Shown here one piece after another: positions 1 through 64,000 of a stretch of DNA of 64,000 nucleotides. This DNA comes from Candidatus Sulfopaludibacter sp. SbA3. GTDB taxonomy: Bacteria; Acidobacteriota; Terriglobia; Bryobacterales; Bryobacteraceae. Location: the NCBI GenBank assembly GCA_945890485.1, contig CAMDCN010000009.1, positions 1 through 64,000 of the forward strand, read 5' to 3'. The number at the start of each line of letters is the position of its first letter. Within the stretch, counting starts at the first letter, position 1. Under the pieces are notes generated by a model. The model was not told the origin of the DNA. It saw nothing but the letters and a program-made list of their open reading frames with translations, and did not search any database. The position numbers and the translations under genes were made by a program.

Positions 1-495
1 CGTATTGAACAGGGAATCTGCAAGGTCGGCGAGGAAATGGAGATTGTTGGCTTCCGCGACACGCGGAAGACGGTGATCACCGGCGTCGAAATGTTCAAGA
101 AGCTGCTCGACGAAGGTCGGGCGGGCGACAATGTGGGTCTCCTGCTGCGCGGTATCGACAAAGAAGACGTCGAACGCGGCCAGGTGATTGCGAAGCCGGG
201 CTCGATCAAGCCGCACAAGAACTTCAAGGGTGAAGTTTACGTGTTGAGCAAAGACGAGGGTGGCCGTCACACGCCGTTCTTCAATGGCTATCGTCCCCAG
301 TTCTATTTCCGGACGACGGACGTGACGGGTGTGGCGAAGTTGCCGGAAGGTACCGAGATGGTGATGCCGGGCGACAACGTCCAGCTCTCCATTGAACTGA
401 TCACCCCGGTCGCCATGGACAAGGGTTTGCGGTTCGCGATTCGCGAAGGCGGTCGTACCGTGGGCGCCGGCACCGTGACCGAGATCATCGCTTAA
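1..495 (+). CDS. tuf: Elongation factor Tu, C-terminal part (5' end outside window)
   Basis: Open from the first base in frame 1, so the window cuts the gene. The visible 164 residues cover the end of domain 2 and all of domain 3. Motifs typical of EF-Tu are seen: the [13 protein letters not shown] segment, the [14 protein letters not shown] segment, [24 protein letters not shown], and the C-terminal [12 protein letters not shown]-Tu delivers aminoacyl-tRNA to the ribosome; the GTPase domain with its G-motifs lies upstream of the window. The gene ends with TAA and is followed by a strong hairpin and then rpmG, the order usual for the bacterial tuf-rpmG-trnW-secE-nusG block. Any methionine inside this segment is internal and should not be taken as the start. 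Confidence 0.98.
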
Positions 496-520
496 AAAAA
501 GGCCTCCGAAGGGCTGGAAC

Positions 521-550
521 GAAAGCCCCGGTTAGGGAACCGGGGCTTTC
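521..550 (+). terminator. Strong hairpin between tuf and rpmG
   Basis: A perfect 13-bp inverted repeat (521-533 with 538-550) around a 4-base loop AGGG, G+C-rich at its core. It lies 26 bases after the tuf stop. No U-run follows on the plus strand, so it may act as a partial terminator or processing site rather than a full stop. A TATAAT hexamer at 556-561 lies just after the stem and could be a -10 element for rpmG and the downstream genes; its -35 region is poor. Confidence 0.65.
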
Positions 551-584
551 GCATGTATAATGAGAAGTTTGGGAGTTTAGCAAC

Positions 585-734
585 ATGCGCGAAATCATCA
601 AGCTGCAGTGTACCGAGACCAAAGACATTAATTACTACACGACGAAGAACAAGAAGAAGTCGACCGAGCGCATCGAACTGATGAAGTATTCGCCGCGCCT
701 GCGCCGTCACACCTTGCATCGCGAAGTGAAGTAG
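585..734 (+). CDS. rpmG: 50S ribosomal protein L33
   Basis: This 49-residue ORF starts with MREIIKLQC and ends HTLHREVK, matching the short, lysine-rich L33 family in length and pattern ([19 protein letters not shown], then [13 protein letters not shown]). It has a single cysteine and none of the paired CxxC knuckles, so it is the zinc-free form. L33 sits on the large subunit near the E site. ATG 585 is preceded by GGGAG at 571-575. The position between tuf and tRNA-Trp is the standard one. It is essentially certain despite its size. Confidence 0.96.
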
Positions 735-742
735 TCGACCGT

Positions 743-816
743 AGGGGCATAGGCTAACGGTAAACCAGCGGTCTCCAAAACCGCCTTTGGGGGTTCGAAT
801 CCCTCTGCCCCTGCCA
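743..816 (+). tRNA. trnW: tRNA-Trp (anticodon CCA)
   Basis: Cloverleaf seen directly: acceptor AGGGGCA (743-749) pairs with TGCCCCT (806-812); G813 is the discriminator and CCA 814-816 is encoded. The anticodon stem GCGGT/ACCGC encloses loop CTCCAAA, giving anticodon CCA at 775-777. The T arm 789-805 has the TTCGAAT loop. The D stem has one C-A mismatch. A tRNA-Trp between rpmG and secE is the usual arrangement in many bacteria. Confidence 0.97.
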
Positions 817-831
817 TTCTTTCTCGAACAC

Positions 832-1110
832 ATGGCCGCAACAAAAGAGTTAATTATGGGTACCAAGAGCGTTACTCCCGAGCAGAACAGCGGCGGGGCA
901 GGCATTGCCGCCTGGCCGGGAATTGCCAAGACATACGTGGAAGATTTGAAGATGGAAATGCGCCGTGTCACTTGGCCCAACTGGGAGCAGGTGAAGGCTA
1001 CGACTGGTGTCGTCATTGCCTCCGTTTTCGTTTTTGCCGCCTACTTTGCCCTCGTCGATCTGCTGATTGGCCGGGGCATTACGCAGCTCTTTAAGGTCCT
1101 GGGCAAATAA
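832..1110 (+). CDS. secE: Preprotein translocase subunit SecE
   Basis: Small single-span SecE. The signature TYVEDLKMEMRRVTWPNWEQ is followed by one transmembrane helix (VVIASVFVFAAYFALVDLL) near the C-terminus. SecE clamps SecY in the inner-membrane translocon. ATG 832 gives 92 residues; ATG 856 (MGTKSVTP) gives 84 and is equally possible because neither has a clear ribosome-binding site. In-frame codons further upstream lie inside the tRNA gene and are not credible. The gene abuts nusG directly, as in most bacteria. Confidence 0.93.
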   Translation: MAATKELIMGTKSVTPEQNSGGAGIAAWPGIAKTYVEDLKMEMRRVTWPNWEQVKATTGVVIASVFVFAAYFALVDLLIGRGITQLFKVLGK

Positions 1111-1779
1111 ATGCCGGAAGATAACTTCGAAATCCAGTCCGATGCCCAAGCGACTGAATCGCCGGTCGAAGCGGGCGCCCCGGTGGAAGCCGTAGCCGAA
1201 GAGGGTACTGCCGAACCCGTGGCCGAAGGGCCTGTGGACCTGGCGACTTCGAAGAATTGGTACATCATCCACACCTACTCCGGTTTTGAGAACAAGGTGG
1301 CCGAGTCCCTCCGTGGACGCGCCCTTGCCTTCGGATTCAATGAACGGCTGGGTCAGATCCTCATCCCCACGGAAGAAGTTTTCGAACTCCGGAACGGTAA
1401 AAAGGTCACGAGCAAGCGTCTACTCTACCCCGGTTACGTGCTGGTGGAAATGGAGATGGACGACGAGCTCTGGCATGCCGTGAAAGATACCCCGCGCGTC
1501 ACCGGTTTCGTCGGCGGCGGCAACAACCCCGTCCCGCTTACCGCGGACGAGGTCAATTCGATCCTGTATCGGCAGTCCAATGTGGGAGACCGTCCCAAGC
1601 CGAAGCTCACTTTCGAGCGCAACGAAACGGTCCGTATCACCGAAGGTCCATTTACGAACTTCTCCGGAAAGGTGGATGAAATCAATGCAGAGAAGAGCAC
1701 TCTCCGCGTGATGGTTACCATCTTCGGCCGTTCAACCCCGGTGGAACTCGACTTTGAACAAGTCGAAAAAATTCAGTAA
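1111..1779 (+). CDS. nusG: Transcription termination/antitermination factor NusG
   Basis: 222 residues. After an acidic, alanine/glutamate-rich leader of about 45 residues comes the NGN domain, opening with [19 protein letters not shown] and containing the [32 protein letters not shown] core. The C-terminal KOW domain carries [17 protein letters not shown]. NusG binds RNA polymerase to promote processivity and couples to Rho or ribosomal S10. The ATG follows the secE TAA with no gap, suggesting translational coupling. The acidic leader is longer than in E. coli NusG; an internal start closer to NWY cannot be fully excluded, but none is obvious. Confidence 0.96.
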
Positions 1780-1798
1780 AGCAAAAAAGAGCATATAA

Positions 1799-2227
1799 AT
1801 GGCAAAGAAAGTCACTGGGCAAGTAAAGTTGCAAATCCCTGCCGGGAAAGCAACTCCCGCGCCTCCCGTCGGTACCGCCCTTGGTCCGCAAGGCGTGAAC
1901 ATCATGGAGTTTGTGAAGGCCTACAACGCCCGCACCTCCGCTCCCGAACAGGCCGGTCTGATCATTCCTGTCGTCATCACGATCTATTCGGATCGTTCGT
2001 TCACCTTCATCACCAAAACCCCCCCCGTGGCGGTTTTGATCAAGAAGGCGATCAAGATCGAGCGCGGTTCGCCGACGCCGAACAAGACCAAAGTGGGCAA
2101 GATCACGCACGCGCAGATCGCTGAGATCGCCAAGATCAAGATGCCGGACCTCAATAGCTTCACCATTGAATCCGCCATTGCGCAGGTCGAAGGTGCTTGC
2201 AAGAGCATGGGCGTAGACATCATCTAA
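1799..2227 (+). CDS. rplK: 50S ribosomal protein L11
   Basis: 142 residues, normal family length. The N-terminal [37 protein letters not shown] segment is diagnostic; the C-terminal rRNA-binding domain holds [14 protein letters not shown] and the end [10 protein letters not shown]-like motif. L11 forms the GTPase-associated centre with the L10-L12 stalk, encoded just downstream. It starts 19 bases after nusG and is likely part of the same transcript. Confidence 0.97.
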
Positions 2228-2317
2228 GTCCGGCTGATACTCTAAAGTAGTTAAGTTTTATGGGAGGTCGTTCTCCTGCGTAAGCAGCGAAGAATGACCG
2301 CTAGGACCAAATACAAT

Positions 2318-3031
2318 ATGGCAAATAAGCAAGGCAAGAAGTACGTTGCCGCCGCTAAGCAGATCGAGGCTCGCCTTTATTCGCTGGTGGAGGCTGTTCC
2401 GCTCGTCAAAAAAATCAAATTCACGAAATTTGACGAGACCCTCGAAGTGCACATGCGCCTCGGGGTTGACCCGAAGCACGCGGATCAAATGGTTCGCGGG
2501 ACTGTCGTTCTTCCGCATGGTCTCGGTAAGACCAAGCGCATCCTGGTCATCGCCTCCGGCGATAAGCTTCGGGAAGCGCAGGAAGCTGGCGCCGATTTCG
2601 TCGGCGGCGAAGAGTTGGTGAACAAGATCATGACCGAGCAGTGGCTCGATTATGATGCGGTCATCGCCACGCCGGACATGATGCGGTCGGTCGGTAAACT
2701 CGGCAAGGTGCTCGGCCCCCGCGGCCTGATGCCGAACCCGAAGACCGGCACTGTCACGACGGACGTCAAACAGGCGATCGAAGAAACCAAAGCTGGCAAG
2801 GTTGAGTTCCGCGTCGACAAGACCGGTGTCATTCACGCCCCCCTCGGCAAGGTAAGCTTCTCGGACGAAAAGCTGATTGGCAACGCCACCACGCTGATCC
2901 AAGCCGTCATCAAGGCCAAACCCGCGGCCGCGAAGGGCAAGTATGTTCGCAGCGTCACTCTGTGCTCGACGATGAGCCCGGGCGTACCGCTCGACGTCAC
3001 CGAAATGAACGCCGTTAAGGCGCAGGCGTAG
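2318..3031 (+). CDS. rplA: 50S ribosomal protein L1
   Basis: L1 family: [11 protein letters not shown] at the N-terminus, the [28 protein letters not shown] segment, GRLG-like [22 protein letters not shown], and the C-terminal [15 protein letters not shown]. From ATG 2318 (MANKQGKKY) it has 237 residues, the usual length. An upstream in-frame ATG at 2294 would add eight residues that do not look like L1, so the later start is preferred. L1 forms the mobile stalk near the E site and in other bacteria represses its own L11-L1 operon; no L1 operator is identified here. Confidence 0.95.
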
Positions 3032-3043
3032 GAGTTAGAAGCG

Positions 3044-3571
3044 ATGAAGAAGAAAGCAGATAAAGTAAAAGATCTGGCGTTCCTGCGCGGTGAATTCGAG
3101 GAGACGTCGAACATCTTCCTGACCGGTTACGAAAAAATGACCGTGCTGCAGGACTTCAACCTCCGCAAAACCATCAAGGGCGCGGGCGGTAGCTATAAGG
3201 TTGTTAAGAACAATCTGGCGCAGAAGGCAAGTGAAGGCCTGAAGAGCGAGCCGTTGTTCGACAAACTGGTCGGCATGAGTGCCGTCGCCTACACGAAGGG
3301 CGATGTGGTGGCCTTGGCCAAGGCGCTTACCGTCTTCGCCAAAACCGTTCCGGCGTTCAGCTTCAAGGGCGGATTGGTTGAAGGAAACGTCGTCGACGTC
3401 AAGTCGATCGCCGACCTCGCCGCTCTCCCCGCCAAGGAAGAGATCTACGCAAAGTTGCTGTTCCTGATCCAGGCTCCGGCCCAGCGCGTGGTGACCGTCA
3501 CCAACGCTGTCGGCCGCAACCTCGCCGTGGTCATCGACCAGGGCGTCAAAGAAAACAAGTTTCAGGCTTAA
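3044..3571 (+). CDS. rplJ: 50S ribosomal protein L10
   Basis: 175 residues. The N-terminal rRNA/L11-binding domain shows FLTGYEKMTVLQDFNLRKTIKGAGGSYKVVKNNLAQKA; the C-terminal helix that docks L7/L12 dimers is KEEIYAKLLFLIQAPAQRVVTVTNAVGRNLAVVIDQ. ATG 3044 follows a good ribosome-binding site (TAGGAG at 3029-3034), which overlaps the end of rplA. L10 anchors the L12 stalk needed for translation-factor recruitment. Confidence 0.96.
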   Translation: MKKKADKVKDLAFLRGEFEETSNIFLTGYEKMTVLQDFNLRKTIKGAGGSYKVVKNNLAQKASEGLKSEPLFDKLVGMSAVAYTKGDVVALAKALTVFAKTVPAFSFKGGLVEGNVVDVKSIADLAALPAKEEIYAKLLFLIQAPAQRVVTVTNAVGRNLAVVIDQGVKENKFQA

Positions 3572-3628
3572 TTGATTTCCGGACGAGTTCGCTTCTGTCG
3601 GCGAACGCACTCCGCCCGAAAGTAGACC

Positions 3629-3661
3629 TGCCGCGGCCAATCCTCTCCGGGCGCCGCGGCA
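3629..3661 (+). promoter_or_regulatory. Stem-loop in the rplJ-rplL gap
   Basis: The 171-base gap between rplJ and rplL (3572-3742) carries no gene. It contains a perfect 9-bp inverted repeat TGCCGCGGC/GCCGCGGCA (3629-3637 and 3653-3661) and a smaller GTTCGC/GCGAAC stem just upstream. No U-run follows, so it is not a classic terminator. A role in adjusting L12 output relative to L10, or as an RNA processing site, is inference. Confidence 0.45.
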
Positions 3662-3742
3662 AAATACGAAACTCAGTTCCGCCGCCTTCTACCGGTGTGA
3701 GCTCAAGCGATCAAACGAATTTAAATCAGGAGTATTACGAAA

Positions 3743-4123
<381 letters not shown>

Positions 4124-4140
4124 TTTTTTCGCAATCGACG

Positions 4141-4170
4141 AAAAGCCCCCGGCTCCGGCCGGGGGCTTTT
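4141..4170 (+). terminator. Intrinsic terminator after rplL
   Basis: 12-bp perfect stem AAAAGCCCCCGG (4141-4152) with CCGGGGGCTTTT (4159-4170), loop of six, ending in a T-rich run. It lies 17 bases after the rplL stop and closes the ribosomal-protein operon. Confidence 0.9.
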
Positions 4171-4200
4171 TCTTGCTATATACTCGGTGATCGTATCCCC

Positions 4201-6192
4201 ATGACGCCTCGTTTCCTGCTCTCGTCTATCCTCCTACTCGCTCTCGCCGTAGCCCAGCGTCCTGCCCCACCCGCCCCGGTCGTCTTAACCCCCGCCCAGC
4301 GGCAACAACTCGATACCGCCGTCAAAGAGATCGACGGGCAACTCACCCAATTGCGCCAAAAGAAGGCCGATCCAGTCCTCGTCGCCGACGTCGCTATCTT
4401 CCACAAAGCAGGTGCCATGCTCCAGGAGCACCCCGAAGAGTTTTTCGTGCCGGAAGATGTTCCCAAGTTCCTTGGCGTCCTCGCCCAAGGTGTGGAACGG
4501 GGCCGCCAACTACTGGCCGGCCAATCCCCGTGGACCGCTCAGAAATCCCGCCGCCTCCACGGCTACGTCTCCGCGCTCGACGGGTCCGTCCAGCCCTACG
4601 GCCTGCGCGTCCCATCCTCCTACGACGGTTCAAAGCCCGTAAAACTCTACGTCTGGCTCCACGGCCGCGAACGAGCCCTCACCGAAGCCGCCTTCCTCGA
4701 CCGCGCCCAGAAAGTCCTACCCGGCGGAACCAACCCCGCCGACGAAGGCCAAATCCAACTCGACGTCTACGGCCGCTGGAATGGCATCGCCTACCATTGG
4801 GCCGGCGAAGTTGATGTCTTCGAGGCCATCGCCGCCGTCCGCTCCCGCTACAAAATCGATCCCGATCGCATCATCCTGCGCGGCTTCTCGATGGGAGGCT
4901 GCGGCGCCTGGCATATCGCGCTCCATCATCCCGGTTTCTTCGCCGCCGCCGAGATCGGCGCCGGCACCTGGCCCCTGCGCTCACAAATGCCCGGCTTCCC
5001 GCCCTATCAGGCCGGTCCGCTCCGCATCTACGAAAATATTATCGACTGGTCTCTCAACGCCTTCAACCTCCCCATCGCCGGCCACGGCGGCGAAAACGAA
5101 ACCGGCACCAGTTCCATCCCTCCGCCCCCTCCCGGCACCAAGACGAGAGGCCAACTCGAATCCTCACTCCGCGTCCGCGCCCAATTGGAGAAGGAAGGCT
5201 TCCAGTCTGAAGGTGACCCCTTCGATCTCCGCGTCCCCGGTACCCCGGCCCGCTTCTTCATCTCGAAGAACACCGGCCACGGAACGGGCCCCGAGGTCCG
5301 CACCAAGCTCGACGCCTTCCTCAAAGAGCACGGAGGCCACGGCCGCACCTCCCCGGACCATATTCGCTTCGTGACCTTTACAACCCGCTACCCCAACTCC
5401 CACTGGGTCACCGTCGAGCATTTGGCAAAGCACTACGACCGAGCCGAGGTCAACGCCCGCCGCCTCGATGCGGGCAAACGCTATGAAGTCTCAACCAAAA
5501 ACATCACCCGACTCACCCTCAAAGAACTTTCGGCGGCCCAGGAACTGACCATCGACGGCCAAAAGATCGCCGTCAAACCCGCCACACAGCTAACCTTCGA
5601 GCGCACCAACGACCGCTGGGCCGTCGCCAAGCCAGCAAAGGGCTTATGGAAGACGCAAGGCCAGCAGGGTCCCATCGACGACGCTTTCATGGACCCCTTC
5701 CTTCTCGTGCGGCCCACCGGCCAGCCGTGGAACGCCGAGGCCCACGCCCAGGCCCTGCGCCTGTTAGCCCGCTTCGACCGTCTCTACGCCAAGGGCCTCC
5801 GCGCCCATCCCCGCATCAAGGACGACAAAGACGTCACCGCCGCCGACGTAGCCCAGTACAACCTGGTCCTTTTCGGTGACCCCGGCAGCAACCGTTGGAT
5901 CGCCAAGCTCCAAGGCAAGACCCCACTCCGGTGGACCCGCGATCGTGTGGGCTTCGGCACGGAAACCTTCGCCGCCGCCGATCACGTACCGGCCATGGTC
6001 TACCCCAACCCCCTCTCCCCCCGGCGCTACGTGGTCATCAACAGCGGCATGACCATCGAAGACCGAGAATTCACCTTCGAGTACGGCATGCCCCGTCTAG
6101 GCGATTTCGCCGTGCTCAAAGTGAAGCCGGGCGCTGAGTGGCCGGACACTGCCACCGCCGGTCTCTTCACCGAACGCTGGCAGTTGCCGTAG
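4201..6192 (+). CDS. Secreted alpha/beta-hydrolase, prolyl-oligopeptidase-like
   Basis: 663 residues with a short signal peptide (FLLSSILLLALAVAQR). The hydrolase fold is indicated by YVWLHGR (oxyanion-hole region, ~155-163), the nucleophile elbow GFSMGGCGAW with Ser230, and a likely catalytic His360 in NTGHG. A long C-terminal region (~390-663) has no catalytic motif visible and probably forms a beta-rich accessory domain. Large esterase/peptidases of this type are common in Planctomycetes and Acidobacteria; the natural substrate cannot be told. No strong ribosome-binding site precedes the ATG. The 3' end overlaps the convergent methyltransferase gene by 26 bases. Confidence 0.8.
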   Translation: MTPRFLLSSILLLALAVAQRPAPPAPVVLTPAQRQQLDTAVKEIDGQLTQLRQKKADPVLVADVAIFHKAGAMLQEHPEEFFVPEDVPKFLGVLAQGVERGRQLLAGQSPWTAQKSRRLHGYVSALDGSVQPYGLRVPSSYDGSKPVKLYVWLHGRERALTEAAFLDRAQKVLPGGTNPADEGQIQLDVYGRWNGIAYHWAGEVDVFEAIAAVRSRYKIDPDRIILRGFSMGGCGAWHIALHHPGFFAAAEIGAGTWPLRSQMPGFPPYQAGPLRIYENIIDWSLNAFNLPIAGHGGENETGTSSIPPPPPGTKTRGQLESSLRVRAQLEKEGFQSEGDPFDLRVPGTPARFFISKNTGHGTGPEVRTKLDAFLKEHGGHGRTSPDHIRFVTFTTRYPNSHWVTVEHLAKHYDRAEVNARRLDAGKRYEVSTKNITRLTLKELSAAQELTIDGQKIAVKPATQLTFERTNDRWAVAKPAKGLWKTQGQQGPIDDAFMDPFLLVRPTGQPWNAEAHAQALRLLARFDRLYAKGLRAHPRIKDDKDVTAADVAQYNLVLFGDPGSNRWIAKLQGKTPLRWTRDRVGFGTETFAAADHVPAMVYPNPLSPRRYVVINSGMTIEDREFTFEYGMPRLGDFAVLKVKPGAEWPDTATAGLFTERWQLP

Positions 6193-6910
6193 GACGCGTG
6201 CCTTCCACATAAAGCCATTTCTTCGCCGGCACAAACGATACTTTTACATTCACAAACCCAGCGTTGCGAAACAGCGCCTCCACCTGCGCCCGGGAGTAGA
6301 CGGTCAATCCGCCCTGCTGCTCCAGCAGAGCCATCTGCTCGGCGTCGTTGCCGTCCCGCGTATATTCGAGCACCGCCGCCAGCCGCCCATGCGGCTTCAA
6401 CACGCGGAACAACTCAGCGAACGCAGCCGCCGGATCCGGCCAGAAATACAGGGTCTCAATCGTGCAGATCTTGTCGAACGTAGCATCCGCAAACGGCAGG
6501 AACGAAATATCCGCCTGCTCAATCTGGCATCGCCCCGCGGCAGCAAGTTTCCGATTACGCCGCCGCGCCTGTGCCACCATCGTCGCCGAGTAGTCGATCC
6601 CTGTGAACCGCCCGAACGGCATCCGGCGAGCGATCGCGCGAAGCGCCTGCCCCGCCCCACAGCCAGCGTCCAGGATATGCTCCCCGCCCGCCGGCTTCAA
6701 CCGATCGAGCGCCCATGCCGTCACCGGAGCGTGCTCCAACGTCATGACGCCGCCTACCAAATGCCCAACCCAGCCGGTCGGTTGCCGGAATTGGGCCAGG
6801 ATGCGGCGGTTCAGCCCGGCCAGCCCCCAGGACGTAATGGCATCGAAAATAGCGGTGGGAATGCGGGTAAGTGCGGGGTACTGAAGAGCAACGGATTCAA
6901 CGGTGATCAT
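6167..6910 (-). CDS. Class I SAM-dependent methyltransferase
   Basis: 247 residues. Motif I is EHILDAGCGAGQALRAIARR (~77-96), followed by TGIDYSATMVAQARRR with the ribose-binding acidic residue, then FDKICTIETLYFWPDP and LKPHGRLAAVLEYT, the arrangement of the Methyltransf_11 family. It probably methylates a small molecule or lipid; no substrate clue is visible. It lies 33 bases after nikQ and on the same strand, so read-through transcription from the nickel operon is possible, but there is no functional link. Confidence 0.85.
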   Translation of the reverse strand: MITVESVALQYPALTRIPTAIFDAITSWGLAGLNRRILAQFRQPTGWVGHLVGGVMTLEHAPVTAWALDRLKPAGGEHILDAGCGAGQALRAIARRMPFGRFTGIDYSATMVAQARRRNRKLAAAGRCQIEQADISFLPFADATFDKICTIETLYFWPDPAAAFAELFRVLKPHGRLAAVLEYTRDGNDAEQMALLEQQGGLTVYSRAQVEALFRNAGFVNVKVSFVPAKKWLYVEGTRPTATASVR

Positions 6911-6943
6911 GCCTATCAGGGCGGCTTGATCCCGCGAAATCGA

Positions 6944-7630
6944 TCAGGCAAAAAGCAGAGGAAGAGCGAGCAGCAGAAGACCTGCGGCAAACGCGTAGTC
7001 ACCAGCGTGCAAGGCGCGGGCCGGCCCCAGAGGCAGCCTGCCCGTAAACCCGCGGGACGTCATCGCCGCCGCGACTCGTTCGCCGCGGTCCCAACTACGC
7101 ACGAACAGTGCGGCCAACCGCGGCCCCCACGCAAGCTGCCGAGGCGTCCGGCCGCTCCGGCTCAGTCGCGCCCGGTCCATCCGGGCCCACTCCTGCTCAA
7201 GCAGTTGAGCGTAGCGATACGTAAAGGAGGCGGTCACAACCAACACCGATGGCACCCGAAGTCGCTCAAGCCCCGCGACCAACTCCGGCACCGGTGTGCT
7301 GGCCACCAGCATCCCCAGCACCAACACCGACCCATAAGCCTTGCCGAGCACCAGTAGCGACGGCCCATAGTCCGGCGCCCGTTCAAAAGCCAGGAACGCC
7401 GCCATCATCGCGGCGAACGGTGTCACGAGAGCGCAACGTTGCAGCACCCACCGCAGGGACAGACGGCTACCCGCCACCACCGCCCCCGCCAAAGCCAACT
7501 GCACCCCCAGTACCGGCAGCGCCGGCGCCGCCGAAATCGCCAGCGCCGCGCCCATCAAGCCAACGATCTTCGCTCGGCTATCGAGTGTCGCCCACCGGCA
7601 GCCGTCCACCGGAACAAAGGCCCCGCTCAT
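6944..7630 (-). CDS. nikQ: Energy-coupling factor transporter transmembrane protein (NikQ/CbiQ)
   Basis: 228 residues from ATG 7630, which overlaps the nikL stop (ATGA). Several hydrophobic helices are seen (KIVGLMGAALAISAAPALPVLG, LLVLGKAYGSVLVLGMLVAS, VLVVTASFTYRYAQLL) and the CbiQ-type cytoplasmic motifs, with a second AMTSRGF motif near 190, which normally contact the ATPase. CbiQ/NikQ is the T component that couples the ATPase to the substrate-binding M component. A longer reading frame upstream is in the wrong composition and overlaps nikL. Nickel specificity is inferred from nikR in the operon. Confidence 0.87.
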   Translation of the reverse strand: MSGAFVPVDGCRWATLDSRAKIVGLMGAALAISAAPALPVLGVQLALAGAVVAGSRLSLRWVLQRCALVTPFAAMMAAFLAFERAPDYGPSLLVLGKAYGSVLVLGMLVASTPVPELVAGLERLRVPSVLVVTASFTYRYAQLLEQEWARMDRARLSRSGRTPRQLAWGPRLAALFVRSWDRGERVAAAMTSRGFTGRLPLGPARALHAGDYAFAAGLLLLALPLLFA

Positions 7631-8049
7631 AGCTGGCCGCGGACCCGCCACCAGAGCCAGATTCCCGTCAACCCCAGCAGCAGCGAAGCACCTGTCAACG
7701 CCTTTTGCCAAGGTGGCTGCGCCGAAGCTCCGCTCACCGATCCCCCGGCTCCCGACCATTCAATCGTAGCCTCCTGCCGATGGCCCATCTCATCATCGAC
7801 AATCACCCGCCACTGGCCCCCAACGTCCGGCAGAAAGGCGAACCGGCCGCGGGCATCCGTGCGGCCTGTCTGAAACTCCGCGTCCGCTTTCGCCGGAGAG
7901 TAGACCGCGACCTGACAAAAAGCTGCGGGCTCAGTTCCCCCGAAGTTCGCGGTCACTAATACCGCCTCGCCAGCCACCCGTGGCAGCACCGCCAAATCAT
8001 GGGCATGCGCCGCGGCGGCCAGCACCAACGCGATCAACGCTCCTCTCAA
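7627..8049 (-). CDS. nikL: Nickel transport accessory protein, NikL-like
   Basis: 140 residues if started at TTG 8049, which overlaps the nikM stop (TTGA) and is preceded by GGAG five bases upstream inside nikM. This start gives a good signal peptide (MRGALIALVLAAAAHAHD). The rest is a carboxypeptidase-regulatory/beta-sandwich-like periplasmic domain (FQTGRTDARGRFAFLPDVGGQW) and one C-terminal membrane helix (ASLLLGLTGIWLWWRV). NikL-type proteins accompany M and Q components in nickel ECF transporters. Alternative TTG/GTG starts at 8037, 8028 and 8025 exist but would shorten the signal peptide. Confidence 0.72.
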   Translation of the reverse strand: MRGALIALVLAAAAHAHDLAVLPRVAGEAVLVTANFGGTEPAAFCQVAVYSPAKADAEFQTGRTDARGRFAFLPDVGGQWRVIVDDEMGHRQEATIEWSGAGGSVSGASAQPPWQKALTGASLLLGLTGIWLWWRVRGQL

Positions 8050-8627
8050 CGGCTCTCCAACAGAGCGGGCTTCGCCTGCCGCACAAACGTCACCGCCGTA
8101 GCCGTCAACGCTCCTTCCACCACGGCGACGGCCAGATACACCGCCGCGATCGCGGCGAAGCCTTTGCCGTATCCAGCGGCTTGAAACTCCGCCACCATCA
8201 ACAAGGCCGGAATGTATGTCCCCGCAAACCCAGCCACCGCCCCACGCACCGGATCCGGTAGCCCCGGCGTCTTCCACAAAAAACTCGCCGCCAACGCGCC
8301 CAGTCCCATATTCAGAGCGTTCACTCCAAGTGAAAGCAGCCCGCCATGTTGAAACAGCAGCGCCTGAAAAAGCAGCGTCGTAAAAATGACCGCGAATGCT
8401 CGCCCGCCCAGCAAAATGCCGGTCAATCCAAACAATCCCAAATGCACCGACGTCCCGAGCAACGGAAAATGAATCATCGACACAACGAAACTCGTCGCCG
8501 ACAGCATGCCCATCCGCGCCACTTCCCAAGGCTCCACTCGGCGCCCCAGAAGCGCCACCGCGCCTAGCGAGATTGCATGACCGGCAATGCACCAGGCAGG
8601 AGGCAGGATTCCATCGGCAATATGCAT
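8046..8627 (-). CDS. nikM: Nickel/cobalt ECF transporter substrate-binding membrane subunit (NikM/CbiM)
   Basis: 193 residues beginning MHIADGILP, the invariant CbiM/NikM N-terminus; the amino group and His2 coordinate the metal in known structures. Multiple membrane helices follow, with the conserved MLSATSFVVSMIHFPLLGTSVHLGL stretch supplying further metal-ligand histidines and NALNMGLGA later. It is shorter than fused NikMN proteins, so a separate N/L component is expected, and NikL is the next gene. M is the specificity subunit; nickel rather than cobalt is inferred from the NikR gene. Confidence 0.93.
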   Translation of the reverse strand: MHIADGILPPAWCIAGHAISLGAVALLGRRVEPWEVARMGMLSATSFVVSMIHFPLLGTSVHLGLFGLTGILLGGRAFAVIFTTLLFQALLFQHGGLLSLGVNALNMGLGALAASFLWKTPGLPDPVRGAVAGFAGTYIPALLMVAEFQAAGYGKGFAAIAAVYLAVAVVEGALTATAVTFVRQAKPALLESR

Positions 8628-8630
8628 GGG

Positions 8631-9353
8631 CTACCAGTTCAGATACAGAGCGGTCTCGTAGTTATCGGTGTCGTAGTTCGAGCCCTTCGCCGTAGCGATC
8701 GGCTGTTCGGCGAGAATCACAAACGGACCCTTCGCCCCGGCCGGAACCACGTAGCTCATCTTGCCGTCGACGCCGGTCTTTCCCAAAACAACTTCTTTCC
8801 TCCCGGCCCACGAAACTGCGACAGCGCCACCCGCATAGGGCTTGCCCTGGAACAGTAAGGTCACCGTCACGCCCTTCTCCGTCCGCTGCGGAACCAACTC
8901 GTAAGCTAGCCCAACCGCCTTCGGCTCAAACTTCGCGTTGGCCGTCAGAGCGTACGCCACCGCCGTCCGCACGCCGCGAAACGCCTGCGTGGCCGTGGGG
9001 TTCTTGTCCCGGCCACCATCCACCAATCCCTTCGGCGTCCGGCTCCGAATCCCCCGGTCATGCGTAAATACCAGCCGATGCTGGCCCGCCTCCTTCGGCG
9101 TGTACTCCGCGTTCAGCCAAAGGCCGCTCTTTGCCGGCTTCAGTTCCGTTCGCGCGCCGGAAGGCGCGAGCGCGTAACCCTGCAGCCCCGGCAACAGCGG
9201 AGCCGATTCGCTAATCCCAAGCTCATGCCCAATGCCAAACTGCACCTGCACCGCGGTCCCCACGGTCAGAACCGGCGTCACCGGAGCGATCCAAGCAAAA
9301 TGCGCAGCCGCCGCACCAGCCAGAACCAGCGTCATCCCAATGGACTTCATCAT
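8631..9353 (-). CDS. nikK: DUF4198-type periplasmic protein, NikK-like
   Basis: 240 residues from ATG 9353 (or 238 from the adjacent ATG 9350). A signal peptide (MKSIGMTLVLAGAAAAHFAW) precedes a beta-rich DUF4198 protein: FAWIAPVTPVLTVG near the start, TPKEAGQHRLVFTHDRG in the middle, and a C-terminal segment FQGKPYAGGAVAVSW followed by VLGKTGVDGKMSYVVPAG. DUF4198 proteins recur next to nickel/cobalt ECF transporters and nickel outer-membrane receptors, and probably act in periplasmic metal handling. It lies three bases upstream of nikM and 20 bases after nikR. Confidence 0.82.
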   Translation of the reverse strand: MMKSIGMTLVLAGAAAAHFAWIAPVTPVLTVGTAVQVQFGIGHELGISESAPLLPGLQGYALAPSGARTELKPAKSGLWLNAEYTPKEAGQHRLVFTHDRGIRSRTPKGLVDGGRDKNPTATQAFRGVRTAVAYALTANAKFEPKAVGLAYELVPQRTEKGVTVTLLFQGKPYAGGAVAVSWAGRKEVVLGKTGVDGKMSYVVPAGAKGPFVILAEQPIATAKGSNYDTDNYETALYLNW

Positions 9354-9373
9354 TTGACCCGATCGTAGCACGT

Positions 9374-9811
9374 CTAGTGCTTTCGTATGCGCCCAACATC
9401 CGCCGTCGTAATCGCCAGTTGGCCATGCTGAATGCCCTTCACGGAAATCAACAAATCAGCCAGCTGCCGCACCTGCTTCGATTTCCCCCGTAAAATCAGC
9501 ACTTCCAAACAATTGTGATGGTCCAGATGAACATGCAACGTCGAGACCACCACCCCATGATGATCATGCTGCAGCGCCGTAATCTTATCCGTCAGGTTCC
9601 GCTGATGGTGATCGTAGACCAGCGTCAGACTGCCCACCACCTCCTTGTTCGGCGCCTCGGTCTCTTCATGTACCAGGCGATCGCGAATCAGATCGCGAAA
9701 CGCCTCTGATCGGTTCTGGTAACCCTTCTCCCCGATGTACTTGTCGAACGTCTCCAGCAGTTCGGCGTCAATCGCCACCCCTATCCGCGCAAGCTGACTC
9801 ATGCGTACCAT
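9374..9811 (-). CDS. nikR: Nickel-responsive transcriptional regulator NikR
   Basis: 145 residues from ATG 9811, preceded by a GGGGTGAC stretch; ATG 9802 would give 142. The N-terminus (MSQLARIGVAIDAELLETFDK, RSEAFRDLIRD) is a ribbon-helix-helix DNA-binding domain. The C-terminal ACT-like domain carries the square-planar nickel ligands: His82, His93 and His95 in HVH, and Cys101 in NCLEV, exactly spaced as His76/His87/His89/Cys95 of E. coli NikR. When loaded with nickel it should repress nickel uptake, presumably including its own downstream nikKMLQ genes. Only 37 bases separate it from the divergent gene at 9849; a NikR operator could not be recognised with confidence. Confidence 0.95.
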   Translation of the reverse strand: MVRMSQLARIGVAIDAELLETFDKYIGEKGYQNRSEAFRDLIRDRLVHEETEAPNKEVVGSLTLVYDHHQRNLTDKITALQHDHHGVVVSTLHVHLDHHNCLEVLILRGKSKQVRQLADLLISVKGIQHGQLAITTADVGRIRKH

Positions 9812-9848
9812 TTTGTCACCCCGCGGGCGATGAGAGAATAACCAGACG

Positions 9849-11216
9849 ATGATTGATCGCCGCTCCCTGCTCCTTTCTGCTTTGCCGCTGCTCGCCGCTC
9901 CCCCGCGCCGGCCCACCCCGCTCTCGCCGCAGGCAAAAACGGAGGATTGGCCGTCGTTCATGGGTCCGCGTCACAACGGCACGTCCCTCGAAACGAAGCT
10001 GAAACCACGCTTCCCGGCCTCCGGCCCCCCTCTGCTCTGGGAGATGCCGAAAGGCACCGGCTATAGCTCACCCGCCATCGTCGGCGACCGTCTCGTATTC
10101 CTCCACCGCCAAGGCCCCAACGAAGTCGTCGAATGCTTCCATCCCGAAACCGGCGAACGCCACTGGCAGCACACTTACCCCACCTCGTTTGAAGACCGCT
10201 ACGGCTATAACAATGGCCCCCGCTCCAGCCCCGTCATTGTCGGCGACCGCGTCTTCACCGTCGGCGCCGAAGGTAAAATGCACTGCCTGGAACTGGCCTC
10301 CGGAAAAGTCATCTGGAAGCGCGACCTCCTGCAGGAATACAAAGTGCCGCAGGACTTCTTCGGCGTCGCCTCCACGCCGCTCGCTTGGCAGGACCGGCTC
10401 ATCGTCAACGTCGGCGCCCCCGGCGGACCCACCGTCGTCGCCCTCGAACAGAAAACCGGCAAGCAGATCTGGGGGGCAGGGAAGGAGTGGGGTGCCAGCT
10501 ACGCCTCGCCCGTTCCCGCCACCATCCACGGCCAGCCCCGCGTCATGGTCTTTGCCGGTGGCGAAAGCCGCCCGCCCACCGGCGGCCTGCTGTGCCTCGA
10601 TCCACGCACCGGCGCCGTCGACTTCACCTACCCCTGGCGAAGCAAAAGCTACGAGTCGGTGAACGCCTCCTGTCCCGTCGTCATCGGCAATCAGGTCTTC
10701 ATCTCGGCCAGCTACAAGACCGGCGGAGCGATGCTCGAAATCACCCCGGACTTTAAGCCCAAGCTGCTCTGGACGACCCCCGAGTTTGGCCTCCACTTCA
10801 ATACGCCCATTCACCAGGACGGCTACCTCTACGGCTTCGACGGACGCAACGAACCGGATGCCTCGCTCGCCTGCATCGAAGTGAAAACCGGCAAGGTCGC
10901 CTGGCGGACCAACCCCGAGTGGATGGAAAAACTCACCTCAGGCGACAACAGCCGCGAGCAGTTAATGAGCACGTACCGCGGAAACCTGCTCCAGGTAGAC
11001 GGAAAATACCTCGCCCTCGGCGAACTCGGCCACCTGCTCTGGATGGAGCTGACCCCGAAAGGCTACAAGGAACTCTCCCGCGCCTGGCTCTTCGCCGCCC
11101 GGGAAACGTGGTCGCTTCCCGTTCTCTGCCGCGGCCTTCTGTATGTGGTCCAACACAGCCGCGACGTGCTCAAAAACACCCCGCCCCGGCTGCTCTGCTA
11201 CGACATGCGCGCCTAA
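9849..11216 (+). CDS. Secreted PQQ-like beta-propeller protein
   Basis: 455 residues with an arginine-containing N-terminus (IDRRSLLLSALPLLAAP), probably a signal peptide of twin-arginine type. Then WPSFMGPRHNGTS and repeated propeller blades: YSSPAIVGDRLVFLHRQG, ECFHPETGERHW, SSPVIVGDRVFTVGAEGKMHCLELASGKVIW, VVALEQKTGKQIWG. These are PQQ/BamB-type WD-like repeats, often structural and without cofactor. This subfamily is very common in Planctomycetes and Acidobacteria and of unknown role. It ends convergently with the glycoside hydrolase gene (4-base overlap). Confidence 0.85.
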   Translation: MIDRRSLLLSALPLLAAPPRRPTPLSPQAKTEDWPSFMGPRHNGTSLETKLKPRFPASGPPLLWEMPKGTGYSSPAIVGDRLVFLHRQGPNEVVECFHPETGERHWQHTYPTSFEDRYGYNNGPRSSPVIVGDRVFTVGAEGKMHCLELASGKVIWKRDLLQEYKVPQDFFGVASTPLAWQDRLIVNVGAPGGPTVVALEQKTGKQIWGAGKEWGASYASPVPATIHGQPRVMVFAGGESRPPTGGLLCLDPRTGAVDFTYPWRSKSYESVNASCPVVIGNQVFISASYKTGGAMLEITPDFKPKLLWTTPEFGLHFNTPIHQDGYLYGFDGRNEPDASLACIEVKTGKVAWRTNPEWMEKLTSGDNSREQLMSTYRGNLLQVDGKYLALGELGHLLWMELTPKGYKELSRAWLFAARETWSLPVLCRGLLYVVQHSRDVLKNTPPRLLCYDMRA

Positions 11217-12325
11217 GGGTTCAGTGTCGTCTTCCGGATAAACTCGACCTCTTCGGGCTTATACGGGGTTCCGTCGTTCCGGAAAACCTCGTGGAACCAC
11301 ACCGCCGGTTCGCGATCCACGTAAGGCAGCTTCCACGAATCCCACGGCAGGTGCGTCTGCGTCTTGCCCTGCACCAGTCCCCAATTAAACATCGCCACAC
11401 CCTCAGCCTTACCAATCGGCAGCGAACCCTCGAACGTGCTGCCATTGCCCCGGGCCATATACTCGGTGCAAAGGATCGGCCGTTTGAATCGGCGCAGCGA
11501 GTCGATGCGGGCCTTCAACTTCGACGGCGCCTCGTAGTTGTGAAAGGAAATCACGTCAGACTCCGTTAGCTGGATCTTCTCGATCGCCGTCAGCTTGTCG
11601 TCGGAGCTCCAGTCGCCCTTCCAAACGCCGCTTGTCAGCGGCTGCGAGGGCTTCTCATCACGCGCCCATTCAAAGGCAAGGGGTAGCAAACGCTCAACGT
11701 GCTTCAACTTATCGAGCGGCTCAACTTTCTTATAGCTCGAATCGTTCCAGTTGTCCGGCTCGTTCCAGATATCCCAAGCCAGAATCCTCTTGTCGCGCCG
11801 GAAAGCTCCAACCACCCCCCGGACATAGGCTTCCAGCTTATCGGTGTCCGAAACTTTGGCGAGAGAAACCGCGCCAGGGCTCTGCACCCAGCCGGAGTTG
11901 TGTATCCCTGGCTGCGGGGCCCGCTGGCGTCCAGACTGCGGAAACGGATCCCAACAGGAATCGAACAGCACAAACATCGGCTTAATCTTGTGCTTCTCCG
12001 CGATCTCCAACAAGGTATCAATCCGGCGCACGAACCCCTTGCGATCGTCTTCCCACAGCAAGTGGTGCAAGTAGATCCGCATCGTGTTCATCCCGATAGC
12101 CTGCGCCAGGGCGAACTCCTGAGCAATCTGGCCGGGATTGAAGCTCTCCCCCTGCCACATCTCAAGCTGATTAATGGCCGAGGCCGGAATGTAGTTGGCG
12201 CCTACCAGCCAAGGGTTCTTGGCATACCATTTCTTGGCTTTTTCTTCTCCCCACGGCTCCTTGGCCAGCAAGGAGGCAGCGGCGAGAGCCAGCAGCGCGG
12301 TCGTACGGAACAGAGAACGCATCAA
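11213..12325 (-). CDS. Secreted GH5-like (cellulase-family) glycoside hydrolase
   Basis: 370 residues. Signal peptide MMRSLFRTTALLALAAASLLA. A (beta/alpha)8 barrel of clan GH-A is indicated by NTMRIYLHHLLWEDD, KIKPMFVLFDSCWDP, the acid/base motif LAWDIWNEPDNW (Glu189), HNYEAP, and the nucleophile strand RPILCTEYMARGNG (Glu288). It probably cleaves a beta-linked plant or microbial polysaccharide; the exact specificity is not visible. It neighbours a sulfatase on the same strand, 30 bases away, which is compatible with joint use of decorated polysaccharides, though that is only inference. Confidence 0.85.
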   Translation of the reverse strand: MMRSLFRTTALLALAAASLLAKEPWGEEKAKKWYAKNPWLVGANYIPASAINQLEMWQGESFNPGQIAQEFALAQAIGMNTMRIYLHHLLWEDDRKGFVRRIDTLLEIAEKHKIKPMFVLFDSCWDPFPQSGRQRAPQPGIHNSGWVQSPGAVSLAKVSDTDKLEAYVRGVVGAFRRDKRILAWDIWNEPDNWNDSSYKKVEPLDKLKHVERLLPLAFEWARDEKPSQPLTSGVWKGDWSSDDKLTAIEKIQLTESDVISFHNYEAPSKLKARIDSLRRFKRPILCTEYMARGNGSTFEGSLPIGKAEGVAMFNWGLVQGKTQTHLPWDSWKLPYVDREPAVWFHEVFRNDGTPYKPEEVEFIRKTTLNP

Positions 12326-12355
12326 CCAGATTGTACGAACTACAGCAGGCGTTCG

Positions 12356-13717
12356 TCACGCCCGTGCCGCACGCCACCCTAGCGCGAACTGCGCCCGAAG
12401 CTTCGCGGCCACCGGCGAATTGATCTGGTTCGTAAACTCACCCGGGTCCGTTTGATGGTCATACACCTCTTCGCCGCCGCCTTCGCCCTCCCAGACGTTG
12501 TAGCGATAGCGTGCCGTCCGCATCGAACGGCCAACGATCTTGCCCTCGAATTGAACCTGCGTGAATGCCGCTTTCTTGAAGGCGCGTTTGGGTTGCCGGA
12601 GAACCCGGACCATACTCTGCCCTTCCAACTCCCTCGGCGGCGTCTTCCCCGCCAGTTCAGCCAGCGTCGGATACACGTCGACAAACTCGGTCAACGCCGC
12701 GGTGCCCTGTCCATTGCCAGCTTGGCCCGGCACCGACAAAATAAACGGCACCCGTGCGCAGGGCTCAAACAGATTAAACTTCTGCCAGTGCGTGTGCTCG
12801 CCCAGGCTCCAGCCGTGGTCACCCATGAAAGCAATGATGGTGTTGTCGCGCAGCCCCAACCGGTCCAGCGCGCCAAGCACCCGGCCAATCTGCTCGTCCA
12901 TGTACGACGTTGAAGCGTAGTAAGCCCGGCGCGCCTCCCGCTGATGCGCCTCCGGCATCTGCATGTGGTTCCACAAGTGGGGGCGCACGCCAAGATGAGC
13001 CCGCGGGATGTCGTCATGGTCGCCGGGCCGGTTCTCGGCCAGGGTCACCGAGCCGCTGGGATAGAGATCGAAGAACCGCGACGGCGCCACCCACGGCAGA
13101 TGCGGCCGCAACATCCCCACCCCCAGAAAGAACGGCTCCCCGCGATGCTTCTCAAGCAGCGCAATCGCCGCATCCGCCGCATTCGTATCCGCTTGGCCCT
13201 TATCGGTAACGGTCTGAATCGGCGGCATCCGCATCTCGAACTTCTTCCCCGGGCTCTTGTTCTCCAACCCCGGCGGCGAAAACGAATGATGCCACGAGAT
13301 ATCATCCTGAAACCGGTTCGTACCCACCTCGTTCGGCACGTTCATATGGAACATCTTGCCTACCCGGCCAGCAAAGTACCCGTTATTCTTGAACAATTGC
13401 GGCAGCGTCACCGCATCGGGCCGGTGCTCACGAAAGTCGATGTTATTCCCCAGCACCTTGGTCGTATCCGGCCGCAGTCCCGTGAGCAGCGAAGCCCGGC
13501 TCGGACCACAAAGCGGGAACTGGCAGTACATCCGGTCAAACCGTACGCCGCGGGCCGCCAGCGCGTCGATATGCGGCGTCTTCACCAGCGGATGGCCATA
13601 GCAGCCCAGCGAAACGTTCAGGTCGTCGGCCATCAGAAAGAGAACGTTCTTCGGCTTCTGTGCCGCGCTGCAAAACGAACCCAATGAGGCGCCGAGTAAT
13701 GTGCGGCGAGTGATCAT
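12356..13717 (-). CDS. Sulfatase (type I, formylglycine-dependent; iduronate-2-sulfatase-like)
   Basis: 453 residues. RRTLLGASLGSFCSA is a twin-arginine-like leader. The metal site opens with NVLFLMADDLNVSLGCYG (Asp31, Asp32); the formylglycine motif is C70-G-P-S-R in FPLCGPSRASLLTGL, so it needs a formylglycine-generating enzyme, not seen in this window. Further down FMGDHGWSLGEHTHWQKF supplies metal- and sulfate-binding residues, as in iduronate-2-sulfatase-like enzymes. It would remove sulfate esters from carbohydrates outside the cytoplasm. Normal family length. Confidence 0.92.
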   Translation of the reverse strand: MITRRTLLGASLGSFCSAAQKPKNVLFLMADDLNVSLGCYGHPLVKTPHIDALAARGVRFDRMYCQFPLCGPSRASLLTGLRPDTTKVLGNNIDFREHRPDAVTLPQLFKNNGYFAGRVGKMFHMNVPNEVGTNRFQDDISWHHSFSPPGLENKSPGKKFEMRMPPIQTVTDKGQADTNAADAAIALLEKHRGEPFFLGVGMLRPHLPWVAPSRFFDLYPSGSVTLAENRPGDHDDIPRAHLGVRPHLWNHMQMPEAHQREARRAYYASTSYMDEQIGRVLGALDRLGLRDNTIIAFMGDHGWSLGEHTHWQKFNLFEPCARVPFILSVPGQAGNGQGTAALTEFVDVYPTLAELAGKTPPRELEGQSMVRVLRQPKRAFKKAAFTQVQFEGKIVGRSMRTARYRYNVWEGEGGGEEVYDHQTDPGEFTNQINSPVAAKLRAQFALGWRAARA

Positions 13718-13738
13718 CTGGGAACGATATCATGGTGT

Positions 13739-14479
13739 ATGGTTCCGGCAACGCGGCGATTGTACTGGGCAGATGACCATTGCTACGAGGCCACCGCGAA
13801 GATTCTGGCCGTGCGCGAAGATGCCATCGCTCTCGACCAAACCTGCTTCTACCCCGGCGGAGGCGGTCAACCCTGCGACCACGGAACGCTCACCCTTCCG
13901 AGCGGCGCCGTCTTGCCGGTCACCCTCGTCCAGCCCGATGCCGAACGAGTCTTCTGGCACATCGTGGCCCACCCGGAACTCACCCCCGGCCTCACAGTCA
14001 CCCTCCGCTTGGACGCCGCCCGTCGCCAAGCCCTGGCCCGCTACCACACCGTGCTCCACGTGCTCAACACCATCGCCCTGCGCGACTACAGCGCCTGGAT
14101 CACCGGAGCCCAGATCGACGTCGCCTACTCCCGCATCGACTTCAAGTGGGAAGGATTCACCCCAGCCGTCTGCCCCGAACTGGAATCCAAAGTCAACGCC
14201 GTACTTGCAGGGGCCCATCCCCTCCACGCCCGCTATCTTCCCGAGGCCGAGTTCCATGCCCGCCCCGATCTTCTCCGGACCCTCGAAGTCTCGCCCCCCG
14301 TCATCGACGGCCACGTCCGCGTAGTCGCCATCGAATCCTTCGACGAACAAGCCTGCGGCGGAACCCACGTGCCGACCACCGCCGATGTAGGCCGCTTCAC
14401 CATCTACAAAACCGAGAACAAGGGCCGGATCAACAAGCGCTTGTATGTGCGCCTCGATGATACCCTTGAAAGACCATGA
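13739..14479 (+). CDS. Alanyl-tRNA editing protein AlaX-like
   Basis: 246 residues, homologous to the editing and C-Ala-like part of alanyl-tRNA synthetase. FYPGGGGQPCDHG marks the N-terminal barrel; the zinc/editing site is H103xxxH107 (RYHTVLHVL) plus C206xxxH210 (ACGGTHV). AlaX proteins hydrolyse Ser- or Gly-tRNA(Ala) in trans. The size and GGGGQ motif fit the AlaX-M/L group. It overlaps the DUF2237 gene by four bases (ATGA), so the pair is translationally coupled. Confidence 0.92.
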   Translation: MVPATRRLYWADDHCYEATAKILAVREDAIALDQTCFYPGGGGQPCDHGTLTLPSGAVLPVTLVQPDAERVFWHIVAHPELTPGLTVTLRLDAARRQALARYHTVLHVLNTIALRDYSAWITGAQIDVAYSRIDFKWEGFTPAVCPELESKVNAVLAGAHPLHARYLPEAEFHARPDLLRTLEVSPPVIDGHVRVVAIESFDEQACGGTHVPTTADVGRFTIYKTENKGRINKRLYVRLDDTLERP

Positions 14480-14838
14480 CAAAGAACGTGCTGGGAACTG
14501 CCCTCCAGACCTGCTGTACCGATCCGCTGACCGGCTTTTATCGCGATGGAAAGTGCAACACGGGTCCTGATGACGTCGGTAAGCATACGGTTTGCGCCAT
14601 TGTGACCGAAGAGTTCCTGCAGCATCAGGTAGCCATCGGCAACGACCTCGTCACCCCGCGCCCAGAGTACGGCTTCCCCGGCCTCAAGCCCGGCGACGGT
14701 TGGTGCGTGTGCGTCGAGCGCTGGAAGCAGTCCTACGAAGCGGGCATCATCTCGAAGGTGCGTCTTGAAGCCACGCATGAGAATGCGCTCGAAGTAGTCA
14801 CTCTCGAAATGCTGCTAAAGGGAACCCGCCTGAACTAA
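14476..14838 (+). CDS. DUF2237 family protein
   Basis: 120 residues. The family pattern NVLGTALQTCCTDPLTGFYRDGKC, then GKHTVCAIVTEEFLQ and GDGWCVCVERW, is clear. Five conserved cysteines in CC, C and CVC positions suggest metal or thiol chemistry, but the function is unknown. It is coupled to alaX by an ATGA overlap. The last 24 bases overlap the end of the convergent GT9-like gene. Confidence 0.9.
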   Translation: MTKNVLGTALQTCCTDPLTGFYRDGKCNTGPDDVGKHTVCAIVTEEFLQHQVAIGNDLVTPRPEYGFPGLKPGDGWCVCVERWKQSYEAGIISKVRLEATHENALEVVTLEMLLKGTRLN

Positions 14839-15945
14839 GGCGGCGCGGCTCGCCGGAGCCCACGGGCGCCAGCGCTCAAGAAATTTGCGATTTGGCGCCC
14901 CGGCAAACACCGTAATCTGCCGCACCCCACAAGCTGCGGCAACATGCTGACCGGCGCTGTCATAGCCAATGTACAGGCGGCTCGCGCGGATGGCCTCCGC
15001 AAAGGGCGCAAACGAGCCCTGCCACGTGTAGAGCGGCCCCCGGCAGCTCTGTTCCAGCGCTTCGACGCGCGCGGTCTCCTCGCCGCCGCCCCCTTTATCA
15101 ATCAGCACCGAATGCCCCTGGTCCAGCAGGCCCTGCACCAGTCGCTGCTCAAAGTCTCCTCCCACCCGCTTCGCCGGATTCTCGCCGACACCCAGCGACA
15201 ACGTAACGTCCGTCCGGGGCACCCAGTTCGTCTCAACGGGAGCGATAAAGGGCTTGGTCTCGCAACTCAGCGTCTCCTTCAGGAATGCGCAAGCCAGCGC
15301 CGCAATCGGCTCCGTCGATTCCGGCCGGTAGCTCCGCGAGGGAAAGAACAGGTACCGCTCCGGCGGGCCAAACGGCAGTAGCCCAAGTTGCGAAAGCCGG
15401 CTATCCGCGTCGAAAACCAGTGTCCCCGGCCGATCCAGTTGCGCCGCCAATTCCAGCCCAACCGATACCCGATCCCGCAACAGCGCCGTCCGTCCATACC
15501 GCAGTGGCAGGTGCGCCGCCCGCTCTTCAAACAACTCGTGGTTCTTCAGGTTCCCAGCAAACAGCAGCTCCGCATCGGGATAAACCGCCGCGGCAGCCGC
15601 CAGAAACGGGCTCACCACCGCCACATCCGCCCCCAGCGTCACCCGCGAGAGCACCACGACCCGTCGAGGCTTCTCCGTCGGCAAGCCGAGCGCCCGGTGG
15701 CGCCGCAGCAAGGTGTCAGCCTTCAACTCCGGCGCGACGCGCTCCAACAGCCGCGCGAACGTGTCGAGGTACGCCTCCGCCAGCCGCGGATCAAACGAAT
15801 CCGACAGCGGCTCAATCAGATCGCGGAACAGCGCCCGCGTTCCCTGCTCGGATTCGGCCTCACCCGCTAAGCAATCCAGCACTGCGTCCGGGACCCGCTG
15901 GCCCCGGACGCAGTACGCAAAAGCCTCAAGCGGAGTACTTGCCAA
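14815..15945 (-). CDS. GT9-like glycosyltransferase (heptosyltransferase-type)
   Basis: 376 residues from a TTG start at 15945 that overlaps the mtnP 3' end by 20 bases. A first Rossmann-like half includes [38 protein letters not shown]; the second half has [27 protein letters not shown], corresponding to the D-S-x-x-x-H-x-A-A motif of ADP-heptose/LPS heptosyltransferases (GT9). It might act on a surface glycan, but the N-terminal ~90 residues are unusual and the donor sugar is unknown. Last gene of a seven-gene minus-strand run. Confidence 0.7.
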
Positions 15946-16786
15946 CGAGCAGCTCCAGCTTCTTCTTGGTGGCCTCCGGCCACACGCTGCGATCCGTAAT
16001 AATGGCGTTCTTCAGCGCCGAATGGCACTTGCAGGTGATCTCGGCTGGCATTGCGGAAACGGCCTCGGCCACCAACTTCGCCGCATTGTCCGCGTTCTGA
16101 TGCAGCACCTTGATGATGTCGTCGACCGTCACCGCATCGTGCTCATCGTGCCAGCAATCATAGTCGGTGACCATGGCGACCGTCGTGTAGCAGATCTCCG
16201 CCTCACGCGCGAGCTTCGCTTCCTGCAGGTTCGTCATCCCGATCACGTCCATACCCCAGGACCGGTAAACGTTGCTCTCCGCCTTGGTCGAAAACGCCGG
16301 ACCCTCCATGCAAAGGTACGTGCCGCCCAGCTTAGCCGTAATCCCGGCCCGCTCCGCCGCCCCATGCACCACCTTCGCCAGCTCCCCGCAAATCGGATCG
16401 CCAAACGAGATATGAGCGACAATCCCTTCGCCAAAAAACGTCGAGATCCGGCCCCGCGTCCGATCAAAAAACTGATCCGGAATCACGAACTCCGTCGGAT
16501 GATGCTCATGCTTCATCGACCCCACCGCGCTCAACGAAATGATGTGATCCACCCCGAGCATCTTCATCCCGAAGATATTCGCGCGATAGTTCAATTCCGA
16601 AGGCGTCAGCCGATGTCCCCGGCCGTGCCGCGGCAGAAACGCCACATCGCGCCCGCCCAGTTTGCCGACGATGTAGGCGTCCGAAGGATCGCCAAACGGC
16701 GTCTCCAACTTAACTTCCTGCTTCTCCGTGAAGCCGGGCATATTGTAGAGCCCGCTTCCTCCAATGATTCCGATCTGTGCTCGCAA
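15926..16786 (-). CDS. mtnP: S-methyl-5'-thioadenosine phosphorylase
   Basis: 286 residues from TTG 16786, chosen because GGGAG lies five bases upstream and the protein then begins [19 protein letters not shown], the family start; a longer frame overlaps the upstream gene. Phosphate-binding [37 protein letters not shown] and [25 protein letters not shown] identify an MTAP/PNP-II enzyme that splits methylthioadenosine to adenine and 5-methylthioribose-1-phosphate in methionine salvage. The TDYDCWHD segment supports MTA over purine-nucleoside specificity. It follows the oxidoreductase gene by 13 bases. Confidence 0.93.
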
Positions 16787-16799
16787 GGATGCTCCCGAA

Positions 16800-17990
16800 T
16801 TAAACGATTTCTTCTTTGATTGGATCCCACCGCAGCGTCCGGCCCTGCCGGTAGCTTTCCACCGCCATCCGGCAAGCGATCGAAATACGGAAGCCAAGCT
16901 CCACCGGGCAAGCCGGCTCGGCCACGCCGCGCACGGCGTCGAAGAAGTTCAGCATGTGCGCATTCGGCGTGGTCTTCGTCAGACCCATCATCTCTTTACC
17001 CTGCGGCCGGTTCACCTTCTCCGGCAGGTAGCGGATCTGCTGCCCGCGCCGAATGGTGCCGTCGGTACCCATCACGTCTTCCGCGAAACCCCGCTGGCCG
17101 TTCCCGAATCCGGAAATCCAGCTAAACAGGATGTCCTCCGGATGCTCCATCGTCACGCTCATCGTATCCGGCACTTCGCGTCCATCTTTCCAAAGGTAAA
17201 CGCCGCCGGTCATCGTCACGGCCTTCGGAATCTGCAGGTTCATCACCTTGTACCAGATCGAAAGCTGATGGCACATGTTCTCGTAAACGTTGCCGCCCGA
17301 ATAGTCCCAGTAAAAGCGCCAGTTCACATAGCGGTTGGCGTCGAAATCGCGCTTCGGCCCTTCACCCTGGAACTGGTTCCACAGGATGTTCTCCGGCGTC
17401 ATATCCGGGTAAACCGGCCGCGACCACTGCGGTTTCCCGTGCGGCGTGTTCCGGAACATATCCGCGGCAATCATCGTGATCTTGCCGAGCGAATTCTGCG
17501 ATAGCCACGTCTTGGCGTCTTCCACCATGCCGGTCGAAACATGCTGATGGCCCACCGTCACCGCCAGCTTCTTATGCTTCTGATGCGCGGCCCGCATGCG
17601 CTTGGCATGGTCGACGGTAAACGCCATCGTCTTCTCTTGGTAGACGTGCTTCCCGGCGTCGAGCGAAGCCGTGAAGTGCTCGCAGTGCAAATGCTGCGGC
17701 GTCGCGATCAGCACCGCGTCGACGTTCTTATCCTCGAGAAGATACCGGTAGTCCAGATACGTCTTCGCCGTCGGAACCAGCTTCTTTCCCGCTTCAAGAC
17801 GCGCCGTATAGATGTCCGCGAACGCAGTCATCTCCACATTCGGAGCCGCCATTGCCGCATGGACAATCTCCATGCCTCGCGCGCCGGCGCCGATGATGCC
17901 GACCCGCACACGATCATTCGCGCCAAGTACGGATACGCCGCTAGCGAGTCCGGTGGCTACTTTGCTAAGAAAATTACGTCGGGAATCCAT
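16800..17990 (-). CDS. Gfo/Idh/MocA family oxidoreductase with Tat-type leader
   Basis: 396 residues. The N-terminus [18 protein letters not shown] is a twin-arginine-like signal. The NAD(P)-binding Rossmann motif follows ([20 protein letters not shown]), then [35 protein letters not shown], where the EK motif holds the catalytic lysine. The C-terminal alpha/beta domain contains [19 protein letters not shown]. Exported Gfo/Idh/MocA proteins are abundant in Acidobacteria and Planctomycetes and act on sugars or glycosides; the substrate is unknown. Ten bases separate it from aroE-like gene and mtnP on either side, suggesting one transcript. Confidence 0.9.
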
Positions 17991-17997
17991 AACAACC

Positions 17998-18840
17998 TCA
18001 CGATTTTACCATTGCATCCAGCAGCGTCCGCTTCATCACGCCTTCGTCCGGCTTCACGCCCGTCCACATCTCAAATCCGATGACGCCCTGATAAACCAGC
18101 ATCGTCAGCCCGTCCAGCGTCTTCAGCCCCCGGGCCTGCGCCGCCGCCAGGAACTTGGTCACCGGCGGATTGAACACTGCGTCCGCCACCAGGCACTGCG
18201 CCCGGCTCAAATCGACATCCGGCATCCAGTCCACGTTCGGATACAGCCCCAGCGACGTCGCGTTGATCAACAGGTCCGTCTCCGGCCGCACTTCGTAATG
18301 CACCCGCCACGGCACATAGCGGATGGGCCCATATGGCTTCAAATCATCCACCATCGGAGCCACCCGGTCTACCGACCGGTTCACCACAATCAACTCCGCC
18401 ACCCCAGCCAGCAACAACTCCGTCGCAATTGCCCGAGCCGCCCCTCCCGCCCCCAGCAGCACAACGCGCTTACCGGCCGGATCCATCTGAGCGTCCTGCG
18501 TCAATCCCCGCAAAAAACCCTTCCCGTCGGTGTTCTCCCCGATGAATCGGCTCCCCTCCCGGCGAACCGTATTCACCGCCCCGATAATCTTTGCTTCCTT
18601 CGATAACTCATCGAGAAAGGGTACTACGGCCACCTTATGCGGAATCGTGCAGTTGAAGCCCTGAAAGCCCATCGCCCTGGCCCCGCGCACGGCGTCACTC
18701 AATCCAGCCGGCGGCACTTCTACCGTCAGATATCGCCAGTTCAGTCCCGCCGCGGCGAAAGCGGCCTCCTGCATGACGCCGGTGGGGTTCTCCGCCACCG
18801 GCTGGCCGAAACAGGCCACCAGTTCTGCTTTGAAGTTCAT
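17998..18840 (-). CDS. aroE: Shikimate dehydrogenase family protein (atypical N-terminus)
   Basis: 280 residues. Catalytic Lys69 (NCTIPHK), Asn90 (GAVNT) and Asp105 (ENTDGKG) are present, as is the NADP-binding GKRVVLLGAGGAARAIATELL. The enzyme would reduce 3-dehydroshikimate to shikimate. However, the substrate-binding S-x-S motif that normally follows GxPVxH is replaced: the sequence reads GQPVAENPTGVMQEAAF, so both serines that hold the shikimate carboxylate are missing. It is either an unusual AroE subgroup or a paralogue such as quinate or another cyclitol dehydrogenase. It lies in a run of minus-strand genes, four bases after the preceding gene. Confidence 0.85.
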   Translation of the reverse strand: MNFKAELVACFGQPVAENPTGVMQEAAFAAAGLNWRYLTVEVPPAGLSDAVRGARAMGFQGFNCTIPHKVAVVPFLDELSKEAKIIGAVNTVRREGSRFIGENTDGKGFLRGLTQDAQMDPAGKRVVLLGAGGAARAIATELLLAGVAELIVVNRSVDRVAPMVDDLKPYGPIRYVPWRVHYEVRPETDLLINATSLGLYPNVDWMPDVDLSRAQCLVADAVFNPPVTKFLAAAQARGLKTLDGLTMLVYQGVIGFEMWTGVKPDEGVMKRTLLDAMVKS

Positions 18841-18844
18841 GAGC

Positions 18845-19897
18845 TTAATTATTCGGAGGGGTCTCTTGCGTCGCCGTAGCAGGCAACGGTTCCGGCGTAT
18901 CGAACGTGATCGTGGTGTCCGCGCCGAACTTCCGGTACATCCGGAACTCCACTTCGTTCTTCACCAAATGCTTGCCCTCCCGCATCCGCACCTCGGCCTT
19001 CAAGGGCAGCATAAAGCCGCGGCCGTTAATGTCCGTCATGTCGTAGTCCAACGTCGTGTGCGCTTCCTGCACCGGGAAGTCGACCGGGATATCCGCTTCG
19101 AGCGTAATCCGCGTCACCTGCAGCGAATCTCGCTCGACATAGATCAGACCGCGATACCCGGGCGTCACCTGTTGACGGTCCTGGTAATTGATCGTCCAGT
19201 GCGAATTCGGCTGCGCGACAAAATATTGAAAGACGTGGTTCCGCTTGCCCCGCAGCGTCGCCCAGCGCAGCCAATCGAAGCGCGCGGCCGTATTCGGTTC
19301 AAACAACTCTTTCATCATCGACCCGAACTCACCCGACGACGTCGCCCCGCCCAGCCGTTGCATCGGCGTGTCCACGCTGCGCCCGTTGACGCTGACCACC
19401 TTGTAATCTTCCTTCTGGTCGAAGTAGCTTAGCCGCGCGTTGATCACGTCCTGCTGCCCATAAAATCCAAGGCCGGAGGGGTCGATATATCGACGCGTCA
19501 CCTGCATGCAGAGAAAGTCCGGCAGCCCCTTCGAGTAGCCCATCGCGTAGTCCCGGGCTTCGTTGATCACCCGTTTCTGTTCTTCCGCCGATGGCGGCGG
19601 GATCACTGGGCCAGCCACCTTCACTGGAGCCGGCGCCGCCGCGGGCAGCTCTTTGGTCGCCACCATCAGGTCCCGCAGCGCCTCCACCGTTAACGGCCCC
19701 GCCCCCATGGCGATAAACTCTTCAAACTGACGCGGCTCCAACCGGTTCGTCAGCTTCGTCTTCTTCAAGTAGCCCGCCACGGATTTGTCCGGATGGTGAA
19801 GCTCCACTGACGACTTCAAGAAGCCACGCAACTGCTCCACCGACATCCGAGTCTGTGCCGCCAGCGTAAGCGCGAAAAGAAAGACGAGGACCCGCAT
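18845..19897 (-). CDS. Secreted protein of unknown function
   Basis: 350 residues from ATG 19897. The start gives a clean signal peptide (MRVLVFLFALTLAAQT). A helical region (~18-90) contains LRGFLKSSVELHHPDKSVAGYLKKTKLTNRLEPRQFEEF. The rest is beta-rich, with DFLCMQVTRRY, RGLIYVERDSLQVTRITLEADIP, EAHTTLDYDMTDING and LPLKAEVRMREG, resembling outer-membrane lipoprotein-sorting-like or 'acidobacterial VWFA-neighbour' proteins in style. No domain is assigned with confidence. It follows the SGNH hydrolase with almost no gap. Confidence 0.75.
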   Translation of the reverse strand: MRVLVFLFALTLAAQTRMSVEQLRGFLKSSVELHHPDKSVAGYLKKTKLTNRLEPRQFEEFIAMGAGPLTVEALRDLMVATKELPAAAPAPVKVAGPVIPPPSAEEQKRVINEARDYAMGYSKGLPDFLCMQVTRRYIDPSGLGFYGQQDVINARLSYFDQKEDYKVVSVNGRSVDTPMQRLGGATSSGEFGSMMKELFEPNTAARFDWLRWATLRGKRNHVFQYFVAQPNSHWTINYQDRQQVTPGYRGLIYVERDSLQVTRITLEADIPVDFPVQEAHTTLDYDMTDINGRGFMLPLKAEVRMREGKHLVKNEVEFRMYRKFGADTTITFDTPEPLPATATQETPPNN

Positions 19898-19898
19898 A

Positions 19899-20963
19899 TT
19901 ACTTTTGACGCTTCCGTCCGCCTTTCTGTTGCGGATTCGTTGCCGGCAACGTGGCCTCAATGGCCGCCTGCGCGAGCGGGGCCATAATCCGGTAGCCAGC
20001 GGAGTTGGGATGGAGCCCGTCGTCGGCCAGCTCGGCCCTCAGAAAGCCGCCCTCATCGACCATGGCGTCGAAATAGTTCAAATAGGTAAAGCCGCGCTTC
20101 CTCGCGAAATCGACCATCCACGTGTTCAGCGCTCGAATCAACGCCGGCGGCCGCCCGATCGTCATCTCAAACCGCGGGTTCTTCGCCTTGTGATGGTCAC
20201 TCACCGGCAAAACACTCGCCAGAATCACCTTGATCTTGTGGAATTCGCACAGGTCCGCAATCATCGTCAGGTTGTTCTGAATCGTCTCCACCGCCACGCC
20301 CCGCGCCAAATCGTTCGTCCCCGCCAGAATCAACATCGCCTGCGGCTTGTGCGCAATGACATCGGCCTGCATCCGGCCCAGCATCTCGCCCGTGATCTGC
20401 CCACTAATGCCCCGGTTCACAAAGTCCATACCCGGGAAGTATTCGTTCAGCCGCCAGCCATCCGTGATCGAATCCCCGTGAAACACGACGCGCCGGCCAG
20501 TCGAAGCGGGCACCGTCCGGTTGGCCTCGGCGTAGCGCCGCAGATTGTCGCGATCGCTCCCCCGCAGTTGCGCCTCGGTCGTCTCCAGTAGCGCCTGGAA
20601 ATGCGCATCCAGCCGCGCCACCGCATCGCGCAGCTCCGCCGTCTGCTTCCGCGCCTCTTCCGGATACGGGAACGGCTTCCGAATACTATCCGCCACCGCC
20701 AGGTATCCGCGCGCCTCAATCAACAATCCCTGAGAAATCGTCAACGTCAGCCGATTAGCCACCCGCGCATTCCGCTGCAGTTGCTTCAAATTCTCAAGCA
20801 TCGGCGCCGCCGACCGCGCCAGCCCCGGAGCCGTCAGCGACGTCGCTTCCGTCAATTGGACAATGCGTTCGGTCAGCGCAAGGCCGTCGGGCCCGTTCAG
20901 GGTTCCATTCGTTTGGGCAAATCCCACCGTGCTCAGGCACAGCGCTAGCCATCTCCAGATCAT
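19899..20963 (-). CDS. Secreted SGNH/GDSL hydrolase
   Basis: 354 residues. A short signal peptide (WRWLALCLSTVGFAQT) and a helical spacer (~25-155, probably coiled) precede the SGNH domain: block I VVFHGDSITDGWR (Ser165), block II NRGISGQITGEM (Gly), block III LILAGTNDLARG (Asn), block V DGLHPNSAGY (Asp, His). Such enzymes are often carbohydrate esterases that deacetylate polysaccharides. The ATG overlaps the stop of the upstream DUF3108 gene (ATGA). Confidence 0.88.
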   Translation of the reverse strand: MIWRWLALCLSTVGFAQTNGTLNGPDGLALTERIVQLTEATSLTAPGLARSAAPMLENLKQLQRNARVANRLTLTISQGLLIEARGYLAVADSIRKPFPYPEEARKQTAELRDAVARLDAHFQALLETTEAQLRGSDRDNLRRYAEANRTVPASTGRRVVFHGDSITDGWRLNEYFPGMDFVNRGISGQITGEMLGRMQADVIAHKPQAMLILAGTNDLARGVAVETIQNNLTMIADLCEFHKIKVILASVLPVSDHHKAKNPRFEMTIGRPPALIRALNTWMVDFARKRGFTYLNYFDAMVDEGGFLRAELADDGLHPNSAGYRIMAPLAQAAIEATLPATNPQQKGGRKRQK

Positions 20964-21676
20964 GGCTCTACTTTATCCAATTGAAACGTGACCGTACCGA
21001 TGTGGAACTTCATGCGGACCTGAATCTGCACGGGAAGCCGGCGGGCGTCGTCGCTCAGCCAGACGAACAAACGAGCGTCCCGCTTGTAGATCACGTCGTT
21101 AAACAAAAACGCTTCGTACCGCGTCGCCGTAAACTGTCCGGCTGGCGTCCGGATCTTCTCCTGGTCCTGCATTTGGATCCTGGCCTGGACGAACTTCTTC
21201 CCATCGCTCAACGGAATCCGGATCTCGCGCTCCCCGCCCAACGGCCGTTTCCGAAGCACCATCAGCGCTCCGAGAATGTCGTGCACACAGCCAGGAACTT
21301 CCAGCTCGCGCTCGAGGGCCATCTCGTTCTTTACCAGATCGCGCTCTTCGTACTTCGATCGCGTGCCGCTCCAAACCACGGTGGTGTCCCGGCGCTTCTT
21401 GCCCTCCTCGGCCTCCAGGCGCGACGTCTGGGCGCACAACTGTTCGTTCAAGGTGACCGTATAGTTGTCGTTCACTTTGAAGAGCCGCGACACCAGTCCA
21501 GCCGAATGGAGGTGCAATTGGACGAAACTACCCGCCGCCGTGGGATTGTTGGTCAGCACCGCCGCCCCCGCATTCACCATCCGCCACTCCACGCTGTAGC
21601 TGAGTTTTTCAACCGGGACCGGCGTCTGCGCCGCAAGCGGCACGAGAGCCAGAAAAAGGGGGAACAAACTCTTCAT
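20960..21676 (-). CDS. DUF3108 family secreted protein
   Basis: 238 residues from ATG 21676; anything longer runs over the divergent gene. Signal peptide MKSLFPLFLALVPLAAQ. DUF3108 hallmarks: KLSYSVEWRMVNAGAAVL, VNDNYTVTLNEQLCAQTSRLEAEEGKKRRDT, DILGALMVLRKRPL and DARLFVWLSDDARRLPVQIQVRM. The family is periplasmic or outer-membrane, of unknown role, proposed to resemble lipoprotein-carrier folds. It heads the minus-strand run and is divergent from the HEAT/lipoyl gene by 42 bases, which must hold both promoters. Confidence 0.87.
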   Translation of the reverse strand: MKSLFPLFLALVPLAAQTPVPVEKLSYSVEWRMVNAGAAVLTNNPTAAGSFVQLHLHSAGLVSRLFKVNDNYTVTLNEQLCAQTSRLEAEEGKKRRDTTVVWSGTRSKYEERDLVKNEMALERELEVPGCVHDILGALMVLRKRPLGGEREIRIPLSDGKKFVQARIQMQDQEKIRTPAGQFTATRYEAFLFNDVIYKRDARLFVWLSDDARRLPVQIQVRMKFHIGTVTFQLDKVEP

Positions 21677-21718
21677 CGAACCCCTGAGTGTGTCAAATCC
21701 CCGTGCTACGCTGCAAGC

Positions 21719-22438
21719 TTGGCGCTTCGAATTCTCCTGCTCCTGCTCGTCGCCGTGGCCGGCTGGTTCTATTGGGACGCTCGGATTCCCGGTGTTCCTT
21801 TGACCAATTGGCAGGTTGATCGCTATCTCGATCCAGCCCAGCCGCCGCACCGGATTCAAGCCGCCCTGCGGCAGCTTTCGGGTTCCTCTCACCCTGCTCT
21901 GGCGCGCCTGCGCGCGTACAGCGACGCTGGCGTCCGCGCCGAAGTTGCCCGTCTCGCGCCCTCCGTGGACCAGTTGGAGGATCGCTCGCCCTGGGTGCGA
22001 TTCCGTGCTGCACTGGCGCTCGAACGAACCGAACCCACCGCCGTGCGCCCGGTCCTGCTCGCGGCGTTGCGAGCTTCGGCTGTCTTCGCCGAAGAGCCCG
22101 GCGCCCTGCAATGGCGTCTCGCCGAAGGTGCGCGCGTCGAGGCCGGCGAAGAGCTCGGTTCCCTCGATCAGCGCAAGTTCGTCGCCCCCGTGCCCGGCCG
22201 CCTCGTCAAACGCTACGTCCAGACGGGCGAGGCCGTCCGCCCCGGCCAGCGCCTGGCCGATGTCGCGCTCTCCGATCCCTGGCAGGTCGCGGCGCTCGCC
22301 GCGCTCGGCCGAATCGGCTTGTCCATCGATGCGGACGAAATTCAACTTTTCCGGAGTGAGAAATATCCTCCGGCAGTGCAGCAGGCGGCCACGGCCGCTG
22401 TTGAACAAATCCAGGCGCGTCCCCGGAGGAAATCATGA
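21719..22438 (+). CDS. Membrane-anchored HEAT-repeat protein with inserted lipoyl-like domain
   Basis: 239 residues from TTG 21719; no strong ribosome-binding site, but this start places a membrane anchor at residues 3-18 (LRILLLLLVAVAGWFYW). Residues ~40-118 look like HEAT-type helical repeats (SPWVRFRAALALERTEP). Residues ~129-185 match the two hammerhead halves of a biotinyl/lipoyl-type domain: LAEGARVEAGEELGSLD, FVAPVPGRLVKRY and VQTGEAVRPGQRLADV. The modified lysine is missing (PGRL in its place). A second HEAT-like stretch follows (DPWQVAALAALGRIG). The function is unknown; the lipoyl-like part is typical of HlyD-type adaptors. The stop overlaps the esterase ATG (ATGA). Confidence 0.7.
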   Translation: MALRILLLLLVAVAGWFYWDARIPGVPLTNWQVDRYLDPAQPPHRIQAALRQLSGSSHPALARLRAYSDAGVRAEVARLAPSVDQLEDRSPWVRFRAALALERTEPTAVRPVLLAALRASAVFAEEPGALQWRLAEGARVEAGEELGSLDQRKFVAPVPGRLVKRYVQTGEAVRPGQRLADVALSDPWQVAALAALGRIGLSIDADEIQLFRSEKYPPAVQQAATAAVEQIQARPRRKS

Positions 22439-23883
22439 GATCGCTCTTCTTGCTCCTACCCCTGCTCGTGCAGGCGGCGTCCATTGAAGTCACGCTCGAC
22501 CCGGCCCTAGCCCCGCAAGGCGCGAGCGGCCGCTTGATTATCCTCATGAAGCAAGGCAAGCCGCAGGGAGAGACCATCAACACCGGGTTCATTCCGGGCG
22601 AGACCTGGATGGCCGCCAAGGAAGTCGAGCACTTCGCCCCCGGAGCCACCGTCACCGTCGATGGAGACGACATCGCCTTCCCGAAGCCCTTTTCCCAAGC
22701 CCCCGCCGGCGAATGGCACTATATGGCCATTCTCGACGTAGATCATAGTTATGCCCGCAACGGAGCCGGCCCCGGAGACCTCGTCAGCGCGGTTGCCACC
22801 GAGCCGAAGCTGACCCTGAGCCGCGCCACCCCGCCCCGCCCCGCGCCCGTCGACACGGACACCACAAAGCTCGTCGAGTTCGAAAGTAAACTGCTCAGCA
22901 AATTTTTCGCCCGGCCCGTCAAGATGCGCGCCGGCGTTATCCTCCCGCCTGACTTTGGAAAGCCCGGATCGCTCTATCCGGCGGTCTATCACGTTCATGG
23001 CTTCGGTGGAAACCATACTTTCGCCTGGCGTGCCAAGCCTGCCACGGCCTTCCGCGCCGTGCACATCTATCTCGATGCCTCCTGCGAAGGAGGCCACCAC
23101 GTCTTCGCCGATTCGGCCAACAACGGTCCCTGGGGCGCGGCCCTGACCCAGGAACTGATCCCGCACCTGGAGAAGAGTTTCCGTCTCATCCCCCGGCCCT
23201 ACGCCCGCTTCCTGACGGGCCACTCCTCTGGAGGCTGGTCGACACTCTGGCTGCAAGTCGCCTATCCGAAGTTCTTCGGCGGCACTTGGCCCACGGCCCC
23301 CGACTCGGTCGACTTCCTCAGCTTCACGGGAATCGATGTTACTCCAGGATCCAGCCAGAACGCCTATCTCACCAAAGATGGCCAGCCGCTCTATCTGGTC
23401 CGCCTGAAAGGCAAGGACGTCGTGACCTTTAAGGACTTCTCCCTCCAGGAGCGAGTAGCCGGGGATTACGGAGGCCAGTTGGCGTCCTTTGACTGGGTTT
23501 TCAGCCCCAAAGCCCCCGATGGCCGCCCGATGCGTTTGTTTAACCGTGTAACCGGCGCCGTCGACCCCGCCGTACAAAACTATTGGCGGAAGTACGATAT
23601 CAGTTATCAGGTGCAAACCCGCTGGGCCGAGCTGGGGCCCCTGCTGAAAGGTAAGATCCGTCTGGTCATGGGAGATCAGGATACCTTTCACCTGGACGAA
23701 GCAACTAAGATATTCTGTAAGTTCCTGGCTTCGAAAGGAGCCGAGGATGCTTGCGAGATCGTACCGGAGCGGGACCACATGGACTTGTTCAAGCCATACA
23801 AAACCTACCCGGACGGTCTCATGAAACGGATCGAGGACGAAATGGCGCGGCAGTTCGTCAAAGGCCGGCCAAAGGCCAAGTAA
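22435..23883 (+). CDS. Secreted esterase (esterase D/enterochelin-esterase-like)
   Basis: 482 residues with signal peptide MRSLFLLLPLLVQA. An N-terminal beta-rich domain (~20-140) is followed by an alpha/beta-hydrolase: YPAVYHVHGFGGNH, then LIPRPYARFLTGHSSGGWSTLW with nucleophile Ser264, and likely Asp in VMGDQDTFHLDE and His in ERDHMDLF. The family hydrolyses carbohydrate or siderophore esters; the substrate is unknown. It is coupled to the preceding HEAT/lipoyl gene by an ATGA overlap and lies three bases before the next gene. Confidence 0.85.
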   Translation: MRSLFLLLPLLVQAASIEVTLDPALAPQGASGRLIILMKQGKPQGETINTGFIPGETWMAAKEVEHFAPGATVTVDGDDIAFPKPFSQAPAGEWHYMAILDVDHSYARNGAGPGDLVSAVATEPKLTLSRATPPRPAPVDTDTTKLVEFESKLLSKFFARPVKMRAGVILPPDFGKPGSLYPAVYHVHGFGGNHTFAWRAKPATAFRAVHIYLDASCEGGHHVFADSANNGPWGAALTQELIPHLEKSFRLIPRPYARFLTGHSSGGWSTLWLQVAYPKFFGGTWPTAPDSVDFLSFTGIDVTPGSSQNAYLTKDGQPLYLVRLKGKDVVTFKDFSLQERVAGDYGGQLASFDWVFSPKAPDGRPMRLFNRVTGAVDPAVQNYWRKYDISYQVQTRWAELGPLLKGKIRLVMGDQDTFHLDEATKIFCKFLASKGAEDACEIVPERDHMDLFKPYKTYPDGLMKRIEDEMARQFVKGRPKAK

Positions 23884-23886
23884 CGA

Positions 23887-26800
23887 ATGCGTTTAGTTCT
23901 GGTCGGGTTGTTGGCGAATCTCCTATTCGGCCAGCCTGAAGTGTTTGTGGTGAACGAGAGTGGACGCTCAGTGCAGCCGGTACTAACCGACCCCGTCAGA
24001 CGGTTAGACCCCTTCACGACCCCCAATGCCCCGGCGTTCTTCTTCGTCAGCGCCGACCGCACCAAATATTACTCGGTCTCCCGCTCGGCCACCGCGACCG
24101 TTGCCGTCCTCTCCGCCGCGCAGCCTTCCACGGTCTTGAAAACGCTCGACCTTGCCGCCGCTACAGCCGCCGTCATGACGCCCGACCGGAGCCAACTCGT
24201 GATCGCCACCCCGAACACCCTCTATCGCATCGATACCGCGACGGACACGATCACAGAAACCGCGTTCATCAATGCACCCGTCAAGGAATTGGTGGCTTCT
24301 CTCGATGGCTCCCGCGTCTTTGCCCTTACGACGCAAGTTGTGATGTTCCGCATCAACCCATTCGTCGCCCAATCCACCACCGTCCTGCCGGGCCCGCTGG
24401 AGACCATGGCGATGAACCACACCGGGCTTCTGTATGCGACAGCCCAGGGCCGCGTACACGAAATCGACGGGACCACTGGCGAGCCGTTGCGAACCATCGA
24501 AACCTCGGGCCGCCCCGGCCGCCTCGCTTTCAGCCCATCTGGCCGCGTGGCGGTAGCTGGGAACTTATCTGGAAGCGCCTCGATGTTTCGCTTCGATCTT
24601 GTCGCCGGCGCGGTCAGTGGAACCATATCCTCCACGTCTTTGCCCTTCGATCACTTCATCTTTCTCGATGAGGACCGCGCCGTGGGCCTCTCCCCGCAAG
24701 GGCTGCGTCTGGTCCCGCTTGCCATCGAACCATTACGCATCCTGCCCGGCGAGGGTGGCTCCGGCTTAGGGCGTGGAATCGTGTCCTCTCCCGAGTTCCC
24801 GTCGCCGCGCGAATACTATGTGAACTATGATGGCGCCGCCGACCAGTTCGAAACCGGGCTGTTTCCAAGCGCATCTCGCAGTTTCATCGGGCCAGGTGTC
24901 GCCACCGTGTCGCCGCTGGCCGGCGTAGGGGCGCCTGCTCATCTCTACGCCTTCAACGGCGAACAGACCGCGTTGCCTGGGCAGCCATATCGTTTGCCCC
25001 TAACTGTCCGGGTCACAAACCGGATCGGGCGCCCGCTCGGTGGTGTACCCGTGCAGTTCTCCACCGGCCAGACCGTCGTCTCCAATCTCGAAGGCTGGGC
25101 CCAAACTTTTGCCACCGCCCCCCTGGCCGGAGGTCTGCTCCCCGTCACCGCCACCGCGGGAGATGCCCGCGCCGTCTTTCGGCTCGGGTCTCCGGCGTCG
25201 TCTCCTGCTTCGATCACCATCCTCGACGGCCAAGGCCAGTTGGTCTACACCCCTAGCCAAGGTCCGCGCCCGCTGCTTGTCGTCGTCAAAGACACCGCCG
25301 GATTTCCCGTTCCCGATGCCGCCCTGACATTCAGCCTCACTGCCGGTACCGGCAGATTGGGCTGCACCGGAGCCAATGGATGTACGGTGCGGACCGACGG
25401 CAGTGGCATGGCGGTCATCGGTTTCCACCTCGATACCCCGCCCTCCGTTTCCTCCTTCGAGCAGCACAAAATCGACATTATCTGCGGCGCCGCCCCGCCC
25501 AAAACAGCCTTCATTACCACCCACGCTGCCCTGGGCAATATCGTCCGGCAAACCATTGCACCGCCCGGAACGACCGTCTCCACAACCGTAAACTCCCTGG
25601 TTTCGAGCGCGGTCGCAATCCGCTTCTGGGGCTCTAATTCGAGCAATGTCTTTCAGCCGCTTCCCAATATCGGCCTCAACTATACCGCGCCGCTTCATAT
25701 TCCCGATCTCCGTTGTGACGCGGAAGGCGGAACGGTGCTCTCGGACTCGACCGGCCTCGCTACCTGCTCCCTCGCGACCGGTGGATTACCTGGGCACGCT
25801 GATCTGATCGGCCGCATGCACTCCGGGCGCCAACCGGATCTGTTCAATCCCCTCTCCGTCGTCTCGCGCATCGCCATCGTGGCCGCTGGCCAGCCAACGA
25901 TCCACGTGTTGGCCGGCAGAGACCAGACTGTCCGGCGTGGACAAACAGGGACCGCGCTGTTAATTCGCCTCTTGGACGCTCAAGGCGCACCCATGCCCAA
26001 TCAGCCGTTACAGTGGTCGATCGAGGGCTTGAATGATCTGTCCCTCTTGATGACCCCTTCCGCCCAGACCGACAACTCCGGGCTGGGCTATGCCGGAGTC
26101 GTCGCGCCCTCGACCTTTGACTTCCAGAGCCGATGGTTTTTGGTTCGCGTTCGCTCGAATGGAGCGCTTGCGGAGATTCCCATTTTCTTGTCTGATACGA
26201 ATCCTCAAGTGGATGGAGAGAATCTGCTTTCGAGCTATGGAGGAACCCTTCGGCTCCGCATCACTCACATCGGTGCGTGGACCGTGCAAGGTTTGCCTCC
26301 CTGGATGCGGACTTCTGCAACCTCCGGCGTCGGATCCCAGTGGATCGTCCTCGAATACGATGCCAATCCATCCCCCACGATTTCCCGGACGGTGAGCCTG
26401 ACTGTCGGCGGCATCCCACTCGAATTGGTCCAACCGATTCGGCCGCTCCCTACGGTCAGTGCTCCTGGAGCACCTTATGTAACTTCAGGCGCGTCGGCCA
26501 ACATAAACGTCAATTTTCATGCCGCCCTCAGTGCCGCTCGCCTGAACGTCCTAAACATCCTGATCCGCGATAGCTTGGACGGGAGCAATGCCTGCTACAT
26601 CGCGTACTCCGTTCCCCAGCGCGTCCTCTATCTCGCCTCTGACCAAGGTCCGAACGTGCTCTCTCCGCCGATAACACTGCCCTCGCAGCAGTCTCTGGGC
26701 AACAGCCAATGCACCATTCATGGCGCTGACTCGTTCGTAATCGATTCCAGCACCACCGTGAGCCTTCGCCTCCGGATCACTTTCTCCCCTTCCTTCGGCG

Positions 26801-27336
26801 GGTCGAAACTCGTCTATGGAGGTGCCTCGGATCTCGCCGGTATCAGCTCCGGCTGGCGAATCGTCGGCGTCCACTCCGCCCCATCACCCATCGTTTGGCC
26901 GCGGCCGGTCTCGGCCTTGCCATCCGTTGGATTTGGCAACCCGATCAGCAGCTTCGAATTTGAAGACTCCACCGACGCCCGAAACCTCGAAACCGTGTGG
27001 ATCCTCGCCAACAGCTCCCTCGACGCCCGGCAGGCGTGCTACCTCGCCTATCACGTGCCCTCCAACCAGCTCTTCCTGTTTCCGGATTCCGGCCTCGCCA
27101 GCGGAGTCCAATCCATGTCGCTGACGTCCGCCGGCCTCCAACTGTCGAACTCGAGTTGCTTCGTCTCTTCGCACAGCGCGACCGTAACCGTTTCCGGCCG
27201 CCGCCTGACTCTATCGTTCAATGGCTTGAGCTATTCGCGGGCTGGCGACTACCGTGCCGTTTGGCTCGCCGCCAAGACACTATCCGGCCAAGTCAGCACC
27301 TGGCAAGCGATGAACGTCCTTCACCCGTTCAACTAA
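23887..27336 (+). CDS. Large secreted beta-propeller/Ig-like protein with tandem C-terminal acidobacterial domains
   Basis: 1149 residues. A short signal peptide (MRLVLVGLLANLLFGQ) precedes a YVTN-type beta-propeller (~18-330; for instance LAAATAAVMTPDRSQLVIATPNTLYRIDTATDTI). Ig-like domains of the Big_1/invasin style follow (PLTVRVTNRIGRPLGGVPVQFSTG; LVVVKDTAGFPVPDAALTFSL; LIRLLDAQGAPMPNQPLQW). Two related modules close the protein (~855-980 and ~985-1149), sharing DxLDxxNACYxAYxVPxxxLxL and a later NSxC segment. The architecture suggests a surface or secreted adhesion protein; there is no enzyme motif. Its stop overlaps the convergent regulator gene by four bases. Confidence 0.82.
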   Translation: MRLVLVGLLANLLFGQPEVFVVNESGRSVQPVLTDPVRRLDPFTTPNAPAFFFVSADRTKYYSVSRSATATVAVLSAAQPSTVLKTLDLAAATAAVMTPDRSQLVIATPNTLYRIDTATDTITETAFINAPVKELVASLDGSRVFALTTQVVMFRINPFVAQSTTVLPGPLETMAMNHTGLLYATAQGRVHEIDGTTGEPLRTIETSGRPGRLAFSPSGRVAVAGNLSGSASMFRFDLVAGAVSGTISSTSLPFDHFIFLDEDRAVGLSPQGLRLVPLAIEPLRILPGEGGSGLGRGIVSSPEFPSPREYYVNYDGAADQFETGLFPSASRSFIGPGVATVSPLAGVGAPAHLYAFNGEQTALPGQPYRLPLTVRVTNRIGRPLGGVPVQFSTGQTVVSNLEGWAQTFATAPLAGGLLPVTATAGDARAVFRLGSPASSPASITILDGQGQLVYTPSQGPRPLLVVVKDTAGFPVPDAALTFSLTAGTGRLGCTGANGCTVRTDGSGMAVIGFHLDTPPSVSSFEQHKIDIICGAAPPKTAFITTHAALGNIVRQTIAPPGTTVSTTVNSLVSSAVAIRFWGSNSSNVFQPLPNIGLNYTAPLHIPDLRCDAEGGTVLSDSTGLATCSLATGGLPGHADLIGRMHSGRQPDLFNPLSVVSRIAIVAAGQPTIHVLAGRDQTVRRGQTGTALLIRLLDAQGAPMPNQPLQWSIEGLNDLSLLMTPSAQTDNSGLGYAGVVAPSTFDFQSRWFLVRVRSNGALAEIPIFLSDTNPQVDGENLLSSYGGTLRLRITHIGAWTVQGLPPWMRTSATSGVGSQWIVLEYDANPSPTISRTVSLTVGGIPLELVQPIRPLPTVSAPGAPYVTSGASANINVNFHAALSAARLNVLNILIRDSLDGSNACYIAYSVPQRVLYLASDQGPNVLSPPITLPSQQSLGNSQCTIHGADSFVIDSSTTVSLRLRITFSPSFGGSKLVYGGASDLAGISSGWRIVGVHSAPSPIVWPRPVSALPSVGFGNPISSFEFEDSTDARNLETVWILANSSLDARQACYLAYHVPSNQLFLFPDSGLASGVQSMSLTSAGLQLSNSSCFVSSHSATVTVSGRRLTLSFNGLSYSRAGDYRAVWLAAKTLSGQVSTWQAMNVLHPFN

Positions 27337-29054
27337 CGCACCAACGCACTAAAATCCGCCCGCCCCCGCAGCGGATCAAACACCGGCTCAAACCGTGGCG
27401 TACTCGGGTTAATACACCCCATCGCCAAACACTCCCGCAGCAGCCGCACCGCCTGCTCCTCCTGCCCCACCCCCATGTGCGCCACCGCCCGCTGATACGG
27501 CGAAACATACAGCATCTTCGCCTGCTCATCCATCGCCTGAATAATCCGCATCGCGTCCGCCACCCGCCCCACCCGCCCATACGTATACGCCAACCCCATC
27601 GCCACCATCGGCTGATTCAACCCCGCCGCCTCCGCCCGGCCTGCAATCCACGCCGCCGTCCGCCAATCCCCCGTCATCCACAGCGGCGGCACCAGCAGTC
27701 CGTACCCAGTCCCCCCTCGCGGGTTCATCCGGATAATTCGCCACGCCTCTCGCTTCGCCAGATCAAACTGACGGCTCATGTAATAGTGATGCGCCAGAAT
27801 CTGCCGCGTCACGCCAAACGCCGGATCCGCCTGGATCGCCCCCCGCAGCAACCCCTCCGCCTCACCAAAACGGCCAAACCGCGAAAGTAACTGTCCTGCC
27901 AACACCTGCAGATGCACGCTCCCCGGGTCCGACGCCATCACCTGCCGAACCAACCGCTCCGCTTCCGCCTCATTTTGATCCGCATAAGCCAGCACCATCG
28001 CCAACACCAACCGGGCCTCCCCGTTCTCCGGATCCAGCGCCATCGCCTTCTGCGCCAACTCCCGCGCCCTCGGCCACACCACCCCCGGCGCCTCCGCCTG
28101 ATTGAACCCCTGCCAAGCATGCGCCAACGCCATGCCCGCATAAGCTGACGAGAAACCCGGATCCGCCCGCAGCGACCGCTGGAACGCCTCAATCGCCGGC
28201 CGGATATCCAGCGACCGCCGCGAAACCAACCGCTGCACCCCTTCCAGGTAGTGCTCATACGCCTCGGCGCTCGACGTCGGCTTCCGGCCCGTAAACCCCC
28301 GCCGCCGCGCCCCCGCCAACTCCTGCAGACTCACCGCCACCTGACCAATCAACTCACTCGTCACCTCGCCCAGCGGCGCCATCCACTCCCGCTGCCAAAT
28401 CAGTTCCCCATCCCGCCGCCGGAAGTCCGCCGCCACCTTTCCGTCGCGGATCGACCCCCGCAAGCTATAGTCCCCATCCCCACCGCTCATCGGTTGCACC
28501 ACCAGAACGTGGACCCGGTCCATCCGCCCCAACCCCGCCGCAACCTCCGCTGCCACCGCCGACCCCGCCGGGCCCTCCAGCGGATGAATGGCCACCGTCG
28601 GCCAGGCAGTTCCCTGCGGCGCGTCATCGGCCATCCAAAAATCCCATTGCCGCCGGCCGTAGCTCACCGTCACCAGCAGCAGCGCCGCAGCGGCCACCAG
28701 CCATGGCCATCGCACCCTTCGGCGTGGCAGCGGCGCAGCATTCGGCGCCGGACGCGACACCGGAGCCACGAACTGATACCCCACCTTCGGCAGGGTCTCA
28801 ATCAGCGGGGTATCCCCGGCCACCCGCCCAAGTGCCCTGCGCAGTTGAAAGACGTGCTGGGTCAGGTTGTTCTCTTCCACGTGGACGTCGGCCCACACCA
28901 GCTCGCGCAGCTCCTGCTTATCCACAGGCCGGCCCGAGCGTTCCACCAAAACAACCAGAAGATCAAACTGCTTGGCCGTGAGCGCCACCGGCTCACCCTG
29001 CCATTCCAGCCGGCGGGCGCCGCAATCCAAGCGGAATCCGCTGAACTCATACAC
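27333..29054 (-). CDS. Winged-helix/TPR regulator with membrane span (CadC-like)
   Basis: About 573 residues from GTG 29054 (TTG 29066 is an alternative). The N-terminal OmpR/PhoB-type winged helix (~1-95) shows ARRLEWQGEPVALTAKQFDLLVVLVERSGRPVDKQELRELVW and ENNLTQHVFQLRRALG. A transmembrane helix (RWPWLVAAAALLLVTVSYG) separates it from a FlgO-like region and at least five TPRs (for example AYEHYLEGVQRL, AIEAFQRSLRADPGFSSAYAGMALAHA, EARLVLAMVLAYADQNEAEAERLV). This layout is frequent in Acidobacteria; the signal and target genes are unknown. It is divergent from the beta-propeller gene at 29149. Confidence 0.85.
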   Translation of the reverse strand: MYEFSGFRLDCGARRLEWQGEPVALTAKQFDLLVVLVERSGRPVDKQELRELVWADVHVEENNLTQHVFQLRRALGRVAGDTPLIETLPKVGYQFVAPVSRPAPNAAPLPRRRVRWPWLVAAAALLLVTVSYGRRQWDFWMADDAPQGTAWPTVAIHPLEGPAGSAVAAEVAAGLGRMDRVHVLVVQPMSGGDGDYSLRGSIRDGKVAADFRRRDGELIWQREWMAPLGEVTSELIGQVAVSLQELAGARRRGFTGRKPTSSAEAYEHYLEGVQRLVSRRSLDIRPAIEAFQRSLRADPGFSSAYAGMALAHAWQGFNQAEAPGVVWPRARELAQKAMALDPENGEARLVLAMVLAYADQNEAEAERLVRQVMASDPGSVHLQVLAGQLLSRFGRFGEAEGLLRGAIQADPAFGVTRQILAHHYYMSRQFDLAKREAWRIIRMNPRGGTGYGLLVPPLWMTGDWRTAAWIAGRAEAAGLNQPMVAMGLAYTYGRVGRVADAMRIIQAMDEQAKMLYVSPYQRAVAHMGVGQEEQAVRLLRECLAMGCINPSTPRFEPVFDPLRGRADFSALVR

Positions 29055-29130
29055 TACGGAAGTCAACTTCTTAGTGTATCGCAAGTCTTTGAAAGGATTC
29101 AGATTTAAGGAGAAATAAGAACGAATAACT

Positions 29131-29149
29131 TGGCGCCACGCCGGCGCCA
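29131..29149. promoter_or_regulatory. Inverted repeat at the start codon of the 29149 gene
   Basis: TGGCGCC (29131-29137) and GGCGCCA (29143-29149) form a perfect 7-bp inverted repeat with a 5-base spacer, ending exactly at the A of ATG 29149. It lies in the 94-base gap between the divergent regulator and propeller genes. It could be an operator or a hairpin hiding the start; neither is shown. Confidence 0.4.
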
Positions 29150-30888
29150 TGCCACCCTCGTTTCTGCATATGTTGCGACTCTTCCTCCTCCTCTGTTGTC
29201 CGCTGCTCCTCGCCGCGGCCAAACCCGAATTCACCTGGACCCTCGATGGCAACGGCGACGTGAAGTGGCACAAACTCACCGCCGCCGGGACGTACCTGTT
29301 CGGTACCGACTCGGGCCTCTACTCCGTCGACGTCGACTCCGGCAAATATCTCTGGAAGCGCGAAGACCTGAAGAAGGTCCCCGACTTCGCCATCGAAGAG
29401 GTGCCCGGCGCACCCCTCCTCTTCGTCGCCGACGACGAGGGCAAACTCATGAAGTCCACCAAGCTCTACGCCCTCGACATCATGAGCGGCAAGACGATCT
29501 GGGAAACCGACAAGATGCAGGGCCAGGTCGCCGACCTCTTCCCCGATTACACCCACAACGCGATGGTGCTCGTCGCGACATCCTACACCGGCAAAGCCAA
29601 ACTCCAACTGCTCCACCTCGACCTCATGACCGGCAAAGCCAACTTCGACCTCCCCCTCGAAGCTAAAGTTGACCTCTATATGTCGGAGAAAGGCAGCAAG
29701 TTCTCCCCCCGCATGGACCTCAACGGCCACGCCGCCCCCACCATCGCCGGCGACGCCCTCTACCTCGCCTACTCTGGCCTGCACAAGGTCAACCTCAAGA
29801 CCGGCAAGCTCGAATGGGGTGCCACCTTCGACGTCACCGAAAAGACGCTCAAGCACACCAACGCCTCCCCCATCGTCGCCGGCGGCTTGGTCTATAGCAG
29901 CGCCAAAGGCGTCATCCGAGCCTATGACGATGCCTCCGGCCAGTTGAAATGGACCTCGGCCGACTTCGGCGCGGCGATTCCCGAGATGATCCACGACAAC
30001 GGAACCCTCTACGGCCGCATGGGCGGCGTCTTCCTCGAACCCGCCCGCCGTGAGTACCAGTTGAAGAAACCCGTCGGCGTCGTCGCCCTCGATGCCGCCG
30101 CCGGCTCCCTGCGGTGGCGCTATGAAGGCGCTAAGGACTCCATCACTAACATGCACCTCGATAAGAAAGACGGCGTGCTCCTCGTCGCCGATGCCAAGAA
30201 CCTCATCGGCCTCAGCCTCGATGCTTCCGGCAACAAGGTGAAGGAGAGCTACAAGATCCCCCTCGAGTTCAAGTTCAAGTCGAGCGGAGCCAAGAAAGCG
30301 GCCAAAATGGCCGGGCGTTTCGCCCTCGGCGGCGTGGCCGGCATGGCGCGCAAGGACAAAAGCGATGAAGACCACCCCATCGCCCTCGTTGCCCGCACCG
30401 ATGGCAACATCGTCGTCCGCGGCAAGCAACATCTCCTCCTCTTCAACCCGCAGACCAAGCAATCCGGCTGGGGCAGCGCCTTCAAAGCGCCCGGCATGTC
30501 GAACTTCGGCAAAATCATGACCGTCGCCGCCTTCGCCATGAGCTACGGCTATCACACCAGCCAAGCCGCCTCCACCTACTGGGGCACCAGCGAAAACCGG
30601 TGGCACAACGATCAGCGTTTTGCCTCCATGAAGCAGTTTGAAAGTGCGATGGCCAAGCGGTATTCCGCCGCCGCCATCAGCGACCAGTTCGCCTACATGC
30701 TGACGGACGTCGATACCTCGGAGGGCGACGGGCCCGGCATCGTGGGCGTCAACCTCGTCAATGGCGAAGCCGAACGCGAGCTCTATTTTAAGGATCGCGA
30801 ACCGGACTACGTCATTGACGAGAAGACCGGAACGGTCATCCGGACCCACAAAGGGAAGGGAAGTATCTACGCCCAGCAAGTCCGTTAA
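29149..30888 (+). CDS. Secreted PQQ-like beta-propeller protein
   Basis: 579 residues with signal peptide (MLRLFLLLCCPLLLAAA); ATG 29170 inside the leader is an equally good start (572 residues). PQQ-type blades are repeated: TYLFGTDSGLYSVDVDSGKYLWKRE, KLYALDIMSGKTIWET, LYLAYSGLHKVNLKTGKLEWG, GVIRAYDDASGQLKWTS, GVVALDAAAGSLRWRYEG. The second half has an odd alanine/glycine/lysine-rich insertion (KSSGAKKAAKMAGRFALGGVAGMARK). The role is unknown. It is followed by the DUF3500 gene 29 bases later. Confidence 0.82.
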   Translation: MPPSFLHMLRLFLLLCCPLLLAAAKPEFTWTLDGNGDVKWHKLTAAGTYLFGTDSGLYSVDVDSGKYLWKREDLKKVPDFAIEEVPGAPLLFVADDEGKLMKSTKLYALDIMSGKTIWETDKMQGQVADLFPDYTHNAMVLVATSYTGKAKLQLLHLDLMTGKANFDLPLEAKVDLYMSEKGSKFSPRMDLNGHAAPTIAGDALYLAYSGLHKVNLKTGKLEWGATFDVTEKTLKHTNASPIVAGGLVYSSAKGVIRAYDDASGQLKWTSADFGAAIPEMIHDNGTLYGRMGGVFLEPARREYQLKKPVGVVALDAAAGSLRWRYEGAKDSITNMHLDKKDGVLLVADAKNLIGLSLDASGNKVKESYKIPLEFKFKSSGAKKAAKMAGRFALGGVAGMARKDKSDEDHPIALVARTDGNIVVRGKQHLLLFNPQTKQSGWGSAFKAPGMSNFGKIMTVAAFAMSYGYHTSQAASTYWGTSENRWHNDQRFASMKQFESAMAKRYSAAAISDQFAYMLTDVDTSEGDGPGIVGVNLVNGEAERELYFKDREPDYVIDEKTGTVIRTHKGKGSIYAQQVR

Positions 30889-30917
30889 TCCGTTGTGGTA
30901 GCATCGGGCCCAGAGTT

Positions 30918-32105
30918 ATGCAGCGACGCATCTGGGCCCTTCTCTTTTCCACCACTCTTCTGTTCCTGGCTTACTCCCAGGTCCCCGCTCCCAATGAACA
31001 GTTCCGCCAGCGATCTCTCGCGGCAGAGAAGACCGGCCTCGCCGAACCCTTCCGCGGCGTAACCACCAACGGCACGGTGCAACCCGGCCTCTTTCCCCTC
31101 CGCTCCACCGGAGTCTCCACCGAACCCGCCCGCAAAGGCGCCGCCGCCTTCCTCGCCGCTCTCACCCCCGCCCAGCGCGCCAAAACCCTCTTCCCCGTCG
31201 ATGACCTCGAATGGCGGAAATGGATGAACCAGGATTTCTACGTTCGGCAAGGCGTCAGCTTCATGGAAATGACCCCCGCCCAGCGCGATGCCGCCTACGG
31301 CATGCTCCGCGGATCCCTCAGCGCCAAAGGCCTCAAACTCTCCCAGGACATAATGAAGCTCAACGAAACCCTCGGCGAGCTCAACAACAACAACTTCGTC
31401 CGCTACGGCGAAGGCCAGTACTGGCTCACCGTCATGGGCGAACCCTCCAAGGACAAGCCCTGGGGCTGGCAGCTCGACGGCCATCATCTCATCATTAACT
31501 ATCTCGTCCTCGGCGACCAGGTCGTCATGACCCCCACCTTCCTCGGCTCCGAACCCGTCATCGCCACTTCCGGCAAGTACAAAGGCACCACCATCCTCCA
31601 GGACGAACAGGCCCGCGGCCTCCGCGTCATCAACTCGCTAACCGCCGAACAAAAGCAGAAAGCGATCCTCGAATCCACGAAGACCAAGAACTACAACCTC
31701 TCGGAAGCCTTCAAAGACAACCTCGTCCTCGACTACGCCGGTATCAAAGGCTCCGCCCTCACCGCCGCGCAAATGAAGGAGCTCCTCGGCCTCGTCGAAG
31801 CCTACGTCTCCAACACCGACGCCGGCCACGCCAAAGTGAAAATGGACGAGGTAAAGAAGCACCTCGACAACACCTATTTCGCCTGGATCGGCGGCACCGA
31901 AGAGAAAAGCGTCTACTACTACCGCGTCCACAGTCCGGTAGTCCTCATCGAGTTCGACCACCAGGTCCCCGTCGGCCTGCGGCACCTTTCGAAAGCGCCG
32001 ACCCTACCCGATCACGAGCACATCCATTCCGTCATCCGCACCCCCAACGGCAACGACTACGGCAAGGATCTCCTCCGCCAGCACTACGCCAAGCACCCCC
32101 ACTAA
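30918..32105 (+). CDS. DUF3500 family secreted protein
   Basis: 395 residues with an N-terminal hydrophobic segment (IWALLFSTTLLFLAYSQ). DUF3500 features: AALTPAQRAKTLFPVDDLEWRKWMN, RDAAYGMLRGSLSAKGLKL, YGEGQYWLTVMGEPSKDKPWGWQLDGHHLIINY, FLGSEPVIA and the C-terminal VLIEFDHQVPVG with HIHSVIRTPNGNDYG. The family is widespread in Acidobacteria and Planctomycetes with no known function; the conserved His and Asp residues hint at a metal-dependent hydrolase, but that is speculation. Convergent with the VWFA gene. Confidence 0.88.
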   Translation: MQRRIWALLFSTTLLFLAYSQVPAPNEQFRQRSLAAEKTGLAEPFRGVTTNGTVQPGLFPLRSTGVSTEPARKGAAAFLAALTPAQRAKTLFPVDDLEWRKWMNQDFYVRQGVSFMEMTPAQRDAAYGMLRGSLSAKGLKLSQDIMKLNETLGELNNNNFVRYGEGQYWLTVMGEPSKDKPWGWQLDGHHLIINYLVLGDQVVMTPTFLGSEPVIATSGKYKGTTILQDEQARGLRVINSLTAEQKQKAILESTKTKNYNLSEAFKDNLVLDYAGIKGSALTAAQMKELLGLVEAYVSNTDAGHAKVKMDEVKKHLDNTYFAWIGGTEEKSVYYYRVHSPVVLIEFDHQVPVGLRHLSKAPTLPDHEHIHSVIRTPNGNDYGKDLLRQHYAKHPH

Positions 32106-32106
32106 C

Positions 32107-33024
32107 TCAGTCCTTGCGCGCGAAATAGCCGGACTTGTGCCGAACCATCAATCCCTGTTGCCGCGGACGAATCTGGATCTTCCGAAACGTATCGTCCCCG
32201 CTGCCTGCGCTCGACGCATACGCCAGGTCGTACGAGGACCGCAGAATCTCTCCGATCTGCCCGAACGCCGCCTTCAGATTCCGCTCCCCAGTGGCATCGA
32301 AATCCAACCCCCCGGTTTCCCGCGCAATCCGTTCCATCACCCCCCGGCCGTACTTATTCCGTGCGTTCCAAACGCCCTTGTTCAGCTCCGTATACCGCAG
32401 GCAAAACACGGTCGTCCCCGTCCGCTGCGCCGCCTCAATCGCATCCAGCAAATGGTGCGCGCTGGAGTTGTCCTCCCCATCCGAAAACACGAGCAGCGCC
32501 CGCCGTCCTGTCTCTGCTTTCGCCAGCAGGTCCTCCGTCGCATGGAAGATCGCATCGTAAAATGCGGTACCCAGCAGCCGCCGCTCCGGCGGCCCCACGC
32601 GAGGAAAATCGCTGCCGGTCTTGCTCTTCTGAAAAGCCCGTAGCCGCTCGTCGATCCGCTCCGTCTGATTGGTAAAGGGTGCCACCAACCGCAGATTGTT
32701 GCCGAAACAAAGCAGAAACGCCTGATCCCGGGCCTGCAGCGTGCCCTTCAGGAAATCGTGCAGATCCCGCCGATGCTCCTTGAGAAACTCCTCCTGACTG
32801 CCGCTGGCGTCGGCGACCAGCCCCAGTGCCAACGGCGTATCGGCCGCCTGAGAAAAATGAGAGATCGTCTGCCGCGCCCCATCCTCAAACACCTCAAAAT
32901 CGTCCTTGGTCAGCCCCTTCACCAACCGGCCTTGCGCGTCACGCACGGAGAACGGCAGATTGACCAGATTCACCTCCACCCGGATCTGGCAGAGGAAGAG
33001 TCGAAGCAATTCACGGCGCAGCAT
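32107..33024 (-). CDS. VWFA-related acidobacterial-domain protein
   Basis: 305 residues; a weak N-terminal signal (LLRLFLCQIRVEVNLV). The family head NLPFSVRDAQGRLVKGLTKDDFEVFEDGARQTISHF is followed by a von Willebrand factor A fold with a MIDAS start DASGS (in GLVADASGSQ) and the GRRALLVFSDGEDNSS strand. Such proteins are numerous in Acidobacteria and are presumed surface or periplasmic metal-dependent binding proteins. A terminator lies between this gene and the TonB receptor upstream, so it has its own promoter. Confidence 0.87.
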   Translation of the reverse strand: MLRRELLRLFLCQIRVEVNLVNLPFSVRDAQGRLVKGLTKDDFEVFEDGARQTISHFSQAADTPLALGLVADASGSQEEFLKEHRRDLHDFLKGTLQARDQAFLLCFGNNLRLVAPFTNQTERIDERLRAFQKSKTGSDFPRVGPPERRLLGTAFYDAIFHATEDLLAKAETGRRALLVFSDGEDNSSAHHLLDAIEAAQRTGTTVFCLRYTELNKGVWNARNKYGRGVMERIARETGGLDFDATGERNLKAAFGQIGEILRSSYDLAYASSAGSGDDTFRKIQIRPRQQGLMVRHKSGYFARKD

Positions 33025-33030
33025 AGAAAA

Positions 33031-33058
33031 AAGGGACGGAGCAAATGCCCCGTCCCTT
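33031..33058 (-). terminator. Intrinsic terminator of the TonB-receptor gene
   Basis: AAGGGACGG (33031-33039) and CCGTCCCTT (33050-33058) form a 9-bp stem. Read on the minus strand it is followed by a T6 run (complement of the A-run at 33027-33032), a good rho-independent terminator 24 bases after the receptor stop. Confidence 0.85.
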
Positions 33059-33081
33059 CCAAGTTTATGCGGTCTGATTAG

Positions 33082-36000
33082 TTAAAACTCGTACCGCAGA
33101 GCCAACTGCACCACCCGCGGAGACATCGCGCTCTGGAACTGGCCAAATGTGGCCGGCGTCGTGAGCGACAAGCTCGGGTTGAAGAAGTTCACGTTGTTAA
33201 AGGCGTTGAACGCCTCTACACGGAACTGCAGCGAGTGACCTTCGAACGGCAGGAAGAACCGCTTCGCCAAATTGATGTCGAAGTTCGTCATCCCAGCCAA
33301 ACGAAGGATGGCGCGGGTGCCCGTCGAACCAGGGTACTGGCCCACGTAGTTGTTGATCGCGCTCGTATTCCGGAAGATCGACGGCACTCCACGCTGATCG
33401 TAACCGACACCGCTCTCGGGAGCCGGGCTGCCCGGCTTGATTACGGCAATCGAACTGGTCAGGTAGTTCGTCGGATAGTAACCGCCATTGGTAATGGTGG
33501 TCGGCAGACCCGAGCGATACCGCATCAACATCGAAACTTCCCAGCCGCCCAGGACGTTATTCACGAATCCATTAGCGTTACTGAGGAACTTCTTCCCTTT
33601 GCCGAACGGCAGCAAGTAGAGGCCGTTGGCATTGATCTGATGCCGCGAATCGAAGTCAGAGCTACCCCGGAACGCCCGGGCATTGAAGCTGTCCTGCACG
33701 ATGGCGCCACCGTTGCCAGCGCCCGATTCCGGGGCTGACGAGTAGTCCAGCGAGTGAGACAACGTGTAGTTGAAGTCGAAGCTGAATCCGTTCTGCAGAG
33801 CCCGGCGAACCGTCAGCGTGCCGCCGTGGAAGGAGCCGCGTCCGACGTTCATCCAGGTACGGTTACCCGCGTTCTGCATCGGGAAAAACGTGTTGCAACC
33901 AAGAGCGGAGATGCAATTCGGGAACTGCGTGCTGCGCTCACGGTCCATCTGGTTCAACGCGTCCAGGTCAGAACCCGCGTTCTGATCATAGAGAGCGTTG
34001 TAGTAGTTGGCGGTCGCGTTGCCAGGCTGATACAGGTTCGTCAAGCCGGGGAACATGTTCTCGAAGAACGGTACGGTGCCAGCCAGCGACGGATTCGCGC
34101 GAACCTGCGCCGGGGTCACACCCTTCAGATACAAGTCATACAGAATGCCCGAAGCCTGCGCCCACGTCTGTCCGGACTTCTGATCCTTGAATTGGGTCAG
34201 CGGCTGGAACGTATCGAGCTGCATCAGTTGCTTGTGCGCCATGCGGCCGACGTAGCCAACTTCCACCGTCAACTTGCCGGGCATCTGCCGGGCGAAGCTG
34301 GCGTTGAGCAGATAGGCATACGGCGTACGCAGGTCGGAAGCGATACCCACCTGGCTGTTGAAACCGCCGACAATCACCGGCGGAGTAAACGGGAACCGAG
34401 CGTTCGGAGCCGCCGGCAACGTCGGCAGAGCGCCACCCGAGTAGCGGGCCGCGGTGCTGAAGTCGGTGTTCGCCGGCTGCGTCACCTGGCTGGCCAGACC
34501 GGGGGAGCCGGTACGGTCAAACTCAGTCACCAAGTCGGAGCCGAAGCGGTCATAAGCGATGCCCGCGCCAGCGCGGAACACACTGCCCGTACCCAGGATC
34601 TTGCCAAACAGGCCGTCCTTTTTGTCCGGGTTATAAGCAAGAGCCACACGGGGAGCCCAGTTGTTCTTGTCTGGGGCGTACCAGCCCGGCTTGCCGTTCA
34701 CCGGGCCGTTCAGGTCATAAGTCAGCACTGCGCTCGGAAGCGCAGAACCCGGAATGCCAAACTGCGAAGCGCCCACGCGTTCGGCCCAATACTGCTGCAT
34801 CGGAACCGTCGTCGCCACCTGCGTGCCGCCCTTTTCATAGGGAACGCCGAAGTAGGAGTAGCGCAGACCAGCCGTAATCGTCAGGTCCTTGCGTACCCGC
34901 CACGTGTCCTGAATGTAGAACTCGTACTCGCGATTGTTAAAGCCGCGCGCCGCCGGAGCGCCGAACGGCAGGGCCACGCCATCCCGCTCGAACTGATAGG
35001 TGGCGCTGTACTGATTCACCAAACCATAAACCGTTCCGAGGGCCCGGACCAGGTTGGCCGTGTCATTCAGGGTAAGGCCGGCATTCCCCGATTGACCCCG
35101 CACGTAGTCGGTGATGCGGGGAATAATGTCGCCACCCAAACCGCGCAGCGTGTTCCGGCTGAACGAATAGCTGGGGAACGAGTTGCTGAAGTTCGACCGG
35201 TCATTGTTGATAAACCGGAAGTTGATGCCGCCCTGGATCGTGTGCTTCTGCTTCGTCCAAATCGTATCGTTGATCAGGTTCACCGTCGGGGCGATGCGGA
35301 CGAAACCGCGAGCCGCGTTGGCGAAGTTCTGCTGCGTCGACAGGCCATCGAAAGCGATCGACGGACCCACCGAACCGGCCTGTTCAAGCGCAATCCGCGT
35401 GTAGCCAAGCGTGAAGGTGTTGATCACGGCAGGCGTCACCACGGTCGTGAGCAGGGCCGAAAGGCCTTTCGAATTGTTCAACAGTTTCGCCGCCGGATCC
35501 TGACCGGGAAACTGCGCCACCTGCTGGTCGACGCTGTTGTCGGCCATCGTGCCGCGGACGGCCAGGGTGTTCCGCGAAGCCTTGTCCAAAATGAAGTCCA
35601 TCTTGCCGACGGTGGCGTTGTCCTGCTGACGGAACGGCGCGTTAAAGCGAAGTCCGGAGAAGTTCAAGCCGCGGTCGAGCGCAAGGTTGGGGTCGTTCCC
35701 GGCGGGGTAGAACGACATATATTGCTGCATGGTCGACGAAAAGCCGAGACCCAGCGGGTCGATCGCGCGGAGGTCCGCCGGGGTCAGCGTGTAGGTCTGG
35801 CCATTATTCGCCGACACCCGCACCGTCCCGTTCTTCAAGGTCTCCGTCGGCACGGTACGCGTAACGCCGCGTGCGCTCGCGTCGATCCGCCGCTCGTAGT
35901 TGCCGAAGAAGAACACCCGGTCTTTAATGACGCGGCCGCCGAGAGATGCGCCGAACTGATTCCGGACCAGGGCCTCGCGCTTAATGCCAGCCCGGTTCGA

Positions 36001-36846
36001 AAACCAGTTGTTGGCCGCCAAAGAGGTATTGCGATTAAACTCATACGCCGAACCATGGAACTGGTTCGAACCGGACTTGGTCACAAGCGTCACCTGCCCG
36101 CCCGACGACCGGCCCTGATTGGCGTTCGTTCCGCCGACGGTCACCCGGAATTCCGCCACCGAATCTAGCGGTACCGGCAATGCGGCGTTGAAGCCCGCAT
36201 CGCGCTGGGCGGTGGCCGCGGCGCCGGCGTTGGAGCCGTTGCCCGGACCCGCGCCGGAGATGCCGCTGGTCTGGTTATCGTTGACGTCGACCCCGTCGAG
36301 CGTCACATTGTTCTGGTCGCGGCGAGCGCCAAGCACTTCGCCGGTCTGCGTCACGCCCGCTTGCAGGCTGAGCAGTTCCACCACGTTGCGGGTCGCCAGG
36401 GGGAGTTGGCGAACCTGTGTCTCGCTAAATGCGTTACCAATCGTCGCGTCCACCGTGTTCAACGCCGGGGCGTCGCCGGTCACGTTAATCGTTTCGGTGG
36501 TCTGTCCGATTTCCAACTTGATATCGAGCGTAGCCGGTGTGCTGACGACCAATCGGACGTCATTGCTCTGATTCACCGAAAAGCCAGGCTTTTCCGCTTT
36601 CACCGTGTACAGGCCCGGAGCGATCTGCTGAAACTGATAGCTGCCCTGAGCATCGGAAAGGACCTTACGGGTAGCCCCCGTGTCCTTGGAGGTTAACGAA
36701 ACGGCGGTGGCGGGAATCGCCGCACCTTGCGCGTCCGTAATGTTTCCCCGAAGCGACGTCAGCGCCTGGGAGTAAAGGTTGGCCGTCAGCAAACTGCTGA
36801 CCGCGAGACAAAAGAGAAATTTTTGATTGAGTGAGACAGGTCTCAA
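33082..36846 (-). CDS. TonB-dependent outer-membrane receptor, Oar-like
   Basis: 1254 residues from TTG 36846, which has GAGGA seven bases upstream and gives a proper signal peptide (LNQKFLFCLAVSSLLTANLYSQA). Residues ~30-115 are a carboxypeptidase-regulatory-like domain (LRGNITDAQGAAIPATAVSLTSKDTGATRKV). The plug follows (NVVELLSLQAGVTQTG; RDQNNVTLDGVDVND; SGSNQFHGSAYEFNRNT). A long TonB beta-barrel ends with the aromatic terminus LRYEF. Oar-like receptors are massively expanded in Acidobacteria and may import glycans or other large molecules; the ligand is unknown. No transporter or SusD-type partner is adjacent. Confidence 0.93.
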   Translation of the reverse strand: MRPVSLNQKFLFCLAVSSLLTANLYSQALTSLRGNITDAQGAAIPATAVSLTSKDTGATRKVLSDAQGSYQFQQIAPGLYTVKAEKPGFSVNQSNDVRLVVSTPATLDIKLEIGQTTETINVTGDAPALNTVDATIGNAFSETQVRQLPLATRNVVELLSLQAGVTQTGEVLGARRDQNNVTLDGVDVNDNQTSGISGAGPGNGSNAGAAATAQRDAGFNAALPVPLDSVAEFRVTVGGTNANQGRSSGGQVTLVTKSGSNQFHGSAYEFNRNTSLAANNWFSNRAGIKREALVRNQFGASLGGRVIKDRVFFFGNYERRIDASARGVTRTVPTETLKNGTVRVSANNGQTYTLTPADLRAIDPLGLGFSSTMQQYMSFYPAGNDPNLALDRGLNFSGLRFNAPFRQQDNATVGKMDFILDKASRNTLAVRGTMADNSVDQQVAQFPGQDPAAKLLNNSKGLSALLTTVVTPAVINTFTLGYTRIALEQAGSVGPSIAFDGLSTQQNFANAARGFVRIAPTVNLINDTIWTKQKHTIQGGINFRFINNDRSNFSNSFPSYSFSRNTLRGLGGDIIPRITDYVRGQSGNAGLTLNDTANLVRALGTVYGLVNQYSATYQFERDGVALPFGAPAARGFNNREYEFYIQDTWRVRKDLTITAGLRYSYFGVPYEKGGTQVATTVPMQQYWAERVGASQFGIPGSALPSAVLTYDLNGPVNGKPGWYAPDKNNWAPRVALAYNPDKKDGLFGKILGTGSVFRAGAGIAYDRFGSDLVTEFDRTGSPGLASQVTQPANTDFSTAARYSGGALPTLPAAPNARFPFTPPVIVGGFNSQVGIASDLRTPYAYLLNASFARQMPGKLTVEVGYVGRMAHKQLMQLDTFQPLTQFKDQKSGQTWAQASGILYDLYLKGVTPAQVRANPSLAGTVPFFENMFPGLTNLYQPGNATANYYNALYDQNAGSDLDALNQMDRERSTQFPNCISALGCNTFFPMQNAGNRTWMNVGRGSFHGGTLTVRRALQNGFSFDFNYTLSHSLDYSSAPESGAGNGGAIVQDSFNARAFRGSSDFDSRHQINANGLYLLPFGKGKKFLSNANGFVNNVLGGWEVSMLMRYRSGLPTTITNGGYYPTNYLTSSIAVIKPGSPAPESGVGYDQRGVPSIFRNTSAINNYVGQYPGSTGTRAILRLAGMTNFDINLAKRFFLPFEGHSLQFRVEAFNAFNNVNFFNPSLSLTTPATFGQFQSAMSPRVVQLALRYEF

Positions 36847-37197
36847 AGCGTTGTCCTCGAAAGGCGCCACCGGGCCACACCAACGGGTTTGGGGGCAGGC
36901 GCACATACTGTGGTGAATTGAGACTCGAGCGGGGAGTGGGAACAATGACTCTGGCGGGAGAGTCGCTCTGCAAGCGCAGCATTGAGCCGGCAGAACACCG
37001 GGACTGCTTCAAAGTGAATACTTCATTACAGCCCCTGATGGTTGACTCCAGTTTCGAGGACACTCCGGAGAAGCGTCAATCGAAAGAACTAGGGTGTCGC
37101 ATAAAGAATCTCTATAGGCCCCCAGCCGCAGATCAATACCCCTTCTGCTTTACCGCGCCGCCGGAAACGTGGCATCCTTAAGGGAAGGAGCTCCCGC
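36847..37197. other. Intergenic region between divergent TonB receptor and DUF3299 genes
   Basis: 351 bases without a gene. It should contain promoters for both directions. Only minor structure is seen: a GACTCT/AGAGTC inverted repeat (36947-36952, 36959-36964). No cobalamin or other riboswitch and no convincing promoter hexamer pair was recognised. A good ribosome-binding site (GGGAAGGAG) lies just before ATG 37198. Confidence 0.6.
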
Positions 37198-37710
37198 ATG
37201 AAGTTTGTTCATGGATTGATGATCGCCCTCATGCTGTCGATGGTGGCCTATGTCGTAAATCGCGATAAGGCTCGGCCAGACTTCCAATCCGCTCCTCCTC
37301 CGCTCAGCGCCGGCTTCGTCCAGGCCGCCTATGCCGAAGAGGCCGCCACCAAAATGGATTGGCGAATGCTCCGCGAACTCAACTACCGCACCGGCAAGGT
37401 CACCCCAGCCTTGAAAGCGCTCGACGGCAAGGTCGTCCGCATCCCCGGCTACATGGTTCCGCTCGAAGATGAAGCGGAAATCGTCAACGAGTTCCTGCTC
37501 GTACCCTACGTCGGCGCCTGCATCCACACCCCGCCGCCCCCGCCGAACCAGATTGTTCAGGTCAAAATGAATAACGCCAAGAAAGTCAAAATGAGCTTCT
37601 GGGACCCCATCTGGATCGAAGGCAAACTGCAGATCCAGACCGTGAAGAGCCCTTACGGCGACGTCGGCTTCCAGCTCGAAGGCATCTCGATCGAACCCTA
37701 CAAGGATTAA
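37198..37710 (+). CDS. DUF3299 family protein, metal-transport neighbourhood
   Basis: 170 residues with an N-terminal membrane segment or signal (FVHGLMIALMLSMVAYVV). DUF3299 pattern: LDGKVVRIPGYMVPLEDEAEIVNEFLLVPYVGACIHTPPPPPNQIV, then WIEGKLQI and the C-terminal YQLEG-like end. It is commonly found next to DUF2796/ZrgA and LolD/E-like ABC genes, exactly as here, and is presumed to help zinc uptake or handling; the mechanism is unknown. It begins a five-gene plus-strand run with gaps of zero to seven bases up to the permease. Confidence 0.9.
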   Translation: MKFVHGLMIALMLSMVAYVVNRDKARPDFQSAPPPLSAGFVQAAYAEEAATKMDWRMLRELNYRTGKVTPALKALDGKVVRIPGYMVPLEDEAEIVNEFLLVPYVGACIHTPPPPPNQIVQVKMNNAKKVKMSFWDPIWIEGKLQIQTVKSPYGDVGFQLEGISIEPYKD

Positions 37711-37717
37711 TTCCGCT

Positions 37718-38221
37718 ATGGTGCGTTTCGTCCTGTTCTGTACTCTGACCGTCTCTCTCTGCGCCCAGCAGCGCGGCCACAAAGCCCACGAGCACGGCCA
37801 CGCCAAGCTCGCCATCGCCTTTGAAACCACGACCGGGATGCCCACCGGCGCCGTCGAGCTGGAATCTCCCGCCGAAAGCATCATCGGCTTCGAATACGTA
37901 GCCAAGACCCCGGCCGACAAAGCCAAACAGGAAAAGGCCCTGGCCACATTAAAAACCCGCTTCGGCGAAATGGTCATTCTTCCCGCCGGCTGCAAAATGA
38001 CCCCCGCCAAAGTGGAGGTCCACGTCGACGGGCAGCACTCCGAAGTCCACGCCGAGTTCAACGTCAAATGCGCCGGACCCATCGCCGGCAAGTCCATCTC
38101 CTTCGGCTTCTCCAAAGTCTTCCCGAAAATCGACGAGGTTGAAGTGCAACTGCTCGCCGGCGCCCAGCAAGCCAAACTCGAAGTCGAGAAAGACAAGGGG
38201 ACCCTGCAGATCGCCAAATGA
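37718..38221 (+). CDS. DUF2796/ZrgA-like periplasmic metal-binding protein
   Basis: 167 residues. Signal peptide VRFVLFCTLTVSLCAQ. Right after cleavage comes a histidine-rich head (RGHKAHEHGHAKL), typical of the DUF2796 (ZrgA) family and probably zinc-binding. The rest matches the family (ESPAESIIGFEYVAKT; FGEMVILPAGCKMTPAKVEV; HSEVHAEFNVKC; FPKIDEVEVQLL). ZrgA in Vibrio is a component of a zinc importer (ZrgABCDE). The stop overlaps the ABC ATPase ATG (ATGA), so the two are coupled. Confidence 0.87.
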   Translation: MVRFVLFCTLTVSLCAQQRGHKAHEHGHAKLAIAFETTTGMPTGAVELESPAESIIGFEYVAKTPADKAKQEKALATLKTRFGEMVILPAGCKMTPAKVEVHVDGQHSEVHAEFNVKCAGPIAGKSISFGFSKVFPKIDEVEVQLLAGAQQAKLEVEKDKGTLQIAK

Positions 38222-38901
38222 GCTCTCCAGCCGTTGTCCTTCGCGATGTGCGGTTTAGCTACCGCTCCGGGCCCGAAATTCTCGATATCCCCGAACTGAC
38301 GATCGCACGAGGAGAACGCGTCTTCCTGTTCGGCCCGAGCGGCAGCGGCAAAACCACCCTCCTCGGCCTCCTGGCCGGCGTACTCACCGGCTACACCGGT
38401 TCCGTCGAAGTGCTCGGCCAGGACATGGCCAAGCTCCGTGGCAGCGCCCGCGATGCCTTCCGCGGTTCCCACATTGGCTACATCTTCCAGCTCTTCAACC
38501 TCATCCCCTATCTCACGGTCGAAGAGAACATCACCCTCCCCGGCCGCCTCCACCCCGCCCGCGGCAAACAGACCGGCGACGTCAACGCGGTCGCCCAACG
38601 CCTCGGCATCGAGCACCTCCTCAGCCGCAGCGTCACCCAACTCAGCGTCGGCCAGCAACAGCGCGTCGCCGCCGCCCGCGCCCTCCTCGGCGGCCCCGAA
38701 CTCCTCATCGCCGACGAACCCACCTCCTCGCTCGACTTCGACCATCGCGAACGCTTCCTCGAACTGCTCTTTGAAAACTGCGCCCTTTCGAACTCGACCC
38801 TCCTCTTCGTCAGCCACGATCGCAGCTTAGCCGGTAAGTTTGACCGCCAACTCTCCCTCCTCGATTTCAACCGCGCCCACCGCAAGGAGGCGGCAGTCTA
38901 A
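38218..38901 (+). CDS. ABC transporter ATP-binding protein (LolD/MacB type)
   Basis: 227 residues. Walker A GPSGSGKTT (39-47), Q-loop in YIFQLFNLIPYLTVEEN, signature LSVGQQQRVAAARALL, Walker B LLIADEPTSSLD and switch His in LFVSHDRS. The closest family is the LolD/MacB/FtsE group that works with FtsX-type permeases. With the ZrgA-like protein upstream and a permease downstream it probably powers metal (zinc) transport, though lipid or efflux roles cannot be excluded from the sequence. Confidence 0.92.
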   Translation: MSSPAVVLRDVRFSYRSGPEILDIPELTIARGERVFLFGPSGSGKTTLLGLLAGVLTGYTGSVEVLGQDMAKLRGSARDAFRGSHIGYIFQLFNLIPYLTVEENITLPGRLHPARGKQTGDVNAVAQRLGIEHLLSRSVTQLSVGQQQRVAAARALLGGPELLIADEPTSSLDFDHRERFLELLFENCALSNSTLLFVSHDRSLAGKFDRQLSLLDFNRAHRKEAAV

Positions 38902-38903
38902 CC

Positions 38904-40175
38904 ATGGTCCTCCTCTCCCTCGCCTGGAAATCGCTCCGCAACCGCCTGCTCACCACGTCGCTCACCGTCCTCTCCATCGGCCTCAGCATGGCCCTCCTTC
39001 TCGGCGTCGAAAACGTCCGTGTCGGCGCCCGCGAAAGCTTTGCCAACACCATCTCCCAAACCGACCTCATCGTCGGCGCCCGCGGCGGCTCCCTCCAGCT
39101 ATTGCTATATAGCGTTTTCCGCATCGGCCAAGCGACCAACAATATATCCTACGAGTCCTACCAGCACTGGAAAAATCACCCCGCCGTCGCCTGGACCATC
39201 CCCTACTCCCTCGGCGACTCCCACCGCGGCTTCCGCGTTGTCGGCACCACCGAAGACTTCTATCAACACCTCCGCTTCCGCCGCGATCGCCAGATCGAAT
39301 TCGCCGCCGGTCATTCGCCCAAAGACGTCTTCGACGTCGCGCTCGGCTCCGATGTCGCCCAAGCCCTCGGCTACAAGCTCGGCGACAAAGTCGTCATCGC
39401 CCACGGCGTCGCCGCCGGCCGCGGCATCGCCGACAACGATCACGCCGACAAACCCTTCACCGTCTCCGGCATCCTCAAGAAAACCGCCACCCCCGTCGAT
39501 CGCTCTCTCTACATCCAACTCGAAGGCATCACCGCCGTCCACATCGACTGGGCCGACGGAGCCCCGCCCATGGCCGGCGACGAAATCCCCGCCTCCAAAA
39601 TCTCGAAAGAGAACATGAAGGTGGAGCAGATCACCTCCTTCCTCCTCCGCTGCAAATCCCGCATCGCCACCCTCCAGCTCCAGCGCGAAATCAACACCTA
39701 TAAAGACGAAGCCATGCAGGCCATCATCCCCGGCGTCACCCTGCAAGAGCTCTGGCGCACCATCGGCTACGCCGAAGATGCCCTGCAAGTCGTCACTATC
39801 TTTGTAATCCTCGTCGGCCTCCTTGGCATGCTCGTGTCCCTCTACACTTCGCTTAACGAACGCCGCCGCGAAATGGCCATCCTCCGCGCCATCGGCGCCG
39901 GGCCTGGCAAAATCATCGCCCTCCTCGTCCTCGAAAGCGGCCTTCTCGCCTTCGCCGGTTGCATCCTCGGCGTCGTCATGATCTACGGCCTCAGCTTCAT
40001 CTTCCAGCCGATCGTCGAGCAGCAGTTCGGCCTCTACGTCCCCGTGCAGCCCCCCACCCAAACCGGCTGGATCTATCTCGGCGCCGTCATCTTCGCCGGC
40101 CTGCTCATCGGCTTCGTCCCCGCCTGGAAGGCGTACCGGAATACCCTCGCCGACGGCCTCAGCGTCCGAGTTTGA
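38904..40175 (+). CDS. ABC transporter permease, FtsX/MacB-like
   Basis: 423 residues with four predicted membrane helices: one near the N-terminus (NRLLTTSLTVLSIGLSMALLLGV), and three near the C-terminus (VVTIFVILVGLLGMLVSLYT; IIALLVLESGLLAFAGCILGVVMIYGLSF; WIYLGAVIFAGLLIGFVPAW). Between them is a large periplasmic MacB-like domain (~50-280). NERRREMAILRAIGAGPGKI is the ATPase-coupling motif. It pairs with the ATPase two bases upstream. Confidence 0.9.
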   Translation: MVLLSLAWKSLRNRLLTTSLTVLSIGLSMALLLGVENVRVGARESFANTISQTDLIVGARGGSLQLLLYSVFRIGQATNNISYESYQHWKNHPAVAWTIPYSLGDSHRGFRVVGTTEDFYQHLRFRRDRQIEFAAGHSPKDVFDVALGSDVAQALGYKLGDKVVIAHGVAAGRGIADNDHADKPFTVSGILKKTATPVDRSLYIQLEGITAVHIDWADGAPPMAGDEIPASKISKENMKVEQITSFLLRCKSRIATLQLQREINTYKDEAMQAIIPGVTLQELWRTIGYAEDALQVVTIFVILVGLLGMLVSLYTSLNERRREMAILRAIGAGPGKIIALLVLESGLLAFAGCILGVVMIYGLSFIFQPIVEQQFGLYVPVQPPTQTGWIYLGAVIFAGLLIGFVPAWKAYRNTLADGLSVRV

Positions 40176-40213
40176 AGATTTAACGCCTTGCGCTGGAACT
40201 GAGAACGGTTTAT

Positions 40214-40232
40214 CATAGTCAAAGTTACTATG
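40214..40232. promoter_or_regulatory. Perfect inverted repeat upstream of/at the MerC-like start
   Basis: CATAGT (40214-40219) and ACTATG (40227-40232) with a 7-base spacer form a dyad that overlaps the first possible ATG (40230) of the MerC-like gene. Such a site is compatible with a dimeric metal-responsive repressor, but it does not match a well-known Zur or Fur box. Confidence 0.4.
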
Positions 40233-40625
40233 GCGAACGGTACTCCCCGCATGAGTTTGGATCGGTATGGAATGGCGCTTTCGATTGGCTGTGCCATTCA
40301 TTGCGCGGTGCTTCCGGTGGCCCTCTCGGCCATGACCACGGCCGGCTTGGCCTGGGTCGCCTCCGAGGAACTGGAATGGACTATTCTCCTTTGTACCTTC
40401 CTCATCGGGTCCACCCGTCTCGTACAGAGCTACTTCCAGCATCGCCACACCGAATGCCTCATGCTCTTCGCCGCCGGCCTCGTCTCCTTCGTCTGCGCCA
40501 AGAGTGAGTACTTCAGCTTCAACTACAACGAAGCCGTGTTCATGACCATCGGCGGCCTCCTCATCGCCACCGCTCACTTCCGCAATCTGCGCCTCTCCAA
40601 AACCTGCTGCGCCCCCGCCCTGTAA
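40230..40625 (+). CDS. MerC-domain membrane protein
   Basis: 131 residues from ATG 40230 or 124 from ATG 40251 (MSLDRYG). The MerC signature GCAIHCAVLPVA with the CxxxC-like pair lies near the N-terminus; four short hydrophobic helices follow (MTTAGLAWVASEELEWTILLCTFLIG; LMLFAAGLVSFVCA; AVFMTIGGLLIATAHF), and a C-terminal KTCCAPAL. MerC transports mercury in mer operons, but isolated relatives often sit with zinc-responsive genes. No merR, merA or merT is present, so a role in the adjacent zinc-type module is more likely than mercury resistance. The inverted repeat at its start may regulate it. Confidence 0.82.
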   Translation: MANGTPRMSLDRYGMALSIGCAIHCAVLPVALSAMTTAGLAWVASEELEWTILLCTFLIGSTRLVQSYFQHRHTECLMLFAAGLVSFVCAKSEYFSFNYNEAVFMTIGGLLIATAHFRNLRLSKTCCAPAL

Positions 40626-40707
40626 AACAAATACAGCACGGATTGTTTCATAGAGAATTTACACAGTTCTCGTTCCGCTGCAATGCGCACCCGCCAAACT
40701 AAGGGCC

Positions 40708-41841
40708 ATGCCAGCTCATGGTCTGCACTTTCTCTGGCGCAACCCTCGCGTTGCCGACCAGTTCCGCACCGGCGTCTCCCTCCACAGCCATACGATGCAT
40801 TCGGAGGAGAACATGGCCTTCCTCCCTCGCTATGCCCACCATATCCCCGGGGTCAGCCAAACCATCCGCAAGCACGAAGCCACGTTCCGATCCCACTACG
40901 GCAAGGAGCTCGACTACTCCCGCGCCTGGTGGACCCCGCCCCTCCCCGCCCTCGACGCCGAATCTCTCGAACGCCGCCAAATCCAGGACCTCCTCCAGCT
41001 TCCCGCCCTCGTCTCCCTCACCGATCACGATTCCATCACCGCCGGGCTCAACCTTCACGTCATGAGCCCGAGCTCCGTAGCCCCCATCTCCACCGAATGG
41101 ACCGTCCCGCTCGGCGAATCGTTCATCCACCTCGGCATCCACAATCTCCCCGCCGCCGAAGCCACCGCCTGGATGGACCACTTCCGCTCCTGGACCGCCT
41201 CGCCGAATCCCGACCGCCTTGCCGAACTCCTGGCCGCCCTCCACGACATTCCCGAGGTCCTCACCGTCTTCAACCACCCGCTCTGGGACGAAGGCCTCGC
41301 CGGCCGCGACATCCACCGCCAAATGGTCAGCCGCTTCCTCGATCGCTACGGCCGCTGGATCCACGCCCTCGAACTGAACGGCCTCCGCCCCTGGAGCGAG
41401 AACCGCGAAGTGGTCGTCCTCGCCGCCGCCCGCTTGCTCCCCATCATCTCCGGCGGCGACCGCCACGGCCGCGAGCCCAACGCCAACGTCAACCTCACTC
41501 GCGCCGCCTCTTTCTCCGAATTTGTCGCCGAAGTCCGCCAAGATCAGCTCTCCCACGTCCTCTTCCTCCCTCAATACAACGGCAGCCTCAAGCTCCGTTG
41601 CCTTGAAACCATGGCCGACACCCTCCGCGACTACCCCGAATACCCCGGTCGCGTCCAATGGAGCGACCGCATCTTCTTCCGTCAGGACAACGGCGAGGTC
41701 GCGAATTTAACCTCCCTCTGGCGTGGCGCCGGTCCCGGAATTGTTCGAAACTTCGTCACCCTCCTCCGCGTACTCGAATATAGGAGAGTGCGAAATACTC
41801 TCCGCCATGCTCTCGCCGGAAGGCGGGAATACGCGTCGTAG
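40708..41841 (+). CDS. PHP-superfamily metal-dependent phosphoesterase-like protein
   Basis: 377 residues. PHP motifs are spread as usual: motif I GVSLHSHTMHSEE (His26, His28), motif II LVSLTDHDSI (Asp106, His107), a middle FNHPLWD (His), and the late ISGGDRHG (Asp, His). These would bind a two- or three-metal site. The N-terminal FLWRNPRVADQFRTG and a C-terminal helical tail (~330-377) are not typical of histidinol-phosphatase or DNA-polymerase PHP domains. The substrate is unknown. It lies 13 bases before the glycosyltransferase. Confidence 0.8.
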   Translation: MPAHGLHFLWRNPRVADQFRTGVSLHSHTMHSEENMAFLPRYAHHIPGVSQTIRKHEATFRSHYGKELDYSRAWWTPPLPALDAESLERRQIQDLLQLPALVSLTDHDSITAGLNLHVMSPSSVAPISTEWTVPLGESFIHLGIHNLPAAEATAWMDHFRSWTASPNPDRLAELLAALHDIPEVLTVFNHPLWDEGLAGRDIHRQMVSRFLDRYGRWIHALELNGLRPWSENREVVVLAAARLLPIISGGDRHGREPNANVNLTRAASFSEFVAEVRQDQLSHVLFLPQYNGSLKLRCLETMADTLRDYPEYPGRVQWSDRIFFRQDNGEVANLTSLWRGAGPGIVRNFVTLLRVLEYRRVRNTLRHALAGRREYAS

Positions 41842-41854
41842 TCCGAGGAGCTCC

Positions 41855-43066
41855 ATGCGGGTAGCGTTTTTCACTGATTCGTTTCACGAAGTTAACGGGG
41901 TCGCCCACACGAGCCGGATGTTGGCCGCCACGGCTAAACGCCTCGGCGTTCCGTTTCTCGTCGTCTGCGCCGGTGAGCCCGATCCCGCTTCCGGACGCCT
42001 CCAACTCCCCCGCGGCTCCGCCGCCTTCGCCGTCGAGCGCGACCTGTTCTACGATCCCCTCTTCTACCGCCATCGCGCCGAAGCTGAAGCCCGTATCCGC
42101 GAGTTCGCCCCCGATGTCATCCACGTCACCGGCCCCAGCGACGTCGGCACCATCGGCGTCGTCCTCGCCAAAAAGCTCAAAATCCCGCTCGTCGCCAGTT
42201 GGCACACCAACCTACACGAGTACGCTGGCGAACGCCTGCCTGCCTTCGTCCCCAACTTCCTGCGCGAAGCTGCGGTCTCGGCTTCTTTCTGGGCCCTCAG
42301 CCGCTTCTATCAACTCGCCGACGTCGTTATGGCGCCCAATGCCGAACTCCTCGAACTCGTCGAGCAGGCCTCCGGCCGTGCGGGCTTTCTGATGCGCCGC
42401 GGTGTCGATACCAATCTCTTCGATCCGGCTAAGCGGACTCCCGCTCGCCGCCCTCTCCGCATCGGTACGGTAGGCCGCCTGTCGGTCGAAAAGAACATTC
42501 ACTTCCTCACGACGCTCGAACGCTATCTCCTCGCCCAAGGAGTCGACGACTTCCGAATTGTCGTCATCGGCGACGGCGGCGAACGGGCAAAACTCGAACA
42601 GGATCTCCAGCACGGCGAGTTCACTGGCGTCCTTCGCGGCGAGGCTCTCGCCCAGGCCTACGCCGACCTCGATCTCTTCGTGTTCCCCTCGCGCACCGAT
42701 ACCTTCGGCAACGTCGTTCTTGAAGCGTTGGCCTCTGGCGTTCCGGCTGTTGTCACCGCTTCCGGCGGCCCGAAGTTCATCGTCCAGAGCGGCGAAAGCG
42801 GCTTCATCGCCGCCGATGACGAAGCCTTCCTGCGCTGGACGCATTCCTTGGCCACGGACCCGAACCTGCGCCGCCGCATGGCCGTCCAGGCCCGCGAACA
42901 GGCCATCGGGACCACCTGGGAAAAGGTCTTCGAGGAGATCGAGGGTGCTTACCGCGCGGCGATGCTTCGCCGGGCAGCACCACCTCGCACCCGCCGAGTC
43001 CGCGGAACTCATCCGGTCGCGGTTCCCACACCCAAAACCCCGGATTCCGCTGAATCCGCCGGATAA
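41855..43066 (+). CDS. GT4-family glycosyltransferase with antisense-derived C-terminal tail
   Basis: 403 residues from ATG 41855, with GAGGAG four bases upstream. N-terminal Rossmann fold MRVAFFTDSFHEVNGVAHTSRMLA, DVIHVTGPSDVGTIGVVLAKKL and SWHTNLHEYAGERLP resemble GT4 mannosyl- or diacylglycerol-glucosyltransferases; the C-terminal half has the GRLSVEKNIHFLT motif and the donor-site FVFPSRTDTFGNVVLEALASGVPAVVT. The catalytic core ends near residue ~370 (WEKVFEEIEGAY). The last ~33 codons (basic, proline-rich) are encoded opposite a decayed copy of the S24 peptidase 3' end, so the tail is probably recently acquired. It lies just after a PHP-like gene. Acceptor unknown, likely lipid or cell-surface. 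Confidence 0.88.
   Translation: MRVAFFTDSFHEVNGVAHTSRMLAATAKRLGVPFLVVCAGEPDPASGRLQLPRGSAAFAVERDLFYDPLFYRHRAEAEARIREFAPDVIHVTGPSDVGTIGVVLAKKLKIPLVASWHTNLHEYAGERLPAFVPNFLREAAVSASFWALSRFYQLADVVMAPNAELLELVEQASGRAGFLMRRGVDTNLFDPAKRTPARRPLRIGTVGRLSVEKNIHFLTTLERYLLAQGVDDFRIVVIGDGGERAKLEQDLQHGEFTGVLRGEALAQAYADLDLFVFPSRTDTFGNVVLEALASGVPAVVTASGGPKFIVQSGESGFIAADDEAFLRWTHSLATDPNLRRRMAVQAREQAIGTTWEKVFEEIEGAYRAAMLRRAAPPRTRRVRGTHPVAVPTPKTPDSAESAG
42966..43064 (-). pseudogene. Remnant of an S24-peptidase 3' end, antisense to the GT4 gene tail
   Basis: Read on the minus strand this stretch gives IRRIQRNPGFWVWEPRPD then EFRGLGGCEVVLPGE. The intact S24 protein at 43374 ends IRLSPLNPEFSAWELRPE then EFQVLGEFVAVLPGEE. 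The shared N-P-x-F-x-x-W-E-x-R-P-x-E-F-x-x-L-G and V-L-P-G-E residues align without a gap. At the DNA level the 39 bases 43026-43064 and the corresponding copy near 43439 are about 80% identical by eye; identity falls towards the stop. The remnant lacks the stop codon present in the intact gene and no start or catalytic part is recognisable, so it is non-coding as a peptidase. Confidence 0.7.
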
Positions 43067-43373
43067 CGGCAACCCGTCCGCATCCGCTAGCCCGCCGACA
43101 CTGCCGCCGCCCCGTCGGCGGCAACCCGGGATGCCGTCGAATCACGCGGCTGACCCGAACCCGCATGCCACCCCTCGCCCCTCGCCTTTGCTGCCGAACC
43201 CAGCAGATCCATCGGGCCACCGCCCCCACCCCGGCAACGCCGCGTGCACCCGATACTCCTCCGCCAAACACTCCGAAGGCCCAGCAATCATTCGCACGAC
43301 CGTTTCCTTCCGCCCCATTCCCCCCTGTCGCCCGCAAATCCCCAACCCCGTCCAACACCCACCCAACCCAGCC
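43067..43373. other. Intergenic region between GT4 and S24 genes
   Basis: 307 bases, very C-rich on the plus strand, without a supportable gene. Since the start of the region adjoins the S24 remnant, it may hold further decayed S24 sequence; a weak continuation of the similarity is suspected up to about 43120 (an RRQ/KRQ match after a small insertion) but not beyond. No promoter or terminator was recognised. Confidence 0.5.
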
Positions 43374-44171
43374 CTACTCCTCCCCCGGCAATACCGCCAC
43401 AAACTCACCCAACACCTGAAACTCCTCCGGCCGCAGCTCCCACGCCGAAAACTCCGGATTCAGCGGACTCAGCCGAATCAGCGAGTGCTCCCACCCATCC
43501 TCCCCCGTCTGCCGCTTCTCACTCGAATACTCTTTCACCGTCAACTCCGTCGACGGCTCCCCATCGTGAACCCGCTGGATCAGCAAACGCCGCCCCTTCC
43601 GGCTACCGCCCACATGCCGCCGGAAGATGCACCGGCTCCCATCCGGAATCAGCGGCTCCATCGACCGGCCATGCACCGTCACGATGAACATGTCGTTCGA
43701 GATGTGCAGCTCCTCCGGCACCTCCACCCAACCCTCCGGCTCCGGCAACTGCGCCTCGCTCAAGCCTCCCGCCGCCGCCCACGCCCGATACGCCGGCAAA
43801 TGCGTCCTATACTCCAGCACCGCCGGTTCAATCGCCTCCCGGTACAGCCGCCGCAGCCGGGCAGGGAAGTCCGCCACCTGCATCGCCTCCCGCTCCGTAA
43901 TCCGAACCGTATGCGAAAGGTGATCTTCCAAAAACTCCAACACCCGGAGCCCACCCCACTCCCGCCCCTTGGCCGCGATATCCTCTTCGAGCAACGTCAG
44001 GATGTCCGCCTCCTGCCCCGCAAAGCTCTCCCAATCCCGCCGCAGTCGCAAATGCAATTCGTCCGCCTCCACGTCCAGCAGCAGCACCCCCGCCACCTCC
44101 TTCGGACGCCCCGGCAGCGCTACCTCAAGGTAGGAACATTCCCCCGGCCTCGCAACAAGCACCCCTCCCAT
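43374..44171 (-). CDS. S24-family peptidase without DNA-binding domain
   Basis: 265 residues. The C-terminal half is LexA/UmuD-like: NDMFIVTVHGRSMEPLIPDGSRCIFR with nucleophile Ser170, and RRLLIQRV followed by STELTVKEYSSEK with Lys213 as general base. The N-terminal ~150 residues (YLEVALPGRPKEVAGVLLLD, LRLRRDWESF, ITEREAMQVADF) are not a helix-turn-helix, so this is not a classical repressor. Such proteins recur in Acidobacteria; role unknown, possibly damage- or stress-linked self-cleavage. The 3' end has a decayed second copy 310 bases downstream in the GT4 gene. ATG 44171 is the best start. Confidence 0.82.
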   Translation of the reverse strand: MGGVLVARPGECSYLEVALPGRPKEVAGVLLLDVEADELHLRLRRDWESFAGQEADILTLLEEDIAAKGREWGGLRVLEFLEDHLSHTVRITEREAMQVADFPARLRRLYREAIEPAVLEYRTHLPAYRAWAAAGGLSEAQLPEPEGWVEVPEELHISNDMFIVTVHGRSMEPLIPDGSRCIFRRHVGGSRKGRRLLIQRVHDGEPSTELTVKEYSSEKRQTGEDGWEHSLIRLSPLNPEFSAWELRPEEFQVLGEFVAVLPGEE

Positions 44172-44195
44172 AAGCCACTTATCGCCAACCCATCC

Positions 44196-45197
44196 CTACT
44201 TCTTAACATTTACATCCGGCCCATACGGATAATATCCGCGCCGAGACCGCACCTTCACGTTCGGCAACGAAACCTCTACCCGTAGATTCCGGAATACCCG
44301 CCCCGCGTCCTGCACCTGCGGCGTAAACCGCAGCAGATACTGGGTCGTCACCTCACCCGTCGTATTCGCCACCGCCCGGTACATCCCCCGCGCGATCTCG
44401 GAGGCATAGCCGCCGGTCCCCACCTTAATCGCGTAGTTCCCTTCGTCCGAAGGCGTCGACAGATACCCGGAAATGTCCTTGTAGAGCCCCTGCAACGGAT
44501 ACTCCACCCGTCCGCCGGTCTCTTCCGCCAACTGCGTCAGCACCTTCTCGCCCTCGTTGTTAAAGCCGAAAGCGACCGTCGAAACCCCGTAAATCGTCAC
44601 CAGGTTCCGCTGCGCGATCTCCAGTACCTCGTTCAGCGTCTTCTTGCTCGCATTGTCGTGGCCGTCACCAATCACAATAATCACGCGCCGCGGCTCCAAC
44701 GGTTCACCCTTCACTAGGCTCCGCGAAGTACAGGCCATATAAATCGCGTCATACAACGCCGCCCCGCCGCCCGGCTTCAACTTCCGCAGCTTGTCCACGA
44801 TCTTCTGCGAGTCCGTCGTCGTGTTCACCGCCAACTCCGCTTCGTTGGCGTATGTAATCAGGTACCCGCTATACCGCGGGTCGTCCGGCAGCAGTGCCAG
44901 CGCCAACTCAATCGAAGACTCCTGATAGTTCTTCCAGTGCAGGCGGCTCGTGTTCGATAGATCGAGCAAAAAGCCAACCACCACCGGTTGGCTTCGCTCA
45001 CGGCTGAAATAGGTAATCTTCTGCTCTTTGCCTTCGTCGAAAATCTTGAAGTCTTTCTCTTCCAGGTTCGAGACGAACTTCCCGTTCGGGTCGGTCACCG
45101 TCACCGGTACAATCACTTCCGTCGTCGACACCGACAGTGTCGGCTCCTGCGCGAAAGCAAACACGGCGATCAGGCTCAACAGGGTTAGGCGGCGCAT
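44196..45197 (-). CDS. VWFA-related acidobacterial-domain protein
   Basis: 333 residues. Signal peptide RRLTLLSLIAVFAFAQ. The family head is STTEVIVPVTVTDPNGKFVSNLEEKDFKIFDEGKEQKITYF. The VWA fold has a MIDAS-like DLSNTS (in GFLLDLSNTS), LKPGGGAALYDAIYMA and the VIIVIGDGHDNAS strand. A paralogue is at 32107. Presumed periplasmic or surface metal-dependent binding protein. It follows the M48 protease by 16 bases and is probably co-transcribed. Confidence 0.88.
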   Translation of the reverse strand: MRRLTLLSLIAVFAFAQEPTLSVSTTEVIVPVTVTDPNGKFVSNLEEKDFKIFDEGKEQKITYFSRERSQPVVVGFLLDLSNTSRLHWKNYQESSIELALALLPDDPRYSGYLITYANEAELAVNTTTDSQKIVDKLRKLKPGGGAALYDAIYMACTSRSLVKGEPLEPRRVIIVIGDGHDNASKKTLNEVLEIAQRNLVTIYGVSTVAFGFNNEGEKVLTQLAEETGGRVEYPLQGLYKDISGYLSTPSDEGNYAIKVGTGGYASEIARGMYRAVANTTGEVTTQYLLRFTPQVQDAGRVFRNLRVEVSLPNVKVRSRRGYYPYGPDVNVKK

Positions 45198-45213
45198 GAC
45201 TTCAATGATATCG

Positions 45214-46278
45214 CTAGTTGCCGGATGTCGGACGCCGTTTCAGCTTCGGCCGCTCATCTTCATCCGTCTTCGGCGTCTTGCCGTCCTCGTCCGGATCCAC
45301 CGGTCCCGTTGTCGATCCCGGAGCCCGGCGCAACCGCGGCCGGTTCAGATCCTGCTCGTCCACCTTCCGGCGATTGCTCATCGCCAGTAGCCGGTTCTTC
45401 ACGTCGTTGAACTCCGACGTCGTCACCACATACTCGGGCTTCGATTCGAGCAACTCTTGAATGTTCTTCTGCGAATCCTTAATTCGGTCGTCCGTCGGCG
45501 GATGCGAAGAGAAGATCTTCGCCATCGTCCCCGGCTTCTTCTTTTCAAGCGACTGCAGCTTTTCAAAGAAGTCCACGAATGACGTCGGGTCATAGCCCGC
45601 TTTGTACAGATACTGCAACCCTAATAGGTCAGCCTCGCGCTCAAACCCGCGCGAAAACTGCATGAAGCCCATCGGAATCGCTACGCTGGCCGCCTGCCGG
45701 ATGCCGTATCCCGCCCAGCCGCCCATGAAAATCAGCGGAATCGTCGCCAGATTCGCGATCTGCCCGCGCGTGGCCTGCCGCGTACCGTGCCGCGCCGCAA
45801 TGTGTGCAATCTCGTGCGCCATCACCCCGGCCAACTCCGACTCGCTCTCCGCCTTCAAAATCAAACCAGAGTTAACAAAGAAGAAGCCGCCCGGCAGCGC
45901 GAACGCATTCACTTCCTCGGAGTCAATCACTTTGATCGTCACCGGCACCTTGGTGTCCGAGTTCCGGACCAGGTTCTGCCCGACGCGGTTGACATACTCC
46001 GAAATTACCGGGTCGTCGATGACCTTCGCCTGCCGCTCAATCTCCTGGGCGTAACCCTTGCCCATGGCGATCTCTTTCTCGATGGAGTAGAAATTTACGC
46101 CCTTGCCGGCGTCGCGTTCGCCGATCGCCTCAACGTCTTTCTTGCTTCCCTTCTTGATCTTGGTCTCTTTCTTTTCCTTGCCCACCTCGGGCGCGGTTTT
46201 CGCCGGAGCGTCCTGCCCAAAGGCAGAACCGATCAAGATCGCGGCAGCGGTCAGCGAATAAGTTCCAATACGTCGCAT
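45214..46278 (-). CDS. M48-family zinc metalloprotease, periplasmic (BepA/LoiP-like)
   Basis: 354 residues from ATG 46278; upstream in-frame codons give no signal peptide, while this start gives MRRIGTYSLTAAAILIGSAFGQ. A lysine-rich spacer follows. The protease domain includes YVNRVGQNLV, NAFALPGGFFFVNSGLI and the zinc motif H155-E-x-x-H159 in GVMAHEIAHIAARHGTRQ, then FEREADLLGLQYLYKAGYDP with the third ligand Glu, and SSHPPTDDRI. The C-terminus is a proline/arginine-rich tail. It probably degrades or matures misfolded envelope proteins. It heads a two-gene unit with the VWFA gene. Confidence 0.92.
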   Translation of the reverse strand: MRRIGTYSLTAAAILIGSAFGQDAPAKTAPEVGKEKKETKIKKGSKKDVEAIGERDAGKGVNFYSIEKEIAMGKGYAQEIERQAKVIDDPVISEYVNRVGQNLVRNSDTKVPVTIKVIDSEEVNAFALPGGFFFVNSGLILKAESESELAGVMAHEIAHIAARHGTRQATRGQIANLATIPLIFMGGWAGYGIRQAASVAIPMGFMQFSRGFEREADLLGLQYLYKAGYDPTSFVDFFEKLQSLEKKKPGTMAKIFSSHPPTDDRIKDSQKNIQELLESKPEYVVTTSEFNDVKNRLLAMSNRRKVDEQDLNRPRLRRAPGSTTGPVDPDEDGKTPKTDEDERPKLKRRPTSGN

Positions 46279-46333
46279 CGAGGCCCTCCAACAACTGACA
46301 TCAGTATACCCTTGCTGACGCATACTATTGAGG

Positions 46334-47452
46334 ATGGGTTTCGAAATCTGGGAAGAGTATCGGAATGAGTTTCCGGTAGCTCAAAAATTGATCTATTTGA
46401 ACCACGCTGCGGTCAGCCCGCTCTGCCGCCCGGCCGCCAATGCCATGCGCTGGCTCGCCACCGACGCCGAAGAGTGGGGCTCTTTCCACTACCCCCAATG
46501 GATGGCCTGCTACGACGGTCTCCGCGCCGCCGCCGCGCAAATGATCAACGCCTTCCCCGGCGAAATCGCCATTGTCAAAAACACCTCGGAAGGCATCGCC
46601 ACCGTCGCCCTCGGCCTCGATTGGCGCCCCGGCGATAAAATCGTCGCCTTCCACGGCGAATTCCCCGCCAACCAGTACCCCTGGCAGAAGCTCGCCTCCC
46701 GCGGCGTCACCATCGAATGGCTCGAACCCGACGCCTCCCTTGACCAGATTGACGCGGCCGCCGCCGGAGCCCGGCTCCTCGCCATCAGCTACGTCCAATT
46801 CCTCTCCGGCTACCGCGCCGATCTCACCGCCATCGGCGAAATCTGCCACCGCCGCGGCGCATTCTTCTTCGTCGACGCCATCCAAGGCCTCGGCGCCTTC
46901 CCCCTCGACGTCCGCGCCATGCGCATCCACGCCCTCGCCGCCGACGGCCACAAATGGCTCACCGGCCCCGAAGGCTGCGGCATCCTCTATATCCAGCAGG
47001 ATCGCCAGGACGAAATCGAGCCCATTGAGTTCGGCTGGACTAACACCGCCTCCCACGCCGACTACGGCAAGCGCGACCTCACCCTCCGCTCCGACGCCGG
47101 CCGCTACGAACCCGGCACCCTCAATACCATCGGCTGCTACGGCCTCCGCGCCGCCTTCGAGTTCCTCAACGAAGTCGGTGTTCCCCGTATCGCCGAAGCC
47201 GTCACCGCCCGCACCAACGAGGTCGCCGCCGGCGCGATAGCCAAAGGCTACGAACTCATGACCCCCGCCCGCACCCCCGCCTCGAGCGCCGGCATCGTCT
47301 CCATCCGCCACGCGAAAGAAGATCCCCGCCTCACCCACGCCCGCCTCCGCGACGCCGGTTTCCTCACCGCCCCCCGCGCCGGCTGGCTTAGGGTTTCGCC
47401 TCACTTCTACGTCGATCCAGCAGCGATTGCGTCGTTCGTGGACCACCTGTAA
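46334..47452 (+). CDS. Class V aminotransferase / cysteine-desulfurase-like PLP enzyme
   Basis: 372 residues from ATG 46334 (a TTG at 46328 would add two). YLNHAAVSPLCRPAANAM at the N-terminus, NTSEGIATVALGL, FFVDAIQGLGAFPLDV with Asp181, and the PLP lysine Lys207 in AADGHKWLTGPEG are diagnostic for fold-type I class V enzymes. No cysteine loop of IscS/SufS type is obvious, so it is more likely an isopenicillin-N-epimerase-like or kynureninase-like aminotransferase than a desulfurase. The last 65 bases overlap the convergent GT2 gene. Confidence 0.87.
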   Translation: MGFEIWEEYRNEFPVAQKLIYLNHAAVSPLCRPAANAMRWLATDAEEWGSFHYPQWMACYDGLRAAAAQMINAFPGEIAIVKNTSEGIATVALGLDWRPGDKIVAFHGEFPANQYPWQKLASRGVTIEWLEPDASLDQIDAAAAGARLLAISYVQFLSGYRADLTAIGEICHRRGAFFFVDAIQGLGAFPLDVRAMRIHALAADGHKWLTGPEGCGILYIQQDRQDEIEPIEFGWTNTASHADYGKRDLTLRSDAGRYEPGTLNTIGCYGLRAAFEFLNEVGVPRIAEAVTARTNEVAAGAIAKGYELMTPARTPASSAGIVSIRHAKEDPRLTHARLRDAGFLTAPRAGWLRVSPHFYVDPAAIASFVDHL

Positions 47453-48155
47453 TCCGCCGCCCCAGCAGCCCCGGCAACAGACGCATCGCCTCGAAGGCGA
47501 TCTTCCAATTCAGCTTCGACTCCCCGTGAATCCGTCCCCGGTACAGGTTCGGCACCTCGCTGAAACGTGCACCGGCCTGGCGTGCATGGAACAGACTTTC
47601 GTACAAAAATGCGAATCCGCCCGCGTCGATCTGCTGCAGATTCATCGCATCCAGCAGTTCGGCCGACCAGCAACGGTATCCGCTCGTCGTATCCCGCACC
47701 GGAGCCCCCGTGCAAATCGTAACCAACCCGCCCGCCATCCGGCTAATCAGCAGCCGGTACCACGGCCAGTTCTCCACCAGGGCGCTTCCCGCGCAATAGC
47801 GGGAGCCGATTACCAGGTCCGCTCGCTCCAAACCCGCCAGCATGGCAGGCAAAATCGAGGCGTCATGCGAAAGGTCGGCGTCCATCGTGATCACCGCGTC
47901 CGCCCCGCGTGCGATCGCCAATTGCAATCCATCCCGCATCGAGTGCCCGTAGCCGCGCGGCCCCTTCCGCTCCAGAACCTCTACGCCAGCTATCGCCCGC
48001 GCCGCCTCCGCCGTTCCATCCGGACTGCCATCATCCACAATCAGAATTGTGTTCACCTGCGGGCATTCCTGCCGAATCAGGGCCGTGAGCGGCTGCATGT
48101 TATCTCGCTCGTTGTACGTAGGAATCACGAGCCAGATGTTGGAGAAAGACTGCAC
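47388..48155 (-). CDS. GT2 polyprenol-phosphate mannosyl/glucosyltransferase (DPM1-like)
   Basis: 255 residues. WLVIPTYNERDNMQPLTALI, ILIVDDGSPDGTAEAARA, RGYGHSMRDGLQLAIARGADAVITMDADLSHD with the DAD-type metal site, and DTTSGYRCWSAELLDAM match dolichol-phosphate mannose synthase. No C-terminal membrane helices follow the catalytic domain, as in the soluble DPM1 form. It would charge a polyprenol phosphate with a sugar for protein or glycan mannosylation. The C-terminal 65 bases overlap the convergent aminotransferase, an unusually long overlap. Confidence 0.92.
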   Translation of the reverse strand: MQSFSNIWLVIPTYNERDNMQPLTALIRQECPQVNTILIVDDGSPDGTAEAARAIAGVEVLERKGPRGYGHSMRDGLQLAIARGADAVITMDADLSHDASILPAMLAGLERADLVIGSRYCAGSALVENWPWYRLLISRMAGGLVTICTGAPVRDTTSGYRCWSAELLDAMNLQQIDAGGFAFLYESLFHARQAGARFSEVPNLYRGRIHGESKLNWKIAFEAMRLLPGLLGRRITGGPRTTQSLLDRRRSEAKP

Positions 48156-48185
48156 TCTTAAGTTTAGGCCCCTGGTCCTATACCG

Positions 48186-49022
48186 TCAATCCGCGCGGCC
48201 GCGCCAAGAGTTCCAGAAAGTGGCACTGAGAATAATGGTACCTCCCGCCAAAGAGTACTGGCTAGGAGCCTCCCCGTGCAGCAACCACGTCCATACCGGG
48301 TTCAACGCCGGCTCCATCAGCAGCAACGCCGACGCCGCAAACGCCGGCACATGCCGCAACCCCCGCGTCAGGCACCAATACGCCAATCCAATCTGAACCA
48401 ACCCCAAATACCCCAACGCCACCCAGTCCACCGTCCCCGGCATCGCCAGCGGCCACGCCATCGGCAGCGCCGTCGCAAACGCCAGCAAATTCCCCACCGC
48501 CACCGCTGCCAACGACGATCCCCCATCCCGCGCCGCCACCCGCAAACAAGCCACCGTCACCCCCCACCCCAATCCCGACAATGCCCCGTACCAGTTCCCC
48601 CGCACCGGATCCGGAGCCGTCGCCGTCGCCCCCGCCGGATCCAAATAGAAAAACAACATCCCCACCGCCACCGCCGCCCCCAACCACAAATCCGTCCGCC
48701 GCAGCTTCTCCCGCAAGAACGCTGGCCCAATCACCAGCAGATACAACGGCCCCGTCGACTGCAGATAGATCGCGTTCGCCCCCGTCGTCAACTTCGTCGC
48801 CACCGCGAAGCTAACCAGCGTCACCGCATACGCCACCCCCGCCATCCCCACCCGCCAGTTCCATCCCTTCCGGCTCTCCGGCAGCAGCACCAGCAACACC
48901 ACCCCCGCCAGCAGCGACCGCAAACTCGCCACCTGCCAACTCGACAAGGTCGTCGCTTTAATCGCCGCCCCGCCCGTCGAAAACAGCAACGCCGCGGCCA
49001 AAAGATACAGTCGTGCAGACAT
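48186..49022 (-). CDS. EamA/DMT-superfamily transporter
   Basis: 278 residues from ATG 49022, preceded by GGGGGA. About ten hydrophobic helices, with two EamA repeats: LLAAALLFSTGGAAIKATTLSSWQVASLRSLLAGVVLLVLLP, ATKLTTGANAIYLQSTGPLYL, then NWYGALSGLGWGVTVACLR and LMEPALNPVWTWLLHGEAPS. DMT carriers export metabolites or amino acids; no substrate can be inferred. It is 30 bases upstream of the DPM1-like gene on the same strand and divergent from the kinase operon at 49058. Confidence 0.9.
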   Translation of the reverse strand: MSARLYLLAAALLFSTGGAAIKATTLSSWQVASLRSLLAGVVLLVLLPESRKGWNWRVGMAGVAYAVTLVSFAVATKLTTGANAIYLQSTGPLYLLVIGPAFLREKLRRTDLWLGAAVAVGMLFFYLDPAGATATAPDPVRGNWYGALSGLGWGVTVACLRVAARDGGSSLAAVAVGNLLAFATALPMAWPLAMPGTVDWVALGYLGLVQIGLAYWCLTRGLRHVPAFAASALLLMEPALNPVWTWLLHGEAPSQYSLAGGTIILSATFWNSWRGRAD

Positions 49023-49057
49023 GGATCCCCCAGGATATGACACGATAGCTTTTCCCT

Positions 49058-50032
49058 ATGTCCGGTACTGATATTTCCGGCCCTACTCGCCCCGGAGAAG
49101 AACTCCCCCTCGCCGCCCTCGCCGCCTGGCTCCAACTCCCCGCCATCACCGTCACCCAGTTCCCCGGCGGCCACTCTAATCTCACTTACCACCTCTCCGC
49201 CCCCGGCCACGAATCCATCCTCCGCCGCCCCCCGCTCGGCCCCATTCCTCCTAAAGCCCACGACATGGTCCGCGAATTCCGCGTCCTCTCCGCCGTCCAT
49301 CCCCACTTCCCCCTCGCGCCCAGGCCCCTAGCCCTCTGCGAAGACCTCACCATCCTCGGCGCCCCCTTCTTCCTGATGGAGCCCCGCCCCGGCCTCATCC
49401 TCCGCGAACCCTATTCTCATCCCGACCCCGCCGCCCTCTCCCAGTCCTTCGTCGATACCCTCGTCCAGCTCCACTCCGTCCCGCTAACCGACCCCGCCCT
49501 CGCCGCCCTCGGCAAACCCGCCGGCTTCGTCGCCCGCCAAGTTGCCGGCTGGTCCGAACGCTGGCGCCGCGCCGCCACCCCCAACTCCCCGGATGCCACC
49601 CGCCTCCTCCACTACCTCGAAACCCACCTCCCGCCCGAATCGACCCCCACCCTCGTCCACAACGACTACAAACTCGACAACGTCGTCCTCGCCGGCTCCC
49701 AGATCACCGCCGTCCTCGACTGGGAGATGACCACCCTCGGCGACCCCCTCATCGACCTCGGCCTCGCCCTCACCTACTGGGACCACGCCCCCCACTCCGC
49801 CCCCGCTCCCGTTTGGTTCTCCCGCGCCGAACTCGCCGCCGCCTGGTCCCGCCAAACCGGCCGCAGCCTCGCCCACCTGCCCTATCATGAAGTCTTGGGC
49901 CGCTTCAAACTCGCCGTCATCCTCCAGCAAATCTACGTCCGCTGGGTCAACGGCCAAACGCAGGATCCCCGTTTCGCCCATCTCGATCAACGAGTCGCCG
50001 CCCTCATCCACCAAGCCAACTCTCTCCTATGA
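49058..50032 (+). CDS. APH-fold phosphotransferase of the ACAD10/11-type hydroxyacyl-CoA kinase group
   Basis: 324 residues. Aminoglycoside-phosphotransferase fold: [16 protein letters not shown] (P-loop region), [17 protein letters not shown] with the ATP-binding Arg, EPRPGLIL, the catalytic loop [13 protein letters not shown], and [18 protein letters not shown] with the metal-binding Asp. The HNDYKLDN and [11 protein letters not shown] sequences are the hallmark of the kinase part of ACAD10/ACAD11 and of LvaA, which phosphorylate 4-hydroxyacyl-CoA. It overlaps the histidine-phosphatase gene by four bases, the first of three coupled genes ending in an acyl-CoA dehydrogenase. Confidence 0.88.
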
Positions 50033-50715
50033 GCACTCTCACTTTCGTCCGTCACGGCCAGGCCGGTTCCCGCGACGTCTACGACACTCTTTCTCCCCTC
50101 GGTCGCCAACAAGCTACCCGCCTCGGCGAGTATCTCGCCACCCAATCCCAACCCTGCGACCTCTTCCTCACCGGAGCCCTCGATCGCCAACAGCAAACCG
50201 CCCAACTCCTCCACGCCGCCTGCCCCACCCTCCCCGCTCCCACCGTCCACCCCGCCTGGAACGAGTTCGATCTCGACGCCGTATACCGCTCCTTCGCCCC
50301 CCAACTCGCCCTCGACGACACCGCCTTCGCCGAGGCCTACGCCAAGCTCCGCACCGAATCCGCCGACCCCCTCAACCCCGTCCATCGCCGCTGGACCTCC
50401 GCCGACATCGCCGTCATCCGCGCCTGGGTCGAAGGCCGCTACCCCACCGAAGCCGAAACCTGGGTCGCCTTCAGCGCTCGCATCCGCCAGGCCTTCGCCG
50501 ACCTCCCCGCCGGCCACGTCCTCATCTCCACCTCCGCCACCCCCATCGCTCTCTGCGTCAGCTTCGCCGTCGAATCCCCCAACCCCTTCCGCTTCGCCGG
50601 CGCCCTGCTCAACGCCTCGCTCACTACTTTCCGCCGCCACGACGGCCAAGCCATTCTCCAAACCTTCAACAACACCCCCCACCTCCCCGAACCCGACTGG
50701 CGCACCCACCGATGA
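50029..50715 (+). CDS. Histidine-phosphatase (phosphoglycerate-mutase-like) protein
   Basis: 228 residues. The RHG motif is at residues 8-10 (TFVRHGQAG), with [18 protein letters not shown] and [18 protein letters not shown] next; later [16 protein letters not shown] and the second histidine region ([11 protein letters not shown]) are weaker than in classical phosphatases, where GH is expected; here no His appears at that place, so activity is uncertain. It is translationally coupled on both sides (ATGA to kinase and to acyl-CoA dehydrogenase). In human ACAD10 a HAD-type phosphatase domain occupies the equivalent position before the kinase. Confidence 0.84.
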
Positions 50716-51875
50716 ACTTCTCCCCCACTCCCCAATCCCTCGCCGCGCAAGCCCGCCTCCAAGCCTTCATGGACGAGCACATCTACCCGCTCGAACCCAC
50801 CTACACTCACGACCACCTCCCCGGCCTCCAATCGAAAGCCCAAGCCGCCGGCCTCTGGAACCTCTTTCTCCCGGATAACGGCCTCTCCAATCTCGAATAC
50901 GCCCCCCTCTGCGAAATCATGGGCCGCGTCCCCTGGGCCCCCGAAGTCTTCAACTGCTCCCCGCCCGACACCGGCAACATGGAAGTCCTCGCCCGCTACG
51001 GAACCCCCGCCCAAAAAGCCGCCTGGCTCACCCCCCTCCTCAACGCCGAAATCCGCTCCGTCTTTTGCATGACGGAGCCTGCCGTCGCCTCCTCCGACGC
51101 CACCAACATCGCCGCCACCATCGTCCGCGACGGCGACGACTACCTCCTCAACGGCCGCAAATGGTGGACCACCGGCGCCGGCGACCCCCGCGCCAAACTC
51201 GCTATCTTCATGGGCAAGTCCAACCCCGCTGCCCCCCGTCATCAGCAGCAGTCGATGATCCTCGTCCCCCTCGACACCCCCGGCGTCAAGATCGTACGCC
51301 TCCTGTCCGTCTACGGCTACGACCATCTCCCCCACGGCCACGGCGAGCTCTCGTTCTCGAACGTCCGAGTCCCCGCCGCCAACTTACTCCTCGGCGAAGG
51401 CCGCGGTTTCGAAATCGCCCAGGGCCGCCTCGGACCCGGCCGCATCCACCATTGCATGCGCCTCCTCGGCGTCGCCGAACGAGCCCTCGAATTCCTCTGC
51501 CGCCGCGCTAAATCCCGCGTCGCCTTCGGCCGTCCCCTCGCCGAAATGGGCTCCCTCCGCGCCGAAATCGCCCAATCCCGCATCGAGATCGAACAAGCGC
51601 GCCTCCTCACCCTGAAGGCCGCCTATCTCATGGACACCGTCGGCAACAAAGCCGCCCGCACCGAAATCGCGGCCATCAAAGTGGTCGCCCCCAACGTCGC
51701 CCTGCGCGTGCTCGACCGTGCGATTCAAGTCCACGGCGGAGCGGGAGTCGGTCCCGACTTCCCGCTCGCCGCCTGGTGGGCCAACGCCCGTACGCTCCGC
51801 CTGGCCGATGGGCCGGACGAGGTGCACCTCGAAAGTATCGCGAAATGGGAGCTCGGCCGGACTACCGAACCGTAA
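50712..51875 (+). CDS. Acyl-CoA dehydrogenase, ACAD10/11-like
   Basis: 387 residues from ATG 50712 (ATGA overlap with the phosphatase); a longer in-frame reading runs through the upstream genes and is not used. FAD/substrate motifs: [72 protein letters not shown]. The C-terminal [22 protein letters not shown] is the ACAD11-type variant, in which the usual YEGT catalytic region is replaced by ADGPDEVH. In LvaC/ACAD11 systems this enzyme converts a 4-phosphoacyl-CoA to a 3-hydroxyacyl-CoA via loss of phosphate. Confidence 0.91.
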
Positions 51876-52413
51876 ACGACATCATCGTCTCCGAAGGGAT
51901 GTCCACCTTCGGTCCGCTCATCATCGCCACGCCAGCGCCCGCGCCAGCTCCTACGCCGGCTCCAATCGCCGCGCCCTTGCCGCCGCCCGCAATCGCGCCA
52001 ATTGCCGCCCCGATGCCCGCGCCTACGCCGGTCTTGATCGCGGAGCTCTTGCCCTTTCCGCCGCTCTCCGTCGTGCTGTTCTCCGTATTCACGGTCACCG
52101 TCCGGCGCGTCGTCCGCAAGCTAACCAGCGTCACCACCAGCTCGGCATTGCCCTTCAGTTTCCCGGCCTTTTTGTTCTCCACCACCTGCAACTGCGCCTC
52201 AGCGCCCTTGGCGGCGATCGTGCGGCCGTTCACTATCAGGTCCTGGTCGAGCGAAGCCCGGTAGTTCTTGCCCACCTGCGCTTCCTTCGATTCAATCCGG
52301 TCAATCGTCCGGACATTGATCACAGTCCCTGCCGGAATCCGTTGCGCCATCACGCTAACGGCCGTCGCACAGAGCAAAAAGATCGCGGTCATCCATTGAT
52401 TCTTCATAGTCAT
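51862..52413 (-). CDS. Secreted glycine-zipper protein of unknown function
   Basis: 183 residues. AGAGGA five bases before ATG 52413 supports the start. A signal peptide ([18 protein letters not shown]) is followed by [24 protein letters not shown] and [23 protein letters not shown], a beta-rich domain, then a glycine/alanine-rich segment with [25 protein letters not shown]-type zipper (~125-160) and a hydrophilic end. Glycine-zipper proteins often associate with the envelope. Its 3' end overlaps the acyl-CoA dehydrogenase gene by 14 bases on the opposite strand. Confidence 0.82.
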
Positions 52414-52437
52414 CCGATCCTCTCAAGCACAAAATCG

Positions 52438-53244
52438 TTACACGAACAGATCATCGAACAACGGCTGCGACGGGTCAACCGCATACGGCGAGAAATCGGT
52501 CACCCCCGCCTCCCGCAACACCGTCTCGTCAATCAGAAACTCCCCCGTCCGATTCCCCGTCAACACATGCCAAGCCGCGTCCGCCATCACCTCCGGCCTC
52601 CGCGCCCGCTCCACCGGCGCCCCCGGAACCATCCCCAGCGCCGCCGTCGCCACAATTGTTCGCGGCCACAGCGCGTTCACCCCAATCCCCCACGGCCGAA
52701 ACTCCTCCGCCATCCCCAGTACGCAAAGGCTCATCCCGAACTTGGCCATCGAATACGCCACATGCGGACCAAACCACCGCGGCTCCAAATTCAGCGGAGG
52801 CGAAATCATCAGCACCTGCGGATTCGCCGCCCGCCGCAAATGCGGCAAACACGCCTGCGTGCAGAGAAACGTTCCTCGCGTATTCACCCCCATCATCAGG
52901 TCGAACCGCTTCATCGGCGTCTCCGCCGTCCCCGTCAAGCTGATCGCGCTGGCGTTGTTCACGAGAACATCGATCCCCCCAAACTCCGCCACCCCCGCCG
53001 CTACCGCCGCCCGCACCTGCTCCTCATCGCGGATGTCCACCGCCACCGCCAGCGCCCGGCCCCCCGCCGCCCGAATCTCTTCCGCCGCCGTATAGATCGT
53101 CCCCGGCAGCTTCGCATGTGGCTCCGCGGTCTTCGCCGCCACCACGATATTCGCCCCGTCCCGCGCCGCCCGCAGCGCAATGGCCAAGCCAATTCCCCGG
53201 CTCGCCCCCGTAATGAACAGCGTCTTTCCCTTCAGCGTAGGCAT
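52438..53244 (-). CDS. Short-chain dehydrogenase, HSDL2-like
   Basis: 268 residues from ATG 53244. TLFITGASRGIGLAIALRAARDGANIV is the NAD(P)-binding motif; IDVLVNNASA, Ser148 (LMISPP), Tyr164 and Lys168 (AYSMAK) form the catalytic set. AAKTAEPHAKLPGTIYTAAEEI is the distinct HSDL2 signature. HSDL2-type enzymes act on fatty-acyl or steroid substrates, commonly in peroxisomal-like lipid pathways. It is on the opposite strand to the kinase/ACAD operon but only 560 bases away; a 3-hydroxyacyl-CoA step there is a plausible, unproven link, by analogy to LvaD. Confidence 0.9.
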   Translation of the reverse strand: MPTLKGKTLFITGASRGIGLAIALRAARDGANIVVAAKTAEPHAKLPGTIYTAAEEIRAAGGRALAVAVDIRDEEQVRAAVAAGVAEFGGIDVLVNNASAISLTGTAETPMKRFDLMMGVNTRGTFLCTQACLPHLRRAANPQVLMISPPLNLEPRWFGPHVAYSMAKFGMSLCVLGMAEEFRPWGIGVNALWPRTIVATAALGMVPGAPVERARRPEVMADAAWHVLTGNRTGEFLIDETVLREAGVTDFSPYAVDPSQPLFDDLFV

Positions 53245-53271
53245 CCGCCTATCGTACTTCCGGATAAAGGT

Positions 53272-53301
53272 CTGCGCATGGGCACAAGGACCCATGCGCA
53301 G
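53272..53301. promoter_or_regulatory. 11-bp perfect stem-loop upstream of the SDR gene
   Basis: CTGCGCATGGG (53272-53282) and CCCATGCGCAG (53291-53301) with an 8-base loop. It lies 27 bases upstream of the SDR start on the minus strand. No U-run on either side; it could be a 5' UTR structure or a weak terminator. Confidence 0.5.
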
Positions 53302-53324
53302 GCAACGGCCAACTGCGTTAGGCT

Positions 53325-53338
53325 TTTATCTAGGTCAA
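53325..53338. promoter_or_regulatory. FNR/CRP-like half-site pair (weak)
   Basis: TTTAT-CTAG-GTCAA matches TTGAT-N4-ATCAA at eight of ten positions. It lies upstream of the SDR and downstream of cytochrome c' on the minus strand. No FNR-type regulator is seen in the window, so this is only a candidate. Confidence 0.25.
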
Positions 53339-53341
53339 GAT

Positions 53342-53385
53342 GAGAGGAAAAAGATCACTCCAGGGAAGGGCGCCTTTTTCCTCTC
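53342..53385 (-). terminator. 12-bp stem-loop after cytochrome c' gene
   Basis: GAGAGGAAAAAG (53342-53353) and CTTTTTCCTCTC (53374-53385) form a perfect 12-bp stem with a 20-base loop, 30 bases after the cytochrome c' stop on the minus strand. The U-run lies inside the stem, so it is an imperfect terminator. Confidence 0.45.
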
Positions 53386-53415
53386 GGCCCAAAGCGTCGC
53401 GCCGGTGCAAACTCG

Positions 53416-53817
53416 TTATTTGATCTTGTAGGTGCCGTCGGCCAACTTCTCGCGATGCGCCGTATGGCAGCCCTTGCAAGTCGCCGCCGCGTTGCCGAAT
53501 GCCGCCTTCGCCGCGTCCGCGTCCTTGGCCGCCGCAGCCGCGCCAATCGCCTTCGCTGCCGCGCTGCCGTCCTTGCTCCACTGAATTCCGTCTGCCGTCC
53601 CGCGCTCGGTCCAGAACTTCTCGCTGGTCGCGAAAATCGCTTCCATCTTCTTCGCGCCTGCCGCCACGTCGTCAAACGCCCCTGCAGCAATCGACTTGTT
53701 CAACGGGCCGAACGTCGCTCCCGCCGCCTTCATCGACTTCTCGAAATCTTCATGATTGTCGGCGAACAATCCCATCGCGCTCAGCGCGAACACACCCAAT
53801 ACAAAAACTTTCTTCAT
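53416..53817 (-). CDS. Cytochrome c' family protein
   Basis: 133 residues from ATG 53817 (an upstream ATG at 53829 would add MEMD). Signal peptide MKKVFVLGVFALSAMGLFA. A four-helix-bundle composition follows; the haem c site is C114-K-G-C117-H118 close to the C-terminus (TCKGCHTAHREKL), as in cytochromes c'. Charged alanine-rich helices (AAGAKKMEAIFATSEKFW) fit the family. It may bind NO or transfer electrons in the periplasm. Flanked by stem-loops downstream; upstream is a short cysteine-rich gene on the same strand. Confidence 0.9.
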   Translation of the reverse strand: MKKVFVLGVFALSAMGLFADNHEDFEKSMKAAGATFGPLNKSIAAGAFDDVAAGAKKMEAIFATSEKFWTERGTADGIQWSKDGSAAAKAIGAAAAAKDADAAKAAFGNAAATCKGCHTAHREKLADGTYKIK

Positions 53818-53933
53818 ATCCATCTCCATGCGCTTCGGCCACGGCCTACGAATAGGCGTGGGCTAATGAGTTATCGTCTTCGCCGCAACCAGCGAAGGCA
53901 GGGAACAACATCCCGCTCGAGCGAAAAGGGGAA

Positions 53934-54320
53934 CTACGCCGCCGGTGGCGGCCGCTCGAATAACTCGTATCGAAGCTGATGGGAAACCGGTGCCGGAGCC
54001 AACCGCTCCTCCACCCAACTCGGCACATCCACCCGTGCGGTAACCATCGGTTCCGGCGCCGTGCCGCTCGCTAACTCCAGCCGTCCAAAAGCCACCGCGG
54101 CGCAACTGCCGCCGCATCCGCTTTTCTGGCTCTGTATGCCGCCCGGCGTACGCTTGCAGCAAGCATGCGCCCTCTTCCGGCTACAGCACTTCTCCACGCA
54201 CTCGCCCGTCTGCCCCAGCGCCATCGCCAAAGGCGCGCCCACCGAGGCTGCATAGCAAAGCAACAGCAGCACGCCCAAGGCGCTCCGCAGTTGGCCGATA
54301 ATGGCTACACCTCTCTGCAC
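53934..54320 (-). CDS. Small secreted cysteine-rich protein
   Basis: 128 residues from GTG 54320, preceded by GGTGG. A hydrophobic N-terminus (LRSALGVLLLLCYAASVGAPLAMAL) is followed by a cysteine cluster (ECVEKCCSRKRAHACCKR; SGCGGSC) and ending FERPPPAA. The pattern of CC pairs after a signal peptide and a proline-rich end resembles small putative copper/metal-handling proteins of Acidobacteria (DUF2946-like), but no family is certain. It lies upstream of cytochrome c' and divergent from the Solibacter-type secreted protein gene. Confidence 0.5.
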   Translation of the reverse strand: MQRGVAIIGQLRSALGVLLLLCYAASVGAPLAMALGQTGECVEKCCSRKRAHACCKRTPGGIQSQKSGCGGSCAAVAFGRLELASGTAPEPMVTARVDVPSWVEERLAPAPVSHQLRYELFERPPPAA

Positions 54321-54380
54321 GGTTCCACCAAAAGGATACCTAATTCCACCAGCACCCGGAGGAACGTCCCGAAATCTCCC

Positions 54381-56339
54381 ATGAAACTCGTCCTCGCCCT
54401 CCTCGCCTCCCTCCTCCCCGCCTTCCCCCAAACCCTCGCCCCCAACGGCATCGTCAACTCCGCCGACTACACCGCCGCCCTCGCCCCCGGCTCCCTCATC
54501 ACCCTCTTCGGCTCCCAACTCTCGAACGTCACCGCCATTGAAGCGGCCGGCCAACCCATCGCCCCCCTCTACGTCTCCGCCACGCAACTGAACGCCCGTC
54601 TCCCCCTCCTGCCCCCCGGCCCTCTCGAACTCCGCCTCCGCACCCCCGCCGGCCTCTCCCCGCCCACCACCATCACCCTCCAACCCGCCGCCCCCCGCTT
54701 CTTCACCCAATCCATGGACGGCCGCGGCGACCCCCTGCTCGTCCACGGCGCCGACTGGTCCCTCGTCAACCCCGCCCGCCCACCCCAACCCCAGGAGATC
54801 CTCATCGCCTTCCTCACCGGCCTCGCCGATGTCCCCACCGAACGCACCTCCGTCACCTTCGGCGGCCAACCCGCCCCCGTCCTCTACGCCGGTCCCGCTC
54901 CCGGCTTCCCCGGCCTCTATCAACTCAATTTCCAGGTCCCCGCCAACGCCCAACTCGCCCCCCTCTTCCTCACCCTCGCCGCCGTCCTCCCCCACGCCCC
55001 CCGCACCGTCGGCGCGCACTCTTTCGCCTCCTCCACCCGCCTCACCGTCGCCTGGTCCCCTTCACCCACCCCCGTCGATCACTACGAAATCCACAACCTC
55101 ACCGTCCGCGCCCCCCATCTCACCGCCGAACTCGCCGACCTCCAGTCCGATACCTCGTACACCTTCCCCATCCAAGCCTGCAACAACGCAACCTGCACCA
55201 CCCAAGCCACCGCCACCGCCCGCACCTCCCCCGAATACTGGCAGCTCCATGGAACCGGCAACACCGTCCCCGGCCTCACCCGCCTCACCACCGACGACAA
55301 CGCCCGCATCAGCGCCACCCGCTTCGGCCCCGAAGCCGGCCCCGTCACCGCCAATCGCATTCAGCTCTATTACGGCCCCGCCGGCTTCCAACGCCAAATC
55401 CTGTCGACCGCCCTCTCCAACCCCGACTCCTACCTCAGCTTCACCTCTTCCCGCGCAACCACCGGCCTCCTCACCCCCAATCCCCCCGCCCCGCTAATCG
55501 AGACCGTAGCTACCGGCCAAGGCGTCCCCCTCGCCGCCGGCCTCGGCGCCAAGGTTCGCCTCTTCTTTGAAGCCCAGGGCACCGACCGCCGCACCCGCAT
55601 CTTCAGCCTCGATAGCGTCGACGGCTACACCGGCCAGGATTTCAACTCCGGCCCCGCCACCACCTGTTCCACCGCCGCCGACTTCTCCCCCGGCGGCGGC
55701 TGCGCTCTCACGGTCGAAGTTGCAGTCGAAGGCGACGCCACCAACGCCAACCCCAAAGTCCTCAACGCCCGCCAACACAAAATCGGCTACCCCACCCAAA
55801 CCGACTGGCGCTGGGACGGCGCCCCCGGAACCTTTATGGTCTTCACCTCCGGCCCCTTGGCTGGCTGCACCAACTCCAATCGCACCCACGGCTACGCCAT
55901 CTGGGACGGAGCCCGCTGGCAGGTCCAGTATCACCCCGACGGCTGCCCCAAGCACTTCGTCAACGTCCAGGCCGCCTTCCCCATGCACCTCGAAGCCGCT
56001 CGCTACAAGCTCTATTACGGCGACACCGCCAACCTGACCGGCCAGCTACCGTCGATGCTTCCATTCCTCGGCCCCAAGCGCCTCCTTTACGCTGACGGAG
56101 CCCGCACCGGCGCGCCCGACCGTGTCGACTTCGAAGACTGGGATCGCCAATCCCAAGCCCGCGACGTCATCTTCCTCTGGCCTAACGGCGAGCGGCTAAA
56201 CGACACCGCCGAAGGCTACATCGACGACTTCCACTTCCTCACCCCCACCAACTCCCTCGACCTCCAAGTGATGTACCTCGTCATCACCGACGGCCGCCTC
56301 GTCCCCACCGGAGCCGCCGCCACCCTCCTCAACCCCTAA
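54381..56339 (+). CDS. Secreted Solibacter-type protein (TIGR03437-like N-terminal domain plus FnIII-like region)
   Basis: 652 residues from ATG 54381 (MKLVLALLASLLPAFPQ). NGIVNSADYTAALAPGSLITLFGSQLSN, LYVSATQLNARLPLLPPG and YQLNFQVP form a TIGR03437 (Solibacter C-terminal domain)-like module, here N-terminal. A fibronectin-III-like segment follows (HYEIHNLTVRAPHLTAELADLQSDTSYTF), then a ~400-residue beta-rich region of unknown fold with FGPEAGPVTANRIQLYYGP and YKLYYGDTANLTGQL. Probably a secreted or surface glycan-binding protein. Convergent with the methyltransferase gene (4-base overlap). Confidence 0.82.
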   Translation: MKLVLALLASLLPAFPQTLAPNGIVNSADYTAALAPGSLITLFGSQLSNVTAIEAAGQPIAPLYVSATQLNARLPLLPPGPLELRLRTPAGLSPPTTITLQPAAPRFFTQSMDGRGDPLLVHGADWSLVNPARPPQPQEILIAFLTGLADVPTERTSVTFGGQPAPVLYAGPAPGFPGLYQLNFQVPANAQLAPLFLTLAAVLPHAPRTVGAHSFASSTRLTVAWSPSPTPVDHYEIHNLTVRAPHLTAELADLQSDTSYTFPIQACNNATCTTQATATARTSPEYWQLHGTGNTVPGLTRLTTDDNARISATRFGPEAGPVTANRIQLYYGPAGFQRQILSTALSNPDSYLSFTSSRATTGLLTPNPPAPLIETVATGQGVPLAAGLGAKVRLFFEAQGTDRRTRIFSLDSVDGYTGQDFNSGPATTCSTAADFSPGGGCALTVEVAVEGDATNANPKVLNARQHKIGYPTQTDWRWDGAPGTFMVFTSGPLAGCTNSNRTHGYAIWDGARWQVQYHPDGCPKHFVNVQAAFPMHLEAARYKLYYGDTANLTGQLPSMLPFLGPKRLLYADGARTGAPDRVDFEDWDRQSQARDVIFLWPNGERLNDTAEGYIDDFHFLTPTNSLDLQVMYLVITDGRLVPTGAAATLLNP

Positions 56340-57316
56340 CGCCGCGCCACCGCCAAAATCGAAATCGCCGACCAACCCACCGCCCGGAACGCTAACGCAA
56401 ACGGCCCCCCAATCCGGCTCTTCCATCGCCACCGCGCCATCGCCTCTCGCAACGGAGGCAACGCCCCCGCCTCCGGCAACAACGCATCGGCCTGTGTCAA
56501 CGCCCGCCCCACCCATCGCGTCTTCAAAATCCCCCGTAATCCCACCTGCGCAAACTCCCGCCCGTCCGGAACCGGATACCCCGTCCACACCTCCCCATAC
56601 CCCACTTGCCGCAGAGCCTTCTCCAAGCTCTCCCGCGTCCATCGCGTCAAATGATTCGGCGGCAAATCCGCCAAATCTCTCACCCCGCCCAGCCGCGTCC
56701 ACCGCTTCGGACTCGGCACCGAAAGCACCAAAGGAACCTCCGGGAACCGCTCCCGTAACGCACTCAAAAACGCAATCGGATCCGGCAAATGCTCCAACAC
56801 TTCGAACAGCGTCACCGCCCGCGGTTCCGGCCACGCCACTGGATAATCCTCCACATTCGCCGTCGCGCACCGGAATCCGCTCGCCCGCAGCACCGCCACG
56901 TTCTGCTCCCCCACGTCCAGCCCGCACATATCCCATCCCCGCCGCCGCCCGCACACCAAAAACCATCCCGTGCCGCAGCCAATGTCCAGCACCGGCGCCC
57001 CCGGCCCCAACTCACTCGCCAACACCGCCAACGCCCGCCGCTGCGCCGCGCTGATCAGCCACTCCGCCTCCTCCCCACCCGGCGACAACTCCTTCGCCCA
57101 CTGCACGCTCGGCACGTATGCCGCCTCCGTCCCCTCATCGTCGGAATAAGCCCGTCGATAAGCCCCCTCGTCATACCGCAGAGGATCGGCGAACTGCAGC
57201 GTGCACTGCCCACACTCCATCCCTCGGAACTCGCCGAAACTCTCCACTTCGCGAACAAACTCAGCGGAATGGCAAACGGGGCAGACTTCGTTCTCGACTA
57301 TAGTCATCAAACCCAT
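56336..57316 (-). CDS. SAM-dependent methyltransferase with N-terminal zinc ribbon
   Basis: 326 residues from ATG 57316 (MGLMTIVE; ATG 57307 is an alternative). The N-terminal CxxC...CxxC (CPVCHSAE; MECGQCTLQF) probably binds zinc. The methyltransferase core has VLDIGCGTGWFLVCGRRRGW, GLDVGEQNVAVLR and ALFEVLEHLPDPIAFLSALRERFPEVPLVLSVPS, as in the Methyltransf_23 group often found in glycan-modification clusters. The substrate is unknown. It is adjacent to the amidase gene on the same strand. Confidence 0.88.
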   Translation of the reverse strand: MGLMTIVENEVCPVCHSAEFVREVESFGEFRGMECGQCTLQFADPLRYDEGAYRRAYSDDEGTEAAYVPSVQWAKELSPGGEEAEWLISAAQRRALAVLASELGPGAPVLDIGCGTGWFLVCGRRRGWDMCGLDVGEQNVAVLRASGFRCATANVEDYPVAWPEPRAVTLFEVLEHLPDPIAFLSALRERFPEVPLVLSVPSPKRWTRLGGVRDLADLPPNHLTRWTRESLEKALRQVGYGEVWTGYPVPDGREFAQVGLRGILKTRWVGRALTQADALLPEAGALPPLREAMARWRWKSRIGGPFALAFRAVGWSAISILAVARR

Positions 57317-57344
57317 AGTCCCCGCCGCCCCCAACATTCTCACG

Positions 57345-58742
57345 CTAAAATTTCGGCGCCCGCCTGTGCCAATCCGTCACCCCCTGGTACGCATGCCCAA
57401 TCCGGAACAGCGTTGCCTCCCCGAAAGGCTTCGCGCAAAGCTGCATCCCGATCGGCAATGTCGGCGTTCCAGCCGTAAACCCGCACGGCAGCACCAGCGA
57501 GGGAATCCCCGTCAGGTTCGCTAAGTTGAACGTATCCGGCCGCGGCGCAGCCGGAACCGCCGGAGGCAAATCCGTCTGAACAATCTCCGTCTCCAGCAAC
57601 GGAGCTGGATTCCCCGCCGGCAGCAACACCGCATCGCACCCCGCAAACACCCGCCGCATCTCCTCCATCATCACCGTCCTCACCCGCAGCGCCTGTATGT
57701 AGTCCATCGCCGAATACAATGAGTTCGCCTCCAGCCTCTCCCGCACTAGCGGGTCCATCAATCCCGCCGAATCCCGCAACCGCTCCGCATGCACCGTCGC
57801 TGACTCCGCCCCCAGAATCACCCCCAACGCCGGTGAGCAAATCGCCGCGTTCTCCACCTTTGCCACCACCCGCACCGCCCCCAGTTTCTCCAACTCCCCC
57901 ATCGCCGCCCGCAGTGCGCGCTCCACCTCCGGCTCCACCTTCTCGAAAAAGTATCCCTCCGCCACCCCAATCCGCAAACCCTTCACCCCCGCCCCCAGCG
58001 TCTTCGTGAAATCCGGCACCGCCCGCCGCGCCGCCGTCCGGTCACGAGGATCCGCCCCGCTCATCACCTGCAGCATCGCCGCCACGTCCGCCACCGTCCG
58101 CGCCATCGGCCCCACATGGTCCAGCGTCCAACTCAACGCCGTTACCCCATACCGGCTCACCCGCCCGTAAGTCGGCTTCAAACCCACCACCCCGCAGCTC
58201 TTCGCCGGGCCCCGAATCGACCCGCCCGTGTCCGTCCCAATCGTCAACGGAACCATCCGTGCCGCCAGCGCCGCCCCCGACCCGCTCGAAGATCCCGACG
58301 GCGAATGCGCCAAACTCCACGGATTCCGTGCGGGAGCCACCAGCCCCCGTTGCCCACTCCCCATCGCGAACTCCAGCAAATTCAACTTGCCTACCAGAAT
58401 CGCTCCCGCCGCCTGCAACCGCGCCGTCACCGTCGATTCGTACTCCGGCACCCACTCCGCCGTCACCCGCGATCCGTTCGTCGTCCGGATGCCCTTCGTC
58501 GCCAACAAGTCCTTCGGCGCATACGGAATGCCGTGCAGCGGACCCTTGTACCTTCCCCGCCGGATCTCCTCCTCCGCCGTCCGCGCCGCCGCCAGCGCGC
58601 TCTCTCCGGTTACCGTCAAAAACGCCTGCACCTGTGGATTCAATCTCTCAATCTGCCTGAGACAAGCCCCCACCACCTCCACTGGCGACACCTTCCTCGT
58701 CCGCAGCAGCGACCCCAATTCCCCCACCGATAGCTCAATCAT
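57345..58742 (-). CDS. Amidase, amidase-signature family (GatA-like)
   Basis: 465 residues. The Ser-Ser-Lys triad is visible: Lys77 (GIPYAPKDLL), cis-Ser in SPSGSSSGSGAALA (~151-153) and the nucleophile Ser175 in GTDTGGSIRGPA. The flanking sequence PTYGRVSRYGVTALSWTLDHVGPMARTVAD is typical of the family. Length suits GatA or a standalone amidase; no gatB/gatC is adjacent, so it more likely hydrolyses small amides. The start overlaps the upstream 82-residue gene by eight bases. Confidence 0.9.
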   Translation of the reverse strand: MIELSVGELGSLLRTRKVSPVEVVGACLRQIERLNPQVQAFLTVTGESALAAARTAEEEIRRGRYKGPLHGIPYAPKDLLATKGIRTTNGSRVTAEWVPEYESTVTARLQAAGAILVGKLNLLEFAMGSGQRGLVAPARNPWSLAHSPSGSSSGSGAALAARMVPLTIGTDTGGSIRGPAKSCGVVGLKPTYGRVSRYGVTALSWTLDHVGPMARTVADVAAMLQVMSGADPRDRTAARRAVPDFTKTLGAGVKGLRIGVAEGYFFEKVEPEVERALRAAMGELEKLGAVRVVAKVENAAICSPALGVILGAESATVHAERLRDSAGLMDPLVRERLEANSLYSAMDYIQALRVRTVMMEEMRRVFAGCDAVLLPAGNPAPLLETEIVQTDLPPAVPAAPRPDTFNLANLTGIPSLVLPCGFTAGTPTLPIGMQLCAKPFGEATLFRIGHAYQGVTDWHRRAPKF

Positions 58743-58983
58743 CTGCGCCGCCCGCCGGCTCCACTCCCTCCGCCACCCGGAACCGCCGCAATACTTCTAA
58801 CTGCGCCCGACGCCTCTCCATGACTGGTTCTAACACCGCCCAACGTTCCTTGCCAATCCGCACGCCGTAAACCTGTGCCGCCGCCTCCCAACGCGCAACC
58901 GTCACCACTTGACCTTCGGCCGCCGCACCGCCCGCCAATGCCAGTAGCAACTCCCGGCGCGCCACCCCGTTAGTGATTCCCAT
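58735..58983 (-). CDS. Small protein with Tat-like leader
   Basis: 82 residues. GVARRELLLALAGGAAAEGQV resembles a twin-arginine leader; the remaining VARWEAAAQVYGVRIGKERWAVLEPVMERRRAQLEVLRRFRV is helical and charged. It overlaps the amidase start by eight bases, so coupled translation is likely and supports its being real. No family recognised. Confidence 0.55.
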   Translation of the reverse strand: MGITNGVARRELLLALAGGAAAEGQVVTVARWEAAAQVYGVRIGKERWAVLEPVMERRRAQLEVLRRFRVAEGVEPAGGADD

Positions 58984-59057
58984 ACAGCAAGACCCTATGC
59001 GATGCCCGCCCTGCCTGTCAATCCCATTTGGCCCAGTAACTGCATTAGAAAGTTGTC

Positions 59058-59609
59058 ATGGCCACCATTAGCGCGCTGCTCGCCGAGATCCCGGAACGTC
59101 CCTCCCTCCTCAGCCCCAGCCAATTCGAAGCAGCCTATCGGAGCTACTTTCATCAGACAGTGAACTATCTCCGCGCCCGCGGCAGCAATCGCGAGTGGGC
59201 CGAGGAACTCGCCCAAGCCGCTTGGGCCCGTGGCTGGGAGTGCCGAGCCCAACTGAAGGACGCCGCTGCCGTGCAATCCTGGGTCATCTCCATTGCGCGC
59301 AACCTCCGCAATCTGGACTTCCGCAACGCACGCGCCACGGAAATCCTAACCGAAACCTCCGCTACCGTCGACCCCGACTCCCGGCCCCTTTTCCTGCAGC
59401 AGATCCTGCGCCCGCTCTCCCGCGCCGATCGCACGCTGCTCTTTGAAACCTACGTCAATGGCAGCACCAGCCGCGACCTCGGCCCGGTGCTCGGCATCTC
59501 CCCCGTCGCCGTCCGCGTCCGCGTGGCCCGTGCCAAAAGCTGTGTCCGGAATGGGCTCCGCAAATCTGGCCTCCAATTTCCTTCGCTCACGGTCAGCCAT
59601 TCCGCCTGA
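59058..59609 (+). CDS. ECF-type RNA polymerase sigma factor
   Basis: 183 residues. Region 2: FEAAYRSYFHQTVNYLRARGSNREWAEELAQAAWARGWECRAQL, with WVISIARNLRNLDFRNA. Region 4: LSRADRTLLFETYVNGSTSRDLGPVLGISPVAVRVRVARAKS. This is the usual sigma-2/sigma-4 layout of extracytoplasmic-function factors. No anti-sigma gene with zinc motif or membrane segment follows; the next plus-strand genes are envelope-stress DUF883/YqjE/DUF3618 proteins, a plausible regulon. The upstream gap of 74 bases serves both it and the amidase unit. Confidence 0.9.
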   Translation: MATISALLAEIPERPSLLSPSQFEAAYRSYFHQTVNYLRARGSNREWAEELAQAAWARGWECRAQLKDAAAVQSWVISIARNLRNLDFRNARATEILTETSATVDPDSRPLFLQQILRPLSRADRTLLFETYVNGSTSRDLGPVLGISPVAVRVRVARAKSCVRNGLRKSGLQFPSLTVSHSA

Positions 59610-59619
59610 CCGCATTTGG

Positions 59620-60009
59620 TCATTTGGCGAATAAGCTGCCGTCCCTTGCCGGCTCCCGAATCAACCCAGCCCAACCCAGAATCGACCCACACACGGCGTA
59701 GCCTTCCGCCGGCAGCGCTGTTAACTCAAACATCTCCGGCTCCGCATCGCCCGGAAATCGGGGACCCACTACCAACCCACAGGCCGGGCATCCGGCGTCG
59801 GTATCCGACGAAACAACGGTCGCCGACCACACGCGGCAAGCTTCCCCACCCACCACCATGTCCATTAGCGCTTCCAGGTCCGTGAAACGAGACACTCCCT
59901 CTGCCCCTCGCAGCGGCTCAAACGCCTCGAAGAATGGAGCGACTGTCGCGAACGTGGCAGAGGTGAGTTTCATGCCCATGGCCAGCGTAGCCTGCACGGC
60001 GAGGTCCAT
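59620..60009 (-). CDS. Hypothetical protein with CPACG motif
   Basis: 129 residues from ATG 60009; longer reading frames reach into the divergent gene region. MDLAVQATLAMGMKLTSATFATVAPFFEAFEPL, then CRVWSATVVSSDTDAGCPACGLVVG and YAVCGSILGWAGLI. The cysteines might bind a metal, but no family is recognised, and codon use is ambiguous. It is divergent from the DUF883-like gene at 60067. Confidence 0.4.
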   Translation of the reverse strand: MDLAVQATLAMGMKLTSATFATVAPFFEAFEPLRGAEGVSRFTDLEALMDMVVGGEACRVWSATVVSSDTDAGCPACGLVVGPRFPGDAEPEMFELTALPAEGYAVCGSILGWAGLIREPARDGSLFAK

Positions 60010-60066
60010 TGCCCGCCGATTCCCTTTGGGTGTCCACGTGCACTGTCGTGGGAATAGGAACGAACT

Positions 60067-60372
60067 ATGCCAAACAACATTTACCAATCCATGACAGACA
60101 GCGCGGCCGAGAAAGCCAACGCATTGGGAGACAAAATCGCCGACGGTGCCGCGGACGTCCAGAGCAAACTATCCGACTTCGGCCGCCGGACCGCGGACAC
60201 GATTGATGAGAACATCAGCGCCACGGCAGCGTACGTGCGCGAACATGACGGCGGCCGTATGATGCACGATCTCAAGCGCGTCGTCCGGAACAACCCCGGT
60301 CCCTCGTTGCTCGCCGCAATCGCCATTGGCTTCTTCGTGGGCCGCACCATCACCCGCAACGCCAAGGGCTAA
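60067..60372 (+). CDS. ElaB/YqjD/DUF883-like membrane-anchored protein
   Basis: 101 residues. A helical, charged N-terminal part (AAEKANALGDKIADGAADVQSKLSDFGRRTADTIDEN) leads to a C-terminal membrane helix with the GFFVGR motif (NPGPSLLAAIAIGFFVGRTITRN). In E. coli such proteins bind ribosomes to the membrane in stationary phase. It is followed four bases later by a YqjE-like gene and then a DUF3618-like gene, the usual three-gene arrangement. Confidence 0.82.
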   Translation: MPNNIYQSMTDSAAEKANALGDKIADGAADVQSKLSDFGRRTADTIDENISATAAYVREHDGGRMMHDLKRVVRNNPGPSLLAAIAIGFFVGRTITRNAKG

Positions 60373-60376
60373 CCTC

Positions 60377-60763
60377 ATGCTCACGCCGGATCGGTCCTTC
60401 GCCACCCTGCTTCGCGATGTGCTGGGTAGCATCCAGTCCATCCTCGCCGCGGAGGCGCGGTTGGTGAGGGCGGAAGCGCTCGCCGCCGCGCCCCAGGCGA
60501 AGGAATCGATCCTGCTTCTCGCCTCCGGAGCGCTGGCCGGCTTCTTCACGGTTCTGTTCCTGCTCCTCGCGCTCTTGTTTGCGCTTGCGCAGGTCATGCC
60601 GCTTTGGGCCGCCTCGCTCCTTACGGCTACTGTCGCGGCCGCGGCCGCGACAGTAGCCATCACCACCGGCCTCAAAGGCCTCAAGCTCCTTCAACCCGCC
60701 TTTCAACGCACAGCCGTCAGCCTCAAGGACAACTGGGAATGGTTCAAACAATACACGAAATAG
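60377..60763 (+). CDS. YqjE/phage-holin-family-like membrane protein
   Basis: 128 residues from ATG 60377. LLRDVLGSIQSILAAEARLVRAEALAA is followed by two strong transmembrane helices (GALAGFFTVLFLLLALLFALAQVM; ASLLTATVAAAAATVAITTGL). This is the YqjE/DUF1469 pattern. The second helix is encoded by a perfect 34-bp palindrome. The stop overlaps the DUF3618-like start by 25 bases. Confidence 0.82.
   Translation: MLTPDRSFATLLRDVLGSIQSILAAEARLVRAEALAAAPQAKESILLLASGALAGFFTVLFLLLALLFALAQVMPLWAASLLTATVAAAAATVAITTGLKGLKLLQPAFQRTAVSLKDNWEWFKQYTK
60625..60658. repeat. Perfect 34-bp palindrome inside the YqjE-like gene
   Basis: GGCTACTGTCGCGGCCG at 60625-60641 is exactly complementary to 60642-60658, with no loop. 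It contains two overlapping GCGGCCGC sequences. It encodes part of the second transmembrane helix (ATVAAAAATVA). As RNA it would be a strong hairpin; as DNA it could form a cruciform. Confidence 0.9.
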
Positions 60764-61080
60764 AGTCCGGCCTCGCCGAAACCAGGGCCTCCCTAGGTGG
60801 TGCCCTCGACGCTTTGGAAGGCAAGGTGAAGTCGGCCGCCGATTGGAATACCCATTTCCGCGCCAGCCCGGAACTGTGGATGGCCGCGGCTCTAGGAGCG
60901 GGCTTGCTCGTCGGCGCGATGACCCGCCGACGGACTTCCAGTCGTCAACTCGGCCTCCCGCCGTCACCGCCTACCCGCACCGCCCAGGCTTGGGATCAAG
61001 CCAAAAGCGACCTCCTCTCTACCGGCGCGTCCATGTTCATCGACTTTGTTCGGGACTCCTTCCCCCGACGACAACGGTAG
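60739..61080 (+). CDS. DUF3618-like protein
   Basis: 113 residues from ATG 60739 (overlapping the previous gene by 25 bases). TIHEIESGLAETRASLGGALDALEGKVKSAADW is the DUF3618 pattern; one membrane segment follows (LWMAAALGAGLLVGAM), then a proline-rich linker and helix. Function unknown; the trio with DUF883 and YqjE-like genes recurs in many bacteria, suggesting a joint envelope role. Confidence 0.72.
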   Translation: MVQTIHEIESGLAETRASLGGALDALEGKVKSAADWNTHFRASPELWMAAALGAGLLVGAMTRRRTSSRQLGLPPSPPTRTAQAWDQAKSDLLSTGASMFIDFVRDSFPRRQR

Positions 61081-61092
61081 CCGGCGCATCGC

Positions 61093-62742
61093 CTATTGGA
61101 AGTGTACGTTCGTGCCGCTATAGCTCTCCCACACAATCGAGCCGTGGTCGAGACCCGTGGCTGTGAACCTCGCCGGAAGCGTGAAGTGTTGCACCAGCAA
61201 AGTGCCCGTCGGAGCATTCAGTTGCGCGAACACCATGCTGGGCACCAGTGATGCCAGCACGTCCCGCGGTACCGTATAGCGACCAGCCTCAGCTCGTTCC
61301 GTGCATCCGAACGACGTGAAAATCTCCGCATTTGCCCCGGTCCACGAACCGCCTTGAATCACCACGAAGCCTCCCGGCGCCCCACCCCTCCACGTCAACG
61401 TGAGCGGTTGAGAACGGCTGACGGAAGTGATGGTCGTATGTTCATTCCACACGAGCGGGTTCTCGGCCCGGATGCTTGCCTCGAATGCGCCCACGTCCGG
61501 CCCGCCTGTCCCTTGGAAGCGGAACGTTCCGCCCGCGGCCGGGATGAACAACTGAGCCCCGGGAGTTGCGTCGGAGGCGGAAAAGGCGAAGTTGGAGGTC
61601 TGCTGTTTAACCAGCGTCCTGGTCCCGCCGTCCGGCAGGGTCAACGTGACGGAAGGCCCAGCGTCCAGCCGCTTCAGAAACGGAATCTGGAAGGGACTCT
61701 GCGTTCGCCATGTCGTCACCACGCAACCCGGATTCGCAAAGCCGCCCACCGAGCCCCAGTTGCTGGAGTCGAATGGCGTGCTTCGCATGAACTGTGCCGT
61801 GGCGGAGTCTTGGGTCACCATCCGGGCAGGCTGGCCGGTGGAAGCCGGCGTGTAGGAGAGGAATCGCACCAGATAGAGCCAGCCGAGGTTGACCTCGCTC
61901 TTGCCGGATCCCAACAGGTTTTCGACCTCGGTGCTCGACGTGAACCAGTCGGTGCAAACCTTCCCCGCCGCCGCGACGGGTATCGACGTGAAGTTACTCA
62001 TGTAGTTGCCCGTCTTCGCATACGCCGAGGCGTAGCAACCGGAAATGCCTTCCGGAATTTCCACTGCGATCTGGTCGAGTCCGGGATAGGTCGAGCGTCC
62101 GTGATAGATCACCCTCGCCTGTTTATTGCCGATGTAGAACTCAAACGGCAGGCTGGTCAGGTTCTGTGGAGAGGCGATGGTACGCGTCTCGTCGTTTGGA
62201 TCCGGCCCTTGCCCGGTGCCCCAGAAGTAGACGATTTGGCCAGGATTGGCCGCATTCGTGGGGGTGATGTACTTGTAGTCCAAGTCATAAACGGCGGCGT
62301 TGCCGAGCCCATTCCCGCCGAGGGTCAGGATCCCGAAGGCGCTTTGGACGACGGTAAGAGCGAACACAGCGCTGGTTTGGCCGTTGTAGGTAACGGTCAT
62401 CGACCCCGCCCCGGCCGGCGTCGCCGAAGGCAGAATAGCCGCGATCTGTCCGGCCGAGACGTAATAGGGGATGGCTTCGGTGGTTGTGCCGCCTACGGTG
62501 ATCTTGATGGAGACGCCGCCGAGGTTTCGATTCAGGGCGGGGTCAAAGCCTTGTTGCAGAAGGGCGGTGGGGCCCAGGTTGGCGCCATAGAGGATGAAGA
62601 TACATCCTCGTGCGATGGCGTAGTTAGGCGTGCCGGGGATCAGGTAGCTGTAGTTGTTCTGGATCCCGGTGATGCGAGGCTGCGCCGCGGCCACGCCAAC
62701 GAGCAGAAAGAAAAGCAGAGCAAACGATCTCGGTCGATTCAT
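61093..62742 (-). CDS. Secreted Solibacter-type protein with TIGR03437-like domain
   Basis: 549 residues from ATG 62742 (MNRPRSFALLFFLLVGVAAAQ). ITGIQNNYSYLIPGTPNYAIARGCIFILYGANLGP, VSAGQIAAILPSATPAG and GQIVYFWGTGQGPDPN form a TIGR03437 (Solibacter C-terminal domain) module near the N-terminus. The rest (GKSEVNLGWLYLVRFLSYTPASTGQPARMV; LTLTWRGGAPGGFVVIQGGSW) is beta-rich, unassigned. Paralogous in style to the protein at 54381. Probably secreted. Confidence 0.82.
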   Translation of the reverse strand: MNRPRSFALLFFLLVGVAAAQPRITGIQNNYSYLIPGTPNYAIARGCIFILYGANLGPTALLQQGFDPALNRNLGGVSIKITVGGTTTEAIPYYVSAGQIAAILPSATPAGAGSMTVTYNGQTSAVFALTVVQSAFGILTLGGNGLGNAAVYDLDYKYITPTNAANPGQIVYFWGTGQGPDPNDETRTIASPQNLTSLPFEFYIGNKQARVIYHGRSTYPGLDQIAVEIPEGISGCYASAYAKTGNYMSNFTSIPVAAAGKVCTDWFTSSTEVENLLGSGKSEVNLGWLYLVRFLSYTPASTGQPARMVTQDSATAQFMRSTPFDSSNWGSVGGFANPGCVVTTWRTQSPFQIPFLKRLDAGPSVTLTLPDGGTRTLVKQQTSNFAFSASDATPGAQLFIPAAGGTFRFQGTGGPDVGAFEASIRAENPLVWNEHTTITSVSRSQPLTLTWRGGAPGGFVVIQGGSWTGANAEIFTSFGCTERAEAGRYTVPRDVLASLVPSMVFAQLNAPTGTLLVQHFTLPARFTATGLDHGSIVWESYSGTNVHFQ

Positions 62743-62864
62743 GTTGCCTCTCGTGTTTCGGTAGCGAGATTGTACTCCGACTGGATCCCGTTTACTAGCC
62801 AAACCTGCAACCAAGAACCTGCCCGCGCCAACCTGCGCCTCGCTGCCGGAGGAAATCCAGCAAC

Positions 62865-63209
62865 TTAGAATGCCTGGACCGCCATTGATACTCTGGCCTC
62901 CAGTCGTCTGGGTAGGATATCTTTCGGATCGGGCCGTATCGAGCGTCGAACATCCTGTCCGGCCACCGTGAATCCGACTTCGGCTATCGTTATCGCGAAT
63001 GAATTCAGATTGATCACTTCGATCGATGCAAGCCTGTCATTCATCAAATCGACGCTGCTGGACAAGAAGCAATCCCGCCTGGTAGCCGTTAGTTTGGGGA
63101 TTACTCTGAGTCGAACCCGGCGCTGGAAGTAAAAGTTGTAGAGGCTAAGGTCCAAAGCAATTGTTCCGTTGATCGCTCCGATGATTGCGGCGGTGACACT
63201 CCAATTCAT
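62865..63209 (-). CDS. Hypothetical membrane-anchored protein
   Basis: 114 residues from ATG 63209. One N-terminal membrane segment (WSVTAAIIGAINGTIALDLSLYNFYF) followed by an Ig-like beta domain (LTATRRDCFLSSS; IEVINLNSFAITIAEVGFTVAG). It looks real by composition, but no family is recognised and nothing is known of its role. Confidence 0.65.
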   Translation of the reverse strand: MNWSVTAAIIGAINGTIALDLSLYNFYFQRRVRLRVIPKLTATRRDCFLSSSVDLMNDRLASIEVINLNSFAITIAEVGFTVAGQDVRRSIRPDPKDILPRRLEARVSMAVQAF

Positions 63210-63430
63210 CCGTCGCACCTCCCCATCCAAGCCCCGGAGGTATCTTTCGCAATTCGAACTTTCGCGCTAGCTCCAAGTGCATCCGCGCGGCCTCCTCGGA
63301 GTGTTGTCTTTCTCCGTGTAAAGGCAAATCGCCTCTTGCCGAGTTGTCGGATCTCCGTAGTCAATGCACGGCAGACCACCCCCGTCCAATGCACCTGGCC
63401 CCCAGTCGGCTTCCCCGCCAGCGGCGCGCC

Positions 63431-63447
63431 GGGCCTTCGAGGCCCGC
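63431..63447. repeat. Short palindrome
   Basis: CGGGCCT (63431-63437) and AGGCCCG (63441-63447) around TCG. A perfect 7-bp stem with a 3-base loop, in the non-coding stretch. No copy elsewhere was noticed. Confidence 0.4.
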
Positions 63448-63598
63448 CCCACCGCCAAAATTCACCTGCCACCAAATCGCCGGTGACGGCCCATCGAAAA
63501 ATATATGGATCCTCCAACTCAAACATTCAAAACCGTTTCTCCTTCACCAATCTCCGGCCCTCCCGGAATCCTTCGCCCCGGTTGCTACGGTTTCACTA

Positions 63599-63641
63599 AA
63601 TGGCGCTATCCTGCGGTTCACTTCCGCGGGGCAGCGCCATT
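63599..63641. repeat. Large two-part stem-loop upstream of the last gene
   Basis: Outer stem AATGGCGCT/AGCGCCATT (63599-63607, 63633-63641), a 2x2 internal loop, then an inner stem CCTGCGG/CCGCGGG (63610-63616, 63624-63630, with one G-T pair) and a 7-base loop. It lies 23 bases upstream of ATG 63665, without a U-run. It may be a 5' UTR element, a REP-like repeat or a terminator of the opposite strand. Confidence 0.6.
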
Positions 63642-63664
63642 CCAATTTCTCCTGGAGCAATCCC

Positions 63665-64000
63665 ATGGCAAAACCACTCACCGAAGAGCAAAAGCAACGT
63701 CGCGCCGAAATCGCGCGCGCCAACGGCCGCAAAAGCAAAGGGCCAGTCACTGCCGCCGGCAAACATCGCAGTTCGATGAACGCCATCACGGTCGGGAAGT
63801 TCGTCGAAGTGCACGAGCACGACTTGCCGCCCTTCGTCGCCAATCTCACCGCCAAGGATCGGAAGGCCTACATCAATCTCTATCAATCCAACCTGCGAAA
63901 CTTGCGGCCGAACTCCGAACACGAACTCTGGCTCGTGCGTTCAATCTCCGCCGAACAGTTTCAATTCGACCGCCATTGCAAAATCGAAGCGCTCGCACTC
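63665..64000 (+). CDS. N-terminal part of a multi-copy-type hypothetical protein (cut by window end)
   Basis: 112 residues visible, still open at the window end. AEIARANGRKSKGPVTAAGKHRSSMNAIT is the head of a family seen in multiple copies in Acidobacteria and Planctomycetes, typically NGxKSxGPxTxxGKxRSSxNAxxHGL-like. The rest (KAYINLYQSNLRNLRPNSEHELWLVRSISAEQFQFDRH) is helical. A role is not known. GGAG at 63653-63656 lies upstream of ATG 63665. Confidence 0.75.
   Translation, partial: MAKPLTEEQKQRRAEIARANGRKSKGPVTAAGKHRSSMNAITVGKFVEVHEHDLPPFVANLTAKDRKAYINLYQSNLRNLRPNSEHELWLVRSISAEQFQFDRHCKIEALAL

Follow-up and report, generated by a model that had tools for sequence, protein, structure and literature searches.

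A glycosyltransferase gene probably overprinted on the antisense strand of an S24 peptidase 3' end and then separated from it by a partial duplication

The junction of two convergent genes in the 64,000-nt window (the whole stretch of DNA analysed here) raises the question of how one gene came to end in sequence that matches, on the opposite strand, the 3' end of its neighbour. The window belongs to a genome of 7.1 Mb in 35 contigs (G000). According to the first-pass annotation, a duplication of the 3' end of an S24 peptidase gene had apparently supplied a new C-terminal tail to an adjacent GT4 glycosyltransferase gene. The features concerned are the following:

40708-41841, plus strand: ORF of 377 aa, conserved neighbour upstream of GT4
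41855-43066, plus strand: GT4 glycosyltransferase gene, 403 aa, stop codon TAA at 43064-43066 (Pfam and translation)
42960-43064, minus strand: copy A, former S24 3' end, 105 nt including the former stop codon, now the GT4 tail
42963-43066, plus strand: overprinted C-terminal tail of GT4, about 34 residues (M/ILRRAAPP...SAESAG) and the stop
43067-43373, no strand: spacer, 307 nt
43374-43478, minus strand: copy B, S24 3' end with its stop codon, within the intact gene
43374-44171, minus strand: S24-type peptidase gene, 265 aa, intact (Pfam and eight-genome alignment)
44196-45197, minus strand: VWA-domain gene (Pfam VWA, 2e-08), conserved S24 neighbour by synteny

The GT4 product matches Glyco_trans_1_4 (7.7e-26), Glycos_transf_1 (1.8e-24; 86.7 bits, gathering cut-off 26.4) and Glyco_transf_4 (9.6e-16; 58.7 bits, cut-off 28.5), and the seven junction-genome orthologues share its starting Met in the alignment. 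The product of 43374-44171 is a predicted S24-type peptidase, with a Peptidase_S24 match over residues 127-258 (1.4e-11, 44.5 bits, gathering cut-off 23.3), so the end of the S24 domain lies in copy B. The 377-aa ORF has no Pfam family at E 0.001. In the window itself the two genes do not overlap, GT4 ending at 43066 and S24 at 43374.

Positions 42967-43064 and 43381-43478 form an ungapped direct repeat of 98 nt with 69 identities (70%), spaced by 414 nt and preserving the S24 reading frame. This pair ranks first among all pairs of the window at spacings of 100-700 nt, and the runner-up placements of the copy A 98-mer in the window reach 49/98 on the plus strand and 45/98 on the minus strand. 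A profile of S24 3' ends, built from eight genomes with copy B included, finds copy A with 47.7 bits (E 2.2e-14), and the minus-strand translation of copy A carries the conserved residues named in the first-pass annotation, whose claim that the S24 3' end has been partly duplicated stands. Homology is wider than 98 nt, extending from 42960 as far as the stop of GT4 (43064-43066) and taking in what used to be the S24 stop codon, a sense codon in copy A. Both stretches are coding and GC-rich, but chance similarity on that account is refuted by the identity count, which exceeds the maximum of ten block-shuffled windows (57/98), by the profile score and by the orthologous single-copy overlap in a relative, G009, described below. 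As a separate observation, the second-best short-range repeat of the window (54389-54486 and 54962-55059, 62/98, shuffled maximum 57) lies inside a 724-aa ORF (54165-56339, plus strand) and is perhaps a repeated domain.

The spacer offers no sign of a larger repeat. The repeat spacing equals 3 x 138, but middle copies in the spacer were rejected, as S24 DNA gives no signal above shuffles in 43065-43373; there is no tandem array of 138-nt size in 42800-43700, and the spacer taken by itself has no DNA match. An S24 protein match reaches 43205, accompanied by a 24.6-bit profile match over the same stretch, and as far as can be told the support for both sits in the 98-nt part. The spacer was also rejected as a mobile or dispersed repeat, having only short weak matches (at most 63 nt, E <=0.01) in 8 of the 18 other genomes of the genus. 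No site resembling an intrinsic terminator was found in 42900-43500, the spacer included, nor was there an unusually stable RNA structure in the two stretches folded. Copy A, for its part, was discarded as a dispersed element since a DNA search of the genome gave no long second match; copies at 70% identity could escape that search, because copy B also goes unreported there. A search of the genome with the S24 protein returns copies A and B alone below E 0.1.

A close S24 orthologue is found in 8 of the 19 genomes of the genus (E <=1e-90, the window's own included), and the same eight are the ones that hold it across the 237 genomes of the family (E <=1e-95). In seven of these (G000, G001, G009, G012, G013, G016 and G017), GT4 and S24 lie next to each other on a single contig in convergent orientation, and in G010 they lie on two contigs that both end in copies of the same repeat. 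Outside the junction genomes, VWA-S24 and ORF-GT4 occur as separate pairs. VWA adjoins S24 in 18 of 19 such S24 loci (L050-L064 and L095-L098, absent at L063), a count in which L052 and L095 are probably one contig, and an orthologue of the 377-aa ORF adjoins GT4 in 7 of 10 GT4 loci (L021-L030, absent at L025, L026 and L029). In G002, G003, G004 and G011, GT4 relatives of 59-61% identity are present with S24 on another contig; in G003 the contigs bearing the GT4 relative and S24 measure 259 and 364 kb. A third gene (45214-46323) stands alongside S24 and VWA in seven loci of the genus, the region corresponding to 43374-46323 of the window.

The eight junctions differ in state, and it is these states that bear on the origin of the tail. 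In G009, a single copy is present and a GT4 of 403 residues overlaps the intact S24 antisense by 107 nt; its tail is equal in length and stop position to that of the window. G012 also has a single copy, with an overlap of 89 nt. In G001, again single-copy, the overlap of 89 nt lies in the GT4 frame as it resumes after an internal deletion of 53 nt, a frameshift that is either decay or an assembly error. The ORF open from the G001 start (L018/L074) enters the S24 antisense in another frame and has 419 residues. G016 and G017 hold one copy each and overlap by 46 nt in a different antisense phase. In the phase common to G000 and G009, GT4 codon positions 1, 2 and 3 face S24 positions 1, 3 and 2.

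The remaining three genomes have extra copies. G000 has two. In G013 (L020/L075), the GT4 stop falls directly after the conserved core, where the tail would start; a decayed S24 3' end follows that stop (E 3.8e-4), and the genes are 99 nt apart, so the overlap is lost here through stop gain as well as duplication. G010 has a tandem array of the S24 3' end, with GT4 ending in the first of three copies (period 131 nt) at the end of contig C235 (L073, 3169-3528), and contig C95 (end of L072) starting with a further copy ahead of the S24 end. Both contigs end inside the array. The two would presumably join there, though there is no exact overlap between their ends, and the C95 copy may be the last C235 copy again (98% over 121 nt). 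Individual junctions may contain assembly errors.

The first-pass annotation was right that the in-frame end of the GT4 gene on the plus strand is antisense-overprinted S24 sequence. Its proposal that the duplication supplied this tail is not supported by the orthologues, since G009 has the same tail antisense to an intact S24 with a single 3' end and no extra copy, and G012, and G001 after its deletion, likewise overlap with one copy. An identical tail in a genome lacking the second copy was the observation that the annotation itself had named as counting against this part. Because the tail is present in single-copy genomes, it most likely arose as GT4 ran into its convergent neighbour; in these genomes it is direct S24 antisense, and the duplication therefore separated the genes and did not supply the tail. 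The description of copy A as a decayed S24 3' end fits its S24 frame and fails for the notion of a newcomer, as copy A is best read as the original shared end.

The distribution of the two tails indicates which frame is the newer. S24 with its conserved tail occurs at loci where GT4 is not adjacent. Beyond the junction genomes, 22 GT4 loci (L021-L042) were compared: two are cut off by the contig end, and the C-termini of the rest are unlike the tail. Three from other members of the genus in which the end is present (L022-L024) stop 385-389 residues past the match start with a different end. BLAST alignments reach GT4 query residues 390-397 at L026, L028, L029 and L032, but a stop codon interrupts three of these alignments, and the fourth contains gaps and is unlike the tail. 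Since the S24 tail is kept without GT4 and the GT4 tail is absent from GT4 relatives, S24 and its tail predate the contact with GT4, the GT4 tail is the newer frame, and GT4 was overprinted on the S24 3' end.

We also looked for extra S24 tails at 25 loci in which S24 has no GT4 neighbour. When each tail was compared by BLAST with the 1000 nt downstream, weak self-matches appeared in 12 (the best at L052, E 0.005, then L058 and L096, both 0.037), with 23 of the 25 rows valid and L050 and L066 carrying no information. A profile search at nine of the 25 (L051-L055, L057, L058, L060 and L062) gave scores no better than shuffles.

From the states of the eight genomes we infer an order of events, and give a probability of roughly 0.8 to the reading in which overprinting of GT4 on the S24 3' end was followed by a duplication of about 105 nt that separated the two genes, with frame-specific divergence. 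GT4 would have become convergent to the VWA-S24 pair within one subclade of a genus of Bryobacteraceae-like Acidobacteria. It would have lost its former end and extended into the S24 3' end on the antisense strand, after which about 90-107 nt would have coded for both proteins (putative dual coding). In the lineage of the window, a local duplication of the shared stretch of about 105 nt, together with the 307-nt spacer, would have left one copy with each gene. Copy A would have stayed with GT4, losing the S24 stop codon and the S24 constraint and drifting mostly at GT4 third positions, and copy B would have stayed with S24, drifting mostly at S24 third positions. With each gene given its own copy, the duplication would have untangled two overlapping reading frames. 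Further, separate duplications probably took place at the same junction in G010, as the tandem array, and in G013, as the relic copy.

It is improbable, to our minds, that the order was the reverse, with an ancestral duplication supplying the GT4 tail and the single-copy overlaps being later collapses by recombination between the copies. Direct repeats are able to collapse, and the tree of S24 and the GT4 core resolves three groups (G000/G001/G009, with G001 and G009 grouped at 67%; G016/G010/G017; and G012/G013), each of which holds one genome with extra copies, three of the eight junction genomes in all. Copy A also has unique sharings, at 43017 with G009, at 42963 with G001 and G009, and at 42987 with G012 and G013, the first two of which fit with kinship. 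Such a history would, however, need losses on the lines to G001, G009, G012, G016 and G017, and the copies themselves speak for separate origins. States that none of the eight S24-linked ends shows number 17 in copy A of G000 and 9 in the first G010 copy, with none in common. The G013 relic is too broken for this count, but aligns best to its own subclade (scores of 50 with G012, 46 with G013, 37 with G001 and 25 with copy A of G000). Among S24-linked ends copy A is nearest to G001 (81/105) and G009 (79/105), closer than to the other subclades. A tree of the 105-nt tail is weak (support 45-100) and leaves out the G013 copy, which is truncated. Since the extra copies of G010 and G013 bear no sign of a shared origin, separation probably happened three times among the eight species.

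Overprinting followed by duplication leaves a signature in the two copies of the window. Ancestral states were taken from G001, G009 and other S24 ends, with 35 sites per codon position. Changes at GT4 codon positions 1, 2 and 3 number 0, 6 and 15 in copy A and 2, 8 and 1 in copy B; GT4 position 2 faces S24 position 3, and vice versa. The copies diverge at complementary codon positions, each at the wobble position of its own gene. With the ancestral base held, zero changes at GT4 position 1 in copy A has P 5e-5, at least 15 at GT4 position 3 has P 0.003, and none of 20,000 permutations attained the excess of copy B at S24 position 3; with the first 7 nt excluded the corresponding values are 5e-5, 0.014 and 0.0006. 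All seven choices of reference place the changes of copy A mostly at GT4 position 3, and the contrast between the copies has P 0.0014-0.05 with six of them (Fisher P 0.0014 with G001) and 0.14 with G016 and G017 together. Of the 35 GT4 third positions of copy A, 15 (0.43) have changed, the third-position difference between G000 and G001 in the GT4 core is 0.35, and the single-copy genomes G001 and G009 differ from each other at 3/35 GT4 third positions.

For the effects on the two proteins, the totals are 22 changes for copy A and 12 for copy B, each counting one site that changed differently in both copies. In copy A, 13 changes are silent in GT4 and alter S24, 6 are silent in S24 and alter GT4, and 3 alter both; in copy B, none is silent in GT4, 9 change GT4 without changing S24, and 3 change both proteins. 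S24-altering changes are depleted in copy B (3 against 9.0 expected) and show no depletion in copy A (16 against 17.4, P 0.29). GT4-altering changes in copy A number 9 against 13.1 expected (P 0.029), a depletion that argues moderately for selection on the GT4 tail.

That the tail is translated, or brings any selective benefit, is presumed, and a serious contender, to which we give somewhat less than an even chance, is that the tail is junk, that is, read-through of decayed S24 sequence to the first stop, of no use and under no selection. This can be reconciled with overprinting followed by duplication. The tail is lost in G013 and has other lengths and phases elsewhere, its sequence is rich in Pro, Arg and Ala, the depletion of amino-acid changes in copy A is weak, and the final 51 nt of the G010 GT4 gene carry 5, 1 and 1 differences from G016 at codon positions 1, 2 and 3, which is not wobble-like. 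Given the loss in the one and this pattern in the other, the tail looks dispensable in G013 and G010. A junk tail is harder to square with the window, where the frame is open with its stop placed as in G009, and where the composition-controlled pattern of copy A places 15 of 21 changes at GT4 position 3 and none at position 1.

Parts of this history have known counterparts. Of the long overlaps studied, convergent ones alone (54 of 178) came out as possibly real in the available text of Palleja et al. 2008 (PMC2478687), and the overlaps here are like the long convergent prokaryotic overlaps of that paper and of a 2007 study (PMC2174442) in exceeding 60 nt and in being a 3' extension of one gene. 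In the portion available, the latter gives (123:132) as the commonest phase of convergent overlaps overall, which is also the GT4:S24 phase of G000 and G009, and has (123:213) gaining frequency above about 50 bp, so that the 89-107 nt overlaps here are off the typical long-overlap phase. The difference is that here an overlap is found in several species and then undone by duplication, a course undescribed in the available parts of either paper. As far as its accessible text goes, PMC4161906 describes overlaps as plastic among close relatives and often lost, proposes an upstream STOP or stop-codon movement as a route and calls for a model of overlap loss. G013, with its upstream STOP, is like this, but G000 has lost the overlap and retained the tail, through copying of the shared stretch. 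Overprinted antisense genes are known from E. coli, among them nog1/citC (PMC4683798) and laoB (PMC5810103), and are similar in having a newer frame antisense to an older gene; here the newer frame lengthens an old gene at its C-terminus and is no new gene, and is predicted from sequence only. Duplication is mentioned in the available text of PMC8227390, PMC8903798 and PMC4683798, though not for separating overlapping genes. Among the matches listed from the open-access full-text literature, no title or abstract opening concerns overlap loss by duplication.

In escape from adaptive conflict by duplication, two functions of one sequence are split between copies. The GT4-S24 case is similar in that functions borne by one sequence are divided between copies, and differs in that two reading frames of a single DNA stretch, and not two activities of one protein, are in conflict. 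It is a variant of known processes, overlap through overprinting and then separation through duplication.

The disappearance of gene overlaps seems little documented, and the GT4-S24 junction would provide a route other than stop-codon movement, with its steps preserved in sister species. We lean, with some reserve, towards the wider view that partial tandem duplication is a recurrent natural means of disentangling antisense-overlapping bacterial genes, with three independent origins among eight sister species at one junction and the best-preserved copies constrained by opposite frames. The case gains weight if this threefold recurrence is true. The codon-position signature, with copy A changed at the GT4 wobble and copy B at the S24 wobble, may serve as a measure of the constraint on each frame during the overlap and as a test of whether the overprinted tail was under selection.
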